Shown here in pieces: positions 1 through 64,000 of a stretch of DNA of 64,000 nucleotides (within the stretch, counting starts at the first letter, position 1; each line of letters opens with the position of its first letter). Both the position numbers and the translations under genes were made by a program. Location: assembly GCF_003026395.1 (NCBI RefSeq), contig NZ_PYOO01000004.1:62001-126000 (forward strand), written 5' to 3'. Origin of the DNA: Photobacterium iliopiscarium. GTDB lineage: Bacteria > Pseudomonadota > Gammaproteobacteria > Enterobacterales > Vibrionaceae. The notes beneath the pieces were generated by a model. It did not search any database. It was not told the origin of the DNA and was given only the letters and a program-made list of their open reading frames with translations.

Positions 1-424
1 ACATATGATGCAATTACATTAGCGGTACTATCTATTTAAGTCATTAACTAAAACCTAAAGGTTAAAACTCAAATATATGTAATCAATTTTGCATAACGGG
101 TTATTAAGTCATAGTTAATGTGTAGTGTGATAAACCATAGACTAAATTAAACATTTGATCTGATTTTATTAATTTAAAGTTTTTTATAAAAAATAAAACC
201 TGTTTGAATATATAAAAATAGTATTTTTTATAAACTTTAAATATGGGTTTTGGTTGTTGTTTGTTCGTTTTTGTGACGTTTGTAGTTGATTTAATGAGTG
301 TTATTAAAAATGGCGTTGAATGTGATAGTTTGAAAGTGTGATCTGTGTCACGTTTTGTTTTTTAATTTAGGTTCATCTTAATAGCACAAACAATAAATAA
401 CTTAATAAATTATTGGTGGAAAAA
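1..424 (+). other. Leading non-coding region upstream of the HPF-like gene
   Basis: This stretch is very AT-rich and has no credible ORF. Its right part carries the promoter region of the HPF-like gene, including a CRP-type palindrome listed separately. Nothing else is recognised in positions 1-300; the gene that would lie to the left is outside the window. Confidence 0.5.
337..352 (+). promoter_or_regulatory. Candidate CRP binding site upstream of the HPF-like gene
   Basis: The sequence reads TGTGA-TCTGTG-TCACG, one base off the consensus TGTGA-N6-TCACA. It lies 73 bases before the ATG at 425. Placement suggests control by cAMP-CRP, which would fit stationary-phase or starvation expression of a hibernation factor. 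Direct match seen; regulation inferred. Confidence 0.6.
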
Positions 425-814
425 ATGACTTTAAAAGTAACTGCTAAAGGTTTTGAATTACCTGACTACATGGAAGCTCATATCGAATCTGAGTTTGCTA
501 AATTTGATAAATTCCAAGTGGCTTTCCATAGCCGTAATGTATTTATGAAGCTAGAACCAGGTCGTCAATTTATTGTTGAGATTGCGGTTAAGACTAGTGT
601 TGGTGATATTGAAGCATCTGCTGATGAAAAAGAATTAAGCGAAGCACTAAGCGCAGCATTTGCACGTTTAGAACGCCAAATCATCAAGAAAAAAGAAAAA
701 CCACTTGCTCACCGTTCTGAATTAAATGAACGTGACAAAGAAAACTTCCTTAAAGAAGAAGAAGCATCAGCAGAAGCTGCTGCTGATGTAGTTATTGCTG
801 AAAACGAAAAATAA
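425..814 (+). CDS. HPF/RaiA-family ribosome hibernation-type protein
   Basis: A 129-residue protein with the HPF (sigma-54 modulation, S30EA) pattern: an N-terminal VTAKGFELPDYMEAHIESEF helix region and a second helix around ASADEKELSEALSAAFARL followed by basic KKKEK. Family members bind the 30S subunit and stall idle ribosomes. A tail of about 35 residues rich in Glu and Ala follows the domain and is longer than in E. coli HPF. ATG 425 is chosen because GGTGGA sits just upstream; the in-frame TTG at 413 would swallow that ribosome site. A CRP-like site lies upstream and a terminator downstream. Exact paralogue (hpf or raiA) not decided. Confidence 0.75.
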   Translation: MTLKVTAKGFELPDYMEAHIESEFAKFDKFQVAFHSRNVFMKLEPGRQFIVEIAVKTSVGDIEASADEKELSEALSAAFARLERQIIKKKEKPLAHRSELNERDKENFLKEEEASAEAAADVVIAENEK

Positions 815-882
815 TAGCGCTCTAATGTGGCGTGTTATAAAAACATGCCACAGTGATATTATTATTAGTTAAGCAAATGAAG

Positions 883-915
883 CCTCGATCAAATTATATT
901 GATCGAGGTTTTTTT
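883..915 (+). terminator. Intrinsic terminator between convergent genes
   Basis: Ten-base perfect stem CCTCGATCAA/TTGATCGAGG (883-892 with 899-908), six-base loop, then seven T. It ends the HPF-like transcript and abuts the stop codon of the convergent methyltransferase gene. Confidence 0.9.
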
Positions 916-1687
916 ATGCCGCTTTTTGAGTGATTATTGTATTTTCTTTTTTAACACACACAAAAAGAGCATTACCTGATTGGCCATTCCACGGTACGAT
1001 TTTATCGTAGCTGTGTTCGAACATGGTGACATCAAAAAAGGGTGCTAATAATTGCTGTAATTGAGCAAAGTTGATTGCCACCATTGGGTGATAATCACGC
1101 CACGATTGCGTTACATTGTCACTTGTTTTTTCAATGTGCAGCTGTAACTGTTGGTGTTCACCCTCACCACTGTAATTCCAGCCTGATTGAAACATAAAAT
1201 GGCTATCTTCAAATTCAGTAGTGTGGCGCACAAAAGAGCTATTATCGATTTTATCTTTATCAACGGCATTGAAACAAAAAACACCTTCTTGCGTTAAGGC
1301 ATTATGTGCACTTTCAATACATTGTGTCAGTTTTTCAATATTGGCGTTGTAATGCAGCGAATATAAGAAACAAGTAATTAAGTCTAATGGAGCATCAACA
1401 GTAAAGTTACACATATCGTGCTGAACAAATGTTGCTTGAGGGCAACGCTGTTGAGCAATGTTCAGCATTGGTTGATTAATATCTAAGCCACTTGCTTGAT
1501 AACCATAACCAATAAAATGTTCAACATGGGGACCAGTACCACAAGCAAGATCAAGATAACGAGTGCCTTGATTGCCAAATAGCTGGTGGAGTCTACGGAT
1601 ACAATTACTTTGTTCTTGGTAATCTATATCAGCGCACATTAAATCATAGTAGCCAGACAAATCAGTGTATAAAGCGTTATAAGACAT
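914..1687 (-). CDS. Class I SAM-dependent methyltransferase
   Basis: A 257-residue Rossmann-fold methyltransferase. Motif I is YLDLACGTGPH near residues 44-54, the acidic residue of motif II is in SGLDINQPML, and a DLITCFLYSLHY block follows as motif IV. The arrangement fits the small-molecule methyltransferase families (PF13649/PF08241 type); the substrate cannot be read from sequence. Convergent with the HPF-like gene and separated by about 280 bases from rsuA, so probably monocistronic. Confidence 0.8.
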   Translation of the reverse strand: MSYNALYTDLSGYYDLMCADIDYQEQSNCIRRLHQLFGNQGTRYLDLACGTGPHVEHFIGYGYQASGLDINQPMLNIAQQRCPQATFVQHDMCNFTVDAPLDLITCFLYSLHYNANIEKLTQCIESAHNALTQEGVFCFNAVDKDKIDNSSFVRHTTEFEDSHFMFQSGWNYSGEGEHQQLQLHIEKTSDNVTQSWRDYHPMVAINFAQLQQLLAPFFDVTMFEHSYDKIVPWNGQSGNALFVCVKKENTIITQKAA

Positions 1688-1969
1688 TGTTAACCTAATG
1701 ATTATAAAGAAATTATCTTGGTTATGGTAATCGATGTATTACCAAAGTTGCGCGATGTTAGCTTAGCTTTATTAATGCGACAAACAATATTTAATAAATT
1801 AATAAAATTATTGAGATAGATCGCATTTTATTCTGTGTGAGTATATTTATATAAAAAGAAAATCAAGGGTTCGAGATTGATGCCGTGGTGAGCGATGAAA
1901 TATCTGTCTAATAGTTGCTTATTACTGACGGACAAGGATAATAATCGCTTTATAAATAGCGATGTTTTT

Positions 1970-2659
1970 ATGCGTCTTGATAAATTTGTTTGTAAAAGTA
2001 CAGCATTGACGAAAGCAGAGGCTATTGTCCATATTGAAGACGGTGATATTAAGATCAACGGTAACGTTAATACTGATATCTCAGCTCAAGTTCATGAAAA
2101 TAATGAGATAACTTTTGCTGGTGAGCAACTTTCCCCACGCCCATTTCGTTATTTGTTAATGAATAAGCCAGCACAAACAATTTGCTCTAATATTGATGAA
2201 GTTTACCCATCGCTTTTCAATTATATTGATATAGAACGACCACAAGAACTGCATATTGTGGGGCGATTAGACGCAGATACCACAGGATTAGTCTTGATTA
2301 CTGATGATGGTCGATGGTCGTTCAATATTACCTCTCCGAATAAATTATGCCCTAAAGTGTATCGCGTACACCTTCGTCAACCCATTGATATAAGTGCCAA
2401 GGCATTGTTTGCTCAAGGGATTAAGTTGCAAGGTGAACTACAGCTAACTGCGCCTGCAACATTAGCTATTGTGGATGATAAACAAGTGTTATTAACGATC
2501 ACTGAAGGTAAATTTCATCAAGTGAAACGCATGTTTGCCAGTATTGGTAACAAAGTGGTAGGTTTGCATCGTGAGAGCATTGGTTGCGTAACGTTAGATG
2601 TTGATGAAGGTCAGTGGCGTTATTTAACGGTTGATGAAATTAACGATCTCAACCCATAA
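1970..2659 (+). CDS. rsuA: 16S rRNA pseudouridine(516) synthase RsuA
   Basis: RsuA converts U516 of 16S rRNA to pseudouridine. The protein has an N-terminal S4 RNA-binding domain starting MRLDKFVCKSTALTKAEA, the catalytic block GRLDADTTGLVLITDDG with the nucleophilic Asp, and the C-terminal EGKFHQVKRMF motif. Starting at ATG 1970 gives 229 residues, the usual family length. An in-frame ATG at 1895 would add 25 residues with no homology character. No strong ribosome site precedes 1970, so translation may be weak or the start slightly different. Confidence 0.9.
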   Translation: MRLDKFVCKSTALTKAEAIVHIEDGDIKINGNVNTDISAQVHENNEITFAGEQLSPRPFRYLLMNKPAQTICSNIDEVYPSLFNYIDIERPQELHIVGRLDADTTGLVLITDDGRWSFNITSPNKLCPKVYRVHLRQPIDISAKALFAQGIKLQGELQLTAPATLAIVDDKQVLLTITEGKFHQVKRMFASIGNKVVGLHRESIGCVTLDVDEGQWRYLTVDEINDLNP

Positions 2660-2738
2660 TGAATATATTCAATATATGTTGTGAAGCGTCTACGTTAGAT
2701 AGGCATGACGACATATATCATCAAATGAGGATAAATCT

Positions 2739-3107
2739 GTGAAAAAAAGTCAATTAGGTTTTATTGTGGTAGCAGCAACAATGTTATTAGCAGGGTGTAG
2801 TGAGCCAACGGTCACAGCAACGCCAGTTAAAAATGTTGATACTGTATCAGTCACATCACCTGATGATATTGATGTATTTTGTCCAACAGGTATTTGCACG
2901 TTTGAACTATCAACCACGGAACCGACTAAAGCCACTGTCACTATGCACTATGACTACACTAAGCTTTATACCAAAATTGAAGGGGTGAGTGTTGTAGGTG
3001 AAGGGGCTAAAGATGCTAAAGTGGTCGATGAAGATCAATTTACGATTGAGCTAACGAAAAAGAACACACCTGTAAAAATTGAAGTTATAGATTTTTACCG
3101 TAACTAA
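2739..3107 (+). CDS. Small predicted lipoprotein
   Basis: A 122-residue protein with a lipoprotein signal: MKKS, a hydrophobic run, then LLAGC with the lipidated Cys at residue 20. The mature part is short, mostly beta-like, and contains a close Cys pair in DVFCPTGICTFEL that may form a disulfide in the periplasm. The start codon is GTG, supported by ATGAGG ten bases upstream. It follows rsuA by about 80 bases in the same direction. No family recognised; function unknown. Confidence 0.75.
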   Translation: MKKSQLGFIVVAATMLLAGCSEPTVTATPVKNVDTVSVTSPDDIDVFCPTGICTFELSTTEPTKATVTMHYDYTKLYTKIEGVSVVGEGAKDAKVVDEDQFTIELTKKNTPVKIEVIDFYRN

Positions 3108-3134
3108 ATAACATTTCTTCGCGTTATTCCTGAA

Positions 3135-3160
3135 GCAGTCTTTAATTACATAAGGACTGC
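3135..3160 (+). terminator. Weak hairpin after the lipoprotein gene
   Basis: GCAGTC(TT)/(AA)GGACTGC arms with a short loop, followed by a T-poor tract. It may end the lipoprotein transcript but lacks a real U run. Confidence 0.35.
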
Positions 3161-3254
3161 CTCTGTCTTGTCTTTGCTCTCATCATAAAATGTCACGGCT
3201 TTTAAATATAATCATACATAACAAAAAATTATTATTAGCAGGCGTTTGTCTCTT

Positions 3255-3662
3255 TTATTTATTGTTTAATAACGTTTTTCTTTTTTGATAATTAGAGAGA
3301 ATTTCTTTGTTACGTTCAGGTATTGCCCTTTTATCATGAATTAAGTGCTTAATCGCCATTATTGGATGTTTAATGATCATTTTTGGGCCTGAATAACGCA
3401 TAATTGTTTGTGAATGAACTTTTTGTTGTGGTTTGTAACAATGAATAGGGCATTGCTTACAGCTGGGTTTATTTTCACCATAAGGACACCGATCGAGACG
3501 TTGTTTTACATAGTTCCTAAATTGTTCACAATCAGCACAACGCTGAAATTTCACCGTATTGATTTGATGATGTTTTTCACAATAAAGATCAATCATTGCG
3601 GTTATCGTTTTAAATTCACGACCAAGTTGACCCGATAGATGAAAGTCGGTTTCTTTATTCAT
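3255..3662 (-). CDS. ygbA: YgbA family, nitric-oxide-inducible cysteine-rich protein
   Basis: A 135-residue protein matching the YgbA family (PF11756, 'nitrous oxide-stimulated promoter'). The hallmark is a set of seven Cys (residues 28, 42, 45, 59, 68, 71, 75) in LYCEKHH, RCADCEQF, RCPYGENKPSCKQCPIHCYK, then MRYSGPKMI and the basic tail. E. coli ygbA belongs to the NsrR regulon and is induced by nitrosative stress. The upstream region here carries a good NsrR-type operator, which supports both the assignment and the role. It probably binds metal or an Fe-S cluster through the cysteines (inference). Confidence 0.88.
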   Translation of the reverse strand: MNKETDFHLSGQLGREFKTITAMIDLYCEKHHQINTVKFQRCADCEQFRNYVKQRLDRCPYGENKPSCKQCPIHCYKPQQKVHSQTIMRYSGPKMIIKHPIMAIKHLIHDKRAIPERNKEILSNYQKRKTLLNNK

Positions 3663-3707
3663 GTTTTATGGCCACATATGAGTAGAAGGAATGATTCTAA
3701 CGGTATG

Positions 3708-3730
3708 AAGATGTATTTCAAATAAAACTT
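3708..3730 (-). promoter_or_regulatory. Candidate NsrR operator upstream of ygbA
   Basis: Two 11-base halves separated by one base: AAGATGTATTT, C, AAATAAAACTT. The first half matches the NsrR half-site exactly; the second matches 9 of 11 positions of its inverse. It lies 46 bases before the ygbA start codon. This 11-1-11 layout is the one known for E. coli NsrR. Confidence 0.65.
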
Positions 3731-3900
3731 TATCAAAATGATAAAAAATGAAGATAAACACAAATTACTTTAGTGATAAGTATTAATTATGTTAGTAAAG
3801 TGAAAAATTTAATGATGAAACACAAGAAATATACCGAGATAGCTTGATTTAACAGGAGTTGAGCAGTAGTATCCACGCCTCGATTTTTATGGTGGTGTAT

Positions 3901-4194
3901 ATGAGCAGATTTGAGTGCCTTGAAAGAATTGTCGACGAATATCGTAAGAAAGTTCGTGACGCAGAGTTTAACCGTCAGAACGATAGCGAAGTTGCTAAAG
4001 TTCTAGTTTTATTAGTCGGTAACTCAATGTTCAGTCTGGCTGATGAATTTGCTGATTGGGTTAATCGTGGCGGTGATCGTAGCTATGGCGGTAAGTTTTT
4101 TGTTTCTAAGCAACTAATGACGTTGTTAGAGCCAGTAACTTTCCGTGGCGTAACGGTTCGTCGTGATTCGATTAAACTATTCAGAATTTCATAA
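3901..4194 (+). CDS. Conserved-looking small protein of unknown function
   Basis: A 97-residue protein beginning MSRFECLERIVDEYRKKV: an amphipathic helical N-terminus, a hydrophobic stretch (VLVLLVGNSMFSLADEFADW) and a basic C-terminal part. No family recognised. The start is uncertain: ATG 3901 follows GGTGGT, ATG 3889 is also in frame, and TTG 3859 sits only two bases after an AGGAG. Downstream lies a strong terminator. Codon use is like the neighbouring core genes, so it is probably real. Confidence 0.6.
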   Translation: MSRFECLERIVDEYRKKVRDAEFNRQNDSEVAKVLVLLVGNSMFSLADEFADWVNRGGDRSYGGKFFVSKQLMTLLEPVTFRGVTVRRDSIKLFRIS

Positions 4195-4281
4195 CCTGAG
4201 TGGCTTCCAATCGTTATTCAATGACTCTCCGATAGAAAAATTGAAAAACAGATTTTTGATCTAGCTATTAGCGTGGTCAAT

Positions 4282-4311
4282 AAAAAGGGGATGCTACGGC
4301 ATCCCTTTTTT
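4282..4311 (+). terminator. Intrinsic terminator
   Basis: GGGATGC-TACG-GCATCCC (4288-4294 with 4299-4305) followed by six T and preceded by A residues. It closes the small gene at 3901-4194 and isolates tpm. Confidence 0.9.
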
Positions 4312-4492
4312 GTTGATTATTATAAAGTGACATGTTCACCTGCATTACCTTGTTTATCTTCTCTTCCTGCACTTTCGATTTTTCCTATTCCTGCTGTTTT
4401 CCTGTTTCTTCTGTACTTAACCCTTGAGTCTCAATAGCGACTTATGGTCAACTAGCATCAAATAAAAAATATATAAAGAAAGAAGGTAATAC

Positions 4493-5131
4493 ATGGACGC
4501 TGAATTTTGGCATAGCCGTTGGGCTGAAGATCGTATTGGTTTTCACTTAACCGACGTTAATCCATTATTAATAAAACACTGGTCACAGGTGAATGCTCAA
4601 CGTGATGATCGCGTGTTAGTACCAATGTGTGGCAAATCAGAAGACTTAGTTTGGCTTGCGGCGCGTCATAACGATGTGGTTGGGATTGAACTGAGTGATA
4701 TTGCTGTAAAAGCTTTTTTTGCTGAGAATCTTTACACGCCATTAGTCACTGGGATCGGCTGTGAGCATGTGTATTCATTTGATGAGATCACAATCTATCA
4801 AGGGGACTATTTTACCGTTCCTGTTGCACCGGTTGACGTGGTGTATGATCGCGCGGCATTAGTTGCGATGCCACAATCAATGCGTGAACGTTATGTTGAG
4901 CGTTTATTGCAGTTGATAAAACCCGGTGGGCGTATTTTATTAGTGACCTTAGATTACCCTCAATCACAAATGGACGGGCCTCCATTCTCAGTGCCTAAGG
5001 CTGAAATAGAAACGTTATTCAGTGGTTGTAAGATCACCCATTTAGAACGTGATGAAGCTGATGCAACCCATCCTCGTCGTCAACGTGGTGTCGAGCGTTT
5101 TGCTGAAGAAGTATGGCTAATTGACGTTTAA
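4493..5131 (+). CDS. tpm: Thiopurine S-methyltransferase
   Basis: A 212-residue TPMT family enzyme that transfers a methyl group from SAM to thiopurines and, in marine bacteria, to selenium or tellurium compounds. Family marks are MDAEFWHSRWAEDRIGFH at the N-terminus, the SAM site VLVPMCGKSEDLVWLA, IGVEL-like GIELSD, and VVYDRAALVAMP. Length is typical. AAGAAGG precedes ATG 4493 at good spacing. It converges on purT with a shared bidirectional terminator. Confidence 0.93.
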   Translation: MDAEFWHSRWAEDRIGFHLTDVNPLLIKHWSQVNAQRDDRVLVPMCGKSEDLVWLAARHNDVVGIELSDIAVKAFFAENLYTPLVTGIGCEHVYSFDEITIYQGDYFTVPVAPVDVVYDRAALVAMPQSMRERYVERLLQLIKPGGRILLVTLDYPQSQMDGPPFSVPKAEIETLFSGCKITHLERDEADATHPRRQRGVERFAEEVWLIDV

Positions 5132-5157
5132 TAAACTCACAATAGCGTAGCTGAAAA

Positions 5158-5186
5158 AATAAAGGCGTCTATGTGACGCCTTTATT
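5158..5186. terminator. Bidirectional terminator between tpm and purT
   Basis: Twelve-base stem AATAAAGGCGTC/GACGCCTTTATT around a five-base loop (5158-5169 with 5175-5186). A/T-rich arms give a T-containing tail on both strands, fitting the convergent gene pair. Confidence 0.85.
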
Positions 5187-5207
5187 GTCTTTATTGTACC
5201 GCTAAGG

Positions 5208-6383
5208 CTACAGAATGACGTTAACATCTGCTGCCGTAGCAATGGCATCAGTAACAGCTGTGTCAATGTCATCACGGCGTGTAAGCGCAACCCCAAGACG
5301 GCGGCGACCATTGATTTCAGGTTTGCCAAATAGTCTTATTTGCGTTTGTGGGCGAGATAACGCGGCGGTTAAATTATCAAACCGAATATTGGTAGAAATA
5401 CCCTCAGCAAGAATAACCGCAGAAGCTGATGCGCCATACTGTGTAATCGTGGTAATGGGCATGCCTAAAAAGGCACGGACATGCAATGCAAATTCAGATA
5501 ACTCTTGCGAGATCAGGGTTACCATTCCTGTATCGTGCGGGCGAGGGGATACTTCGCTAAACAGCACTGTATCGCCTTTAACGAACAATTCCACCCCAAA
5601 TAGGCCATAACCGCCTAATTCGTTTACAACCTTCTTAGCAACGTTCTCAGTCGCTTTTAAGGCAGCATTTGACATTTGCTGTGGTTGCCACGACTCACGG
5701 TAGTCGCCATCCTCTTGACGATGACCAATTGGCGCACAGAAATGCACACCATCAACCGCGCGTACTGTCAGTAGCGTGATTTCATAATCAAAATCGACAA
5801 AGCCTTCAACAATCACACGACCTGCGCCTGCACGTCCACCTTCTTGTGCGTATTGCCATGCTGATTCAATGTCTGCGGCAGTTTTAATCACGCTTTGACC
5901 TTTGCCTGATGAACTCATGATCGGCTTTACAACACACGGCATGCCAATGCGATGCACTGAGGCTTCAAAATCGGCATATTGATCAGAGAATTCATAAGGC
6001 GAGGTTGGAATGGCTAAGGTTTCAGCGGCAAGACGACGAATACCTTCACGGTTCATGGTCAGTTTAGTCGCGTTAGCGGTGGGTACGACATTGACACCTT
6101 GGCTTTCAAGTTCAACTAAAGTATCTGTCGCAATTGCTTCAATTTCAGGTACAACAAAGTGGGGTTGTTCAAGGGCAATAATACGTTTAAGTGCATCACT
6201 ATCTAACATATCAATCACATGGCTACGATGTGCTACCTGCATTGCTGGCGCATTCTCATAACGATCAACAGCAATCACTTCAAGCCCAAGACGCTGACAC
6301 TCAATAGCAACTTCTTTACCTAGCTCACCAGAGCCAAGCAGTAATACACGGGTTGCATCAGAACAAGTAGCGGTACCAAACAT
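5208..6383 (-). CDS. purT: Formate-dependent phosphoribosylglycinamide formyltransferase 2
   Basis: PurT makes formyl-GAR from GAR, formate and ATP in purine synthesis. The 391-residue ATP-grasp protein shows the N-terminal [20 protein letters not shown], the ATP-grasp glycine loop in [12 protein letters not shown], the metal-binding end ([27 protein letters not shown]) and the family C-terminus with GRRRLGVAL. Length equals that of E. coli PurT. A PurR-like operator lies about 70 bases upstream, so purine repression is likely. Confidence 0.96.
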
Positions 6384-6449
6384 TGAAATTCCTTACGATT
6401 TGTCATAAAAGGTGAAATCTGTCGCTAATAATACCTTATTTTGATGTTT

Positions 6450-6465
6450 GCGCAATCGTTTGCTT
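6450..6465 (-). promoter_or_regulatory. Candidate PurR operator upstream of purT
   Basis: GCGCAATCGTTTGCTT matches the PurR consensus ANGCAANCGNTTNCNT at every fixed position except the first. It is 67-82 bases before the purT start codon. Only the first base disagrees, so PurR control is plausible; binding itself is inferred. Confidence 0.65.
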
Positions 6466-6511
6466 TTGGTGGGTATTTGATAGAAAGATCATAATTGAAG
6501 AACGTGAAGCG

Positions 6512-6540
6512 AAAAAAAACCGCTTATCATAAGCGGTTTT
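6512..6540 (-). terminator. Terminator of the EamA transporter gene
   Basis: On the minus strand AAAACCGCTTAT and ATAAGCGGTTTT form a long stem with a very short loop, followed by a run of T. It sits just after the EamA stop codon. Confidence 0.88.
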
Positions 6541-6547
6541 AATGTGG

Positions 6548-7429
6548 TTATTTTTTACGATTTTCCCAATGGGTAATAAAAGCAACGGAGAGGATAATAA
6601 TTCCCGCACCGAGCCATAATCGTCCTGGTGGTGCCCAGCCAAAGACTAACCATCCACCTAATACGTTTAAAGGTAATTTAGCATGATCAAAAGGTTGGAC
6701 AAAAGAAGCATCAGCCACCGCATAGGCTTTGGCAATTGCCCATTGTGCTAACCCTGTTAATAAGCCTGCCAGAATTAATAACCACCAGCTAAAACCTGCC
6801 GTTGGCATGGTAAAATCAGGTGCCGCTAAAATAAGATTGAATGGCGTCATTAAAATAAGCAGATACATCACGATGGTTGTGGGTGATTCATGGCTAGATT
6901 GTTTTTTTACCATCAATGAATAAGCCGCCCAGAAAAAGGCTGCACCTACAGGCAATAATGTCGCGATGTTAAAATCTTCAGACCATGGCTCAAGAATAAT
7001 CATTGCACCAACAAAACCACCTAACGTTGCTAACCAACGCGCTTTACCGACGGTTTCTTTAAGAATGAGCCCTGAACCAATTGTTGCAAATAGTGGGGAA
7101 ATCATCAGTAATGCAATACCTTGCCAAATAGGGACAGGGTAGGCTAATGCCCATAGCCACAACTGGATGCCGATAACCGCAAAAAACACCCGTAAGCAGT
7201 GTAACCAAAAGTGATTGGTTTTAAGTGATTGTCGAATACCTAATGTGCGTAGCCAAGGCAACATTGCGATTAATGCAATAAAGTATTGGATCAACGCAAC
7301 AGACGTGGAAGGAACATGCATTTTGATACTGAGGTACTGGGCTAAGCTGTTTACTATTGCAAACGCGAGCCCAGCGGTGAGCATCCATGCAGCGCCTCGC
7401 AAAGGATTATGTGTTTGAGTCATTGTCAT
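6548..7429 (-). CDS. EamA/DMT-family inner-membrane transporter
   Basis: A 293-residue protein made of ten predicted hydrophobic helices in two EamA repeats, typical of the drug/metabolite transporter superfamily. N-terminal repeat begins RGAAWMLTAGLAFAIVNSL; the second starts near LLPVGAAFFWAAYSLMVKK. The short basic C-terminus ENRKK is cytoplasmic. Substrate unknown. The start could be the first or third Met codon (7429 or 7423). Divergence from nothing: it is flanked by terminators on both sides and is probably a single-gene transcript. Confidence 0.85.
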   Translation of the reverse strand: MTMTQTHNPLRGAAWMLTAGLAFAIVNSLAQYLSIKMHVPSTSVALIQYFIALIAMLPWLRTLGIRQSLKTNHFWLHCLRVFFAVIGIQLWLWALAYPVPIWQGIALLMISPLFATIGSGLILKETVGKARWLATLGGFVGAMIILEPWSEDFNIATLLPVGAAFFWAAYSLMVKKQSSHESPTTIVMYLLILMTPFNLILAAPDFTMPTAGFSWWLLILAGLLTGLAQWAIAKAYAVADASFVQPFDHAKLPLNVLGGWLVFGWAPPGRLWLGAGIIILSVAFITHWENRKK

Positions 7430-7502
7430 TGGCTTCTAATAATAGGTGGCGAGATGATACGCTTTTGATGTTTGATAGCCAACATTGATCCTATTTAGAC
7501 AA

Positions 7503-7525
7503 TAAAAAACCGCCACTTAGGCGGT
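7503..7525 (-). terminator. Terminator of cdd
   Basis: On the minus strand ACCGCC-TAAGT-GGCGGT followed by TTTTTT, thirty bases after the cdd stop codon. Confidence 0.85.
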
Positions 7526-7555
7526 CTCTTCAGTATTTTTAAATCAATTGCTGAC

Positions 7556-8443
7556 TTAATAAGCAACATACATTAGTTGTATATCCGGATTAAGTGCATC
7601 TAACAATGCTTGTGTACGCGCTAATTGACTAATTTTACTTTCAGCACTTTCTACCAGTGCTGCTTCTGCAATCTCAGACAATGAATAGTTAGACATATTC
7701 ATATTAATTAATGCCACTTGCAGAGGCGGTAAGCTTGGGTTGAATGCTGCATTTTCTGCATACATGCCTTCAAAAATACGGCCATCATGTGCTTTTAATG
7801 CCACACCACTGAAATTCTTTGAGTAAGGTGCATGTGAACGGTTGGCTGCATTACACGCGCTAATCGCAAGTTCTGAACCTTCTTCAATGCAAATGCCATT
7901 ATTCAAATCGCTCAATAGACCATCCTTCACCCCTAAATCTAGCGGGCCAAAAGAATCAGGTAGGTATTGTTGCAGCGTCATTGGTTCGCGTTGTGGCAGT
8001 TGGATGATCATATCGTTAGCTGATGTTAATTCATTCATAAACTGACGGCAGTGACCACAAGGGCTGTAGTTAATAGTGACATCTTTAATACCCACTTCAC
8101 CCTTGATCCATGCATGGCTAATGGCAGATTGCTCAGCATGAATAGTACAAGCCATACTTGCGTTTTCAAATTCCATGTTAGCACCAAAATATAAGCGGCC
8201 AGATGTGCCACGAACAATTGCACCAACATAGAAATTAGAAATAGGGACTACAGCATAGGAAGCAGCAAGAGGAAGGAGGGCCAAGCGAAGTTCAGTATCA
8301 GTCATGTGCGTGGTTGATAATAAACATTCAAATTGCTCAGGACTGATAGTCGAATCGAAATCTGAAGCTTCAATAATAGGCTTTAAAGCTGACGCCAATT
8401 CAGCAGGTAATAAGCTTAATGCTTTTATAACACGTGCGTACAT
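7556..8443 (-). CDS. cdd: Cytidine deaminase
   Basis: Cdd deaminates cytidine and deoxycytidine to uridine forms for pyrimidine salvage. The 295-residue length shows it is the large, two-domain dimeric type. The zinc site is intact: His102 and Glu104 in CTIHAEQSAI, Cys129 and Cys132 in YSPCGHC, at the same residue numbers as in E. coli Cdd. The second, catalytically degenerate domain follows. A CRP-type palindrome lies about 60 bases upstream, in line with the CRP/CytR control known for cdd in enterobacteria. Confidence 0.96.
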   Translation of the reverse strand: MYARVIKALSLLPAELASALKPIIEASDFDSTISPEQFECLLSTTHMTDTELRLALLPLAASYAVVPISNFYVGAIVRGTSGRLYFGANMEFENASMACTIHAEQSAISHAWIKGEVGIKDVTINYSPCGHCRQFMNELTSANDMIIQLPQREPMTLQQYLPDSFGPLDLGVKDGLLSDLNNGICIEEGSELAISACNAANRSHAPYSKNFSGVALKAHDGRIFEGMYAENAAFNPSLPPLQVALINMNMSNYSLSEIAEAALVESAESKISQLARTQALLDALNPDIQLMYVAY

Positions 8444-8503
8444 TGGGTGTTACTCCTTCATTGTTTATGGCAAAACATTCTATGTGAATCACAACGAGTT
8501 AGA

Positions 8504-8519
8504 AGTGATCTTGATCACA
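8504..8519 (-). promoter_or_regulatory. Candidate CRP site upstream of cdd
   Basis: AGTGA-TCTTGA-TCACA, a near-perfect CRP palindrome (one base off TGTGA-N6-TCACA), 61-76 bases before the cdd start. The inner bases GTGATCTTGATCAC are symmetric. CytR half-sites were not convincingly seen. Confidence 0.65.
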
Positions 8520-8658
8520 CTGTTTGTTTTGCCATTACACCTATTACATTACTGAGAGTGGCGTCACACTTGTTTCTGTAACAAAGAATATAATATTTCA
8601 ATGACTTAGCAAAAATTAACCGTTTTGGTTGTTTTATGCGCAACTATTGAATTGCTTA

Positions 8659-9345
8659 TTAAGCATGCCCAAAAATACGCAATAATAAAGGAAACATCAG
8701 CGGGGCTAATAAGGTGGTCATAATGCCGCAAATCACCAAGGCTAATGAGCTAAACGCCCCTTCTTGATAATTTTCTTCTACGGCTTTGGCTGTGCCTAAT
8801 GCATGTGAAACCGTACCAATCGATAAGCCTTTAGCGAGAGGGTGTTTCACGTGGAATAACTTCATGATCGGATAACCTAATACCGCACCAAATAACCCGA
8901 CAATAATCACCATTGCAGAGGTGATCGCAGGAATTCCCCCAATTTGTTGAGAAGCCGCCATTGCAAGGGGCGTGGTGATAGATTTAGGTAAAATACTTGC
9001 CGCAAGTTGAGCATCCGCCCCCATTGAAAAAGCAATCGCAGTACCAAAGGTCATTGATAACACGCTGCCAACAAAACAAGAGGTTAAAATGGTTTTCCAC
9101 TTACTGCGAATAAGTCCAATTTGTTGATATAACGGGAAAGCTAACGCAACAACGGCCGGACCTAATAAATAGTTGATCACTTCATTTTGAGCGAAATAAG
9201 TTTGGTAAGGCACTTCCAGCCATTTTAGTGCCAGAATCATGATAATAAGGGTAAGTAAAAGAGGGTTGAAAAAAGGGTTTTTAATTTTCATTGCCAAATA
9301 ACGTGTAGAATAAAAGCACACTAAGGTTGCCACTAGCCAAATCAT
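8659..9345 (-). CDS. yohK: LrgB-family membrane protein YohK
   Basis: A 228-residue integral membrane protein of the LrgB/CidB/YohK family, with about seven hydrophobic segments and the family block LPKSITTPLAMAASQQIGGIPAITSA. Together with the LrgA-type partner it forms a holin-like or exporter system; in several bacteria the pair moves pyruvate, murein or small metabolites. Its start overlaps the stop of yohJ by four bases, so the two are translationally coupled. Exact substrate unknown here. Confidence 0.9.
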   Translation of the reverse strand: MIWLVATLVCFYSTRYLAMKIKNPFFNPLLLTLIIMILALKWLEVPYQTYFAQNEVINYLLGPAVVALAFPLYQQIGLIRSKWKTILTSCFVGSVLSMTFGTAIAFSMGADAQLAASILPKSITTPLAMAASQQIGGIPAITSAMVIIVGLFGAVLGYPIMKLFHVKHPLAKGLSIGTVSHALGTAKAVEENYQEGAFSSLALVICGIMTTLLAPLMFPLLLRIFGHA

Positions 9346-9686
9346 GAGTTTTTCTCCTTATGGTGTACCGCTAGGCCAATAACAATTAACACAATAACGG
9401 TGCTGCCAAGGGTACTTGCAAAAATGATCGCTGCGTTATTTTCAATGACACCTAAATAATTCATTAAACCGACACCAACGGGCACAAATAATAGTGCCAT
9501 GTGTTTAATTAATAAATTACAGGTGCTTTCAACCCACTCTGCACGACAAATGCCAGTGACAAGAGCAATAAAAAGAATAAATAAGCCGATAATACTGCCA
9601 GGAACAGGTAATCCAGACCAGTGCTGAATGCCTTGTCCTAAAAAGAAACAGATCATGACGATAGCAAATGAACGTATATAATTCAT
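9342..9686 (-). CDS. yohJ: LrgA-family membrane protein YohJ
   Basis: A small four-helix membrane protein (about 114 residues from ATG 9686) of the LrgA/CidA/YohJ holin-like family; family signs are SFAIVMICFFLGQGIQHW, the LPVPGSIIGLFILF motif and LLFVPVGVGLM. First gene of the yohJ-yohK pair. A longer frame open to 9725 starts with TTG and adds residues unlike the family, so ATG 9686 is preferred. Confidence 0.88.
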   Translation of the reverse strand: MNYIRSFAIVMICFFLGQGIQHWSGLPVPGSIIGLFILFIALVTGICRAEWVESTCNLLIKHMALLFVPVGVGLMNYLGVIENNAAIIFASTLGSTVIVLIVIGLAVHHKEKNS

Positions 9687-9804
9687 GGGTGGTATGACTC
9701 TTAAATATTTCCAATCATCATACAAATAAACATGATAATTGTCACACTAATTAATGGCGGTTAATGAACTATATTGGTTTCTGTTGATAAAACAAGCATT
9801 AATG

Positions 9805-10332
9805 TTACTTGATTGTCAAAATATAGCCGCTAATCAGTAGTGTAAATGTAATAACTATTATCGTGCAAATGGTTGCGTAATTAGTCTTTATTACCAAATG
9901 GAACGGTTTTCTGGTGTGCTTTTTTGTGATGTTTGACCATGATGGCGCTTTTTTTAATACCGAGGTTTCATTGCGTACTGCTGCGGTATTGGGTAATGAC
10001 ACGCGAAAGCCATAATTAGGGATAATATAGACAGGTATAGCCATTTTTCCATGACGAAATAATTTTTTAGACAGTGATAATAATAGAATATTGAGATCAT
10101 AATGATGATCACCGCTATCTTCGAATGCATTAGGGTAAATAAAGGTATAACGGTATACCGACTCAATACTGACAACTTCTCCTGCCAGATGGCAAAGAGA
10201 GGCTAAAAAACGGGATTCGTTATCAGTTAACAGGGTTTGTTGATTATCATGCCATCGAAGTAGTCTATCTTCAGGGATAAAATCAATACCTTCAAAGCGA
10301 TAACATTTTATTGCCGTTTTCGTTGTCATCAT
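9805..10332 (-). CDS. ToxR/CadC-like membrane-anchored winged-helix regulator
   Basis: A protein of about 175 residues with an N-terminal OmpR-type winged-helix DNA-binding domain (LLTDNESRFLASLCHLAGEVVS recognition region in two parts, and the wing VYIIPNYGFRVSLP) and one C-terminal hydrophobic segment (ATICTIIVITFTLLISGYIL) ending after a few residues. This is the ToxR layout with almost no periplasmic domain, so sensing would need a partner or occur in the membrane. Start at ATG 10332 or 10329, both next to AGGTGG; an upstream frame to 10377 is less likely. Target genes unknown; nearest is yohJ-yohK. Confidence 0.75.
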   Translation of the reverse strand: MMTTKTAIKCYRFEGIDFIPEDRLLRWHDNQQTLLTDNESRFLASLCHLAGEVVSIESVYRYTFIYPNAFEDSGDHHYDLNILLLSLSKKLFRHGKMAIPVYIIPNYGFRVSLPNTAAVRNETSVLKKAPSWSNITKKHTRKPFHLVIKTNYATICTIIVITFTLLISGYILTIK

Positions 10333-10429
10333 CCACCTACTTGTAAGCCCTTCGAATACAACCTCACTCGATAGCATTAAGTGTTGACGTAATTACCACA
10401 ATCATCAAATAACCAGTCTTATTAATAAT

Positions 10430-10462
10430 AAAAAAGCCCATCACATGATTATTATGATGAGC
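10430..10462 (-). terminator. Terminator of sbcB
   Basis: On the minus strand GCTCATCA/TGATGGGC arms (one G-T pair) with a loop, then TTTTTT. It lies about 35 bases after the sbcB stop codon. Confidence 0.75.
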
Positions 10463-10494
10463 TTATTGGATTTTTAAATGTGTAACAGCATGAA

Positions 10495-11916
10495 TTACAT
10501 TAACTTATTAATATAGTCATATAACGACTTCATGATCTTCATTTTGTTTTCATCGGATTGGCAATCGAGTGCAGCTGCTTCAAAGTTCTCCATGTACTTA
10601 GTCATGTTCTGTTCAAAGAAATCTTGGCAATGATGCTTCCAACGCTGCTGTTCTTGATAGGTGAGTGTTAATGGGTAATTTCGTGCACGATAGCGGAACA
10701 ACAGCGGTTTAATACGCTCATCTTCAACATTGATTTCCAATGTAGCCAGCGAATCAACCTCAGTTTCACGAATAATATCCATCGTAGAACGATCAGCGGT
10801 TGAGAAGAAACCATCGTAAAGCATGGTATCAACGTTATCACTATTGGCGTATTCACGTTTAACACTGAACATTTCCAGCAATTTAGCCCGTATTTCAGGG
10901 TGCTGCTTTAATAACGCTAAATGTTTAAGGCATAACTCACGATCAATTCCCAATCGCGCCGCATCTTCTGCTTTTAAGGTTTTGGCAGGGGCAAGAACAG
11001 GACACTTGTTTAAATGCACTTCTTTAATCGGGACGGGTAACTCATCAGGACCAAGATCGATACGCTTAGTGTATAAACGCTCACGCAGTTGATCAGCATC
11101 AAGTTCAATTAATGGGGTCGGATCTTGGGCTAGGTTAACGCAGATCACCGCATTTTTGTTATCAGGATGCCACGCCATCGGTACGATCCAACTGGTATTG
11201 CCACATTCAGTGCCAAACATACCCGATACATGCACAATAGGGGTGAGATCAACAATATCAATCAGATCTTGTAATTTACGCTTATGACGCAACTCAAACA
11301 GGTAATCAAACAGCTTAGGTTGGTTGTGCTTTAAAATCTTCGCCAGTTCAATCGTGGCGTACACATCAGCCATAGCATCATGGGCATTCGCGTGTTCAAT
11401 GCCATTGGCGATAGAGAGCTTCTCAAGCTTAAAGCTCGGACGACCTTCATCATCTGTTGGCCAGTTAATGCCATCAGGACGCAATGCATAACAAGTACGC
11501 ATGATATCGAGTAAATCCCAACGAGAGTTACCGTTTTGCCACGCCCAGCCATAAGGATCATAAAAGTTACGGTATAACGTATAACGGGTCACTTCATCAT
11601 CAAAGCGCACATTGTTATAACCAATGACACAGGTATTTGGCTTTGATAGCTCAGCATGAATTTGCGCAATAAACTCAGGCTCTGATAAACCTTTCTCCAT
11701 TGCTTCTTGTGGCGTGATCCCCGTAATCAAACATGCTTCAGGTGACGGTAAGTAATCGGCTGGTGGCTTACAATAGATCACCAAAGGCTCACCGATGATG
11801 TTCATCTCCATATCGGTACGCACCCCTGCAAATTGGCAAGGGCGATCATTCGCTGGACTGGCACCAAAGGTTTCGTAATCAATCCAGTATAAGCTTGGTT
11901 CGTTGGTTTTTTTCAT
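10495..11916 (-). CDS. sbcB: Exodeoxyribonuclease I
   Basis: ExoI digests single-stranded DNA 3' to 5' and acts in mismatch repair and recombination. The 473-residue protein starts with the DEDDh exonuclease domain (Asp13 and Glu15 in YWIDYETFG; CVIGYNNVRFDDEVTRY; HDAMADVYATI with the catalytic His and Asp) and continues with the SH3-like and helical C-terminal domains of the ExoI family. Length matches E. coli SbcB. It is the last clearly core gene before the accessory island begins. Confidence 0.96.
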   Translation of the reverse strand: MKKTNEPSLYWIDYETFGASPANDRPCQFAGVRTDMEMNIIGEPLVIYCKPPADYLPSPEACLITGITPQEAMEKGLSEPEFIAQIHAELSKPNTCVIGYNNVRFDDEVTRYTLYRNFYDPYGWAWQNGNSRWDLLDIMRTCYALRPDGINWPTDDEGRPSFKLEKLSIANGIEHANAHDAMADVYATIELAKILKHNQPKLFDYLFELRHKRKLQDLIDIVDLTPIVHVSGMFGTECGNTSWIVPMAWHPDNKNAVICVNLAQDPTPLIELDADQLRERLYTKRIDLGPDELPVPIKEVHLNKCPVLAPAKTLKAEDAARLGIDRELCLKHLALLKQHPEIRAKLLEMFSVKREYANSDNVDTMLYDGFFSTADRSTMDIIRETEVDSLATLEINVEDERIKPLLFRYRARNYPLTLTYQEQQRWKHHCQDFFEQNMTKYMENFEAAALDCQSDENKMKIMKSLYDYINKLM

Positions 11917-12314
11917 AGTTTTCCCAAAAGCCGTTGGCTCAATATCAAGTTACTGCAATCCATGACACGCTGCATATCAACTTAATATTTTCTTAAAGCA
12001 ATACGTTATAAAGCTAAGTATCCCGTAACTGACCTAATAGAGGCAAGTTTTTAGGGAAAATAAAGCGTCCCCCTCGTCATTCCCTACAGTGAATGCCCGC
12101 GAGGGCGATAGGGAATCTACTATTCGCGTGTTGTAGGGGTTATTAGTAGTGGTATCGTTATTGCTGTAAAGAGTAAGTTCATTATTGAAAAAACCGACTT
12201 CGACCGTATTAAAAGACAACACGTAGGTAAAGCACCTGTAGTCGGTACTCGTGTACCAACGCCCCAATAAGACGACCAATTCCAATTGAAGCGCGTGCGA
12301 TACTCGAAAGGGTA
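11917..12314. other. Non-coding junction between sbcB and the island
   Basis: About 400 bases with no credible gene. A minus-strand frame here is low-complexity and includes a GC-rich hairpin (listed separately). This is probably the left junction of the accessory region, because the integrase fragment that follows has no 5' half. Confidence 0.45.
12079..12116. repeat. Nested hairpin element with GNRA-type loop
   Basis: Outer arms ATTCCCTA/TAGGGAAT (12079-12086 with 12109-12116) enclose an inner hairpin GCCC-GCGA-GGGC (12095-12106). The element is much GC-richer than its surroundings. It has no T tract, so it is not a standard terminator; it resembles dispersed intergenic palindromic repeats. 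Confidence 0.5.
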
Positions 12315-12623
12315 ATGGCAACTTATGATGATGTGTTGTTCCCTGATGGTGATCTTGATAGGCCGATAACTATTTCAGCGGCTAACCGTTATATCCGCCG
12401 TATCAGAGATAGTTTACCTATTGAAGATTGGCGTACTCATGATTTTAGACGTTCGCTATCCACCGGCGCATCAGAATTAGGTGTAATGCCACATGTGGTT
12501 GAGAAGATGCTAGGTCATGAGCTAGGTGGGGTATTAGCTGTTTATAACAAACATGATTGGCTGAAAGACCAGCTAGAAGGGTATGAGTTATATGCGGAGA
12601 AGCTGGATAGTTATTTGAGGTAG
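12315..12623 (+). pseudogene. Tyrosine recombinase (integrase), C-terminal fragment A
   Basis: The 102-residue frame is only the catalytic C-terminal end of a phage-type integrase. The HxxR box is present in WRTHDFRRSLSTGASELG, followed by VEKMLGHELGGVLAVYNKHDW with the His and Tyr nucleophile region. The N-terminal SAM-like domain and first catalytic Arg are absent and no upstream frame restores them, so it is a remnant. The last 83 bases recur in degraded form at 15178-15253. Confidence 0.85.
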
Positions 12624-12978
12624 GGTTTGTTGATTATTGACGTAAGCCGTGTTGGATATAGTTTCTAACTCGAAAATGCCCAAAGTTACTTAGAACAAAG
12701 GCTCATTCATATCGTATTAACGTGATTTTGGGTTAGTTTTTTATGCATTTGAACTTGTAATTTCAACTGAAAACACTTTTCCATCTTCTTGCTTTTTAGA
12801 GTAACAAAGTGTTACTCGTGTCATGATTCAATATGCATTAATAAGTATAATAGCCCTGTTTTTTTAGTCGCGCAAATAAGTAAAGCAAGGTTCGTTATTC
12901 ATTTTTAATACTCCTATTAAAAGGAGTATTAAAGGTAGCTTAATCGCTATTTGCTTTACTCTGCCGCGCAGCGGCTTC
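12624..12978. other. Non-coding stretch with nested inverted repeats
   Basis: No ORF is supported. Positions 12904-12915 and 12922-12933 form a perfect 12-base stem (TTTAATACTCCT and its complement). Outside it, AGTAAAGCAA (12879-12888) and TTGCTTTACT (12951-12960) are perfect complements, so the whole segment could fold as one long hairpin. It lies directly before the attC site. Confidence 0.5.
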
Positions 12979-13104
12979 GTTCAACAAAGCGTTTAAGACA
13001 GATTCGCAACACTCGGCGTTTTTAATTCAAGTTGAGTTTTGTGTTTACGGTGTAAGGGTTAGTCAGGTGATAGTGTTGCTCACTACTTAATGCGGCGTTA
13101 GTTT
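12979..13104 (+). repeat. attC recombination site, Vibrio superintegron type
   Basis: A roughly 125-base site built like the Vibrio repeats (VCR/VPR class). The left end CAACAAAGCGTTTAAGACAG pairs with the right end CTTAATGCGGCGTTAG: AAC with GTT, a three-base unpaired spacer, then the GCGTTTAAG/CTTAATGC boxes. The middle AACACTCGGCGTTTTTAATTC and GAGTTTTGTGTTTACGG are phrases familiar from such repeats. The cleavage-side core is G|TTAG at 13097-13098. Integron integrase normally inserts cassettes right here, and the SMEK gene starts 24 bases later. Confidence 0.8.
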
Positions 13105-13120
13105 AACAAATGAGGTAAGT

Positions 13121-14152
13121 ATGATTTCAAGAGGAAAATACATCGGTGAGATTATCGATTCTATATCGCAGTTACAGAATTCGGTCAGGCTTCGCTCCAA
13201 ATTGGGATTCTATGACATTAATAAATATTGTGAAGATTTTGCCTGTGATTTATTGAATATTGTTTTTGGGTTCAACCTTGTAAACTTAAACGCAGACCGA
13301 GTTAACGAGCCTGGGCTAGATATTGGTGACAAAAAAAGAAGGGTTGCATATCAAGTCACATCGGATAAAAAGCTATCAAAAGTTTCGAAAACAATAGATA
13401 ACATTACTGCTCAACAGAAGTCGGACTACGATGAACTCTGTATTTTAGTATTAGGTGACAAACAAGGCTCATATACCCTGACAGACGCTAAGTACTGTGC
13501 ATTAAATTTCTCAGAAAGTAATATTATTGATCTTAACGATATTGCATCCCAAATTGTATATCTCGATATCCAAAAAGTAGAGCAAGTGCTTAAGCTGTTT
13601 AGTAACAGCATGGTTAATCTTCTTTCAGAGTTTGAATTACCGGATGAGGATGGAAATTATGATACTTCTTATTATAACAATGTAGAAGAAGTAGCTACTG
13701 TTACTTTGAATGACATTAATTCATTTGAGTCATACGCTGAAGCCGAATGTGGAGAATTAGATGAAGGAAAAAGGTTACGCAACGTTAAAAATTTAGCTAA
13801 TGAGTTGGTGGCGTTGCCAAGACTTTCTCGTGAGGTGTTAGCAATTCTACTTGAGCGTAAAGATGATATTCCTTGTGATTACGAATCAGCAGGTTTAGAG
13901 GTTACTGCATTTCAGAAAATCCTAAATGTTTCAGATGCTAACTACCAGAATGAATTATCTTATCTTGAAAGCAAGAATATGGTAGCAAGGAGTGAAGGTG
14001 ATACTGGTGACTTTGGCCAAGTACATTATGTTGTCTTATCTGGAGCATTTATCGTTGATTTGTTATGCCAAGAGCTATTTTATTATGCCAAATCAAAATC
14101 ATTTTCAATCCGAAAAATGATAGTAAATTTAGACTTTAGTGATTTAAGTTAA
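13121..14152 (+). CDS. SMEK-domain protein, cassette-borne (defence-like)
   Basis: A 343-residue soluble protein. The N-terminal half resembles the SMEK domain: SKLGFYDINKYCEDFACDLLNIVFG, then LDIGD and VAYQVTSDKK (Asp67/Asp70, Gln78, Thr80-Ser81). That Asp then Q-x-T/S order looks like a restriction-endonuclease fold with a changed D-ExK site; this is inference. The C-terminal third (from about residue 225) has helical, winged-helix-like character ending in IRKMIVNLDF. GAGGTAAGT precedes ATG 13121. The gene fills a cassette between two attC-like sites. Likely an anti-phage or nuclease-type function, unproven. Confidence 0.75.
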   Translation: MISRGKYIGEIIDSISQLQNSVRLRSKLGFYDINKYCEDFACDLLNIVFGFNLVNLNADRVNEPGLDIGDKKRRVAYQVTSDKKLSKVSKTIDNITAQQKSDYDELCILVLGDKQGSYTLTDAKYCALNFSESNIIDLNDIASQIVYLDIQKVEQVLKLFSNSMVNLLSEFELPDEDGNYDTSYYNNVEEVATVTLNDINSFESYAEAECGELDEGKRLRNVKNLANELVALPRLSREVLAILLERKDDIPCDYESAGLEVTAFQKILNVSDANYQNELSYLESKNMVARSEGDTGDFGQVHYVVLSGAFIVDLLCQELFYYAKSKSFSIRKMIVNLDFSDLS

Positions 14153-14206
14153 ACTAACAGATAAGGATATGTGTCGCACAGCCGACACCTATCCGAAGTG
14201 TTGGAC
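14153..14206 (+). repeat. Short attC-like site (59-base-element type) ending the cassette
   Basis: Directly after the stop codon: AACTAAC, spacer, GGATAtGTGTCG, six-base loop, CGACACcTATCC, spacer, GTTGGAC (14200-14206). The last seven bases fit GTTRRRY exactly; the left AACTAAC is an imperfect inverse core. The two L-type arms pair with one mismatched base each side, and the spacers between core and arm do not pair (AGATAA against GAAGT), as in true attC sites. Confidence 0.55.
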
Positions 14207-14240
14207 AAGCCAAGGCTACCTACCAAATCAACAAACTTCT

Positions 14241-14267
14241 AACGGATAATATTCAGTATTATCCGTT
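14241..14267. repeat. Perfect 11-base palindrome
   Basis: AACGGATAATA, loop TTCAG, TATTATCCGTT. No T tract follows, so a standard terminator is unlikely. It repeats the GGATA word of the attC-like site just upstream. Role unknown. Confidence 0.5.
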
Positions 14268-14360
14268 GACTTAGTAAGTCCCTGTGTGTTATATATTAAA
14301 AATAACCAGCAAAATCTGGTATCGGGATTAGTACCCCGCACGAACTACAGGCGTAATAAC

Positions 14361-14381
14361 GCCAGCTTATGCTGGTTTTTT
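14361..14381 (+). terminator. Small intrinsic terminator in the Rha leader
   Basis: CCAGC-TTAT-GCTGG followed by a run of six T. It would stop transcripts entering from the SMEK cassette, or act as an attenuator ahead of the Rha remnant. Confidence 0.7.
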
Positions 14382-14386
14382 ATTGC

Positions 14387-14538
14387 GGCGAACTCACACA
14401 CCTGAATTATGGTGGGCTGAGTGAGGCTACCTTAGGGTAGGCCGTTTCCTGTAGGCGGTAGTACTAACCTTACTCAGTTCGCCACCCAGCGATTAGTACC
14501 TCTGAGTGGTGATCAAATCATTACTACAGGAGGTTATC
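14387..14538 (+). promoter_or_regulatory. Structured leader upstream of the Rha remnant
   Basis: GGCGAACT (14387-14394) and AGTTCGCC (14476-14483) are complementary and enclose an inner hairpin around GGCTACC/GGTAGGCC. A further hairpin CCACcCAG/CTGaGTGG spans about 14482-14512. A good ribosome site AGGAGG lies just before ATG 14539. Similar folded leaders occur upstream of phage ash/Icd-like and Rha genes in P4-type elements (from memory); whether this one acts as RNA is unknown. Confidence 0.45.
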
Positions 14539-15143
14539 ATGCCTACCCAATCTGCTTTGCCTATCGCGCAATTCAGTCCCTCAGATCTTATTTTCATCTC
14601 TGATACTAATGAACTTGTCACTGATTCATTAACGGTATCGAAGCACTTCAGTAAACAACACAAAGACGTTTTAAAAAGATTGAATCTCTTGATTGTTCAG
14701 ATGTTTTTACGTCAGCGAACTTTTGCGCCCACGCGAAAAAAATCACAGCAGGCGTTGTTGTTAGGGACTCTAAAGTTTACCAAATGACGAAAGATGGCTT
14801 CATGTTCCTCGTAATGGGATTTACGGGAAAACGTGCAGCGGCAGTTAAATAAGCTTATATCAATGCCTTTAATCAAATGGCTGAACAACTCACAAAGAAA
14901 CCAGCAGCAGAACCATTGAGCTATAGAATTATGACCGTTATTGAAAATGGTCAAGCTATAGAGTCAAAGATGATCCCTAATGATGCGTTCATAATTAGTA
15001 AATCACATCTTGCCCAATTGTTTAACGATCTAAACTTATTCAGTGTGGACGAGTTACTGGCGATATCGAGTAGTGTGAACAAAAGTATTGCAGAGATAGC
15101 AAAGCTGCAAGATGCGCGGTTTAAGCAGATGAAGAAGCAGTGA
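14539..15143 (+). pseudogene. Rha-family phage regulatory protein, frameshifted and stopped
   Basis: The start MPTQSALPIAQF and the region TDSLTVSKHFSKQHKDVLKR match the Rha family. Near 14690 the frame shifts; the continuation reads DCSDVFTSANF and then MTKDGFMFLVMGFTGKRAA, the family signature. At about 14850 a TAA interrupts VK-stop-AYINAFNQMAEQL where relatives have Glu (GAA to TAA would do it). The remaining C-terminal part runs to 15143. Two independent lesions show it is dead. Rha blocks phage growth in IHF-deficient hosts and is common on lambdoid and P4-like elements. Confidence 0.85.
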
Positions 15144-15152
15144 TAGTAGAAG

Positions 15153-15175
15153 AGGCCCTATATGGGCCTTTTTTG
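15153..15175 (+). terminator. Terminator after the Rha remnant
   Basis: AGGCCC-TATAT-GGGCCT followed by TTTTTT. A perfect small terminator, retained although the gene is broken. Confidence 0.88.
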
Positions 15176-15177
15176 TT

Positions 15178-15253
15178 TGTTTATAGCAAATATGATTGGT
15201 TGAAAGGTCAGCTAGAAGGATATGCGGAGAAGCTGGATAGTTATTTGAGGTAG
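15178..15253 (+). pseudogene. Integrase C-terminal fragment B
   Basis: About 75 bases read VYSKYDWLKGQLEGYAEKLDSYLR-stop, a second copy of the extreme 3' end of integrase fragment A (12541-12623), with several substitutions and a 9-base deletion that removes three codons (ELY). Only the tail survives. The pair of tails brackets the SMEK cassette and the Rha remnant, which suggests either two related elements integrated side by side or recombination between them. Confidence 0.8.
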
Positions 15254-15454
15254 ATTGTTTGGTTATTTTTTTAATTGAAGCTGTTTGGGGTTGTGGTAAT
15301 GAATTTGGAAATCAGTACGTATGCAGGAAAACTAGATATATAAAGTTATTCTATATATTATGAGTTGCTTATCCTTATTTAATGTTAGCCATTGATTTAC
15401 AAGGTATGCATCAAGGTGCTAAGGTGTTCTTTTATTCTGATTTTTAGGTATAGC

Positions 15455-16975
15455 ATGCTATTTGATACAAATCTTACGGGAAAAACTCTAGATCCAATTC
15501 ACGGTATAATTCGTCTGACAGAATTAGAATTAGATTTTATTGATCATCCATTATTTCAACGATTAAGGAATATCAAGCAAAATACATTTCTTTACAAAGT
15601 TTTTCCTTCTGCAATGCATAGTCGTTTCGAACATTCTCTAGGTGTGATGCATTTAGCTTATGAGATTTTAGATAATATGGAGATAAATGCTCATCGTTAT
15701 AAAAGAAAGTATGGCGATGATGTTATTTTTACGAAGCTTTCTAATTTACCTATATCTAATATACAAGAGCTTCGATTGGCAGCTTTAATGCATGATATCG
15801 GTCATGGACCTATGTCTCATCAATTCGACTCTTTTATGTGTAATAAAGCGGAATTCCAAAGTTACTTTGGTGATAACTATCCTCAAATTGTTGATTTAAT
15901 TGCTGATGGTGGTCATGTAGAACATGAACATATGTCTCTTCTTTTTGCTAAAATTATTTATGAGAGTTTACCTGAAAAAAAGCGTTGTAAAATAAATATT
16001 GATAATGTTCTTTCTATCATAGAAAAGGATTATCAGAAGGAAATTTCTGTAGAATTAAATGGTTGTATGGTAGATGTTTTACCATTGTTTACGTCAATAA
16101 TATCTTCCTGTCCTATTGATGCAGATCGAATGGATTATCTTTTAAGGGATAGTTATTTTTCTGGAGTTAAGTGTGGTATTTACGACCATAATAGACTGTT
16201 TATGTCTATGGTTCCTGTTGTTGCTGAAAATAAAGTCTTTTTAGCTTACAAAGAAAGCGGATTAGATTCGATAGTTGAATTTATTAATGCACGGGCAAAT
16301 TTGTTTGGGCAAGTTTATTATCATAAAACAAATCGCTCTTTTTCGTCTATGTTGAGTAAAGTTTGCGAGCTTTCAAAAAAACATAATTCAGATGTGGCAT
16401 TGTTTGATTTTACATTACCCACTGATGCTGAACAGGGCTCCTATATTGAACAAATCCAAAAGTTTTATCTTGATAATTCAGATGATTATTTCTTGAATGA
16501 ACAGTTAGAGTTGTTGATTGGTAATATTAAATCAGCTGTCACTATTAATAATGATATTATTTCTAGAAAGCCGTGGCGTAAAGTCTATGAATCAAAAATA
16601 TATCCTTCAAAATTATGTATTATAGATGTAATTGACAATAATAAAGTAAATTTATTGAAGTCAATAATAAACAAATTAATAGCAGATCAAGATATTGATG
16701 ACTCAATGTTTACTATTGATGTTATGACTGATAACGCATTTAAAGATATAGCAAAGACAGAGATAAAACTCCTTGAAAAACAGCTTGATGGAAAATATGC
16801 TATTACAAAATTTAAGGATGCTAATGATAAATTATATCGATATCAATCAATTAAGTGTTTTATAAGAATATTCGCTCATAAATCAGTGTCTGAGCGATTT
16901 AGTATTAAATTGATTCAGTTAATAGATAAAGTTAAAGATGAGTTTATAAAAGAACATTCTTTAGTGAAAAGATAA
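15455..16975 (+). CDS. SAMHD1-like HD phosphohydrolase
   Basis: A 506-residue HD-superfamily protein. The N-terminus has the SAMHD1/YwfO pattern: DPIHGIIRLTELELDFID, FQRLRNIKQ, VFPSAMHSRFEHSLGV (His60), then LMHDIGHGPMSHQFD (His113-Asp114) and CPIDADRMDYLLRDSYFSG completing the metal site. Relatives hydrolyse dNTPs; some limit phages by draining nucleotides. The C-terminal 200 residues are helical and lack a recognised domain. ATG 15455 follows AGGTAT; the frame extends upstream to 15392 without family character. Strongly AT-rich compared with core genes, and located among mobile remnants, so it is probably acquired cargo. Confidence 0.82.
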   Translation: MLFDTNLTGKTLDPIHGIIRLTELELDFIDHPLFQRLRNIKQNTFLYKVFPSAMHSRFEHSLGVMHLAYEILDNMEINAHRYKRKYGDDVIFTKLSNLPISNIQELRLAALMHDIGHGPMSHQFDSFMCNKAEFQSYFGDNYPQIVDLIADGGHVEHEHMSLLFAKIIYESLPEKKRCKINIDNVLSIIEKDYQKEISVELNGCMVDVLPLFTSIISSCPIDADRMDYLLRDSYFSGVKCGIYDHNRLFMSMVPVVAENKVFLAYKESGLDSIVEFINARANLFGQVYYHKTNRSFSSMLSKVCELSKKHNSDVALFDFTLPTDAEQGSYIEQIQKFYLDNSDDYFLNEQLELLIGNIKSAVTINNDIISRKPWRKVYESKIYPSKLCIIDVIDNNKVNLLKSIINKLIADQDIDDSMFTIDVMTDNAFKDIAKTEIKLLEKQLDGKYAITKFKDANDKLYRYQSIKCFIRIFAHKSVSERFSIKLIQLIDKVKDEFIKEHSLVKR

Positions 16976-17010
16976 ACTTTTGATTACTTTTCAAAATTAT
17001 AAGTCAAAAA

Positions 17011-17042
17011 AATAAAGCGATCGCCAAGATCGCTTTATTTTT
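17011..17042. terminator. Bidirectional terminator after the HD gene
   Basis: AATAAAGCGATC-GCCAA-GATCGCTTTATT with further T; twelve-base perfect stem. It serves the HD gene on the plus strand, but a related hairpin also follows alpA at 18048-18071, so it came with the alpA 3' end. Confidence 0.85.
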
Positions 17043-17111
17043 AAAACTGCTTTCCAAATCGACTTGTATTATTTTTCCATTCTTCAACAGCAGAACGTAA
17101 CTAGCGTAAGA
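17043..17111 (-). pseudogene. alpA 3' end, broken copy
   Basis: On the minus strand the bases encode LR-stop-LRSAVEEWKNNTSRFGKQF-stop, clearly the last 20 or so residues of the intact AlpA at 18080-18421, where the sequence reads LRWLRSAVEEWKDNTSRFGKRF. The Trp codon has become TAG. The copy includes the downstream hairpin, as in the intact gene. It marks another duplicated element end inside the island. Confidence 0.82.
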
Positions 17112-17189
17112 GTCGAAATACAATATTCAAGTTGTGGAGTATAGTGGTATAATTAAAATTTACTATTATAAACAATTCGTTATGGTTGG

Positions 17190-17963
17190 GTGATTTCATT
17201 GAGCATCAAAGAAAAGCTTAAGTTTCTAAAAGTGAATGAGCATAATATCTATGTGATTCATTATTCGTGTGAAAATTTAAATGACAACAATGAAAATATT
17301 TCACCTCGTGTAACCTCTATCGCGGCACTACATCTTCAAAGTCATACAATGCATAGCTTTTCAATTCACCTTGTTGCCGAGAAGCTGCATATAGGCCGAG
17401 ATAAGATTGCTGAGAACTACAATGAATTAGAAAAACAGATGCTAACTGATTTTTATTCTTTTGTTCGTGATAATAATGGTGCATTGTGGCTGCATTGGAA
17501 TATGTCTAATATCAACTACGGCTTTGAAGCCTTATCTCATCGATATGAAGTACTTTCCGGTGAGAGAGGTGTAAGAATCCAAGACACGAGTAAACATAAT
17601 TTATCTAGCTTAATTATAGAAAAATATGGTAAAGATAGTATTGCTCACCCAAGAATGAAAACTCTGCAAAATTTAAATGATGGTAATCATCGTGATAATC
17701 TTAGTGGTGAAGAAGAAGTTAAAGCTTTCCAAGATAAAGAGTTTGTTAGACTTCATAAGTCTACAATGTCTAAGGTTTACTGGTTCCAATCAATGTATTT
17801 TTTGCTGCAAAAAAAAGGTGTAAAAGTATCTAACTATAACTGGTCTCAGAAGTTAAATAACCTAATGGAAAAATCGTGGGTAAAATTGTTGGGATTTATA
17901 GCTGTCATTTTGACTTTAGCACAAGCGGCTCAGATTGCATACGCTCAATTGCTCGTCCCGTAA
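17190..17963 (+). CDS. Unknown protein with C-terminal membrane helix
   Basis: A 257-residue protein. The first 210 residues are soluble, with a beta-rich start (NIYVIHYSCENLNDN; VTSIAALHLQSHTMHSFSIH) and ALWLHWNMSNINYGFEALSHRY. The layout slightly recalls DEDD-type nucleases, but a full acidic set was not found, so this is only a hint. Residues about 232-252 (VKLLGFIAVILTLAQAAQIA) form one membrane helix near the C-terminus. Start GTG 17190, or TTG 17199 which has better spacing to GGGTG. AT-rich; sits between the two alpA ends. A membrane-tethered effector of a defence gene is possible but unproven. Confidence 0.7.
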   Translation: MISLSIKEKLKFLKVNEHNIYVIHYSCENLNDNNENISPRVTSIAALHLQSHTMHSFSIHLVAEKLHIGRDKIAENYNELEKQMLTDFYSFVRDNNGALWLHWNMSNINYGFEALSHRYEVLSGERGVRIQDTSKHNLSSLIIEKYGKDSIAHPRMKTLQNLNDGNHRDNLSGEEEVKAFQDKEFVRLHKSTMSKVYWFQSMYFLLQKKGVKVSNYNWSQKLNNLMEKSWVKLLGFIAVILTLAQAAQIAYAQLLVP

Positions 17964-18047
17964 GAAGATGAATTGGCGAAAATGAGGAATATTTCGAGTA
18001 GCCCTGATGAAAGATTTAAGCATGATTATTGAATGTTATTAAAAAAA

Positions 18048-18072
18048 CAAAGCGATCTTTCACCAAGATCGC
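18048..18072 (-). terminator. Hairpin after alpA
   Basis: AGCGATC and GATCGCT arms with a nine-base loop; the minus-strand exit has T residues. Related in sequence to the hairpin at 17011-17042. Confidence 0.65.
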
Positions 18073-18079
18073 TCTGCTT

Positions 18080-18421
18080 CTAAAATCGTTTTCCAAACCG
18101 ACTAGTATTATCTTTCCATTCTTCAACAGCAGAACGTAACCAACGTAAGGGCATCAGTGTGACTGGCTCAGGGAAGCCGCGTGTTTGTCGCCACTTATAA
18201 ATAGTTGCTCGACTTGTGATTTGAAACATCTCTAATACTTCAACGTGACTAATCAAAAGATGTGTTGATTGCTCATTAAGTTCAGCATAAGTTTTTGCTG
18301 GTGGCGGTGAATCTGGTAGTTGCTTTTCCTGTTTACTTTTATAGTGTGACGGTGTCACGTTTAAGCTGTTTTCTGTGGCATAAGAGATATTTACAGTAGG
18401 GTAGCTGTTGTAATCGAACAT
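18080..18421 (-). CDS. alpA: AlpA-family phage regulatory protein
   Basis: A 113-residue MerR-like small DNA-binding protein of the AlpA family, seen in HLLISHVEVLEMFQ, ITSRATIYKWRQTRGFPEPV and the LRWLRSAVEEWKDN end. AlpA-type proteins switch on excision or satellite functions in P4-like prophages and islands. It has a longer N-terminus (about 60 residues, Pro- and Ser-rich) than E. coli AlpA. ATG 18421 follows AAGGA at good spacing; a longer frame to 18463 is less likely. Intact, unlike the copy at 17043-17111. Confidence 0.85.
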   Translation of the reverse strand: MFDYNSYPTVNISYATENSLNVTPSHYKSKQEKQLPDSPPPAKTYAELNEQSTHLLISHVEVLEMFQITSRATIYKWRQTRGFPEPVTLMPLRWLRSAVEEWKDNTSRFGKRF

Positions 18422-18475
18422 GTTTGATTCCTTATTCGCATGTTGTACTAACAAAATTAGCAAGACGAACCCGAT

Positions 18476-18748
18476 TCATAGAGAATAAGGACAGCCATAA
18501 CTATCAGAAAACCAACCAATGATATCTATATTTAGCTCAGAACATATTTGAAATGCTATATATGCAGATAAAGAAGAAACAATTTCTATATTACGAATGT
18601 GTTTAAGATTAGCTCCATTTTTATGGACCTCATTTAGAAGAATATTATAAACCTTTAACAGTTGTTTGTGATAATTATTATCTGGTTGATTTTCTTGCCA
18701 TATTTCAATTTGCTTACCAAGATTATAAAATTCGGCTGTTGCAGGCAT
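18476..18748 (-). CDS. Small protein of unknown function upstream of alpA
   Basis: A 90-residue frame beginning MPATAEFYNLGKQIEIWQEN, mostly helical, with a hydrophobic middle (VSSLSAYIAFQICSEL). No family recognised and no clear ribosome site. It runs in the alpA direction with a 54-base gap to its start, so it could be the first gene of a small island operon. Confidence 0.5.
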   Translation of the reverse strand: MPATAEFYNLGKQIEIWQENQPDNNYHKQLLKVYNILLNEVHKNGANLKHIRNIEIVSSLSAYIAFQICSELNIDIIGWFSDSYGCPYSL

Positions 18749-19314
18749 TATTGAAAATGTTATAACATCATTTGGTTTTTTTTGTCATTTAGAACATAAT
18801 CACTAAAAATAGTCCACCTGGAAACATCATTGTTTTTTTTAAAAATCTTTAAATCTAGCATTATTTTTTTTATTAAATGTGTCATCAAATGCTAACAAAA
18901 AGTTATGTAATACTAATCCGGCGTTTTTTTGACCATAATGATGAATTCCGTAAATTGAATTGGTTATGTTCATAAAAATATATAATTCCGATTAATGACA
19001 ATAAAAAAGGTCCTTAATTTTAATATCATTTTTAAACGTTGCAATCATATTAGTGAATGTTTTCAATTCTATTGATATTAGTCAATTATTATGAACTTAC
19101 TATTGTTGGGTAGGAGACTTACTTTGGGGGTGTATATTTTTATATTAGAGGATAAATCATTTATAGGTTCTTTTAAATCATCAAAAAGATCAAACGAGTG
19201 TAACTCTCGGGAAATAAAAATTTTCTGGCCTTCTTAGCCACCACCACCGAGGTTGGTAATTTAGATCATTTTCGGTGGTGAAGGGCTGAGCGTGATGCGT
19301 AACGCTTTTTTAAG
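18749..19314. other. Non-coding stretch between alpA module and the two-gene pair
   Basis: About 560 AT-rich bases with no credible ORF. Near its right end CACCACCG (19242-19249) and CGGTGGTG (19273-19280) are complementary, and AGCGT-ACGCT followed by six T (about 19289-19311) looks like a plus-strand terminator, although the nearest genes run on the minus strand. It may be the end of a lost gene. Confidence 0.45.
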
Positions 19315-20559
19315 TTATAAATACTGCGTTAAAGTCTTTAAAAAAGAGATAGAATAAGTGATGAACTGTGGGTTCATTTTAAGCCAGACAAAAAGTATAG
19401 AAAATAGCCAAATAGACCAGATTATTTTTTTAATAAAAGACATGCTAGATTGAGCTTTATCAACCATTTTTGATAAGTCTTTTTCTGTTTTTTCTGCTTC
19501 TTCTCTTATCTCAGATTTTTGGTTTAAAACTTGATACCGAGAAAATACATTTGTTATTTGTTTTCTTATATGTTTGAACGAGCAATTATATATATTCAGC
19601 GATGAGTGTATTACTATACAAGTAGCTAAAAGTGCAACTACAACACCAATTGCATTAATTAAATTGTCGACTCTCATTACAGCACTAATAGCAATCATGG
19701 CACCAGGAATAGCTAAAGCTTTAGTTTGAGCTGAAGAGGTAATATCATTTATTTTACCCGTGTATTCTAAATCTTTAGAGTTTATCTCTTGAATTACTTT
19801 ATTTATTTTAAAATCACTTATGAATATATTATGGTGTTCATTATATATTTTATGTAATTTAACAAGATTACTCATACAATATGTGAAAATATTATTGCTA
19901 TCACTAAGTGTTTGTATTAAAGAATCAAAAGCAGAGCGCATACAGTTTTTACGCTCTTTGTCTTGTTGATCGTCTAGTTCAATACATTGTTTTAATTTGG
20001 ATAATGAGTCTAAACTATTATCCAAATTAATCTTAATGAATAAATTATTAAAATCCTCATAATCTATTGTTGTTTGAACTGAATGTTTAGCTCCTCCATC
20101 ATCATTATTAACAAGTAATACTACTTTCTGAGACCCTTTTATCTTTCCAGATTCAGGGATAGAGTGATCAGATAATTCTGCAAGTAGAGAACGAAACCCT
20201 AAAAATAATGTTATTTTTTTATGTATTTCTAACTCTTCAGAATAGACGAATAATTTGTTGTTAGTTGGATTGAAATACATACAATTTAATGGGTGCTCCC
20301 CATGAGTATCGGCGTATTCAAATATTTGCTCTTCACCAATATAGAAGACTTGTACTTTCCAGGCTGTTTTCCCGATCTTAAAGCGTAATTTGTTATCTCT
20401 AATAGGTCTACTAGGTGAAGTGTAGCCCAACTCTTTAAATTCATTTAAAATTGATGGTTGGTCACAATCTTCAGTTAATTCAAACGTAAGGGCGCTAGTA
20501 TCTTCGTTAGATATAATAAGATTTTCAAGTCGACAATGTAATTTGTGAAGAGTTGTCAT
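19315..20559 (-). CDS. Membrane protein, second gene of candidate two-gene system
   Basis: A 414-residue protein. Residues 1-270 are soluble, mixed alpha/beta then helical. Residues about 281-319 hold two hydrophobic helices (ALAIPGAMIAISAV and NAIGVVVALLATCIVIHSSL), residues 330-375 are a charged coiled-coil-like linker, and residues about 379-413 give one or two more helices (IIWSIWLFSILFVWL and a weaker last one). No family recognised. It starts one base after the stop of the NA37 gene, so the two are coupled. A soluble sensing part joined to membrane helices fits an effector that damages or depolarises the membrane; this is inference. Confidence 0.75.
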   Translation of the reverse strand: MTTLHKLHCRLENLIISNEDTSALTFELTEDCDQPSILNEFKELGYTSPSRPIRDNKLRFKIGKTAWKVQVFYIGEEQIFEYADTHGEHPLNCMYFNPTNNKLFVYSEELEIHKKITLFLGFRSLLAELSDHSIPESGKIKGSQKVVLLVNNDDGGAKHSVQTTIDYEDFNNLFIKINLDNSLDSLSKLKQCIELDDQQDKERKNCMRSAFDSLIQTLSDSNNIFTYCMSNLVKLHKIYNEHHNIFISDFKINKVIQEINSKDLEYTGKINDITSSAQTKALAIPGAMIAISAVMRVDNLINAIGVVVALLATCIVIHSSLNIYNCSFKHIRKQITNVFSRYQVLNQKSEIREEAEKTEKDLSKMVDKAQSSMSFIKKIIWSIWLFSILFVWLKMNPQFITYSISFLKTLTQYL

Positions 20560-20560
20560 A

Positions 20561-21757
20561 TCAACTACCTGATTTTTCTATCATTCTTAGTATTTTTTCG
20601 CGAAGTTTAGAGTTGTTTATTCGAATTTCTAAACGTTTAGTTTGTTTATTATATTCGACATCCTTACCATCGCCTGAATTACCTATTTCATTGTTACAAT
20701 GAAGTTTTGCTATAAGCCCATGATCTTCATCAGATAAATCAATCCAATGTTGGTCTTCAATTTGTTTTCGAGTTGGTTCAATATAATAATTAATTAATAG
20801 TTCATTTTCGTTAACAAACGTAATAAAAGTATCTTTTAGGTGCTCATATTCTTTAGGCAGTTCTGACTCGATAACGGTAGCAGCTTCTGATAATGAGAAA
20901 GAAGTTGTCTCTGATTTTTTTGTTTTTGCTAACAAGCCTGTTAGTTTGCTAGTGGCATTTTCTTCAAAATCAGAAGATAATCCGTTAATAACGCTAAATT
21001 GAGATATTGCTTCATACAGATTTTGTAAAGACTGCCCATTGTCTGATTTTTCTTTGCAGCCGAAAGCTGTTCTGAAATATTCAGCTGATGATGAACCTCT
21101 AATAAATTTTAAATATGCTTCTGACTCTAGAGTATTAGGATAACATTGACTAAATAAATCAATATTAATTGATACTGCTTGCTTTAATGCTTCTAGATTA
21201 ATATGTGCTGCTGATTTTGGTAACAATAAACTATCAGTTGTAAAATCAAAACCTAATTTTGTATCAACCATAACAGCTAAAAATTTGCCAAAGTCATCAT
21301 TTTTTGTATTACGATAATGCATGAAGACTATTTTACAACTACTAACTTTATGGACTCCTGTCTCAAAAATTTTTGCAGTTAATTCAGAAGTCATACTTTT
21401 AACTAAAAGCTTGAAATCTTCTTGAGATGCTGATGATTGAATATATTTATGAATATGAGATGGAATCTTATTGTCTGTGTTTTTTTCATAATAGCTATGG
21501 AACTTATTTTTACGTTTAAATTTAAGTTCAACTTGTTTAATGAAATTATATGAAACGTCTTCTTTTTGTAATGGCCATAACATACCTAATTTTGGAACAA
21601 TCGTTTGTTTTTTCTTATCAATATCTAATTCTAAAGTGACAGCATGAACGGCAACTAGTTCGTTTAGTGATGGATCAATTAATGGTATGGCGATCGCATC
21701 GCAACTTGGGCACTCTGATTGAGAAAAACTGGTATCACAATTATGGCAAGTGTACAT
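20561..21757 (-). CDS. Zinc-ribbon nucleoid-associated (NA37) protein, first gene of the pair
   Basis: A 398-residue protein. It opens with a zinc ribbon (Cys4, Cys7, Cys16, Cys19: CHNC, then CPSC). Then follows a domain resembling the 37-kDa nucleoid-associated family (PF04245, YejK/NdpA): VAVHAVTLELDID, GKFLAVMVDTKLGFDF, AYLKFIRGSSSAEYFRTAFGC and LQNLYEAISQF. Core YejK proteins lack the zinc ribbon and are about 335 residues. The family binds nucleoid DNA, so this protein could sense nucleic acid for its membrane partner. AGG precedes ATG 21757 by eight bases. Assignment by pattern recall; moderate certainty. Confidence 0.72.
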   Translation of the reverse strand: MYTCHNCDTSFSQSECPSCDAIAIPLIDPSLNELVAVHAVTLELDIDKKKQTIVPKLGMLWPLQKEDVSYNFIKQVELKFKRKNKFHSYYEKNTDNKIPSHIHKYIQSSASQEDFKLLVKSMTSELTAKIFETGVHKVSSCKIVFMHYRNTKNDDFGKFLAVMVDTKLGFDFTTDSLLLPKSAAHINLEALKQAVSINIDLFSQCYPNTLESEAYLKFIRGSSSAEYFRTAFGCKEKSDNGQSLQNLYEAISQFSVINGLSSDFEENATSKLTGLLAKTKKSETTSFSLSEAATVIESELPKEYEHLKDTFITFVNENELLINYYIEPTRKQIEDQHWIDLSDEDHGLIAKLHCNNEIGNSGDGKDVEYNKQTKRLEIRINNSKLREKILRMIEKSGS

Positions 21758-22624
21758 AGATAAAACCTAGAAGTATTTTTTTGACATTATATGCATGTAG
21801 ATTGTTATGTATAGTGTTTTGAACTATTAGTGATAACTATGTTGATTTTATAGATTATGATTGTTTTTTTTGATACTAATTTGACTGATGAGAGTGATAT
21901 TTAAGCTGTCATGATTAGTTTAGGATATGCTAGATTGATATAATAATTAGCTAATTTTGTCCCTGAAATGTCCTCAGTAATAAATAAAGTCGTTTAGCTA
22001 TTCTATATTAGATAGTTATAAGTAACGTATTAGAGTCAATCCCGTATAATTTTAGCTCATTGGTCTTTTTCATTATTATCCCAAAGCTGCGGAGTTAATG
22101 AAACGGCTAGCTATTTGCTAATATAAAGGTGGCATCCATACCATTCTCACTTGAGCTAATTAGATTTAAAGGCTTTTAATCTGAAAATTAGCCATCTCAA
22201 GTTTAGTGAAATACGATGTAAACTCGCTGAATAAACCAAAATGAAACCATAATTCCTATGATATATAACGGTATTTGTTGAAAGATAAGCTGTTCGATTT
22301 CTACGCCAATATTAAAAAATATGCCAGTGTTAGAGGAATGCGGGTTTGTTGCCGTCCAGTCGCTTTTTAGTGCACTTGCAAAACTTAAATTGCCAAAAAG
22401 TTCAAATAAAAACGAGATTAGCCACGGTAAGCGTCGGCTTAATATCTCTTGGTAAGAGATAGAATACCGTTGTTTTTATACATTAAATATTGAAATGTAA
22501 ATTCTTACTTATAGCGTGTAAAAGCGATAGTTGTTTGTTTTTTTTGTGATATATATGTAATAGAAAGATAAAGTTCAGTTATGAATTCCAATAAAAATAT
22601 TATCAAAATAATAAAGGAAGTGTC
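21758..22624. other. Long non-coding stretch upstream of the two-gene pair and lldD
   Basis: About 870 AT-rich bases with no credible ORF. The left part must hold the promoter of the NA37 pair. The middle (about 22050-22450) has a higher GC than its flanks and coding-like phrases broken by stops, perhaps a decayed gene or insertion sequence. TATCTCTT-GGT-AAGAGATA at 22443-22461 is a perfect palindrome. The right end carries the ribosome site of lldD. This is the likely right junction of the island. Confidence 0.4.
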
Positions 22625-23788
22625 ATGAAAGACTATTTTAATACTGCATATCCATCCATCGATCATCTAAGAAAAAAAGCCAAATCACGGTTACCGAAGT
22701 TTGCGTTTGAATACGTAGATGGCGGTTGTAACAATGAAATTGGTTTAAGACGAAACACAGATGATATTCGTAAGCTTGAACTTATTCCTTATTATTTAAG
22801 AGATTATAAGGATGTATCTTTAAAAACTACATTGTTTGGTGAAACTTACGATGCGCCATTTGGTGTAAGCCCCGTTGGACTTCAAGGCTTAATTTGGCCG
22901 CAAGCACCTGAGATTTTAGCGAAAGCGGCTTTTGATCATAATGTACCGTTTGTATTGAGTACGGTTTCTACTGCGTCGATTGAAACTATTGCTGAAATTA
23001 CTGAGGGTAAAATGTGGTTTCAACTTTATCACCCTGTTGATGATGCTATTACAGATGATTTACTTGCTCGTTGTAAGGCGGCAGGGGTTAAAACCTTAGT
23101 CTTACTATCTGATGTTCCAACCTTTGCTTATCGTCCTAAAGAAATAAAAAATGGATTGGCGATGCCGCCAAAAATGACAGCAGAAAATATGCTGCAAATT
23201 ATGCTTTCTCCTGAATGGGCATTGGAGACATTAATTAAAGGCAAGCCGGAATTTAAATCGTGAACCAAATATATGTCTGGTTCGATGAATATGCACCACT
23301 TAGCGTTATTTATGGATAAAACATTTAATGGACGTTTAAGTGAAGAGAAAGTACGTAAGTTACGTGATAAGTGGGACGGTAACTTAGTGCTAAAAGGGTT
23401 ATCGACTGTTGAAGATGCAAAAAAAGCGATTGAAATCGGTCTTGATGGGATCATCGTTTCAAACCACGGTGGACGTCAATTGGATGCGGGTCCATCAACC
23501 ATCAGTAAAGGCATTGAAATTCTTAATGCTTGTAAAGGCCAAACAACCATTATGATGGATAGTGGTATTAGAGAAGGTTCTGATGTTGCTTGTACGCTGG
23601 CGGCGGGCATGGACTTTACATTTATGGGCCGTAGTTTTATGTACAGTGTGGGTGCTCTTGGTCAAAATGGGGGTTATCACGCAATGAATATGTTGAAAAA
23701 ACAACTTCAACAAGTGATGGAGCAAGTGTGTTGTGAAAAACCACAAGATTTGCCAAATCATCTGGCTCAAATTAAAAATCTTTGGTAA
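22625..23788 (+). pseudogene. lldD: L-lactate dehydrogenase (FMN) with in-frame TGA
   Basis: LldD oxidises L-lactate to pyruvate at the inner membrane using FMN. The frame 22625-23788 reads as a full FMN-dependent alpha-hydroxy-acid dehydrogenase: FAFEYVDGGCNNE, PVGLQGLIWP, LSTVSTASIE, LVLLSDVPTF, then LVLKGLSTVEDA, IIVSNHGGRQLDAGPST with the active His, and GIREGSDV. One TGA at 23261-23263 (KS-stop-TKYMSG) interrupts it with no frame change; Leu TTA to TGA is one substitution. AAGGAAG precedes the start. Otherwise intact, so the lesion is recent, or a sequencing error, or read through. Confidence 0.85.
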
Positions 23789-23825
23789 CTAACTGTTTAT
23801 TGATATTACAAATAAGCATGATAAG

Positions 23826-23850
23826 AAGGTGTACTGAGTGCACCTTTTTT
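23826..23850 (+). terminator. Terminator of lldD
   Basis: AAGGTG and CACCTT arms with a nine-base loop, then TTTT. Downstream of lldD. Confidence 0.75.
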
Positions 23851-23893
23851 ATTGGTTAATGATGAAACGGTTAAATTCTATTTTTATCTTTAA

Positions 23894-24028
23894 ATGAAAT
23901 ATTTGTACACTGCACCATTGCGTGATGTTCTTGCTGATGTTGGTGTAACAGAAGATATGGCACACTATAAAGTGCAACGTCGCTGTAAAAAATCACAGGG
24001 TGACGGCAGTATTTTATGTGACGTTTAA
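23894..24028 (+). other. Small plus-strand frame, possibly a gene remnant
   Basis: A 44-codon frame starting MKYLYTAPLRDVL and ending ILCDV, with coding-like composition but no ribosome site. It overlaps the 3' end of the convergent TetR gene by 15 bases. It may be the tail of a lost enzyme gene; no family recognised. Confidence 0.3.
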
Positions 24029-24592
24029 AACGACACTAAAGTAGTTGTTAACTACTGCTTGAATATAATCAGCATCTTTAAATTGTGAAATAAGCATAGA
24101 ACCTTCTAATGACACAAAATAAAGGCGTGCGGCATCTGTGGCAATTAATTGTGATGGAAATTCACCGTTGTTAATACCTGCTGTTATTACTTGTTCTATC
24201 CATTGCTCATTAAAGGTAACGAATCGATCAAGCTGAATTTCTAAGCTATTAGTGAGAGAATAAAAATCCGATGCATACATACCACATAAACAAAGTTTAT
24301 CTTCATCACGCACTGTAATAAAAATATTAGCTAACGCTTTTAATTTATCGGCAGCGGTTACATGTTGTTGTTCGATGGTTATTAACGCCGTTTTATACCG
24401 TGCAAGGTAACGTTCAAATACAACGATGGCTAAATCTTGTTTAGTTTTATAATGATAATGAATGCTGGCTGTTTTTATACCCAGTTCATCTTGAATATCA
24501 CGAAAACTAAACCCGTTAAAACCACGACATTGAATGTATTTTTCGGCAATATCAGCAATTTTTGCTGCTGTAGGATTAATGTCTTTCATCAT
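24014..24592 (-). CDS. TetR-family repressor paired with the dehydrogenase
   Basis: A 192-residue TetR/AcrR-type regulator with the N-terminal helix-turn-helix (FNGFSFRDIQDELGIKTASIHYHYKTKQDL) and a helical ligand-binding part containing a Cys pair (KLCLCGMY) that could sense electrophiles or oxidants. A palindromic motif ACCTA-N8-AAGGT lies 66-83 bases upstream, and two better copies lie before the dehydrogenase, so the protein probably represses itself and that gene. Ligand unknown. Confidence 0.85.
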   Translation of the reverse strand: MMKDINPTAAKIADIAEKYIQCRGFNGFSFRDIQDELGIKTASIHYHYKTKQDLAIVVFERYLARYKTALITIEQQHVTAADKLKALANIFITVRDEDKLCLCGMYASDFYSLTNSLEIQLDRFVTFNEQWIEQVITAGINNGEFPSQLIATDAARLYFVSLEGSMLISQFKDADYIQAVVNNYFSVVLNVT

Positions 24593-24657
24593 TGATATTC
24601 ACATTACTAAGAAGATCAATAATCTATCATTTAGAATTAAAGATCACAATTTTTTCT

Positions 24658-24675
24658 ACCTATGAGTAGAAAGGT
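24658..24675 (-). promoter_or_regulatory. Candidate TetR operator ahead of its own gene
   Basis: ACCTA-N8-AAGGT, one base from the ACCTA-N8-TAGGT sites upstream of the dehydrogenase. A duplicate lies at 25206-25223 inside the tandem repeat. Confidence 0.45.
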
Positions 24676-24734
24676 AATGGCGACGTATTCATCGCCATTA
24701 TTCAATAAAAAATGACTGTTATTGTTTCTGTGTA

Positions 24735-25176
24735 TTAATTGCGTCCCGCCATCACGCCGCCATCGACGTCAAGCACCGTACCTGTGATCCATTTTGCTTT
24801 ATCTGATAATAAAAACTCAATCGCATCTGCAATATCGGTGGTTGAGCCGATGCGTCCAATAGGGTGAAAATCATTAAATCCTTGTAGAGCGGTTTCAATT
24901 TCATCTTCAGCAATGAATGACTTATAGATAGTTGACAGTACAACCGCAGGGGCGACAGCATTAGCACGAATATTGTAATCTGCTAATTCCATCGCTAAAT
25001 TGCGGGTGAACGCATGTAAGGCTGCTTTTTGCATTGAATAAGCCGATGATGGGGTTGCTTTAATTGCTTGATGTGCCCACATTGAACCAATATTTACGAT
25101 TGAACCACCACCATGTTGTTGCATGTTTTTTGCAACGGCTTGAGTAATGAAGAAAAATGCTTTGTTGATATCTAAT
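24735..25176 (-). pseudogene. Short-chain dehydrogenase, duplicated 3' fragment
   Basis: Identical to residues 111-256 of the full gene at 25283-26053. It lacks the whole N-terminal half with the NADP-binding glycine motif, so any product (for example from the internal Met that gives 129 residues) should be inactive although Ser, Tyr and Lys of the active site are present. Created by the 548-bp tandem duplication. Confidence 0.92.
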
Positions 25177-25724
25177 ATTTAGAATTAAAGATCACAATTT
25201 TTTCTACCTATGAGTAGAAAGGTAATGGCGACGTATTCATCGCCATTATTCAATAAAAAATGACTGTTATTGTTTCTGTGTATTAATTGCGTCCCGCCAT
25301 CACGCCGCCATCGACGTCAAGCACCGTACCTGTGATCCATTTTGCTTTATCTGATAATAAAAACTCAATCGCATCTGCAATATCGGTGGTTGAGCCGATG
25401 CGTCCAATAGGGTGAAAATCATTAAATCCTTGTAGAGCGGTTTCAATTTCATCTTCAGCAATGAATGACTTATAGATAGTTGACAGTACAACCGCAGGGG
25501 CGACAGCATTAGCACGAATATTGTAATCTGCTAATTCCATCGCTAAATTGCGGGTGAACGCATGTAAGGCTGCTTTTTGCATTGAATAAGCCGATGATGG
25601 GGTTGCTTTAATTGCTTGATGTGCCCACATTGAACCAATATTTACGATTGAACCACCACCATGTTGTTGCATGTTTTTTGCAACGGCTTGAGTAATGAAG
25701 AAAAATGCTTTGTTGATATCTAAT
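25177..25724. repeat. 548-bp perfect tandem duplication, right copy
   Basis: Right-hand copy of the 24629-25176 segment; the junction is direct. It covers the true 3' end of the dehydrogenase and its downstream region. Confidence 0.9.
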
Positions 25725-26053
25725 TGAAGATTGTAATCTTTTTCAGTATGTTCTAGAAAACTTACCGGTTTAAAAAAACCAGCAGCGTTAACTAGATAGC
25801 CAATATGGCGGTTTTCGTTTTCAAGTTGACCAATAAAAGTATTCACGTCTGCAGGGTTATATAAATCAACTTGTGCTGTTTCAACAATGCCGCCTGTACG
25901 TTGTTCTAAATCGGCTTTTGCAGTGGCTAGGTTTTCTGCATTGTGAGATAAAATCATAACAGGAATCCCTGCGGTTAATAAGCGTTCTGCGGTTGCTTTA
26001 CCCATACCTGATGAACCGCCAACGATGAGTGCAATTGATGATGTAGTAAACAT
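25283..26053 (-). CDS. Short-chain dehydrogenase/reductase
   Basis: A 256-residue classical SDR: cofactor motif GGSSGMG near residues 12-18, NAAG at 89-92, and active-site Ser141, Tyr156 and Lys160 (SAYSMQK). The basic residue pattern after the glycine motif does not settle NAD or NADP. The C-terminus [16 protein letters not shown] is typical. Two ACCTA-N8-TAGGT palindromes lie just upstream, matching the neighbouring TetR gene, so it is probably induced by that repressor's ligand. Substrate unknown. Confidence 0.92.
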
Positions 26054-26077
26054 AATGTATCCCTTTATTATTTGACT

Positions 26078-26095
26078 ACCTACTAGTTGGTAGGT
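26078..26095 (-). promoter_or_regulatory. Candidate TetR operator, proximal copy
   Basis: ACCTAC-TAGTTG-GTAGGT, a perfect six-base inverted repeat 25-42 bases before the dehydrogenase start, likely overlapping its promoter. Confidence 0.65.
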
Positions 26096-26199
26096 GCGTG
26101 ATTAAAAAAAGAAGCGAGCATCTAAATTAAATAGTTTGTGCTTCGCTTCATTGGTTTTAAATATAAGGTGATTTGTTTTTAACGTCAAATCATTTATCT

Positions 26200-26217
26200 A
26201 CCTATCGGGTGGTAGGT
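26200..26217 (-). promoter_or_regulatory. Candidate TetR operator, distal copy
   Basis: ACCTA-TCGGGTGG-TAGGT, same arms and spacing as the copy at 26078-26095, 122 bases farther upstream. Repetition of the same palindrome in one intergenic region strongly suggests a dimeric regulator. Confidence 0.6.
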
Positions 26218-26433
26218 TTGTTATCATTTTGATTTTTAAAGAATTAAAATTATTACCTTCTGGCGCAACTGTTTTGCATTTTCGACTAAGATCACACTGC
26301 TATAAAGTGACTATGTATGCTCACATCCAATATGTATAACTCAAATAAGAGTGAAAAGGCATCGTATTTAAATTGGGCTTGCTCTGTTTCTTGAGATGTT
26401 AAGGTAAGTTATTAATGGTTTTATGCTAGATCA

Positions 26434-26460
26434 TTGGCACTAACCGAAAGCTAGTGCCAA
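26434..26460 (-). terminator. Strong hairpin after the lipase gene
   Basis: TTGGCACTA/TAGTGCCAA nine-base perfect stem with a nine-base loop, 16 bases after the lipase stop. It lacks a clear T tract, so termination efficiency is uncertain. Confidence 0.55.
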
Positions 26461-26475
26461 TAGTATTAACACTCT

Positions 26476-27711
26476 TTAGTTTATTGAAACACTGGTAATA
26501 ATTTTTTGAGCGATATATTTGTGCATCGCTGTGGTTGGGTGGGTAACTCCCCAGAAGACATATTTATCTGAACCATGTTGTGCGCAATCATTAGTAAGTG
26601 CGTGGCTCATTAAATAATCTTTAAATGAGCTACGATTAATGTTCATACAAGCATCTTTAGCATTCACAAAACCATATTTTTGAGGTTCTGAAGTTACGTT
26701 TTCAAATATCTGATATGCGTCGACAAACGTAATGTTGATGCCTTTTTGTTTATAATAAGTTGCTTGTTCTTTTATAAAGAGATTGAATTGTTTAATTTGC
26801 TGACTAACTAAAGCGACTTTATCTGCGGTGGCGTATTTAAATTGAGGTGCTTTGCTCGCATCAGGTAATGTCATCAGTAAAATATTTTTGGCACCAGCAT
26901 CGGTTAAACGGATCAACGCGGTACTGTAATCATTTTTTACTTCAATTACGTTACGGTCATAATTCATAAAGTCATTAAGACCAAACTCTAGAGTAAATAA
27001 CGTATTTTCAATGTGATAATTATTTGCAGATTTCATGTATGTGTTGAACGATGAAATTTGGTCATAAATACCAGTAAGAATGCCATATTCATTGACACCC
27101 GCAGCACCACCAACAGCCCAGTTATATAATGGTAAATTTTTAGCGTCAGCCAAATATTCTGTCCAAACTAAACCATTACTGAAATGACCTAGGAACCAGC
27201 TATTACTATTTGGAAATACCCATTGTGAGCCATTAAAAGTATTACCCGTATCTGAAAGGCTATCACCAAAAGCGACGATTCTATTGATTGTATTGGCTTG
27301 GTTAGCTGTATCGTTACTCCAGATTGTGTGGCTATAAGATGCCTTTATATCTGAAGCATAAAACGTAATGTCAGCATTTTTATTATCAGTATCAATAGAC
27401 GCAGCGCAGCGTTGTGCGATTGCTTTATTTGACACATCAGTATAAAACATATTTTTAAATGAAATAGACGACCACCAATAACCCGGCAGTTTATAATAAC
27501 TATTATCGCTATTTTTAGCCCACACCCAATCTGTTGCGGGTTCATCGTGGCTAATACTGGTGCGATACCAGCATTTTACGTAGGTATAAGTATTATCAGG
27601 TTGAGTGATCGCATTTGGTTGTGATGGTTGATTTTCAATATGTTGAACGTTATCAGAAGCAGTTGCAGCAAAAGGGATTAATAACGTTAATAACAAATAT
27701 GCCTTGTTCAT
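26476..27711 (-). CDS. tlh: Secreted GDSL phospholipase / thermolabile haemolysin
   Basis: A 411-residue secreted lipase of the Vibrio TLH/Plp group. Signal peptide MNKAYLLLTLLIPFAATASD, an N-terminal domain with YVKCWYR, then the SGNH lipase domain: RIVAFGDSLSDTGNTF (nucleophile Ser151), LEFGLNDF (Asn), and FWGVTHPTTAMHK with His391. Where many relatives have Asp three residues before the His, this protein has Gly388. The V. vulnificus homologue VvPlpA was reported to use Ser, His and a chloride ion with Gly at that place, so the enzyme is probably active. It cleaves membrane phospholipids outside the cell. Confidence 0.9.
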   Translation of the reverse strand: MNKAYLLLTLLIPFAATASDNVQHIENQPSQPNAITQPDNTYTYVKCWYRTSISHDEPATDWVWAKNSDNSYYKLPGYWWSSISFKNMFYTDVSNKAIAQRCAASIDTDNKNADITFYASDIKASYSHTIWSNDTANQANTINRIVAFGDSLSDTGNTFNGSQWVFPNSNSWFLGHFSNGLVWTEYLADAKNLPLYNWAVGGAAGVNEYGILTGIYDQISSFNTYMKSANNYHIENTLFTLEFGLNDFMNYDRNVIEVKNDYSTALIRLTDAGAKNILLMTLPDASKAPQFKYATADKVALVSQQIKQFNLFIKEQATYYKQKGINITFVDAYQIFENVTSEPQKYGFVNAKDACMNINRSSFKDYLMSHALTNDCAQHGSDKYVFWGVTHPTTAMHKYIAQKIITSVSIN

Positions 27712-28179
27712 GACAGTCCTTTATTTTAATAACTCATTTTAATTACAGTGATGAATAACACTCACCGACAATGTAAATGGTTGCATTGTTTTGCTACATT
27801 AATAGAGCCAATAATAAGAGTCAGGTTTTATATTTCATAATGGGATACTCTTCTAATAAATTGATTAATTGGAGTTTTTTGGTTTCGATTTTAATTCATA
27901 TTCTATCTGTATTTAATCAGTTGTGATTATTTGTATTCATTTAGTGAATAATATAAGTTCTGATTTGAGGTTAAAATACTGATAAAGAATGGTTGTAAAT
28001 GATGTTTCATCATGATGGCGATCATTAGCGTAGAAGATAATTAATATGCTGAAATACATTATTAAACCGTGATGATATTGTTGATTTAAGGTGGGGTGAC
28101 TTGGTGAGTTACGATGGCGATATGACCGTTCTGTTTTATGTTATAATACCGTCAGTGTTTCCAATTAGATAAATGAACT
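27712..28179. other. Divergent intergenic region of lipase and methyltransferase genes
   Basis: About 470 bases, AT-rich, no credible ORF. It must hold both promoters; GTTATAATAC near 28141 is a good -10 box for the plus-strand methyltransferase gene. No operator recognised. Confidence 0.5.
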
Positions 28180-29019
28180 ATGCTTGGCTATTACCTTCAT
28201 ACCAAAAATGCGCAACAGGCATTAGATGCCATCAAGCAAGGACTTTCTAGCGTCCGAATATCGACAGATCTTAATCTCACTGAGCAAGACTTTGTCGTTA
28301 ATGATCAAGGTTTAATTCTTGATGAAGATAACCATCTTTCTATTGCTGATCTTAAAAAAATCGTTAAAAAGACGCAGAGAATTTATCTTTGTAATGATGG
28401 CGATATCGATCCATTAGAAGATCGCAGTGTAGGTTATTACAAATTAGCACCTACAGATGGTGCGCCACTACTTGAGATCAGTGGTGTTAAAATGCACATA
28501 TCAAAAGGAACTGACCCTTTTAAAAGTGCTTCTGAAATGGCTAAGCAAGCGGTTCGTAGCGGTGATAATGTGCTCGATTGTTGCAGTGGTTTAGGCTACG
28601 CCGCGATTGCTGCACACCGGTTAGGCGCTAAAAAAGTATTAACCATTGAGTTAAGTGAATCGGTAATGGGTTTACGCGCTCAGAATCCTTGGTCAAGCGA
28701 TTTGAACAAGGATGGGATTGAACAACGTCAAGGCAGTAGCTTTGAATTGATTGAGACAATGCCTTCAATTTCTTTTGATGCTGTTATTCACGATCCACCA
28801 CGTTTTTCTCTTGCTGGTGAGCTATATAGCGAAGAATTTTACAGTGAGATTTACCGTGTATTACGTCAAGATGGACGTCTTTTTCATTACACGGGTAATC
28901 CGCATATCATGAAAAAAGGCAGTGGTTTTGTTGATGGGGTTATTCGTCGATTAAAGGCTGTTGGTTTTAAGAATATACAGAAAGTTGATCATTTAATGGG
29001 TGTGAGCGCCCAAAAGTAA
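28180..29019 (+). CDS. SAM-dependent methyltransferase of unknown substrate
   Basis: A 279-residue protein. After a 100-residue N-terminal part comes a Rossmann methyltransferase domain: NVLDCCSGLGYAAIAAHRLGAKKVLTIELS (motif I and the acidic end of strand 2) and IHDPPRFSLAGELYSEEFY, a DPPR version of the D/N-PPY motif seen in spermidine-synthase-like and base methyltransferases. C-terminal HYTGNPHIMKKGSGFVDGVI. Similar proteins exist in archaea and marine bacteria; substrate unknown. Followed by a strong terminator. Confidence 0.8.
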   Translation: MLGYYLHTKNAQQALDAIKQGLSSVRISTDLNLTEQDFVVNDQGLILDEDNHLSIADLKKIVKKTQRIYLCNDGDIDPLEDRSVGYYKLAPTDGAPLLEISGVKMHISKGTDPFKSASEMAKQAVRSGDNVLDCCSGLGYAAIAAHRLGAKKVLTIELSESVMGLRAQNPWSSDLNKDGIEQRQGSSFELIETMPSISFDAVIHDPPRFSLAGELYSEEFYSEIYRVLRQDGRLFHYTGNPHIMKKGSGFVDGVIRRLKAVGFKNIQKVDHLMGVSAQK

Positions 29020-29031
29020 TGTGATAGAGCA

Positions 29032-29086
29032 GGAGCCAAAGGCAATTATGCGTAGTATTACGTGTAATTGCCATGGCTCCTTTTTT
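29032..29086 (+). terminator. Large two-part terminator
   Basis: GGAGCCA/TGGCTCC outer arms and GGCAATTA/TAATTGCC inner arms form one long hairpin followed by TTTTTT. Confidence 0.9.
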
Positions 29087-29104
29087 GTTGCTGCTTAATC
29101 ACGA

Positions 29105-29320
29105 TTATTTGTTTTTATTTTTCTTTATAACATGATGTTCTTTATTGCCGGGATGATGAAATTTTGAATTGATCACTCTATTATCAATAATGGTTGGTGT
29201 GATGACTTTTTGGATGTTTTTCTTATTGCCCGGATGATGGAATTTTGAATTTATGACCTCTGTGCTAGAGAAAGCAGATGTTGAGATAAATAATAAACAG
29301 AATATAAAATAAAGTTTCAT
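29105..29320 (-). CDS. Small secreted peptide with duplicated VINSKFHHPGNK block
   Basis: A 71-residue protein: signal peptide MKLYFIFCLLFISTSAFSS, then two copies of VINSKFHHPGNK separated by about 23 residues, and a Lys/His-rich tail. AAAAAAGGACA precedes the ATG at good spacing, which makes translation likely. The His-rich repeats could bind metal ions. No family recognised. It stands alone between convergent terminator-bounded genes. Confidence 0.7.
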   Translation of the reverse strand: MKLYFIFCLLFISTSAFSSTEVINSKFHHPGNKKNIQKVITPTIIDNRVINSKFHHPGNKEHHVIKKNKNK

Positions 29321-29514
29321 ATGAATTGTCCTTTTTTCATGTGCATACTTATAAGTTTAGAGGGTAAATACATATTAAATTATAGATGATTATATTAATT
29401 AATTTTCTTTCATCTTTATGCCATTGGAATGATTTTTCGCAAAGATAATTATGATAAATATGTGATCGGTTTCAAAGTAGTATCGTTTTTAATTATGCTG
29501 TTATACGCGAATTT

Positions 29515-29546
29515 AAATAGCTATCATATATTTATAATAGCTATTT
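29515..29546 (-). terminator. AT-rich hairpin after the second TetR gene
   Basis: AAATAGCTAT/ATAGCTATTT ten-base perfect stem with a twelve-base loop. Just beyond the TetR stop codon; the T tract is short. Confidence 0.45.
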
Positions 29547-29557
29547 AATTAAATGGT

Positions 29558-30127
29558 TCATTTATTATCATTAAAAATAACATTGAGATACATTTCTTTT
29601 GCCATTGGTATTAATTGTGTATTTTTTGTTATTTGTAATGATGCTAATAATCCATTAAAAATTAGCTCTGCTTGTTGTGATTTAAGCTCAGCATTATGAA
29701 TGTTATATTCAGTTAATAAATCTTTAATCATATTTACACGTGCATTTTTGTAGCCGCTACATATTTTAGCAATATTATCGTCGATATGGTTAAATTCACT
29801 ATAGGCCAATTGAAAATAACAGCCATTGAATAAGTCATCTTTCATTAATGACACTAATATTTCAAATCGTTCTGAAAGCTTTTGTTCTAATGTTAATGTA
29901 GGATCTGCAAAAATAATATTTAGACTATTTAATGCTCGTTCACTGAATAAAGATAGGGCTTCTTTTATTAAATTTTCTTTTGAAATGAAATACTTATAAA
30001 TAGTCGCTTTAGATACTCCTGTTGCAGATGTAATACTATCCATACTAGTACCATGAAAGCCATATTGCGCACATAAAGTAATTGTTTTATTGACGATGTT
30101 TAATCGCTTTTCTTGTTGCTTATTCAT
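29558..30127 (-). CDS. TetR-family repressor
   Basis: A 189-residue TetR/AcrR-type regulator with the N-terminal helix-turn-helix HGTSMDSITSATGVSKATIYKYF and a helical C-terminal ligand domain containing Cys residues (NGCYFQ, AKICSG). The divergent region upstream carries a palindrome around AAACT-AGTTT and a decayed DUF417 gene, whose intact relatives (RclC/YkgB) act in reactive chlorine or electrophile resistance and are often next to such repressors. The original target is probably that lost gene. Confidence 0.85.
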   Translation of the reverse strand: MNKQQEKRLNIVNKTITLCAQYGFHGTSMDSITSATGVSKATIYKYFISKENLIKEALSLFSERALNSLNIIFADPTLTLEQKLSERFEILVSLMKDDLFNGCYFQLAYSEFNHIDDNIAKICSGYKNARVNMIKDLLTEYNIHNAELKSQQAELIFNGLLASLQITKNTQLIPMAKEMYLNVIFNDNK

Positions 30128-30208
30128 AGATCTTCACCTCTGTTGTCATTATCCCGATCATAACAAAATAAACTGTTTAGTTCAAAATACTTGACAGGTG
30201 ATATGCCA

Positions 30209-30239
30209 CAAACTAAATCAAACTGAATGGTTTAGTTTG
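30209..30239. promoter_or_regulatory. Candidate operator between TetR gene and the DUF417 remnant
   Basis: CAAACTAAA (30209-30217) and TTTAGTTTG (30231-30239) are perfect complements; inside, AAACT-N9-AGTTT also reads as a TetR-type palindrome. A further GTTTAGTT half lies at 30175-30182. Confidence 0.55.
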
Positions 30240-30250
30240 ATAGGATCAAT

Positions 30251-30442
30251 ATGGACAGTTTAAGGACAAATACCGTATCGCCACCAGCAACAACGGTAGG
30301 GTATAAATACACCAAATACTTGGAAAGTGGTTGATGGTGTTCCCATTGCCAACTTTTTTTTAGTCAAAGACATTCTATTTCTAGCCATCGCAATAATGGT
30401 TGTGGAACACAATAAAAAACCATTATCAGCGGCAGATAAGTA
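30251..30442 (+). pseudogene. DUF417 (RclC/YkgB-like) membrane protein, decayed remnant
   Basis: ATG 30251 opens a short frame that stops after about 26 codons. In another frame the 3' end reads TPNTWKVVDG then VPIANFFLVKDILFLAIAIM and a VEHNKKPLSAADK tail, which resembles the last segment of DUF417 inner-membrane proteins (FLVKD followed by a final helix). The middle is missing. Its partner repressor and operator are still present. Confidence 0.55.
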
Positions 30443-30582
30443 ATTATAAAATAAAGGTTATTCTATAATATATAGTGACACTCTTTGAAGATAAAGAGTA
30501 TCGCTGTTATATGCTAGTAGAGAATTTAGAGGTAATATATTGTCACTTAATTAGGTTACATATAATCGGAGTAATAATAGTA

Positions 30583-31389
30583 ATGGCATTACCGATAAAA
30601 TTTATTGCAACAGATATGGATGGCACTTTACTGAATGATGTAAATGAGCTTCCTCATGATTTTTTAGACGTATTTAATGCGTTAGATGCCAGAGATATTT
30701 TATTTGCTGCTGCGTCTGGTCGACAATATTTCACGTTATTAAAAATGTTTGAATCCATAAAAGATAAGATACTTTTTATTGCCGAGAATGGCACTTTAGT
30801 GATGTATCAAGGTAAAGAACTTTACAGTGCAACCATTCCTAAAACTGAAACGGATACTATTATTAATACCGTCCGTAATATTGAACATACACACATTGTT
30901 TTATGTGGCAAAAAATCAGCTTACACAGAGACTAAAGATAAGCAGGCTCAGCAAGAAATCATGAAATATTGCCATCAGATTATGTTTGTTGATGACTTAT
31001 TAGATGTTGATGATGAGGTGATTAAAATATCAGTATTAAACTTTAACGGTACTGAAGAACATATTTATCCTTTTGTTGCCCCTTTATTTTCTGATACCCA
31101 TCAAGTCGTTGTTAGTGGTAAAACATGGTTAGATTTTATGGATAAACAGGCATCAAAAGGGCAGGCGATTAAGGCAATGCGTGATCAATTTGGATTTACG
31201 TTTGAAAATAGTATGAGTTTTGGTGATTTCTTCAACGATGTCGAAATGCTTAATGAAACCTATTTTAGTTACGCAATGAGTAATGCCCATCCTGAAATTA
31301 AAAAACTAGCTCGATTTATGGCCCCCAGTAATAATGAGCAGGGCGTCGTAACTGTGATCAAACAACAAGTGTTACAGCGTCACGAATAA
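30583..31389 (+). CDS. HAD-superfamily Cof-type phosphatase, copy 1
   Basis: A 268-residue HAD-IIB hydrolase that removes phosphate from sugar phosphates, nucleotides or cofactors. Motif I is FIATDMDGTLLND (two catalytic Asp), motif II AAASGRQY, motif III Lys in KASKGQAIKAM-like DKQASKGQAI, and motif IV FGDFFNDVEML. ATG 30583 is chosen because the family begins here and GGAG lies upstream; the frame runs open to 30475. About 60% like the copy at 31807, so they are tandem paralogues with a small gene between them. Confidence 0.9.
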   Translation: MALPIKFIATDMDGTLLNDVNELPHDFLDVFNALDARDILFAAASGRQYFTLLKMFESIKDKILFIAENGTLVMYQGKELYSATIPKTETDTIINTVRNIEHTHIVLCGKKSAYTETKDKQAQQEIMKYCHQIMFVDDLLDVDDEVIKISVLNFNGTEEHIYPFVAPLFSDTHQVVVSGKTWLDFMDKQASKGQAIKAMRDQFGFTFENSMSFGDFFNDVEMLNETYFSYAMSNAHPEIKKLARFMAPSNNEQGVVTVIKQQVLQRHE

Positions 31390-31508
31390 GAAGTAAGGTA
31401 CAACCGTTTACAACCTAAGTAAGGTTATAAATTCCATTGACAAATATTGGTAATGAATTACATTCTTATTTAGGTGTATTGACACGTTGCATAATCAAGG
31501 AGCATTTT

Positions 31509-31688
31509 ATGAATACAGATGAACTATTTCCTTTATATGTCATTATTTCTGTTGTTGTTTTTTTATTCTTCATGTTCTTTTTATTTATACAGTTATACCT
31601 AAAAGCGAAAAAAGAAAATGTTGGGGGATGTTGTCGTACAGAGGTAAAACCAACATTAAAGCAAAAAAAGAACAATAATCATCACTAA
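31509..31688 (+). CDS. Single-helix membrane microprotein
   Basis: A 59-residue protein: a short N-terminus MNTDELFPLY, one hydrophobic helix (VIISVVVFLFFMFFLFIQLY), then a basic tail with CC and an N/H-rich end. AAGGAG stands before ATG 31509. It lies between the two HAD paralogues in the same direction. No function known; a membrane regulator or small partner is possible. Confidence 0.7.
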   Translation: MNTDELFPLYVIISVVVFLFFMFFLFIQLYLKAKKENVGGCCRTEVKPTLKQKKNNNHH

Positions 31689-31703
31689 TTACCCAGCTGA
31701 AAG

Positions 31704-31737
31704 AACACCATTATGTAATGTAATGGTGTTTTTTTTA
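31704..31737 (+). terminator. Intrinsic terminator
   Basis: AACACCATTA/TAATGGTGTT arms with a seven-base loop, then eight T. It separates the microprotein from the second HAD gene. Confidence 0.9.
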
Positions 31738-31806
31738 TTAAAATTAATATCATTAACAGGTAGAATATTAAACATTAATAATAACATGTTGGAATAATTA
31801 CTGTTT

Positions 31807-32604
31807 ATGACATCTTCAATCAAATTTATCGCAACAGATATGGATGGCACGTTACTGAATGATGATAAGGCGCTTCCTGCTGATTTTTACGCAGTGTTTA
31901 ATCAACTGGATGCTAAAAACATTCTTTTTGCTGCTGCATCTGGTCGGCAGTATCAGAGCTTAGCAAATACGTTCGAGCCAATTAAAGATAAGATGTTGTT
32001 TATTGCTGAAAACGGTACATTAGTCATGCACCAAGGCAAAGAACTCTATAGTTCAACTATTCCTACCCCTGAAATTCATGCCATTATTAATAGCATTAAA
32101 ACGATTGAAAATACCTTTATTGTTCTCTGCGGTAAAAACTCTGCTTATACTGAAACAACAGATAAACACGCGCTAGAAGAAATCAAAAAATATTACCATA
32201 ATCTTGAATTCGTTAATGATTTACTGGCTGTCGATGATGAATTTATTAAGATTGCAGTACTTAATTTTAATGGTACAGAAGCGCTAGTGTATCCGATTAT
32301 TTCTCCGTTATATTCCCAAACTCATCAAGTTGTGATCAGTGCTAAAGTGTGGCTAGATGTGATGCATAAAACCGCCTCTAAAGGTACAGCAATTAAAGAA
32401 TTACAACGTATATTTAATTTTACATTTGAAGAAAGTATGAGTTTTGGTGACTTTTTAAATGATGTTGAAATGCTAAAAGAAACCTATTTTAGTTATGCGA
32501 TGGACAATGCGCATCCTGAAATTAAACAACTAGCGCGCTTTCATGCACCGAGTAACAATGACCAAGGTGTAATGACAGTGATTAAAGAGAAAGTATTAAA
32601 CTAA
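31807..32604 (+). CDS. HAD-superfamily Cof-type phosphatase, copy 2
   Basis: A 265-residue HAD-IIB hydrolase with the same motif set as copy 1 (FIATDMDGTLLND, AAASGRQYQSL, TASKGTAIKEL, FGDFLNDVEML). It starts at ATG 31807 with weak ribosome-site signal. The divergence from copy 1 is spread over the whole length, so the duplication is old and the two may have different substrates. Confidence 0.9.
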   Translation: MTSSIKFIATDMDGTLLNDDKALPADFYAVFNQLDAKNILFAAASGRQYQSLANTFEPIKDKMLFIAENGTLVMHQGKELYSSTIPTPEIHAIINSIKTIENTFIVLCGKNSAYTETTDKHALEEIKKYYHNLEFVNDLLAVDDEFIKIAVLNFNGTEALVYPIISPLYSQTHQVVISAKVWLDVMHKTASKGTAIKELQRIFNFTFEESMSFGDFLNDVEMLKETYFSYAMDNAHPEIKQLARFHAPSNNDQGVMTVIKEKVLN

Positions 32605-32733
32605 ATATTGGGATAGAGTATTGATTTTATTTAGATATTAACAAATTATTCAAACTGTTTTGATGATGATGTTTTTAAATATAATGAAGCAATACAGTGA
32701 GTTGTATTTGTATACTTAAATAAAGGAAAAGGA

Positions 32734-34119
32734 ATGTCACCCCAACGTATATTTGCCAGTGTCGCGCTTGTTATTGCTTTAGGCTCGTTAGAAAAAAGTA
32801 TTGTTACCACGCCATTATCTCTTATTGGCCAAGACTTAAATGCAGGACAAGCATTAACATGGGTTGTAACTGCTTATTTGTTGGCAGCAACAGCCGTACT
32901 TCCTGTGTATGGTAAATTAAGTGATATTTTCGGGCGTGTAAAAATGCTCAACGTAAGTATTGTTTTATTTATGCTGGGCTCTATTGCGTGTGGTTTATCC
33001 GATACGTTAGGGCAGTTAATTGCAAGTCGTGTTTTGCAAGGACTGGGTGGCGGTGGTTTAATTGCATTAGCCTTTACCGTGATTGCCGACAGTATTCCCG
33101 CTCGTATTGTAGGTAAATATCAAGGTTATATCTCGATTGTTTATGCAGTATCCAGTATTGCAGGGCCATTACTGGGTGGTTTCTTTGCCGAACATCTTAA
33201 TTGGCGCTGGATTTTTTGGATCAATTTACCGTTAGGTTTACTGGCTTTATTAATGGTTAATCGTACGTTATCTCATTTAAGTAAAGGTCGAAAATCACCG
33301 TTTGATTGGAAAGGTGCTGCGTTACTTATTAGTGTAACGACACTGGTATTATTATTGTTATCGCCGGAATCTCAACTCCCGATAGGTTGGGTATCAGGCG
33401 CGTTATTATTATCGTTAATACTGCTTTATATTGTAGAAAAATTCGCGAAGGATCCCATTCTTCCTGCCCGTTTAGCGCGTCTGCCTGGTTATTTAGTCAG
33501 TGTTAGTTTGATTTTATGTTCACAGTTACTGATGTTTGCCGTGTTAGTGTATTTCCCTTTACAGCTTCAATGGCAAAAAGGACTAACAGCATCAGAGAGT
33601 GGATTATTTATGATGATCTTTATGTTTAGTATTACAACGGGGGCATTTATTGGCGGTAAATTAATTGCACGATGGGGTAATTATAAGATTTTCGTTGTAC
33701 TTGGCTTTTTAATGACATCATTGGCTTTATGGCAATTACATTTTGATTTTGAAGTGAAACTAGCGCTTATCTTTGCCGGTATTGGCCTTGGTTTTACGTT
33801 GCCAGCGTTAAGTGTGGTTGTACAAAACGTATTACCACCGCGAGATCGTGGTATTGGGATGTCATTGTTTAATTTTGGGCGTGAGCTAGGCGGTGCTATT
33901 GGTGTGGCTGTTTGTTCTGCGATCTTCCATTTTCAATTGCCAGAGAATGTATTGGCAGATAGTACGAATGGTTTGGCTGGCGTTGAGACGCAATTGTTAG
34001 AATCTGGGTTTAATACGACTTACCTTGTGATGGCAGCTGTCGCGGTGGTGGCCTTTATTTTGGCGGTGCTGGCATTGAAGAAACGGCCATTGTCTGATGA
34101 AGTGGAATTAGAGTCATAA
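32734..34119 (+). CDS. MFS multidrug exporter, DHA2-like
   Basis: A 461-residue membrane protein with about 14 hydrophobic helices. Typical MFS motifs are seen: GKLSDIFGRVKML between helices 2 and 3, QGLGGGGLIALAFTVIAD, and the motif C region AGPLLGGFFAEHLNWRWIFWINLP. These identify the proton-driven drug:H+ antiporter-2 type. AAAGGAAAAGG precedes ATG 32734. Neighbouring HAD and TetR genes give no clear substrate hint. Confidence 0.9.
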   Translation: MSPQRIFASVALVIALGSLEKSIVTTPLSLIGQDLNAGQALTWVVTAYLLAATAVLPVYGKLSDIFGRVKMLNVSIVLFMLGSIACGLSDTLGQLIASRVLQGLGGGGLIALAFTVIADSIPARIVGKYQGYISIVYAVSSIAGPLLGGFFAEHLNWRWIFWINLPLGLLALLMVNRTLSHLSKGRKSPFDWKGAALLISVTTLVLLLLSPESQLPIGWVSGALLLSLILLYIVEKFAKDPILPARLARLPGYLVSVSLILCSQLLMFAVLVYFPLQLQWQKGLTASESGLFMMIFMFSITTGAFIGGKLIARWGNYKIFVVLGFLMTSLALWQLHFDFEVKLALIFAGIGLGFTLPALSVVVQNVLPPRDRGIGMSLFNFGRELGGAIGVAVCSAIFHFQLPENVLADSTNGLAGVETQLLESGFNTTYLVMAAVAVVAFILAVLALKKRPLSDEVELES

Positions 34120-34318
34120 AGAATGTGTAATGGAATAATGTAACAAAAAGGTTGAGGGAAATATTGAAATAAAACGAATTAATCACAGTATTATTATTTA
34201 GGGGTGAATGTTGCTTACTGAAAGTGATACAAATCTAACTATTGGGATTATTGAGTATCTCCTACAATTTGATAGGAGTAATGTCTTTACTCAAGAATAC
34301 TACTATTCAGAGGTGATT

Positions 34319-34534
34319 ATGAGTTTGTTTTATGTTGATAAAAATACGCAAGATAACGGCGATCATGAAATTCATACAGCAACATGTAGCCACAGTCCTG
34401 GGTTGAATAATTGTGATGCACTGGGTTATCATACTGCATGCAGTACGGCACTCGATGCGGCAAAGAAGATATACCCGCAATCAAATGGTTGTTATTACTG
34501 CTCATATTCCAGCTATACATCTGAAAGTAAGTAA
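34319..34534 (+). CDS. Small cysteine/histidine-rich protein
   Basis: A 71-residue protein starting MSLFYVDKNTQDNGDHEIH, then TATCSHSP, NNCDALGYHTACSTA and NGCYYCSYSS. The six Cys and several His suggest a zinc-bound mini fold. Similar small proteins with the start YVDKNxQxNGDHEIH occur in Vibrio and other bacteria, function unknown. GAGGTG precedes ATG 34319; an upstream frame from 34208 is unlikely. Confidence 0.75.
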   Translation: MSLFYVDKNTQDNGDHEIHTATCSHSPGLNNCDALGYHTACSTALDAAKKIYPQSNGCYYCSYSSYTSESK

Positions 34535-34543
34535 AATATTACA

Positions 34544-34580
34544 AGCGACGTTATAATACAGATTACGTCGCTATTTTTAT
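34544..34580 (+). terminator. Intrinsic terminator
   Basis: AGCGACGT/ACGTCGCT with a 13-base loop, then ATTTTT. Ends the small Cys-rich gene. Confidence 0.85.
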
Positions 34581-34725
34581 GTCTATTTTTTGTTGTTCCT
34601 CTGTTTAGTTTTTATTTTCTGCAAATGGTAATACCACGAATAAATTAATCACTGATATTACAACGATGCTATCGTAATGTGGTGTAGTATCCGCTCTATA
34701 AATCGTATTAATATGAAGATTAAAC

Positions 34726-35145
34726 ATGGAAATAGAATATAAAGTTAATCACCCAATTACTGTGAATCAGTATATTACATTGGTAAACAAGTCGGCGTTA
34801 TCTGAGCATAGACCAACCGACAATGAAGCAACAGTCAAAGGCATGCTAGAGAATAGTAATTTAATCGTAACAGCATGGGTTGATGATCAACTTGTTGGTA
34901 TTGCTCGTTCAATGACGGATTTTCATTATTGCTGTTATTTATCAGATCTTGCTGTTGATGAAAGTGTTCAATCAATGGGAATTGATAAGTACCTTATTTT
35001 AGTTACGGCAGAGTCAATGGTTGACGGTTGTAAAATAGTTTTATTATCTGACCAAAAAGAGGGTGGCTATTATTCAAAAATGGGTTTTAAGGAACAGAAC
35101 CGAGCATGGGTATTAACCGATATCAGTGAGTTAGTATTACCTTAA
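34726..35145 (+). CDS. GNAT-family acetyltransferase
   Basis: A 139-residue GNAT fold protein. LIVTAWVDDQLVGIARSM and CYLSDLAVDESVQSMGIDKYL form the beta4 and acetyl-CoA loop; the usual Q/RxxGxG/A loop is degenerate (QSMGID). The C-terminal GGYYSKMGFKEQNRAWVL is typical of the end of the domain. Substrate unknown. Confidence 0.85.
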   Translation: MEIEYKVNHPITVNQYITLVNKSALSEHRPTDNEATVKGMLENSNLIVTAWVDDQLVGIARSMTDFHYCCYLSDLAVDESVQSMGIDKYLILVTAESMVDGCKIVLLSDQKEGGYYSKMGFKEQNRAWVLTDISELVLP

Positions 35146-35353
35146 TATAGCGGTTATATTACGGCATATAAATGATGTCCCTTATAAAACCATTGTAAGA
35201 GAGTAATAACTGGATTGAATTATTCTCTTGTCTATCTATTGACCATGTTAGTAGAACAATGCAAAAAAATAGAGATTGGACTATCATATTACTTGCTATA
35301 AATCTGTATCTTGGTGTAATTTCTCACCACTATTTATTTTTGGAATAATGATC

Positions 35354-35926
35354 ATGCCAAAGGCTAGTGATATTAAAAAATTTGCAGCTATTGAACTTAA
35401 CGGTAAAGTAGCTTTAGTTAAAGAAATTACTAAGCTAACGCCTAGTGGCCGTGCTGGCGCAAGTCTTTACCGTATGCGTATTTATGATGTCGCAACAGGT
35501 TCAAAATCAGATGTTAGCTTTAAAGCTGATGAAATGATTACATTGGCAGATTTTAGTCGTCAGAAAGCATCTTTCTCATACATCGATGGTGAAGAATATG
35601 TGTTTATGGATGATGAAGATTACACTCCATACACATTCACTAAAGATGCAATTGCTGAAGAATTACTGTTCATTACCGAAGATACTAAAGGTATTGAAGT
35701 ATTAACTGTAGATGGTGCACCTGTTGCACTAGAACTACCAGCAACAGTAGAACTAACAATTGTTGAGACAGACCCGTCAATTAAAGGCGCATCTGCAAGT
35801 GCTCGTACTAAGCCTGCAACAATGTCTACTGGTCTTGTTGTTCAAGTTCCTGAGTACATTGCAAATGGTGAAAAAATCAAGATCAACACCGCTGAACATA
35901 AGTTCATGAGCCGTGGCGATAAATAA
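35354..35926 (+). CDS. yeiP: EF-P-like translation factor (EfpL/YeiP)
   Basis: A 190-residue EF-P paralogue: KOW-like N-terminal domain with the loop [21 protein letters not shown] in the position where EF-P has its modified Lys, then two OB domains ending [24 protein letters not shown]. YeiP/EfpL helps ribosomes pass polyproline and other stalling motifs and lacks the Lys-modification region of EF-P. ATG 35354 is preferred because the family begins MPKAS; Met 35348 is also possible. Strong terminator follows. Confidence 0.92.
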
Positions 35927-35951
35927 TAATTAGTTATTGTTGTTTTATAAA

Positions 35952-35984
35952 GCCAGTGTCGTTTATGCGACGCTGGTTTTTTTT
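35952..35984 (+). terminator. Terminator of yeiP
   Basis: GCCAGTGTCG/CGACGCTGG arms with a TTTATG loop, then eight T. Confidence 0.9.
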
Positions 35985-36040
35985 ATACGCCATTTATTTT
36001 GGTGTAAGGCATATATTAAACATAACGCATAGGGAATAAT

Positions 36041-36502
36041 GTGGTTCAGACAATAACAATTGGTGTTGCTAAAAAAGAAGATCTACACGCGGTGTACCAA
36101 TTAGAACAACGCCTATTTGGCGAACACTGTTATCCGGATTTTTTTATTCGCCAAGCTTATGATTGTTGGCCTGCTGGTTTTTTAATCGCTCGTGAACAGA
36201 ATAATGTTGTTGGCTATGTGCTGTGCGCGCCTCAGTTTAATGATATATCATTAAAGGTATCAGAAGGGTGGATCTTGGCGTTAGCAGTTGATACTAGCGT
36301 ACAGGGACGAGGTGTGGGTAAAACATTAATGCAAGAGGCCATGGATGTGCTGAGTGGATGTAAAAAACTCTGGTTAACAGTACATCCAGAGAATCATGCT
36401 AAAAAACTCTATCAACAACTTGGTTTTGTCGATGTTGAACAAGAAAGTGAGTATTTTGGTGTGGATCAACCACGTGTAAAAATGGAGTACGTGGTGGCGT
36501 AA
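36041..36502 (+). CDS. GNAT-family acetyltransferase, RimI-like
   Basis: A 153-residue N-acetyltransferase. The acetyl-CoA loop is intact in LAVDTSVQGRGVGKTLMQEAM, followed by LTVHPENHAKKLYQQLGFVDVEQE, the Asn and Tyr positions used in the RimI group. GTG 36041 with AGGG six bases upstream is the start. Substrate unknown; ribosomal protein or small amine possible. Confidence 0.88.
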   Translation: MVQTITIGVAKKEDLHAVYQLEQRLFGEHCYPDFFIRQAYDCWPAGFLIAREQNNVVGYVLCAPQFNDISLKVSEGWILALAVDTSVQGRGVGKTLMQEAMDVLSGCKKLWLTVHPENHAKKLYQQLGFVDVEQESEYFGVDQPRVKMEYVVA

Positions 36503-36527
36503 GTCATTATTGCTGAAAAAATAGCGA

Positions 36528-36556
36528 TAAAAAAAGGGTACTTGAGATACCCTTTA
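36528..36556. terminator. Bidirectional terminator between acetyltransferase and csp
   Basis: AAAGGGTA/TACCCTTT stem with a short loop; the minus-strand exit TTTTTTT serves the cold-shock gene. Confidence 0.8.
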
Positions 36557-36581
36557 CTTCTTTCAACCGTTCGTTGAAAAA

Positions 36582-36791
36582 TTAAGCACGCTCAACGTTA
36601 GCAGCTTGAGGACCTTTTTGGCCTTGCTCAACGTCAAAAGATACTTTTTGACCTTCAGCTAGTGATTTGAAGCCTTCACCAGTGATAGCACGGAAGTGAA
36701 CGAATACGTCAGCGCCGCCATTGTCTTGAGTGATAAAACCGAAACCTTTCTCATCGTTGAACCACTTAACGATACCAGTTGCTTTAGACAT
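36582..36791 (-). CDS. Cold-shock protein, CspA family
   Basis: A 69-residue single OB-fold RNA chaperone: [15 protein letters not shown] (RNP1) and DVFVHFRAI (RNP2), complete and standard length. CAGGAGAC precedes the ATG. Binds single-stranded RNA and melts hairpins. It lies 460 bases from a near-identical paralogue in the same direction. Confidence 0.95.
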
Positions 36792-37251
36792 ATGATGTCT
36801 CCTGAAAAAATAAATTAATAGCGCACATTACGCTGGTTTACTTATGTACAAAAGAATAATGAAGCGCTTCAGGACAACTGTGAACATTTGAACAGTGTAT
36901 CGAAGTTTTCTATTTTAATTTGTTGCATAAATAGGCCTTTAATAAAACCACAAGTATTAGGCCATTTTCATTTTGAAAGGGCAAGTTTCTCTTGTAAGAA
37001 CAAACCAATAATGTGACCTCTTTAACAAAATAATATGTCGCCTTGTTATGCTATTGTTTGCTTATTTGTGGGAAGGGTATTGATCGGAGAAATTGGGGTT
37101 TTATTGTATGTTGAATGGTATTTGCATTGATCTAATTTATATCTAGGCTATTACGAAATACAACAATCTGGTTTTTATGAAGAGGCATAGTTAATAAGAA
37201 AAAAAAGGGCTGAATGCGCCCTTTATTCTATGGATATTCAAGGTTAATTTA
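36792..37251. other. Non-coding stretch upstream of the first csp gene
   Basis: About 460 bases; the right end holds the terminator of the second csp gene, the left end is the long leader of the first csp gene. Csp genes usually have long regulated 5' leaders; a cold box was not identified with confidence. Confidence 0.45.
37199..37225 (-). terminator. Terminator of the second csp gene
   Basis: On the minus strand AAAGGGC/GCCCTTT with a seven-base loop, then TTTTTT. Confidence 0.88.
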
Positions 37252-37461
37252 TTAAACCCTTTCAACGTTTGCTGCTTGAAGACCTTTAGGACCTTGTTCT
37301 GTTTCGTAAGACACTTTTTGGCCTTCAGTTAAGGTTTTAAAGCCATCACCACTAATCGCACGGAAGTGTACAAATACATCAGCACCGCCGTCATCTTGAG
37401 TGATAAAACCAAACCCTTTTTCTTCGTTAAACCACTTAACGGTACCTGTTGCTTTTGACAT
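37252..37461 (-). CDS. Cold-shock protein, CspA family, paralogue
   Basis: A 69-residue OB-fold protein, differing from the neighbour at 36582 by about a dozen residues, with intact [12 protein letters not shown] and [17 protein letters not shown] precedes the ATG. Retention of both copies suggests different regulation rather than different chemistry. Confidence 0.95.
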
Positions 37462-38005
37462 GTTGTCTCCTGATCAATCTATTCATCACACGGTATAGCC
37501 AATATTTGATTACGGAGCGATTTGAGTGTTGAACTCTGTTGCTGATCATGAAGATGACAGCGAAGATATCCTTGTTCAGATTGCTTTAATTGTAAATAAG
37601 TACTGGTCTACTATGAAGGTTAGGTGATGATTGGTGATTTGTAAATTAAATTAGATTTTTTTGTAAATAAAAAGGGCAGTGGTCGTGGTGATAGCATGAT
37701 TTCTTTGCTATTTTACAAAAATGTATTCTTTGTTAGCAATTATCTCAAATATTTCTTGAACGAAATCAAAGCAGACTCAAATAGTAAAGGGCATAATTTG
37801 GGCAAGAAGGAATCTTTAAGCGTATGTTAACGCATCATCTAAACGATAATCTTCGGGTATTACTTGAGTTTATAGCAGATTTTCTGATATAACGATTTTA
37901 GAAAAAAACTGAGACTCGACGGTTATGTACTAGGAAGTGCATTTTTCCTAATTATTAGCATTAAATCAGTTTCACAAGGCTTTATTTTCATACTAAGGAC
38001 AAAAC
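37462..38005. other. Non-coding stretch between csp and the coiled-coil gene
   Basis: About 540 AT-rich bases with no credible ORF; holds the csp leader on one side and the promoter of the gene at 38006 on the other. Nothing else recognised. Confidence 0.45.
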
Positions 38006-38320
38006 ATGAACAACATCCTTGAACTTGTTCGTCAGGCACGTCGTAAAAATAAACTTAAACGCGAAATTCTAGATAACGATCGTAAAGTTCGTGATAACCG
38101 TAAGCGTGTAGAATTACTAGAAAACATGCTGGATTATATCAAAGTTGATATGACACACGATCAAATTTTAGAAATCATTGAAAATATGAAAAGCGATTAT
38201 GAAGATCGTGTTGATGATCATATTATTATCAGTGCTGAACTATCAAAAGAACGTCGTGACGTTAGCAAGAACGTTAAAGATCTTAAAAAAGCAGAAATCA
38301 CAGCACACAAACATAACTAA
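38006..38320 (+). CDS. Small charged coiled-coil protein
   Basis: A 104-residue, highly charged, helical protein ([58 protein letters not shown]). Heptad-like spacing suggests a coiled coil that dimerises. Similar genes occur in other Vibrionaceae without known function. ACTAAGGAC precedes the ATG, and a good terminator follows, so it is a real single-gene unit. Confidence 0.8.
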
Positions 38321-38344
38321 TCTTTTGTTTGTTGGCTAATGAAG

Positions 38345-38374
38345 ACCTGGGCTAGATGCTCAGGTTTTTTTTTG
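38345..38374 (+). terminator. Intrinsic terminator
   Basis: ACCTGgGC/GCtCAGGT arms with one G-T pair, then nine T. Confidence 0.88.
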
Positions 38375-38423
38375 CTTATTTTTATGGGTATGTTTGAGGC
38401 TGGAGCAAAAAAGTTTGAGTAGG

Positions 38424-38460
38424 TATAAAAAGAGCCCGAAACGATTCCTGTGTCGGGCTT
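38424..38460 (-). terminator. Terminator downstream of rsmF
   Basis: On the minus strand AGCCCGA/TCGGGCT with a 13-base loop, followed by CTTTTTA. It lies about 160 bases beyond the rsmF stop. Confidence 0.75.
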
Positions 38461-38622
38461 AGGGGAATGGCCCACTAATGAGCCTTGCGCTAACTGATTT
38501 ATATCTGGAATTTGATTACACTATCAATACTAGCTTAGCTTTGATGATTTTCCAGTTTTAATGAGAAATAATTATTTATTTCATCAATAAGGTATTTGTT
38601 AGCATTAAAGGGTTGAATGGGA

Positions 38623-40071
38623 TTAGATGTCAAATAGGTTAGTATCGCGCACTAATTCACGAGGTAAGCCATTTTTAATTCGGTTTCCAACCCATTTACC
38701 GATACCAATAGGGTAATCACGGTAAGTAACAATCACTTCACCTTTACCTGTTAAGTCTTCTGGTCGAATATCTCGTCCCATAAACCACTCTTTAGCCTGT
38801 GGTGCTGTTAATGCAATGGCAACTGACTCTTTACCTGTCGCTAATGTCATGATCGCCTCATGTTGCCAGCGATAGCCTTTCTTATGTTGTTCAGCAAGCT
38901 TAATGCCAATACGTTGGAAGCGAATCTCACCAATTAAGGCTTTAATTTGTGTTGGGAATAACCACACTTCTTTATCACGTAGCCAAATATCACTGTTTGC
39001 TGATAAACGGATATTAAGATCTGTATTCAGTTGTTCCGCAATCAGTTGTTGTTCATCAGCTTTAACTTGGTTAAATGGGAATTTACCCATGCGTTTTTTA
39101 ACTGGATCAGTATCAACAGAGGCATGTTTGCGAATACGAGCAACAAAGAAACCTTCGCTATCAAAAACCTGAGGGTAAACGTGTAAAAAGCCTTCCGCCG
39201 TTAATGCCTTGGGTGCGCCTTCAAATAAATCCCCTAAAGATTCAAATTCAACCGCATCACCAAAGGTTTCTTTAAGATAATAACAGACTTCTTGGTTTTC
39301 ACGCTGGTTAAGGGTACAGGTTGAATACACCATAACGCCGCCTGGTTTTAGAGCTTGGAATGCACTAACAATTAATTTGCGTTGTACTGCGGCAATTTCA
39401 TCGATGGATTCAAGGCTCCAGTTGGCCATGGCATCGTCATCTTTACGAATAGCGCCTTCACCAGAACAGGGTGCATCGAGTAAAATAGAGTCAAATGCTT
39501 CAGGTGCCCATGTGCCGAACACACAGCCATCAAAATGTGTTAATGCTGCATTATGAACACCACAACGCTGTAGGTTGGCGTGTAATACTTTAATGCGGCT
39601 TGCAGCAAGTTCATTGGCCACTAATGCGCCTTTGTTTTGCATAGCACAAGCAATTTGAGTTGTTTTAGAACCCGGTGCTGATGCCATATCAAGCACGCAA
39701 TCAAGGGCGTCATTGTTATCAAGTAAAGCGGTAACAGGCATCATTGAGCTGGCTTCTTGAATATAAAACAATCCAGCCATATGCTCGGCAGTATTACCTA
39801 ATGAAACGCTCTTTTCATCCTCACGTTTGATCCAAAACCCCGTATCACACCAAGGAATAGGGGTTAACGTCCAATCTTTATCAGCAACGCGAGTAAGAAA
39901 ATCCGCCACACTTATTTTAAGTGTATTAATGCGAATGCTGCGACGTAACGGCGTTTTACAACAGCTAATAAACTCATCAATACTCAGGTTTTCTGGCATT
40001 GTATGCTTGATGAGATCAATAAAAGCGTCAGGAATATAGATATTAGGATGCAAGGTAGCACTCTCTGTCAA
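38623..40071 (-). CDS. rsmF: 16S rRNA (cytosine-5) methyltransferase RsmF
   Basis: RsmF (YebU) methylates C1407 of 16S rRNA. The 482-residue protein has the SAM site [14 protein letters not shown], the [17 protein letters not shown] motif with the releasing Cys and [15 protein letters not shown] with the catalytic Cys, then the C-terminal PUA-like part. Length matches the family. It faces away from letB with a terminator between, and no operon partner. Confidence 0.95.
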
Positions 40072-40211
40072 ACTAGCAATGTCGGGATTCTATACTAAAT
40101 AAGGGCAAAATTATATCGGCTATCTATGCTTCTAAGGGGAGGGATAAACAGGGATTTACGCTCACTATTATTTTGTGTACAAAAACCGTGTTTATTAGAG
40201 AGTAAGCGATC

Positions 40212-40241
40212 AAAAAAGGAGCATTAGATGCTCCTTTTTTA
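40212..40241. terminator. Terminator downstream of letB
   Basis: GGAGCAT-TAG-ATGCTCC with A and T tracts on both sides; works in both directions, ending letB on the minus strand. Confidence 0.9.
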
Positions 40242-40257
40242 TTTACAGTATTAAGGG

Positions 40258-42885
40258 TTATTTAATTGGGATCGCGGTGCGCCAATCTAACCATTGTTGG
40301 TTAACTTCTTTATTAAGTAGGAAGTGTTTACCTTGTGTTGCTTGTTGCGCTAGAGGATGGGTTTCTGGCGTTGCAAATGAGATCCCGCCACGGAGTAAAC
40401 TATCAAATGTTCCCGCTTTTACTTTTGCTCCAGTAAGACCCACATCGACATTTAATCCAGAAGCATTCCAGAAAATACTGTTAGTACGAATAAGATGACG
40501 ATATTTTTGTTCAATTTGAATCGTAATTAAAACCCGATCAGCCAAGGCACCTAATGCGACTTTAATGACTTGTCCTACTTGAATGTCACGGTAAAGTAGT
40601 GGTGTCCCTTCACTAACAGATCCGCGATCTTCACTTTCAAGGATAAAGGTTTTTCCTGCATCAAATAATTCAGCTGAGCCTAATTTGAAATTATGAGCGC
40701 TTAAACCATTACCGGGTTGTACTGCAATGTATGAGCTTAATAATGAGTCTAAGTTTTCGCTACCACTTAAACTGATTTTAGGTTTAACGACCCAAAAATA
40801 GCTGTTTTTACGTGCAATGATTTTTGCATATTGTGGAAATAATCGCGCTTGTACAGTAACGTTATTACGATCAAAATTTGGTTCAATATTATCAACTTTA
40901 CCAATAACTACACCTTGATATTTAATCGCGGTTGATTTTGATATAGAGCGGGCATCATCAGCCGTTAAGGTGATCATGACTCCAAAGTGTTGAGCATCAC
41001 TTAAACTAGGATAAAGTTTATAATCATTACCTGAACGATTAACAACGCCGTTGATGGAATCAAATGCAATACCGCCTTTTAACAGGGTTGAGAGTGGAGC
41101 TGCTTTGATTTTAACGCCGTTAAGTCCAGCTTCAACCTCAACACCAGAACGATTCCAAAAAACAGTATTGCTATCAATTAAATGACGGTATTTCTTTTGT
41201 ATATTAACGTTAATTTCAACGCCTGATGTTTTAAGTGCAAAACGGGTGATCTCACCGACTTGTAAATTACGATAAAGTACGGGGCTACCTTCAGATATTG
41301 GTGGTAAGTTTTTCGCTACCAACGTAAGAGAAGTAAAGCCTTTTAATTGTTCATCGGCTAATTTTGCTAAATGTCTATTTTTAAATAAAGAATAACTGTT
41401 TTTGATACCGGGTTTACCGCTGGCTGTAAAACTTATTGCACTACTTATTAATTGATCTGCCGCAGGAATAGAAACGTCAACACCGTTGTTACTGATATTA
41501 GCTTCAATGCCTCCATCAATAAAGAAACGACTATGAGATCGTACTAAATGGGTATATTGCGGTTGAATTAAAGCATCAAATCGAACTTGATCACCATCGA
41601 GTTTTACAGAGGTAAGATGACCAACATCAATACCACGGAAACGCAGTACTGTACCGGATTTTAAGCCATAGCTTTTATCTGCAAAAAGAGGGAATACTGC
41701 GACACCGGGTTGTTGTTCTTCAAGTGTATTTTGAGTAATAGCCGTAAAGTGACGTATTTTTTCACCTTCGCCGGGAATTAAGCGTAAGTAGTTGCCCCGT
41801 ACAAGGTTACCAATATTTTTAACACCAGAAAGTGAGACTTGTGCTTCTTCGAGTAATAATCGAGAACCACTGTTGAGTAAATCACTCATGCTAGGCTCAA
41901 TTGCGGCATGAGCGATAATTTTATTGGTTTTATCATCCAGTTTTAGATCGGAAATTTTACCAATTTGTAAGCCTCGATACATAATGGGGGCACCTGAATT
42001 GCTTACATTATTGTTATCAGGCAGGGTGATTGTGATCGCGATACCACGACCAGCGGTATTAATATCAGGGTAGAGATTAAATAAGTGCCCATCATCAATT
42101 GGTGTGCCTTCATCTGGAGAGTCAAAGGCAATCGCACCGGCAATGAGTGCTGATAAACTTTCAAACTGAACATCAACACCATTAAAACCAATGTTAGCAT
42201 TGACGCCACTAACATTCCAAAATCGACTTTTATTAGTAATAAGATTGGCGTAACGCGGTTTGATTAATGCATCAATTAAGACTTCTTTTTTATTGGCACT
42301 AAGGGTGTAGTTATAAATTTCACCGACAGGGATCTTTTTATAAAAAATTTGGGATCCAATGCTAAGAGAACCTAAGTTAGGGGCTTTTAATTGTAGCGTC
42401 AAACCATTATGTGCTGGCATGTTTGACGGTTGATTTTCTAGGGCTGTAAATTGAGTCGCAAAATCCCCAGAGCCAGGTTGAAGAGCAATATAGTTACCAG
42501 ATACAAGCGCATCTAATCCTGAAATTCCAGTAATAGACGCTTTGGGTTTAACTAACCAAAATTGAGTATGCGAGTGTAATGTTTTGACTGCTTCAGGGTA
42601 AATATCAGCAGAGACATAAATACTTTTAAGATCTTTAGATAATGTTACATCTCGAACAATACCGACTTCTAAGCCTTGATACCGTATTGTTGTACGGCCT
42701 GCAACTAAACCAACGGCATCATTAAAGTGGATTTGAATGCGTTCACCGCCTTCATTGACAGCTTTATATAATAACCAACCCGCGACAATAATCGCGAGTA
42801 AGGGTAATAACCATAGAGGGGATAAGCCGCGATCGCGACGAATATTAACCTGTTGTGGTTGTGTATTATTTTGTTCGTTGTTCAT
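40258..42885 (-). CDS. letB: MCE-domain lipid transport protein LetB (YebT)
   Basis: LetB forms a periplasmic tunnel of stacked MCE rings that carries lipids between the membranes. The 875-residue protein has a short cytoplasmic start, one anchor helix (LSPLWLLPLLAIIVAGWLLYK) and about seven MCE repeats, each with the VRYQGLEVG-like start (TTIRYQGLEVGIV; PVLYRNLQVGEI; TAIKYQGVVIGKV). Length equals that of E. coli LetB. Its start overlaps letA by 20 bases. Confidence 0.95.
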   Translation of the reverse strand: MNNEQNNTQPQQVNIRRDRGLSPLWLLPLLAIIVAGWLLYKAVNEGGERIQIHFNDAVGLVAGRTTIRYQGLEVGIVRDVTLSKDLKSIYVSADIYPEAVKTLHSHTQFWLVKPKASITGISGLDALVSGNYIALQPGSGDFATQFTALENQPSNMPAHNGLTLQLKAPNLGSLSIGSQIFYKKIPVGEIYNYTLSANKKEVLIDALIKPRYANLITNKSRFWNVSGVNANIGFNGVDVQFESLSALIAGAIAFDSPDEGTPIDDGHLFNLYPDINTAGRGIAITITLPDNNNVSNSGAPIMYRGLQIGKISDLKLDDKTNKIIAHAAIEPSMSDLLNSGSRLLLEEAQVSLSGVKNIGNLVRGNYLRLIPGEGEKIRHFTAITQNTLEEQQPGVAVFPLFADKSYGLKSGTVLRFRGIDVGHLTSVKLDGDQVRFDALIQPQYTHLVRSHSRFFIDGGIEANISNNGVDVSIPAADQLISSAISFTASGKPGIKNSYSLFKNRHLAKLADEQLKGFTSLTLVAKNLPPISEGSPVLYRNLQVGEITRFALKTSGVEINVNIQKKYRHLIDSNTVFWNRSGVEVEAGLNGVKIKAAPLSTLLKGGIAFDSINGVVNRSGNDYKLYPSLSDAQHFGVMITLTADDARSISKSTAIKYQGVVIGKVDNIEPNFDRNNVTVQARLFPQYAKIIARKNSYFWVVKPKISLSGSENLDSLLSSYIAVQPGNGLSAHNFKLGSAELFDAGKTFILESEDRGSVSEGTPLLYRDIQVGQVIKVALGALADRVLITIQIEQKYRHLIRTNSIFWNASGLNVDVGLTGAKVKAGTFDSLLRGGISFATPETHPLAQQATQGKHFLLNKEVNQQWLDWRTAIPIK

Positions 42886-44062
42886 ATTTGTCCCAGATTA
42901 GACGAGAATCTAAGCTCTCTGCTGCTAACATTGTTAAGATGACGACCACGGCAAAAGCAATTGCCCCAGGTCCTGGTGTGAAGTCAAGAATTTGACCACG
43001 GTCAATTAGAGCGACCATAATCGCGATCACAAAAAGATCCATTACTGACCATTTTCCAATCCAATGCACTATTCGAAAAATACGCATGCGTTGTAGGTGT
43101 TGGCTTTGTTTTTTAAACTGAATGCATAATAATATATACGCTAACCCAATGATTTTAGCGACGGGAACCGCAATACTAGCAACAAAAATAATGATGGCAA
43201 TACCTGTCATCCCTGTTTTTACTAATCCGGCAACACCTGAAAAGATAGTATCTTCAATCCGTTTACCGTTATTCATAAAGATAGAAATAGGGTAAAGGTT
43301 TGCGGGCAAAATGAAAATACTGGCAGTAATAAGATATGCCCATGTTTTTTGTAGTGACTTGGGAATTCTATGGTGTAATGGGCTACCACATCGGCGGCAG
43401 TCGAGTAATGCTTCTTGGGTTAATTGACAACAATGACAGACGGTATCAAGTTTATCACTGATATGTTCATCTTCTGGTTGCCATGCATCCCAATAACGAC
43501 GAACACTGATTTTAGTTAATAGTACTGACAATAAAATCTGCATGCTGATTAAACAATATAATCCTATACCCACATAGATTTCTGCCACTTCTTGTACTTT
43601 AAAACATGAAATCGCTAAGCTGACTAAGAAGACTTCTAGCATTGTCCATTGTTTTAAGTGAGACAAGATCCATAACGACACTTTAAAAATACGGAAGTGT
43701 CGAAAACGTAATGAGAATTGCGCGCTCACAACGGCACTCATTAGTAATAATGGCGCAATGGCACTACAAAAGAGGATTAAGATAGCAACTTCTGGAAAAG
43801 TAGGTGCTAGCGCAATGGTTCCTGATGCGAGTGTCGCAGGGATCATTTGACCCACTAGACGAATAGTAATTAACGGTAAACTAATAGTGGGTATATAGAG
43901 AATAAGACAAGCCACCGCAATCGCTAATTCTGCATTAAAGTGCGCAAGACCACCGCGATAAAGTCGAGTATGACAACGTGGGCAATAGGCACTGTGTCCT
44001 TGGGTTGCGGTTTGTGGCAACACAAGTAAATCGCAGCCTGGGCAGCGTCGAGCCTTCGACAT
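42866..44062 (-). CDS. letA: Inner-membrane protein LetA (YebS, PqiA family)
   Basis: LetA is the inner-membrane partner of LetB. The protein (398 residues from ATG 44062) has two PqiA repeats, each led by a zinc ribbon (CPGCDLL ... CPRC; CHCCQL ... CRRCGSPL) and followed by four hydrophobic helices. AAGGAAG stands upstream of 44062; an upstream ATG at 44125 has no ribosome site and overlaps a long palindrome. Overlap with letB shows translational coupling. Confidence 0.92.
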   Translation of the reverse strand: MSKARRCPGCDLLVLPQTATQGHSAYCPRCHTRLYRGGLAHFNAELAIAVACLILYIPTISLPLITIRLVGQMIPATLASGTIALAPTFPEVAILILFCSAIAPLLLMSAVVSAQFSLRFRHFRIFKVSLWILSHLKQWTMLEVFLVSLAISCFKVQEVAEIYVGIGLYCLISMQILLSVLLTKISVRRYWDAWQPEDEHISDKLDTVCHCCQLTQEALLDCRRCGSPLHHRIPKSLQKTWAYLITASIFILPANLYPISIFMNNGKRIEDTIFSGVAGLVKTGMTGIAIIIFVASIAVPVAKIIGLAYILLCIQFKKQSQHLQRMRIFRIVHWIGKWSVMDLFVIAIMVALIDRGQILDFTPGPGAIAFAVVVILTMLAAESLDSRLIWDKYEQRTK

Positions 44063-44098
44063 GGTGCGTTTCTTCCTTTTATAATTAGGTGCACAAAA

Positions 44099-44160
44099 GC
44101 GCTCATTGAGTAACGAGTTATCCATTATTAATATAAACGATGAATACTCTCAATGAGCGC
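44099..44160 (-). terminator. Long-loop hairpin between the ABC gene and letA
   Basis: GCGCTCATTGAG (44099-44110) and CTCAATGAGCGC (44149-44160) are perfect twelve-base complements around a 38-base loop. The minus-strand exit begins TTTTG. It may terminate the ABC transcript before letA. Confidence 0.55.
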
Positions 44161-44178
44161 CGATCGATGCACACTATA

Positions 44179-46011
44179 TTATTTTGCGTTGACGCTGGCT
44201 ACTGCTTCGTGAGAATCGATATTATTGGGTGATATTTCTGCTGACTGAATTGATCCATAAAGAGTTTGATAAAGCCCTTGAGTATTAACCAGTTCAACGT
44301 GTGTGCCTGATTGACTGACTAAGCCATTTTCAAGTACATAAATAATGTCAGCTTGTTTTACCGCAGATAAACGGTGAGCAACAATTAAGGTGGTTTTATT
44401 TTTTAAAAAGCCATTAAGTGCAGTATGTAGTGCCGCTTCTGTTGAGGTATCTAATGCTGATGTTGCTTCATCGAGAATAACAAACTCAGGATTAGTCAGT
44501 ACCATGCGGGCAATGGCTAATCGTTGGCGCTGTCCACCCGATAAGCGAATACCTTGGCGGCCAATTTCAGTATTTAAACCGTGAGTAAGGCGTTCTGTAA
44601 CATCAGCAAGTTGAGCGATGTCTAATGCTTGCCACAATTGCTCATCACTAAATGATGCACCAAGGGTTAAGTTATGACGTAACGTTTCATTAAACAATAT
44701 GGGTTGTTGTAATACTACCGCCATTTTTTCACGTAAGGCTTCATAGCTAACCGCTTCTATCGGATGGTTGTTTATTAAAATATCGCCACTGTTTTTTTGA
44801 TAAATACCTAAGAGCAATTGAATTAAGGTGGATTTTCCTCCGCCTGATGCTCCCACTAGTGCGACGCGTTTACCTGCTGGAATATCAAGATTTAAGCCAC
44901 ATAACACTTCTTTGTCGTTATCATATGAAAAATGTAAGTCACGAATCTTAATCGCAATAGTTTGATCGTCATTAAAAGGGTAAACCGTTGCTGGTGGACG
45001 GGTTTCTTCTTCCAGTGATAATAAACTATTAAGACGTTGCATTGCCGCAGATGCGCCATACCAAGCGAATTGAATACCTAATAATTCTTGAATTGGTCCT
45101 AACATAAACCATAGATAACTAAAGACAGCTAACATTTCACCAATGGTTAAATTACTAAATAACACCATCAGCATGGCGGCAGCGCGAAATATCTCAAATC
45201 CGATTAAGAATAAGAGAAAGGAAACACGACCAGCGGCTTCTGATTGCCATGCATATTTATCAGCACTGTGGCGAATATCATTGGCATTACCTTTTAATTG
45301 ATCTAAAAAATCACGTTCACGGTTAGATGCTCGTAATTGGTAGAGGCCATCTAATACTTCAATTAGGCGATGTTGAAAGACTTCATAAGATTTGTTTTCT
45401 TTACTTTTTAAATTCTTAACACGGCTGCCCATCAGTTTAGAGGCATAAACAACAATAGGATTGATGATCAGAATAAAAAGCCCGAGTTTCCAATCTAGCC
45501 ATAAAAGCACACCGGCAGTACCAATAACGGTTAACAGTCCAATAATAAAGCGGCTTAATGTATCGCCAACAAACTTATCAATCGTCTCGACATCCGTTAT
45601 AAGGTGAGAACTAATGCCACCGCTACCACGCTCTTCATACTGACACATACTTATACGGCCTAATTTATCCAGTAAATGTTGGCGTAAGTTATAGGTTATG
45701 TCTTTTGATACTAATGTAAATTGTCTGCTTTGCAGTATATTCAGTGCCTGACTAAATGTGCGCATTAATACAACTAAGACTAATACGAGAAGAATATAAC
45801 CGGTTGCATTATGCCAAGCTGAAGGTAGAAGGGTATTGAGATAATTAATGCCTTCTCCTGGTTTATGCAACAAAACTTCATCCACCATTAATGGCATTAG
45901 AAGTGGAATAGGCACACTGATCAATGTTGCGATAACCGCAATAATATTCGCAACAATTAATCTTGGTTTATGTAACTTAGCTTGTAGTAGTAACCAAGAC
46001 CAATTAATCAT
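44179..46011 (-). CDS. ABC exporter, permease and ATPase fused
   Basis: A 610-residue half-size ABC exporter: six hydrophobic helices in residues about 20-330, then the ATPase with Walker A GASGGGKST, Q-loop VVLQQPILFN, signature LSGGQRQRLAIARM, Walker B FVILDEATSALD and the H-loop VAHRL. The MsbA-like type exports lipids, peptides or drugs as a dimer. The place directly upstream of letA-letB suggests, but does not prove, a lipid link. ATG 46011 is preferred; the frame is open to 46056. Confidence 0.9.
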   Translation of the reverse strand: MINWSWLLLQAKLHKPRLIVANIIAVIATLISVPIPLLMPLMVDEVLLHKPGEGINYLNTLLPSAWHNATGYILLVLVLVVLMRTFSQALNILQSRQFTLVSKDITYNLRQHLLDKLGRISMCQYEERGSGGISSHLITDVETIDKFVGDTLSRFIIGLLTVIGTAGVLLWLDWKLGLFILIINPIVVYASKLMGSRVKNLKSKENKSYEVFQHRLIEVLDGLYQLRASNRERDFLDQLKGNANDIRHSADKYAWQSEAAGRVSFLLFLIGFEIFRAAAMLMVLFSNLTIGEMLAVFSYLWFMLGPIQELLGIQFAWYGASAAMQRLNSLLSLEEETRPPATVYPFNDDQTIAIKIRDLHFSYDNDKEVLCGLNLDIPAGKRVALVGASGGGKSTLIQLLLGIYQKNSGDILINNHPIEAVSYEALREKMAVVLQQPILFNETLRHNLTLGASFSDEQLWQALDIAQLADVTERLTHGLNTEIGRQGIRLSGGQRQRLAIARMVLTNPEFVILDEATSALDTSTEAALHTALNGFLKNKTTLIVAHRLSAVKQADIIYVLENGLVSQSGTHVELVNTQGLYQTLYGSIQSAEISPNNIDSHEAVASVNAK

Positions 46012-46097
46012 AAGATGGTTCTTATCTTTCACGGTGAGAATAATTCCTATTATCAATTTTATTCTTGCTATTCTAACGGCTATATACGGAGTAATCT

Positions 46098-46556
46098 ATG
46101 GAAAATACACCCGCTTTTTATAATCGTCTCACTCAACAGGCATTAGCGTTAATTGAAGGTGAAACGGATCTTATTGCTAATCTATCTAATATTAGTGCGT
46201 TATTAAATATGGAGTTAGAACAAATTAATTGGGTTGGGTTTTATTTACTGAAACAAGACCAATTAGTGCTAGGTCCATTCCAAGGAAATCCTGCCTGTGT
46301 TCGTATTCCTGTTGGACGTGGTGTGTGTGGTACCGCTATTTCTGAAAATAAAGTGCAACGTGTTGCTGATGTACATGCATTCCCAGGACATATTGCTTGT
46401 GACGCTACCAGTAATTCAGAAATCGTTATTCCGCTTACAGTGAAGGGGAAATTAATTGGCGTGTTGGATATTGATAGCCCAAATTTGTCAAGATTTGACC
46501 AAAATGATGAACAAGGTCTAGTTTCTTTTGTAGAAGCACTACAAAAAGTACTCTAA
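46098..46556 (+). CDS. msrC: Free methionine-(R)-sulfoxide reductase
   Basis: MsrC (YebR) is a 152-residue GAF-domain enzyme that reduces free Met-R-sulfoxide. The redox Cys are present in GNPACVRIPVGRGVCGTAI and PGHIACDATSNSE. It diverges from the ABC gene with a 86-base gap. Typical length. Protects against oxidative damage to the free methionine pool. Confidence 0.94.
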   Translation: MENTPAFYNRLTQQALALIEGETDLIANLSNISALLNMELEQINWVGFYLLKQDQLVLGPFQGNPACVRIPVGRGVCGTAISENKVQRVADVHAFPGHIACDATSNSEIVIPLTVKGKLIGVLDIDSPNLSRFDQNDEQGLVSFVEALQKVL

Positions 46557-46665
46557 TTTCATGCTTTCGGTGGTTTTTCCTCGTTAGGTAATTATAATAG
46601 CAGCACTATTTCTTTTTGAACAAAGCACAAATAACGAGCAATCCTCGTTTATGTCAGGAAACTCC

Positions 46666-47298
46666 ATGGAAAACTCTGAAAAGTTAACGAACAGTAAAGA
46701 AGTTATTGCATACATCGCTGAGCGTTTCCCTAAATGTTTCACTGTTGAAGGTGAAGCTAAGCCACTTAAAATTGGTATCTTCCAAGACCTTGCAGAGCGT
46801 CTTAATGAAGATCCAAAAGTAAGCAAGACTCAATTACGTACAGCTCTACGTCAATACACATCTTCTTGGCGTTACCTTCACGGTGTTAAAGCGGGTGTGA
46901 ACCGTGTTGATCTAGATGGTAACGATTGTGATGTTCTAGAGCAGGAGCACGTTGATCATGCACTTAAAGCTTTAGAAGAAAGCAAAGCTAAAGTACGCAC
47001 TCGTCGTAAAGAGCAAGCAATTGCAAAAGCGGCAAAAGAAGGCGAAGCTAAAAAAACACGAGCAAAAACAGTTAAATCTAGCAACACTAAGCCAAAAACA
47101 GCTACTATTAAAAAGCAGCCTGTAGAGACAACACGTGTGCTTAATGCTGATGAAGTAATCGTAGGCAAAAATGTTCAAGTGAACATGGGTTCAGGTAACA
47201 TGCCAGCGACTATTGTTGAAATTAACAAGGACGATGTGCGAGTTCGTTTAAATAATGGCTTAGTAATGGCTGTTAAAGCGGAGCACTTGCGTTCATAA
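46666..47298 (+). CDS. proQ: RNA chaperone ProQ
   Basis: ProQ binds structured 3' ends and sRNAs. The 210-residue protein has the N-terminal FinO domain ([26 protein letters not shown]), a basic linker ([14 protein letters not shown]) and the C-terminal Tudor-like domain ([24 protein letters not shown]). ATG 46666 follows AGGAA; an ATG at 46651 would put the ribosome site inside the gene. It stands 18 bases before prc, the conserved proQ-prc pair. Confidence 0.95.
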
Positions 47299-47315
47299 AG
47301 GAGAATGCGCGACAC

Positions 47316-49313
47316 ATGAATTGTCGATTCCGTTTCTCACTGATAGCTGCTGGCATAATACTAGCAGCTTCGGTTCAAGCCTCTGAGGCTAAATATTCAT
47401 TAAGTGATGTGCCGCATCTTGCTTCTGAAAAGCAGCATGCAACGGCGAGCACTAGGGTGGCTTCGCGTTATATGCGTTCTCACTATAAGCATTTTACACT
47501 TGATGATCAGTTTTCTGGACAAGTATTCAATCGTTATATTGAAATGCTTGATTATAATAAAAGCTTTCTTAACGCAACAGATGTCGAACAGTTTGGTAAA
47601 TGGAAAAGCCAGTTAGATGATCAACTGAAATCAGGGAATACATCGGCTGCGTTTGATATTTTTAATAAAGTCCTTCAACGTCGTTTTGAACGGTATCAAT
47701 TTGCACTTACGCAACTTGATACTGAAATAAAATTCGATAATAAAGATGATTTTGTTATTGATCGTTCAGAGCTTGGATGGCCAAAAAATAATATTGAACT
47801 GAATGAGATTTGGCGACAACGTGTTAAATATGATGCGCTAAATCTTAAACTTGCAGGAAAGAAGTGGCCTGAAATTCAAAAGACGCTAACTAAACGCTAT
47901 AACAATGCGATTAAACGTCTTACACAAACACACAGTGAAGATGTATTTCAGATATACATGAATGCTTTTTCTCGTGAGGTCGATCCACATACAAGTTACT
48001 TATCGCCGCGCAATGCTGAGCAATTTCAGGCAGAGATGAATCTGTCATTAGAAGGAATTGGTGCAGTATTACAGGTTGAAGATGACTATACCAAAATTCG
48101 TTCTTTAGTCGCTGGTGGACCAGCGGCAAGTTCGAAGAAAATTGCAGCAGGTGATCGCATTATTGGCGTAGGTCAAGAAGGCAAGAAAGTTGTTGATGTT
48201 ATTGGTTGGCGTCTTGACGATGTTGTGCAGTTAATTAAAGGGCCGAAAGGCAGTAAGGTTATTCTGGATATACTACCTGAAGGCAATAATGCAAAGAGTT
48301 ACACCGTAACTATTGTACGCGACAAGATTCGTCTTGAAGATCGTGCAGCAAAGTCGGAAGTGAAAACTATCGATGGTAAAAAAATTGGTGTGCTTGAAAT
48401 TCCAAGCTTTTATATGGGACTGTCAGAAGACACCAAAAAAGAACTGGTTAAATTAAATAACCAGAAAGTTGATGGTGTTGTGATCGACTTACGTAATAAT
48501 GGTGGTGGTGCGTTAACTGAAGCGACAGCATTAACGGGATTATTCATTTCGAGTGGCCCGGTAGTGCAAGTTCGAGACAGTTATGGTCGAATTAAAGTTA
48601 ATGGTGATTCAGATGACCAAATTTCTTTTAATGGGCCATTAACGGTATTAGTTAACCGCTATAGCGCATCAGCGTCAGAAATTTTTGCTGCGGCTATGCA
48701 AGATTACGGACGAGCCATTGTTTTAGGCGAGCAATCTTTTGGTAAAGGTACGGTGCAACAACACCGGTCATTAAATCATCTTTATGATTTATTTGATAAG
48801 CCATTAGGTCATGTTCAATATACTATTCAAAAATTCTACCGTATTAATGGTGGAAGTACTCAGAATCTAGGTGTTGTGCCTGATATTTCTTTCCCGTCAG
48901 CGATTGATCCCGCTGAAACAGGAGAGAGTGTTGAAGATAATGCATTACCTTGGGATAGTATAAAGCCAGCAGGTTATAAGAAGTTACATAATTACAATAC
49001 GCTTGTGCCGATATTAACTGCTGAACACCAAGCACGTATTAAAAATAATATGGAGTTTGGTTTTATCAATGAAGATATCTTGACCTATAAAAAGGAAAAA
49101 GATATCAATACAATTTCATTGAATGAGAAGACACGTGTAGTCGAACAAGATAAAGAAGATTCAGATCGTTTAGCCCGCTTAAATAAACGTCAAAAAGTAT
49201 TAGGTAAAAAACCTTTTGCTGATTTGGATGCGGTGCCAAAAGATTATGAAGCACCAGATGTTTATCTTGATGAAGCTGTCGCGATAACAGCAGATTTTAG
49301 TGATCATAAATAA
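47316..49313 (+). CDS. prc: Tail-specific carboxy-terminal protease Prc
   Basis: Prc (Tsp) is a periplasmic protease that trims penicillin-binding protein 3 and degrades tagged or misfolded proteins. The 665-residue protein has a signal peptide (MNCRFRFSLIAAGIILAASV), a PDZ domain (VEDDYTKIRSLVAGGPAAS; GPKGSKV) and the catalytic Ser-Lys pair in NRYSASASEIFAAAMQDYG and EQSFGKGTV. A ribosome site AAAGGAGAA precedes it. Cotranscribed with proQ. Confidence 0.95.
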   Translation: MNCRFRFSLIAAGIILAASVQASEAKYSLSDVPHLASEKQHATASTRVASRYMRSHYKHFTLDDQFSGQVFNRYIEMLDYNKSFLNATDVEQFGKWKSQLDDQLKSGNTSAAFDIFNKVLQRRFERYQFALTQLDTEIKFDNKDDFVIDRSELGWPKNNIELNEIWRQRVKYDALNLKLAGKKWPEIQKTLTKRYNNAIKRLTQTHSEDVFQIYMNAFSREVDPHTSYLSPRNAEQFQAEMNLSLEGIGAVLQVEDDYTKIRSLVAGGPAASSKKIAAGDRIIGVGQEGKKVVDVIGWRLDDVVQLIKGPKGSKVILDILPEGNNAKSYTVTIVRDKIRLEDRAAKSEVKTIDGKKIGVLEIPSFYMGLSEDTKKELVKLNNQKVDGVVIDLRNNGGGALTEATALTGLFISSGPVVQVRDSYGRIKVNGDSDDQISFNGPLTVLVNRYSASASEIFAAAMQDYGRAIVLGEQSFGKGTVQQHRSLNHLYDLFDKPLGHVQYTIQKFYRINGGSTQNLGVVPDISFPSAIDPAETGESVEDNALPWDSIKPAGYKKLHNYNTLVPILTAEHQARIKNNMEFGFINEDILTYKKEKDINTISLNEKTRVVEQDKEDSDRLARLNKRQKVLGKKPFADLDAVPKDYEAPDVYLDEAVAITADFSDHK

Positions 49314-49364
49314 TCGTAATAATGATTAACGGAATGACATTACTGTGTTGATGTCTCTATTATT

Positions 49365-49390
49365 AAAGCGCTCTTCGGAGCGCTTTTTTT
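49365..49390 (+). terminator. Terminator of prc
   Basis: AAAGCGCTC-TTCG-GAGCGCTTT with a stable TTCG loop, then T residues. Confidence 0.92.
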
Positions 49391-49562
49391 ATGTCTATTT
49401 TTTATCTGTAGAATTTGTGTCTTATTATTGAGACGGATTAAATTACAAAGTGTGATATTACGCATATTTTTCATCGAGAATTAGGTTTCCAAACTAACGT
49501 TAAGTATATGGCTTCGGTAATACGGCGGAGTTAGATGAAACTAAAATGTTAAGTAAGGGGAA

Positions 49563-50234
49563 ATGCGAATGATGAAGACGTTTTACTTTTTTGGATTATT
49601 TATCTTAAGCTTATTTAGTTTTCATTCTGTTGCTGATGACATTACTGAATTTGATTATCCTTTTTTACTCGGTAATTGGTATTGGTTTAGTGACCAACAA
49701 GAAGGGGTTGAAAGTGAGGGGGAACGATACCGAGCAATGCATGTGATGTTTAAATCAGATTATCAATTCGCAATGCGATTATTACGTATAAATGGTCAAG
49801 TTGAACAGTGGACGGGGAATTATAATATTGATGACACCAATATTACTTTTGTTTCTGCTGGTGAAGATGATCAAATACATACCTATTTACTTAACTATAA
49901 CCGTTTTGTTCTTGATGGTGCCCAATTTACTAAATTAGCACCTGAGCATTTAGCCGGAAACTGGCGGGCAAAAAATATTACAGGCGAAGACGTTGCTGAT
50001 AATATTTCAGAGTTTGCCTTGTCATTACGTCCGGATTTTTTATTTTCTGCGGAGATATCTAATCAAGAGGGGAAAAAGAAACAACATCGTGGTGTGTATT
50101 ATTTAGAGGATGATCAAATTGTATTGTTATATGAAGAAGGGCAACATGATAGCCATTTTGTATTGAATGGACAGAATACGTTAACATTGACCAATAAACA
50201 TTTTGGTATGGAAGCAATATTAAATAGAGAATAA
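49563..50234 (+). CDS. Periplasmic protein of unknown function
   Basis: A 223-residue secreted protein: signal peptide MMKTFYFFGLFILSLFSFHSVADD, then a beta-rich mature part with two weakly similar halves beginning FLLGNWYWFSDQ and HLAGNWRAKN. The LxGNW repeats resemble small lipocalin-like or META-type folds, but no family is certain. AAGGGG precedes ATG 49563. Terminator follows, so it is a single-gene unit. Confidence 0.75.
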   Translation: MRMMKTFYFFGLFILSLFSFHSVADDITEFDYPFLLGNWYWFSDQQEGVESEGERYRAMHVMFKSDYQFAMRLLRINGQVEQWTGNYNIDDTNITFVSAGEDDQIHTYLLNYNRFVLDGAQFTKLAPEHLAGNWRAKNITGEDVADNISEFALSLRPDFLFSAEISNQEGKKKQHRGVYYLEDDQIVLLYEEGQHDSHFVLNGQNTLTLTNKHFGMEAILNRE

Positions 50235-50290
50235 TTTCAGCAGAGAGTAATAACTACGATGAGTCGTATTGATGATGACGTAGAAAACTA

Positions 50291-50320
50291 AAAAAGCGAA
50301 CAAGAGCTGTTCGCTTTTTT
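50291..50320. terminator. Bidirectional terminator
   Basis: AAAAAGCGAAC/GTTCGCTTTTTT with a seven-base loop between two convergent genes. Confidence 0.92.
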
Positions 50321-50344
50321 ATTTATGAGAATTTAGGAAAGTGA

Positions 50345-51544
50345 TTATTCGTTAACTAACTGAAAAGCTGTTCGTAGTTGGTCAAGATAGTTTTCATCAC
50401 GACAAATACTTTTTCCTGGTTCATCTGATATTTTAGCAACTGGTCGACCTTCACACTCTGTCAGTTTTAAAACGACATTCAATGTTTTTACATCAGGTAG
50501 ATCACAAGTAAGTTGCGTACCAATACCAAAGCTAACATTGATGCGATCATTAAAGTGCTTATAGATCACTAAAGCTTTATCAAGTGTAAGACTGTCTGAA
50601 AAAACCAAAGATTTTGTTTTTGGATTAATACCTAACGCTTGGTAGTGTGCAATGGCTTTTTCACCCCAAGAAATAGGATCACCACTGTCATGACGTAAAC
50701 CAATAAAACGCTCAGATAAACGCTGATCGAAGTCACGTAAGAAAGCATCCATATTGATACAGTCTGTTAGTGCTATGCCTAAATCATGCGGATATTCTTG
50801 TAGCCAACGGTTAAGTGCTAGTTGTTGAGAATCAGCTAATGCACCTGAAAGTTGTTGATGTGCTTGGAACCATTCATGAGCTTGAGTGCCAACGGGTGTT
50901 AATCCGCGCGTGTAAGCAAGATAATAATTTGATGTGCCTTTAAATTCAGGCATATTATCTTTTAGATAATCAACAACATGATGATGAACATCTTTTGAAA
51001 AACGACGACGTGTACCAAAATCGACTAAAGAAAATTGGCTTAAATCACAGTCTTTTGCATCATGATAGAAACGTTCAATTTTTGTTTTTAACTGCTCAAT
51101 AGCAATGGCTGCCGTTGCTTGTGGATAAAGATGTTTGCAACGTGTTTCACAAATAATGGCAAGTAATGGTACTTCCCATAAGATGATATCAAGCCATGTA
51201 CCGCGAATAGTTATAGCCAGTTGATCACCTGAGACATCAACGTCAACGTCATTTGCTTTAAGTTTAAAATCTTTTAAGAAAGCAAGGTAATCAGCATGGA
51301 AAAAAGTTAGAGTCGATAGAAAATCGAGTTCACCTTGGGTGAAAGATAAGGTCGCAATGTGATCAATTTGTGCTTGGATTTCAGCAGCGAAAGGACGTAG
51401 ATCTTCTTCGCTACGACAATGAAACTCTGCCACTGCTTCAACGCCGGGATATTGATGGAAAACTGCTTGTTGCATATGCAATTTATAAGCATCAGTATCA
51501 AGCAGGGAGTCGATAACCCCATTATTGTGTCTGTTATTATTCAT
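50345..51544 (-). CDS. pncB: Nicotinate phosphoribosyltransferase
   Basis: PncB joins nicotinate to PRPP to form NaMN in NAD salvage. The 399-residue protein has [17 protein letters not shown] at the start, [18 protein letters not shown], and [22 protein letters not shown], all family marks. Length as in E. coli. It diverges from pepN. Confidence 0.95.
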
Positions 51545-51923
51545 ACCTGGTAGTAGATACTCACATTAATAAACTTAAAGAATTTATTTTTATAATTATA
51601 GGATCTTTAAATTCAATGTCTTGGACATGGTTTATAAGGTTTAGTAAATAAATAACTAAACTATTTAACTGGTGTGAGATTGTGACCTAAGCGGTGAACT
51701 ACGTCAAGGAATATCAAGTTTAGGTGTTGTGACTGTTGCATTAATCATCTCAACGTGTATGACGTATAAAATACGAAAACGATTACGTTCGTGATAATGA
51801 ATATTGTCGGTTAAGTTATGCTTGAAAAGTGTTATTGGTGACACAATATTATTATATAACAGTCAACATTAATCGGTGGCTCGTGCATACAGCATGTGAG
51901 CAATCATAAAGGATATAAAAATA
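51545..51923. other. Divergent intergenic region of pncB and pepN
   Basis: About 380 bases with no ORF. TTGAAA near 51825 and TATTAT/TATAAC near 51850-51860 are candidate promoter boxes for pepN; TACGAAAACGATTACG looks symmetric but its regulator is not identified. Confidence 0.45.
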
Positions 51924-54554
51924 ATGACAGAACATTCTACTGTGACTCAACCTGCGGCAAAATATCGTTCAGACTATCGCTCGCCTGATTACACCATTAC
52001 GGATATCGATCTGACATTTGACCTTCATGATACCAAAACAACAGTTGTTGCCGTTAGTCATGTTGTACGAATGAGCGATCAAACAAATGCTGAATTAGTG
52101 TTAGATGGTGATGATTTAACATTGATCAGTGTGAGTGTGAATGGCCAAGCGTGGTCAGATTACCACCAGCAGTCAGGTCATTTAACGTTGGCAAACCTTC
52201 CTGCTGATTTTGAATTGGCAATCACGACTGAAATTAATCCTGAAGCGAATACGCTACTTGAAGGTCTATATAAGTCAGGTGGTGGTTTTTGTACACAGTG
52301 TGAAGCAGAAGGTTTCCGCCGTATTACGTTCTATTTAGATCGCCCAGATGTTTTAGCGCGTTTTACTACCAAAATTATTGCAGACAAAGCCGCTTTCCCA
52401 TACATGCTAAGTAATGGTAATCGCATTGCAGAAGGTGACCTTGACAACGGTCGCCATTGGGTTCAATGGCAAGACCCATTCCCAAAACCATCGTACTTAT
52501 TTGCACTTGTTGCGGGTGATTTTGATGTATTGCGTGATACATTCACTACCATGAGTGGACGTGATGTTGCGTTAGAGATTTTTGTCGATAAAGGCAATCT
52601 TGATCGTGCTGATTATGCAATGGCATCATTAAAGAACTCAATGAAGTGGGATGAAGAGCGTTTCGGTCTTGAATACGATCTTGATATCTACATGATTGTA
52701 GCAGTTGATTTCTTCAATATGGGTGCGATGGAGAATAAAGGCTTGAATGTCTTTAACTCTAAATTCGTATTAGCAAATCCAAACACGGCAACAGATACTG
52801 ATTATCAAGGCATTGAAGCGGTTATCGGTCATGAATATTTCCACAACTGGACAGGCAACCGTGTTACTTGTCGTGATTGGTTCCAATTAAGCTTAAAAGA
52901 AGGCTTAACGGTTTTCCGTGATCAAGAGTTTTCTTCAGATTTAGGCTCTCGACCTGTTAATCGTATTGCTAATGTACGTATTGTACGTGGTCCTCAATTT
53001 GCTGAAGATCGTGGTCCAATGTCACATCCAATTCGTCCTGAAAAAGTCATTCAGATGAATAACTTCTATACCTTAACCGTGTATGAAAAGGGCAGTGAAG
53101 TGATCCGTATGCTGCATACCTTATTGGGTGAAGAAAATTTCCAAGCAGGTATGAAGCTATACTTTGATCGCCATGATGGTACAGCAGCAACCTGTGATGA
53201 TTTCGCACAAGCAATGGAAGACGCTTCTGGGATTGATTTAAGCCGTTTCCGTCGTTGGTACAGTCAAGCAGGTACACCTGTTGTTAGTGTCTCAACCGTT
53301 TATGATGCATCAGCGAAGAGTTACGCTGTCACTATTAAGCAGCAAACGCTACCAACAGCCGAGCAAGTTGAAAAGCAGCCACTGCATATTCCGTTTGATA
53401 TTGAACTATACAATAGCAAAGGTGAAGTGATTGCCTTACAAATCAATGGCGAAACAGTACATAACGTACTTGATGTAAAAGAAGCCGAGCAAACATTTGT
53501 ATTTGATAATGTTGAAGAACTGCCTGTTATCTCAATGCTACGTGAATTCTCTGCGCCTGTTATTTTAGAATATAACTACACAGACGATGAGTTAATTTTC
53601 TTAATGGTTAATGCATCAAATGAATTTGCTCGTTGGGATGCGGGTCAGATGCTATTGGCTAAATATATTCGTCAAAATGTTGAACAAGTACAACAAGGTC
53701 ACAGTGTAACGTTACCTGATGCTGTAGTTGATGCGTTCCGTGGCGCATTACTGGACGAAAACCTTGATCCCGCTTTCATTGCCGAAATGCTAACGCTGCC
53801 GAGTGAGAATGAAATTGCAGGTTGGTATACCACGGTTGACGTTGATGCGATCAATCAAGTTGTAGGGGCATTTACCCAATTACTTGCTTCTGAAATGGAA
53901 GATGAGTTTAGTGCGATTTATCACAGCTTAACGCAAGATAGTTATAGCTTAGATCATGCGGCAATGGCACAACGCGCACTGCGTAATAAATGTTTGTCAT
54001 ACCTAGCATATACAGCGCAAGGTAATGCATTAGTTGCTGCGCAATATAAAGTGGCTGACAACATGACAGATACGATGGCTGCAATGTCGGCTGCTAATAA
54101 TGCTGAACTTGCTTGTCGTGCAGAACAAATGGCTGATTTTAGCGACAAGTGGAGCCACGATGGTTTAGTGATGGATAAGTGGTTTATGCTGCAAGGCACC
54201 AATCCTGCGGCTGATGCATTAGCAAATGTGCGCCAGACTATGAACCATCCAACATTTAGCCTGAAAAACCCTAACCGTACTCGTAGCTTAGTGGCGGGTT
54301 TCAGTGCTAATAACCCAGTACATTTCCATGCAAAAGACGGTTCTGGTTATGCATTTTTAACTGAAATATTAACGATTCTAAACACCAGCAATCCACAAGT
54401 AGCGGCACGTTTGATTGAGCCTTTACTTAAACTTCGCCAATACGATGCTAACCGTCAACAACTGATGCGTGAGCAACTTGAAAAGTTAGCCGCTATGGAT
54501 AATTTGGCTAAAGACTTGTTTGAAAAAGTACAAAAAACACTTGTTCAAAAATAA
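51924..54554 (+). CDS. pepN: Aminopeptidase N
   Basis: PepN is the main cytoplasmic aminopeptidase, releasing N-terminal residues from peptides. The 876-residue M1 metalloprotease has GAMEN in FFNMGAMENKGLNVF, the zinc site HEYFHNW with the distal Glu in LKEGLTVFRDQEF, and the long helical C-terminal domain. Length typical. Followed by a strong terminator. Confidence 0.97.
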   Translation: MTEHSTVTQPAAKYRSDYRSPDYTITDIDLTFDLHDTKTTVVAVSHVVRMSDQTNAELVLDGDDLTLISVSVNGQAWSDYHQQSGHLTLANLPADFELAITTEINPEANTLLEGLYKSGGGFCTQCEAEGFRRITFYLDRPDVLARFTTKIIADKAAFPYMLSNGNRIAEGDLDNGRHWVQWQDPFPKPSYLFALVAGDFDVLRDTFTTMSGRDVALEIFVDKGNLDRADYAMASLKNSMKWDEERFGLEYDLDIYMIVAVDFFNMGAMENKGLNVFNSKFVLANPNTATDTDYQGIEAVIGHEYFHNWTGNRVTCRDWFQLSLKEGLTVFRDQEFSSDLGSRPVNRIANVRIVRGPQFAEDRGPMSHPIRPEKVIQMNNFYTLTVYEKGSEVIRMLHTLLGEENFQAGMKLYFDRHDGTAATCDDFAQAMEDASGIDLSRFRRWYSQAGTPVVSVSTVYDASAKSYAVTIKQQTLPTAEQVEKQPLHIPFDIELYNSKGEVIALQINGETVHNVLDVKEAEQTFVFDNVEELPVISMLREFSAPVILEYNYTDDELIFLMVNASNEFARWDAGQMLLAKYIRQNVEQVQQGHSVTLPDAVVDAFRGALLDENLDPAFIAEMLTLPSENEIAGWYTTVDVDAINQVVGAFTQLLASEMEDEFSAIYHSLTQDSYSLDHAAMAQRALRNKCLSYLAYTAQGNALVAAQYKVADNMTDTMAAMSAANNAELACRAEQMADFSDKWSHDGLVMDKWFMLQGTNPAADALANVRQTMNHPTFSLKNPNRTRSLVAGFSANNPVHFHAKDGSGYAFLTEILTILNTSNPQVAARLIEPLLKLRQYDANRQQLMREQLEKLAAMDNLAKDLFEKVQKTLVQK

Positions 54555-54584
54555 GTGATTGATGTTTTAACGTGAGTGTAAGCG

Positions 54585-54628
54585 AAAGCCAGTGACTGAT
54601 TGATAATAGTCACTGGCTTTTATTTTAT
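54585..54628 (+). terminator. Terminator of pepN
   Basis: AAAGCCAGTGAC/GTCACTGGCTTT twelve-base perfect stem, then TATTTTAT. Confidence 0.9.
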
Positions 54629-54674
54629 CTTATTTGTTTTAAAGATTTATATAACAACGAATGGGGGATTAGCG

Positions 54675-54893
54675 ATGCGCAGTTTTACGTTTACCATTAA
54701 TATTAGTTACACTCTTTTTTTGCAACACTATGCGGGTGCTGCCAGTAATATGGTGGTTTTAACTGATACTGGCTTAAAGCTTCAACTTCCTGCAATAAGA
54801 CTACGAGGTTTTCTAACTCATGCCGGTATTACAGGAAAATTCCGTGTCATGGTTAATAAGGATAATAAATTTGAGACAATTGAACGCCTTTAA
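54675..54893 (+). CDS. DUF2835 family small protein
   Basis: A 72-residue protein matching DUF2835: an N-terminal MRSFTFTINISY strand, VVLTDTGLKLQLPA, RLRGFLTHAGITGKFRVMV, and ending FETIERL. Present in many gammaproteobacteria beside pepN and pyrD, function unknown; length typical. GGGGGA precedes ATG 54675. Confidence 0.88.
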   Translation: MRSFTFTINISYTLFLQHYAGAASNMVVLTDTGLKLQLPAIRLRGFLTHAGITGKFRVMVNKDNKFETIERL

Positions 54894-55451
54894 TGCTTAT
54901 TTTTGCTTTATTTTATAGGTTATTAAAAATGGCTCAGATAATGATATTGCATGCTATTTGACGACGCCGCCATTGTTTGCCGCCCATAGAATGCCATCAT
55001 TATTTATATTGTTATGATTTATCATGAAAAAATAAAATCAAAATTAAAATAAAAGAGAGGATGCGTTCGCAGTTATTAATGAGAATAGCGGCTTTAAAAT
55101 AATAGCTATAGCAGTAATACACCATCCGTTTACTGAATATTTTATCTACATCTTTTAACGTTAAGGGTTAAAGCATTGGGGTTTTATGTTTAGCGTAAAT
55201 GGGATGTATTAATAGGTAACTATTATGTAAGGTTAATGTTCTTAAATGAGTTGCTTTTCTGAACTATACGAAAACGTTTGCTTTTTGTTGTTATTATTTG
55301 AAATAAACTCTACTTATAACTCATTGTAAATATTGATATAAAATATAAGTCTATGTTTTATTGATAATAATCAAACAAATAGGGATTGTATTTAGCCTTG
55401 TAACTGTGAATAATACCACCCCGTTTACACGGGATTTTTAATGGAGTTATA
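54894..55451. other. Intergenic region and promoter of pyrD
   Basis: About 560 AT-rich bases with no credible ORF. The last 70 bases hold the pyrD promoter and leader hairpin, described separately. Nothing else recognised. Confidence 0.45.
55411..55446 (+). promoter_or_regulatory. pyrD promoter and leader hairpin
   Basis: TAATAC (55411-55416) is a -10 box followed by CACCCC, a run where transcription would start. The next bases CCCGT-TTAC-ACGGG (55420-55433) form a hairpin just before GGAG and ATG 55452. In enterobacteria pyrC and pyrD use this layout: high CTP gives C-started transcripts whose hairpin hinders translation, low CTP shifts the start. Same layout seen here; mechanism inferred. 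Confidence 0.5.
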
Positions 55452-56462
55452 ATGTTATATCGCATCGCACGATCCGCTATTTTCCAGCTGGATGCAGAAA
55501 AAGCACACGACCTCGCTATTCAAAACTTTTCTCGCTTTACTGGCACTCCTCTTGATTTCTTCTATCGTCAACATGTTCCTGAACGTCCTGTTGAAGTTAT
55601 GGGTATTACGTTTAAAAATCCTGTTGGTCTAGCCGCTGGCCTAGATAAGAATGGCGAATGTATTGATGCATTTGGCGCTATGGGGTTTGGTTTTATTGAA
55701 GTTGGTACTGTGACGCCACGTCCTCAGTTGGGTAATGATAAACCGCGTTTATTTCGTTTAATTCCTGCTGAAGGTATTATTAACCGTTTTGGTTTTAATA
55801 ATTTAGGTGTCGATAAACTTGTTGAGAATGTCAAGAAATCGACTTATGACGGTGTTATTGGTATTAACATCGGTAAAAATAAAGACACACCTATTGAAAA
55901 GGGTGCTGAAGACTATTTAATCTGTATGGAAAAGGTCTATCAGTACGCTGGCTATATTGCGGTTAACATCTCCTCACCAAACACACCGGGATTACGTTCG
56001 CTACAATATGGCGAAGCATTAGATGATCTATTATCACAGCTAAAACAAAAACAAATCGAGCTTGCTGAATTACATGGTAAGTATGTTCCGTTAGCTCTTA
56101 AGATTGCCCCTGATCTTGATGATGATGAAATTGTTCAGGTTTGTGAATCTCTTATTCGTCATAATATTGATGGCGTTATTGGTACGAATACCACATTGGA
56201 TCGTACCTTGGTTGAAGGCATGGATCATTGTGATGAAATGGGAGGCTTAAGTGGTCGTCCATTACAAAATAAGAGTACTGACGTTATCCGTAAAATGGCG
56301 ATTGCCCTTAATGGTGCATTACCAATTATTGGTGTCGGTGGTATTGATTCAGCAGTCTCTGCGCGTGAAAAAATTCAAGCCGGTGCGCAATTAGTTCAAG
56401 TCTATACGGGCTTTATTTACCACGGACCACGTTTAGTTAAAGACATTGTTAACGGTCTTTAA
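55452..56462 (+). CDS. pyrD: Dihydroorotate dehydrogenase, class 2
   Basis: PyrD oxidises dihydroorotate to orotate with quinone as acceptor at the inner membrane. The 336-residue FMN enzyme has the N-terminal membrane-binding helices of class 2, [29 protein letters not shown] with the catalytic Ser, and [16 protein letters not shown] near the end. Length as in E. coli. Leader hairpin and terminator are listed separately. Confidence 0.97.
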
Positions 56463-56502
56463 TATAAACGGTTAAGTTCATCATACAATTATTATTGATA
56501 AG

Positions 56503-56536
56503 CCAAATTGGATCATGCATTCAATTTGGTTTTTTT
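56503..56536 (+). terminator. Terminator of pyrD
   Basis: CCAAATTG/CAATTTGG with an eleven-base loop, then seven T. Confidence 0.9.
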
Positions 56537-56674
56537 ATTGCTATGAATTAAAAAATAATAAAACTACACAATTAAGAAAAGATTATCTCTCTCATTTTTC
56601 CCCTTTTAATTTGTCATCTGTGAAGTAAAATTTTATCTATAATTGTTGATATAGAGTAAGAGAGCGAGGGAGCT

Positions 56675-57217
56675 ATGCTAAATCCAGATAATTCTTGGTA
56701 CTGGCGGTTTGATATAAAGCGCAATATGTTGATGCTTGAGCTTGGCAATGAATTATTATTTTGTGTTTCTATACCAACAAAAAAATTAGTTGAAGAAGCT
56801 CGGTCAATATCAAAGCAAGTCTTTACGGTAACGGATGTTGCTGCTTACCAAGCGTTTAAAGAAGGGATGGATGCATTAACACTCTCTGATGCTCGTAAAT
56901 CTGAATTGGCATTAAATGCTGTTGCTACGTATCGTTTTCAAAAACCGATGATGACCAAAAGTTGGTTTTTTACGCCGCAAGTGGGGGCTGATCCTCATTG
57001 GGGTGAAGTTGTTATGTTACAAACGGATCATGGCCGTGCTCGTTTTATTGTTGTTGAAAATGACGGCAATTCAAGTCTTTGTATGTTAGCTGATGTGACG
57101 CCAATAGCATTAGATAATAATAAGGTAATGAATTTTTCTGATACGATCCGTGTAATGAATAATCGAATGACATCCTATTTAGGCACTAAGCCCATCAACT
57201 TTGCTTTAGTAGGGTAA
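56675..57217 (+). CDS. zapC: Cell division protein ZapC
   Basis: ZapC bundles FtsZ polymers and stabilises the division ring. The 180-residue protein begins MLNPDNSWYWRFD and contains WFFTPQVGADPHWGEVVML and the end part with MTSYLG, marks of the family. Length matches E. coli ZapC. The place between pyrD and rlmL is conserved. AGCGAGGGAG precedes the ATG. Confidence 0.92.
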   Translation: MLNPDNSWYWRFDIKRNMLMLELGNELLFCVSIPTKKLVEEARSISKQVFTVTDVAAYQAFKEGMDALTLSDARKSELALNAVATYRFQKPMMTKSWFFTPQVGADPHWGEVVMLQTDHGRARFIVVENDGNSSLCMLADVTPIALDNNKVMNFSDTIRVMNNRMTSYLGTKPINFALVG

Positions 57218-57269
57218 GGAATAGTATTTTCGTTATTCTCTATCTTCTCTAGTGAGTTGTTTTAAAATA

Positions 57270-57341
57270 CTTCATCACTTCATCACTTCATCACTTCATC
57301 ACTTCATCACTTCATCACTTCATCACTTCATCACTTCATCA
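57270..57341 (+). repeat. Tandem repeat, nine perfect copies of CTTCATCA
   Basis: Exactly nine uninterrupted 8-base units right after zapC. Eight is not a multiple of three, so a reading frame across it would shift with copy number. Such arrays slip during replication and vary between strains. Confidence 0.95.
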
Positions 57342-58184
57342 TCTATCTTCTATAATAATGTGATCCTATTCCTATTTTTCTATTGTCCCTGCTTTGTTTA
57401 CATTTTTATCACGGTTATTAGCTTGGTTTGGTTTGTTGTAGATTAATGAATGGCTATACCGTTCTAGCTGCAAGCCATCATTTCTTAATATCGCCATATT
57501 GACTGGTATCTCTCACTATTTAGCCTTGTTCTTATTTCATCGATGACCTTGTTAGTTTGCTGGTGGTTTTGATTAAATTGCGCCAAAAAAGTGATATTAG
57601 TATCAATAGCTGTGTGATCTATCTCAAAAAAATGATCATTGTAGTCTGAAAAATAAGCAATATAGAGATGGATATACTTAAATAACATCCCTTTATTGCT
57701 ACGAATAACCTTATTATTTATCTGTTAATTTCCTTATTTCAAAGACACTAAGTCTGTTGTCTAAAAATAGTGCGCTTAATTATTCCAATTATTCCAATTA
57801 ATGATTTTAAGGGGGGTTTCTGCTTTGTATTAACCTTGGTTTTATGGTGAATTGAAGATGCTTGGTTGATTATTTCTTTTATAATCAAAATGTTAAATAT
57901 TGTCTCTGTGTGAGGATAATGTATTGTAAGGTGTTTTTATTAAACATAAATCGTTAAATTGAGCCATATTGTTTCCATGTGGCGCTAATGGTGTTTGTGA
58001 TAGAACGAATGATTTGCTAGTAAAAAGATGCGCTGGATTTGTGTTCAAAAAAGGGGGTTGAAAGGCCTATCAGTTATCAAAGGCTGTTTTTTTCATCTAA
58101 TTAACAAATTGATTGTGGTAAAAACGAGGTATTTAATGTGATTTCAGTTATAATTCGACGCAATATTAGTGTGAAAAGAACGCC
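57342..58184. other. Long intergenic region between zapC and rlmL
   Basis: About 840 bases with no well supported gene. A minus-strand frame at 57485-57688 (67 codons, coding-like in its second half) has only a ribosome site touching its ATG and is not called. The right end holds the rlmL promoter. Confidence 0.4.
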
Positions 58185-60323
58185 ATGAATCAATATTTAG
58201 CGATTACTTCCCGCGGCCTAGAAAACTTGCTTGCGGATGAACTAGAACAATTAGGTGCACAAGATATTCAAGTTGTGCATGCCGGTGTCCGTTTTAAAGC
58301 CGATCAAGCAATGGCTTATCGTTGCTGTCTATGGACACGTATTTCATCTCGAATCATCCAAGTGTTGAGTGAGTTTAATGTCCGTGATGATATGGACTTA
58401 TACTTAGGTGCAACGGCAATTAATTGGATGAGCCACTTTGATAGCAATACGCGTATTGTGGTTGATTTCAATGGTACTAACCGTGAAATCCGTAATAGCC
58501 AATACGGCGCAATGAAAATCAAAGATGCGATTGTTGACCGCTTTACTAAAGCTGATCTTCGTCGCCCAAATATCGATCGTGAAAATCCAGATCTACGTAT
58601 TCATATGCGTCTTTCTGGTGAGAAAGGTATTCTTGGCCTAGATATGGCTGGTAGCGGTTTACACCAACGTGGCTACCGTAGTGAAGCCGGTCGTGCGCCA
58701 TTACGTGAAACACATGCTGCTGCATTAGTGATGAAAAGTGGCTGGACACCAGAAACTGCATTGTTAGATCCAATGTGTGGTTCTGGTACGTTAGTCATTG
58801 AAGCTGCAATGATAGCGGCTGATATTGCACCCGGCCTTAAACGTAAGCGTTGGGGCTTTGAGTCAATTAAAGACTTTGACAAAGAAGCATGGTTAGAGAT
58901 TCATGCTGAAGCGACAGTGAAAGCGCGTCGTGGTCCTTCAAAAGTAACGACAAAATTCTTTGGTCGTGAAATGGATCAACGTGTATTAGCGATTGCTCGT
59001 GATAATGCGGGTCGTGCTGGTGTTAAAGGTTTGATTGATTTTGCCTACGGTGATGCAACACAACTGATTCGCCCAGAAGGATTTGAAACAGGCATCATTC
59101 TTTGTAACCCTCCTTACGGTGAGCGTTTAGGAACAACATCTGAACTTATCTCATTGTATAAAGAGTTTGGTAACCGTTTGAAACTTGCCTTTGAAGGTTC
59201 AGTTGCGGCTATCTACTCTGGCTCTAATGAATTGCTAAGTTGTATGCGTATGCGTGCAGATAAACAATTTAAATTAAGTAATGGTGCTCTTGATTGTGTA
59301 CTTAAAACATACTTAATTACTTCGGGTAGTGTTAAGAAAGAAGAAGGCGAAGAAGAAGGCGTTATCGTTCAAGAAGACGTTGCTCCTGATTTTGCTAACC
59401 GCTTAAAGAAAAACATCGCTAAGTTAGGTAAATGGGCTAAGCGTGAAGGCGTGGATTGTTACCGTATTTATGATGCGGATTTACCTAACTACAATGCCGC
59501 TATCGATAAATACAATGATTACCTCATCATTCAAGAATACGCAGCACCAAAGACGGTTTCTGAAGAAACAGCACGTCGTCGTATTATGGATGTATTACGT
59601 GCCACGATTGAAGTAACAGGCGTTGAGCCAAATAAAGTTATTTTAAAAGTGCGTGAACGTCAAAAAGGCCGTAATCAATATCAAAAGCTATCAAGTGCAG
59701 AACGTCACATGACAGTGGATGAATACGGTATTAAGTTTAAAGTAAATCTTTATGACTACCTTGATACAGGTCTATTCTTAGATCACCGCATTACGCGTCG
59801 TATGATTGGTCAAATGGCAGCAGGTAAAGATTTCCTTAACTTGTTTGCTTATACTGGTTCTGCAACGGTTCATGCAGCAGTAGGTGGCGCTAAATCAACA
59901 ACAACAGTTGATATGTCGAATACTTACTTGCGTTGGGCTCAAGAGAACATGGAGCTTAATAACCAAGTAGGTGATCAACATGAGTTTGTTCAAGCTGACT
60001 GTCTGCAATGGTTACAAGAAGTTGATGATACGTTTGATCTGATCTTTATCGATCCACCAACGTTCTCAAACTCTAAGCGTATGAAGCAGACGTTTGACAT
60101 TGAACGTGATCACATCATGTTGATGGAAAATCTAAAACGTATGTTACGTCCAGAAGGACAAATTATATTTTCTAACAACAAGCGTCATTTCAAGATGGAT
60201 CTTGAAAAACTGACTGAACTTGGCCTACAAGCGAAGAATATTTCAGATAAGACCTTACCAATTGATTTCGCTAAAAATAAGCAAATCCATAACTGTTGGA
60301 TTATTACCCACAAGGAAGACTAA
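58185..60323 (+). CDS. rlmL: Bifunctional 23S rRNA methyltransferase RlmKL
   Basis: The protein methylates G2445 (m2G) and G2069 (m7G) of 23S rRNA. The 712 residues hold a THUMP domain, the first methyltransferase domain ([31 protein letters not shown]) and the second ([32 protein letters not shown]). Length as in E. coli. Its stop codon abuts the start of the glutaredoxin-like gene, so a three-gene unit with uup is likely. Confidence 0.96.
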
Positions 60324-60584
60324 GTGTTAATCACACTTTATAGCACACAAGGATGTCATCTCTGCGAGCAAGCTTATGGTTTGCTGGTGGAGATGGAAGT
60401 GCAGCATCAAGTAAGCATTGTTGATATTACTGTTAATGATGCTTTATTTTCTCGTTACGGTGTAACTACTCCCGTACTCTCAATTCCAAATCATGATGAT
60501 CTCACTATGTCGGCGCCAGAACTTCATTGGCCATTTGACCGAAATAGGTTAGCAGCATGGTTAACTACTTATAAGCTTGGTTAA
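60324..60584 (+). CDS. Glutaredoxin-like protein (DUF836 type)
   Basis: An 86-residue thioredoxin-fold protein with the redox motif GCHLCEQAYGLL near the N-terminus (CxxC), VTTPVLSIPN with the cis-Pro, and WPFDRNRLAAWL. Begins at GTG 60324 with no gap after rlmL, so it is translated by coupling. Likely a small disulfide or Fe-S helper; partner unknown. Confidence 0.85.
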   Translation: MLITLYSTQGCHLCEQAYGLLVEMEVQHQVSIVDITVNDALFSRYGVTTPVLSIPNHDDLTMSAPELHWPFDRNRLAAWLTTYKLG

Positions 60585-60590
60585 AATAAG

Positions 60591-62513
60591 ATGGCACTAA
60601 TTAAAATCAGTAATGCTCAACTAGCCTATGGCGATCATGCATTACTTGATAAAGCAGAATTTCTTCTTCATTCTCATGAACGTGTGTGTTTAGTGGGCCG
60701 TAATGGTGCAGGTAAATCAACGTTAATGAAAGTAATTGCTGGTGAAGTATTACTTGATGATGGCAGCGTTCAACGTCAAAACGAGCTGGTGGTTTCACGC
60801 TTAGAACAAGATCCACCACGTAATGCTGAAGGCTCAGTCTTTGACTATGTTGCTGAAGGTCTTGCTGATGCTGGTCGTGTATTACGTGAATACCATCATC
60901 AGTTAGATTTAGTGACAGAAGATCCAAGTGAAGCAAATATTAATAAGCTAGCGCGTATTCAAGAACAAGTAGACCATCATAATGGTTGGCAGCTTGATAC
61001 ACGTATTGCCGCAGTATTAGAAAGTTTAAAACTTGAACCAACTGTATTATTAACAGATCTCTCTGGTGGTTGGCAGCGTAAAGCCGCACTTGCTCGTGCA
61101 CTAGTGTGTAATCCAGATATCCTATTATTGGATGAGCCAACGAACCACCTTGATGTAACAACCATTGAATGGCTAGAAGGTTTCCTAAAAGACTTCCGTG
61201 GTTCAATCATCTTTATTTCTCACGACCGTGCATTTATTCGTTCAATGGCAACACGCATTGTCGATCTTGATCGTGGCCAATTAACGTCTTTCCCTGGTGA
61301 CTACGAAGGTTACCTTGATGGCAAAGAAGAGATGCTACGTGTTGAAGCAGAGCAAAACTCATTATTTGATAAGAAACTCGCACAAGAAGAAGTGTGGATC
61401 CGTCAAGGTGTTAAAGCCCGTCGTACGCGTAATGAAGGTCGTGTTCGTGCATTGAAAGAATTACGTAACGAACGTAGCGATCGTCGTGACGTTGTTGGTA
61501 AAGCCGATATGCAGCTACAAGATGCGAACCGTTCAGGTAAGATTGTCTTTGAAGCGAAAAACATCAGTTATAGTTACGGTAATAAGCCAATTGTTAATGA
61601 TTTTAGCTTTAACGTAATGCGTGGCGATCGTATCGCATTAATTGGCGCGAATGGTTGTGGTAAGAGTACGCTAATCAAGGTCATGCTTGATCAACTGCAA
61701 GTAACCGGTGGTGATTTCCATTGTGGTACTAAATTAGAAGTTGCTTACTTTGACCAATATCGTGAAATTCTAGATCCAGAAAAAACAGTAATCGATAACC
61801 TTGCTGATGGTAAGCAAGAAGTAACCATTAATGGTAAAACACGCCATGCATTAGGTTACCTACAAGATTTCTTATTCCACCCACGTCGTGCTCGTACACC
61901 GGTTAAAGCATTGTCTGGTGGTGAGAAAAACCGTCTACTATTGGCGAAATTGTTCCTTAAACCAAATAACTTATTGGTTCTCGATGAACCAACAAACGAT
62001 CTAGATATCGAAACATTGGAACTTTTGGAAGATATTCTTGCCAATTATCAAGGGACATTGCTTTTAGTAAGTCACGATCGTCAATTTGTTGATAATACTG
62101 TGACTACAAGCTGGATTTTTGAAGGCGATGGTGTTGTTAACGAATACGTTGGCGGTTACCATGATGCCCAATCTCAGCGTGCAAATTCTTATGCTAATCA
62201 AGCGAAAGAGCAGGCAGCTCAAATTGAATTAGCAAAAAAGAAAAAAGCAGAACAAGAACAAAAGCAGCAACAAGAAACACCAAAACGCGTAGGTAAGAAG
62301 CTATCTTTTACACTTCAACATGAGTTAGCTGCTTTACCGAAAAAAATTGAAGACTTAGAAAATGAAATCGCAAAATTGCAGGCACTCGTTAATGATCCTG
62401 CGTTCTTCTCGGATCCGAAGAATGATACTCAAGCGACGCTAACAGCTTTAACTAAGCTTGAAGCAGAATTTGAAGTTGCATTTGAACGATGGGAAGAGCT
62501 GGACGCGATGTAA
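60591..62513 (+). CDS. uup: ABC-F ATPase Uup
   Basis: A 640-residue soluble ABC-F protein with two ATPase domains (Walker A GRNGAGKST and GANGCGKST; signatures LSGGWQRKA and LSGGEKNR; Walker B LLLDEPTNHLD and LVLDEPTNDLD), the inter-domain linker and the C-terminal coiled-coil (KKKAEQEQKQQQE). Uup acts on stalled ribosomes and in limiting precise transposon excision. It follows the glutaredoxin-like gene by six bases and probably shares its transcript. Confidence 0.95.
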   Translation: MALIKISNAQLAYGDHALLDKAEFLLHSHERVCLVGRNGAGKSTLMKVIAGEVLLDDGSVQRQNELVVSRLEQDPPRNAEGSVFDYVAEGLADAGRVLREYHHQLDLVTEDPSEANINKLARIQEQVDHHNGWQLDTRIAAVLESLKLEPTVLLTDLSGGWQRKAALARALVCNPDILLLDEPTNHLDVTTIEWLEGFLKDFRGSIIFISHDRAFIRSMATRIVDLDRGQLTSFPGDYEGYLDGKEEMLRVEAEQNSLFDKKLAQEEVWIRQGVKARRTRNEGRVRALKELRNERSDRRDVVGKADMQLQDANRSGKIVFEAKNISYSYGNKPIVNDFSFNVMRGDRIALIGANGCGKSTLIKVMLDQLQVTGGDFHCGTKLEVAYFDQYREILDPEKTVIDNLADGKQEVTINGKTRHALGYLQDFLFHPRRARTPVKALSGGEKNRLLLAKLFLKPNNLLVLDEPTNDLDIETLELLEDILANYQGTLLLVSHDRQFVDNTVTTSWIFEGDGVVNEYVGGYHDAQSQRANSYANQAKEQAAQIELAKKKKAEQEQKQQQETPKRVGKKLSFTLQHELAALPKKIEDLENEIAKLQALVNDPAFFSDPKNDTQATLTALTKLEAEFEVAFERWEELDAM

Positions 62514-62524
62514 AAGGAATCCTA

Positions 62525-64000
62525 ATGCCACATAAGATATTAAAGCTTTCTACACTTGCTATTTTAATTGCCGGTGCGTCACAAGCGAGTGCTGCTGTAT
62601 ATACTGTTGTGCCTGTTGCAAATGCTGATAGTGCAGGTGTTAAGCAACTCGCGAGTCAAGATTATTTTGCAGAAGCTCAAGCTAACGCAAACAGTACGCC
62701 GATCACTGTATCAAGTACTGGGATTAAGCCATCAGCTGAGAATGCTAACTGTTTTACCGGTACTGATTGTGTTGCTGATGATTACACTGTAACAGGTGTT
62801 GCGCGTCGTGGTACAGAAGGTACACCGATTGCAGACGTCACACCGTATAATGAAAATAGCCAAGAGGTCGTGAGTCAATATGAATTGCGACGCTATTGCG
62901 ATAATAATTTAGGTTATGGTACCTGTGATGTTTGGTCCGAGAGTCAATTTTTTGGTCTTAATTATACTGATGATGACGAATGGAATGGTCAAGGCGTAGG
63001 TGGCTTACAGAAAAAACAAGCGGCTTGGGTTAATGGCTATCATTCTAATGCTCAAGGTTTAGTTAATGGTGCGCCTGTAAATACTTTTGCGACTGATGTT
63101 GCAAACTATGGCGGTACTCAAAAAGCCAATCTTGGTGATATTATTGCAAACACTACAGATACTCTTGTAAAGGGCACTGTAGGGACTGATTTTGTTTATG
63201 GTATTACGTCATCATCACTATTTAAAAATGCATCTGGCATGCCTAGAGCGTTTGAAAAGCGTGGTTTTGTTAATACAAATGGTCAGTCTGTTCAATTAGC
63301 ACCTGTAACAACATCAAATGTGCTTGTTTCTAATATGGGACAGACACTAGCAAATGATGCTGTTGTTATGAAAAACGATAAGCTACTTGTTGTTGGTTCA
63401 TCATCTTATGCGGCAAGTTTTTTTGCTAAAGATAGTAATGGTAAAGATCGTGAAGACGAGAATAAATTACCAAGTTCTGATGACATCCTAAATAATGGGT
63501 CACACCCGCTTAATTTTAAAACAATGAAGCAGTGTGCGACTAATGCCTCTGATAATCTGTATGCGAATTGGGAATGTCAATTTAGTACGTTTGCAAACGA
63601 AGCTGCATATTGGCTGGTGGATACTGATGGCACTGTAACATCTCATGCTATTTCTGCGGGAAGCGGTGATAATCGTGATGGTTTAGCTGTTATTGATAAA
63701 GACAATGATTCACTATCATTCCAAGCATCAGCACAAGCAGTAGCATTAGATACGAATGGTGATCCCATTGCTGTTGGTTATTCAACGGCAGATGTTAGAG
63801 ATGATTACTATGCGATGCAAGCAGCATACTTTACTGCGAAATCGGCTGATTTAACGTCATGGACACGCACTTTAATACCTGGATTAGATATTAAGCCTGG
63901 TGATGATCGTGACTTTACTTACACTATTGCAAATGGCGTTAATAGTAAGTCTGTGATTGTAGGTGATGCAAAAGGTAATGGTGAGAAACCACAACGTGCA
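62525..64000 (+). CDS. DUF3466 family exported protein, cut by the window edge
   Basis: The frame opens at ATG 62525 after AAAGGAA and stays open to the edge (492 codons seen). It begins with a signal peptide (LSTLAILIAGASQASA) and continues with the DUF3466 pattern of repeated strands around short words such as VVKNDKLLVVGSS-like MKNDKLLVVGSSSYA, GFVNTNGQSVQL, AVALDTNGDPIAVGYST and VNSKSVIVGDAKGNG, with Cys pairs in RRYCDNNLGYGTCDVW and KQCATNASDN. The family is usually about 580-620 residues with a C-terminal sorting signal, which is not visible here. Located after uup as in other Vibrionaceae. Confidence 0.88.
   Translation, partial: MPHKILKLSTLAILIAGASQASAAVYTVVPVANADSAGVKQLASQDYFAEAQANANSTPITVSSTGIKPSAENANCFTGTDCVADDYTVTGVARRGTEGTPIADVTPYNENSQEVVSQYELRRYCDNNLGYGTCDVWSESQFFGLNYTDDDEWNGQGVGGLQKKQAAWVNGYHSNAQGLVNGAPVNTFATDVANYGGTQKANLGDIIANTTDTLVKGTVGTDFVYGITSSSLFKNASGMPRAFEKRGFVNTNGQSVQLAPVTTSNVLVSNMGQTLANDAVVMKNDKLLVVGSSSYAASFFAKDSNGKDREDENKLPSSDDILNNGSHPLNFKTMKQCATNASDNLYANWECQFSTFANEAAYWLVDTDGTVTSHAISAGSGDNRDGLAVIDKDNDSLSFQASAQAVALDTNGDPIAVGYSTADVRDDYYAMQAAYFTAKSADLTSWTRTLIPGLDIKPGDDRDFTYTIANGVNSKSVIVGDAKGNGEKPQRA

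Follow-up and report, generated by a model that had tools for sequence, protein, structure and literature searches.

A zinc-ribbon NA37 protein and a membrane partner in a Photobacterium island at sbcB: a gene pair of the anti-phage system DS-1

What do two tightly coupled genes, one encoding a zinc-ribbon protein and the other a membrane protein, do just inside the end of an integrative island? The question is raised by a 64,000-nucleotide stretch of the Photobacterium iliopiscarium genome (contig NZ_PYOO01000004.1, positions 62,001 to 126,000; hereafter, the window), in which an earlier note, made from the sequence, had seen two minus-strand genes one base apart and had read them as a candidate two-gene defence system. 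The arrangement is confirmed: both genes are intact and lie on the minus strand at 20561-21757 (DS1_1, the first in order of reading) and 19315-20559 (DS1_2), with a gap of a single base. Because both encoded proteins score above curated NCBIfam cut-offs, i.e., that of NF053868 'DS1_1_antiphage' for the first (383 bits against 330, E = 1.3e-114) and that of NF053869 'DS1_2_antiphage' for the second (356 bits against 315, E = 2e-106), the pair is, as judged from these profile scores, a member of the already named anti-phage system DS-1, and its kind is thus not new. PHROG 3767 and PHROG 5023 are also matched by the pair, and Pfam at E ≤ 1 gave zero matches for either of the two window proteins. 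A RefSeq record of E. coli (H29) annotates such a pair as a 'nucleoid-associated anti-phage protein' and an 'anti-phage protein', and the reading as a two-gene defence system is accordingly supported by the names that NCBIfam gives to both proteins and RefSeq to the pair.

From the shared name and domains, we infer that the 'DS1' of NCBIfam is the DS-1 of the DefensePredictor study (PMC13092281). As the text of that study has it, 42 of 94 cloned transcription units led to smaller plaques or to plating that was at least ten-fold lower in assays that challenged E. coli MG1655 with 24 phages; the YejK nucleoid-associated domain is named there among the newly validated defence domains in E. coli, and zinc finger and transmembrane are among the abbreviations in the legend of its Fig. 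3, a list that serves the figure as a whole (PMC13092281). 'DS-1' is absent as a whole word from the main text of the study, in which no mechanism for DS-1 was seen (PMC13092281), and a literature search found no published mechanism for the system.

The first protein (398 residues) begins with two CxxC motifs, formed by Cys 4 and 7 and by Cys 16 and 19 (zinc ribbon, 21701-21748, minus strand), after which follows an NA37-type core, and both parts had been recognised in the earlier note. The cysteine quartet is kept in 14 of the 15 DS1_1 rows that were aligned, the exception being L044, and the cysteines are absent also from L006 and from all 12 divergent paired homologues in the alignment. A check of the fold, which the note had proposed, gave the YejK type: residues 32-398 of the predicted model share the fold of structure 9be2, at 14% identity in the structural alignment. 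At E ≤ 1, PF04245 (NA37) matches 13 of the 15 aligned rows (best E = 2.5e-26) and does not match the window protein. The note had named a match of the first protein to a housekeeping family as something that would undermine its reading, and the possibility that DS1_1 is simply the housekeeping YejK was rejected: the window protein reaches 37.2 bits with the YejK equivalog NF001557, whose cut-off is 341, and a separate YejK-like gene is present in the same genome. The two kinds of protein have the fold in common, but DS1_1 differs from YejK/NdpA (PF04245, 9be2) by its N-terminal zinc ribbon, by its linked membrane partner and by being mobile and not core. DNA binding by DS1_1 is assumed from its family, NA37 proteins being nucleoid-associated and altering topoisomerase activity, according to the source consulted (PMC10053502).

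The second protein (414 residues) has a soluble part followed by membrane helices, again in line with the earlier reading: a Kyte-Doolittle scan gives about 280 soluble residues and then three hydrophobic segments, and an AlphaFold model (pLDDT 83.6) gives the soluble region an alpha/beta fold. The predicted hydrophobic hairpin spans residues 279-318 or thereabouts (19606-19725, minus strand; model helices 283-296 and 300-343), and the third predicted membrane segment lies at about residues 375-393 (19381-19437, minus strand; model helix 349-395). The most conserved part of DS1_2 is the juxtamembrane helix (residues 253-278; 19726-19803, minus strand) together with the first membrane segment: of the 32 columns that are invariant or nearly so in an alignment of 15 rows, 14 fall in residues 253-290. 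A fold search returned mainly generic helical bundles, the stalks of CorA/MRS2 among these. Matches to the PADLOC models '2TM effector' (window protein, E = 0.0085) and 'RTasSLATT' (one of 18 family members, E = 0.001) are weak hints toward a two-helix membrane effector and could be due to chance. Like the two-helix effectors of the SLATT and CBASS type, DS1_2 would have a hydrophobic hairpin and then a cytosolic helix, but it differs from these in its third membrane segment and in belonging to a two-gene unit without a cyclase, and the matches that connect them (E = 0.001-0.0085) come from single members only. That the protein might be a metabolic transporter, the other objection raised beforehand, finds little in the searches, since the window DS1_2 has no Pfam match and its relatives show weak single-member matches, of which the transporter-like ones are CopD (E = 0.0044) and Cation_efflux (E = 0.13), each in one of 18 relatives.

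Recurrent pairing of the two genes in other genomes had been proposed as a check. Viral contigs found through DS1_2 carry a DS1_1 match directly upstream in 29 of 29 cases, and those found through DS1_1 contain DS1_2 in 34 of 35; combined, the pair is present in 35 of 36 distinct contigs, a set that is dominated by near-identical prophages of the E. coli type. The lone unpaired contig (L080) ends about 200 bases past DS1_1, and on another (L071) only the end of DS1_1 is present. Among genome loci with a DS1_2 match, 20 of 22 have an NA37-like gene upstream, and the two that do not (L115 and L182) are DS1_2 fragments. At L118 the NA37 gene is cut off by the contig end, at L103/L120 a stop inside the DS1_2 frame causes the gene to be read as two pieces, and in genome G374 a second, weak DS1_1 match is a paired, divergent copy. 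The distance between the two genes ranged from -17 to +5 bases across the 17 loci that were measured. Pairing in one gene order is thus shown to be near-obligate. A further match to the DS1_2 model (L021; E = 1.3e-4, 20 bits) is a 496-residue protein that we judged unrelated and placed outside the 22 genome loci; it is presumably a photolyase relative.

Weak DS1_1 matches (L002, L008-L019 and L023-L040) have no DS1_2 match within roughly 1.5 kb on either side, and those that were read are mostly YejK-type NA37 genes, for which neither a zinc ribbon nor a membrane partner was seen in the cases examined. At L010, a YejK-like gene (35-1027) is followed two bases on by a gene (1030-1986) that we take to encode a metallophosphatase. 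Several copies of the pair have one open gene and one that is broken, shortened or split by an IS element (L051, L056, L067, L069, L071 and L072; H19 and H35 in E. coli).

Beyond the strong pairs lies a divergent set, which scores well below them with the DS1_1 and DS1_2 profiles built in this analysis (30-132 and 36-78 bits, respectively). In a tree that joins 28 paired with 14 solitary NA37 proteins, the labels paired and solitary require three changes against a mean of 12 after shuffling, and a single change sufficed in 0% of 200 bootstraps; the strongly supported branches by themselves force only one change, and three of the paired rows are long-branched. The paired proteins are spread over several lineages that surround and intersperse the solitary YejK-type ones, and several origins are suggested. 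On this topology, NA37 proteins with an immune role would have arisen repeatedly, or else the housekeeping protein would be nested among immune ones. We entertain, tentatively and at somewhat less than even confidence, a wider view: two-gene systems in which an NA37 protein serves as the sensor of a membrane effector would form a broad class of diverse sequence, found in several families of Pseudomonadota, and DS-1 would be the branch of this class that has the zinc ribbon.

The pair is carried by mobile elements of more than one kind. Of 5426 complete genomes, 105 have an E. coli-type pair (identity of at least 99%), which sits at 105 chromosomal sites and one plasmid site, and an antiterminator Q gene is listed under the match in all 25 of the rows shown, out of 106. 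In two plasmid records, the pair is flanked by phage holin and antiterminator genes. On the viral contig L007 (IMGVR_UViG_2671180816_000002, 12 kb), the pair lies downstream of a secretin gene and is separated from it by a DUF2726 gene; the gene set of this contig (a replication protein with PF05840, a Zot-domain protein and the secretin) is of the filamentous-phage type. Relative to a DS-1 pair on an E. coli plasmid, the window pair has the same gene order and coupling, and both of its proteins exceed the curated cut-offs, but identity is only 29% for DS1_1 and 25% for DS1_2; and whereas the E. coli type resides in a lambdoid prophage, the window pair resides in a chromosomal integrative island.

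The ends of this island are marked by the 5' end of sbcB. The sbcB 5' end and adjoining bases at 11870-11940 form a direct repeat with a degenerate copy at 22027-22097 (80% over 50 nt, E = 7e-7 in blastn, and supported by alignment), and the two are putative att copies. Because the sbcB 5' end recurs at 22027-22097, the DS-1 pair comes to lie inside the right end, by about 270 bases, of an island of about 10 kb. A C-terminal fragment of a tyrosine recombinase (12315-12623, plus strand; PF00589, E = 2.6e-9) is located at the left end. With the 5' part of sbcB and upstream bases as query, a second match was found in 6 of 52 genomes of the genus, five on the same contig at a distance of about 10-39 kb and one on another contig; the window genome itself gave one match only, since its degenerate right copy is too weak to be picked up by that search. 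Of the 30 sbcB loci read from the 52 genomes, 18 have an integrase-like match next to the gene. In P. malacitanum (L041), the same sbcB site, with a counterpart of the right end at 8382-8524, holds the same pair, 97.7% identical in its DNA sequence. Between the two species, dS is 0.008 and 0 for the two genes of the pair and 0.71 for sbcB, which indicates recent horizontal movement of the pair.

The remaining cargo differs between the two sites. In the window, it includes a SMEK-domain protein (13121-14152; PADLOC Aga_REase class I, E = 8e-42), an HD-domain protein (15392-16975; PHROG 35128, E = 6e-180) and a protein with a C-terminal membrane segment (17190-17963; PHROG 8766), each of which is a possible defence gene. 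In P. malacitanum, the cargo comprises PD-T7-5 (E = 2.5e-74), an AriA-like ATPase (E = 2e-26) and a PDC-S31 protein; the stretch at 13118-17716 of that locus reads as PD-T7-5, an AriA/OLD-like ATPase and a DUF2971 protein. Several smaller features were also seen in and around the window island. The 3' end of the integrase fragment (12539-12623) is repeated 2.6 kb away at 15178-15253, with one block identical at 34 of 34 positions, as if two elements had integrated successively. Beside the island, at 22625-23788, two open reading frames in one frame are separated by an in-frame stop and look like a pseudogene, presumably of an FMN-type dehydrogenase; and the last 129 residues of a gene that we take to be of the short-chain-dehydrogenase type are duplicated just downstream (24735-25124 and 25283-26053).

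A wider comparison of gene neighbourhoods, restricted to proteins of 200-1300 residues, set 12 loci of the DS-1 family against 12 control stretches from the same genomes, leaving aside the L132/L175 pair for its size, L118 and L123 for want of a matched control, and L041-L044. At E ≤ 1e-15, 105 PADLOC families were matched among 96 proteins neighbouring DS-1 and 45 among 124 control proteins. The 25 families listed of the 105 include SngA, SngB and SngC (Shango), the cyclase, 4TM effector and E1-E2 of CBASS, and GajA, and many of the 25 listed of the 45 are Dpd, Drm and Brx models. The control matches, too, include strong ones (E = 1.6e-296 for DpdF and 2.5e-105 for PsyrT), many of which we take to be generic helicases. 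When the neighbours of L041-L044 were scanned singly, 6 of 10 had a PADLOC match at E ≤ 1e-5. The comparison supports an association of DS-1 loci with defence genes, and it is a coarse one, in that one protein can match many models.

How, then, might the pair act? The reading that we prefer, and regard as an even call, is that the DS-1 pair is cargo of the integrative island at the sbcB 5' end, in which the NA37 protein senses the DNA of an infection and its membrane partner acts. The NA37 protein would bind DNA, or a DNA-bound complex, that arises during phage infection, candidates for the trigger being phage DNA that is incoming, replicating or altered in its topology. From there it would act through the cytosolic region and the long juxtamembrane helices of DS1_2, and a gated change at the inner membrane (e.g., a leak or depolarisation) would halt the infection. 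We favour such a gated change over a passive anchor because conservation in DS1_2 is highest in its juxtamembrane helix and first membrane segment, and this effector step leans on that conservation together with E-values that may reflect chance.

The main rival is a tether resembling Kiwa, in which DS1_2 would do no more than anchor its NA37 partner to the inner membrane; there, the NA37 protein would coat injected phage DNA and block its transcription or replication, and the cell would survive. The earlier note had drawn the comparison with KwaA and KwaB, and as a matter of layout it stands, both being two-gene systems of a membrane protein and a DNA-binding protein. KwaB is described in the review text as binding injecting DNA without cutting it (PMC12904381), and the nucleoid is what NA37 proteins bind, by the account consulted (PMC10053502). 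Homology, on the other hand, did not emerge: Pfam shows no KwaB (PF16162) match in DS1_1, and profile comparison by hhalign gave a probability of 0.2%, with just two KwaB sequences behind the profile. Moreover, DS1_2, at about 400 residues and with its large soluble part, is about twice the length of the presumed KwaA proteins (193 and 207 residues), and a simple anchor would not need conservation focused on the juxtamembrane helix and first membrane segment. We consider the tether unlikely, if worth keeping in view.

Rather improbable is control of DNA topology, whereby the NA37 protein, like YejK, would target gyrase or topoisomerase IV, an action that its membrane partner would confine to sites of infection, stalling phage replication. 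The activities exist in the family, in that inhibition of gyrase and topoisomerase IV is reported for E. coli YejK, and activation of topoisomerase I for StaR (text of PMC10053502), and the DS1_1 model has the YejK fold; but the 14% identity to YejK is low, and it is the solitary YejK-type genes examined that do without zinc ribbon and membrane partner. Last and very improbable, a role outside defence in mobile-element maintenance or lysogeny (e.g., superinfection exclusion against related phages, or an addiction pair), for which carriage in prophages, with genes for holin and antiterminator Q as neighbours, and on a filamentous-phage-type contig would speak, fits poorly with the anti-phage naming in NCBIfam and RefSeq and with the pair's presence also on chromosomal stretches with other defence genes, and a strict toxin-antitoxin pair fits poorly with the copies in which one gene is broken and the other open, unless some of these breaks are sequencing errors.

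According to the text of the DefensePredictor study, the YejK nucleoid-associated domain was without validation in defence before that work (PMC13092281). For dissecting what zinc ribbon, NA37 core and membrane segments each contribute, a ready set exists in the window pair, the nearly identical P. malacitanum copy and the divergent relatives. These also suggest that copies scoring below the present NCBIfam cut-offs go missed, and within Photobacterium the sbcB site is a place in which to seek more defence genes.
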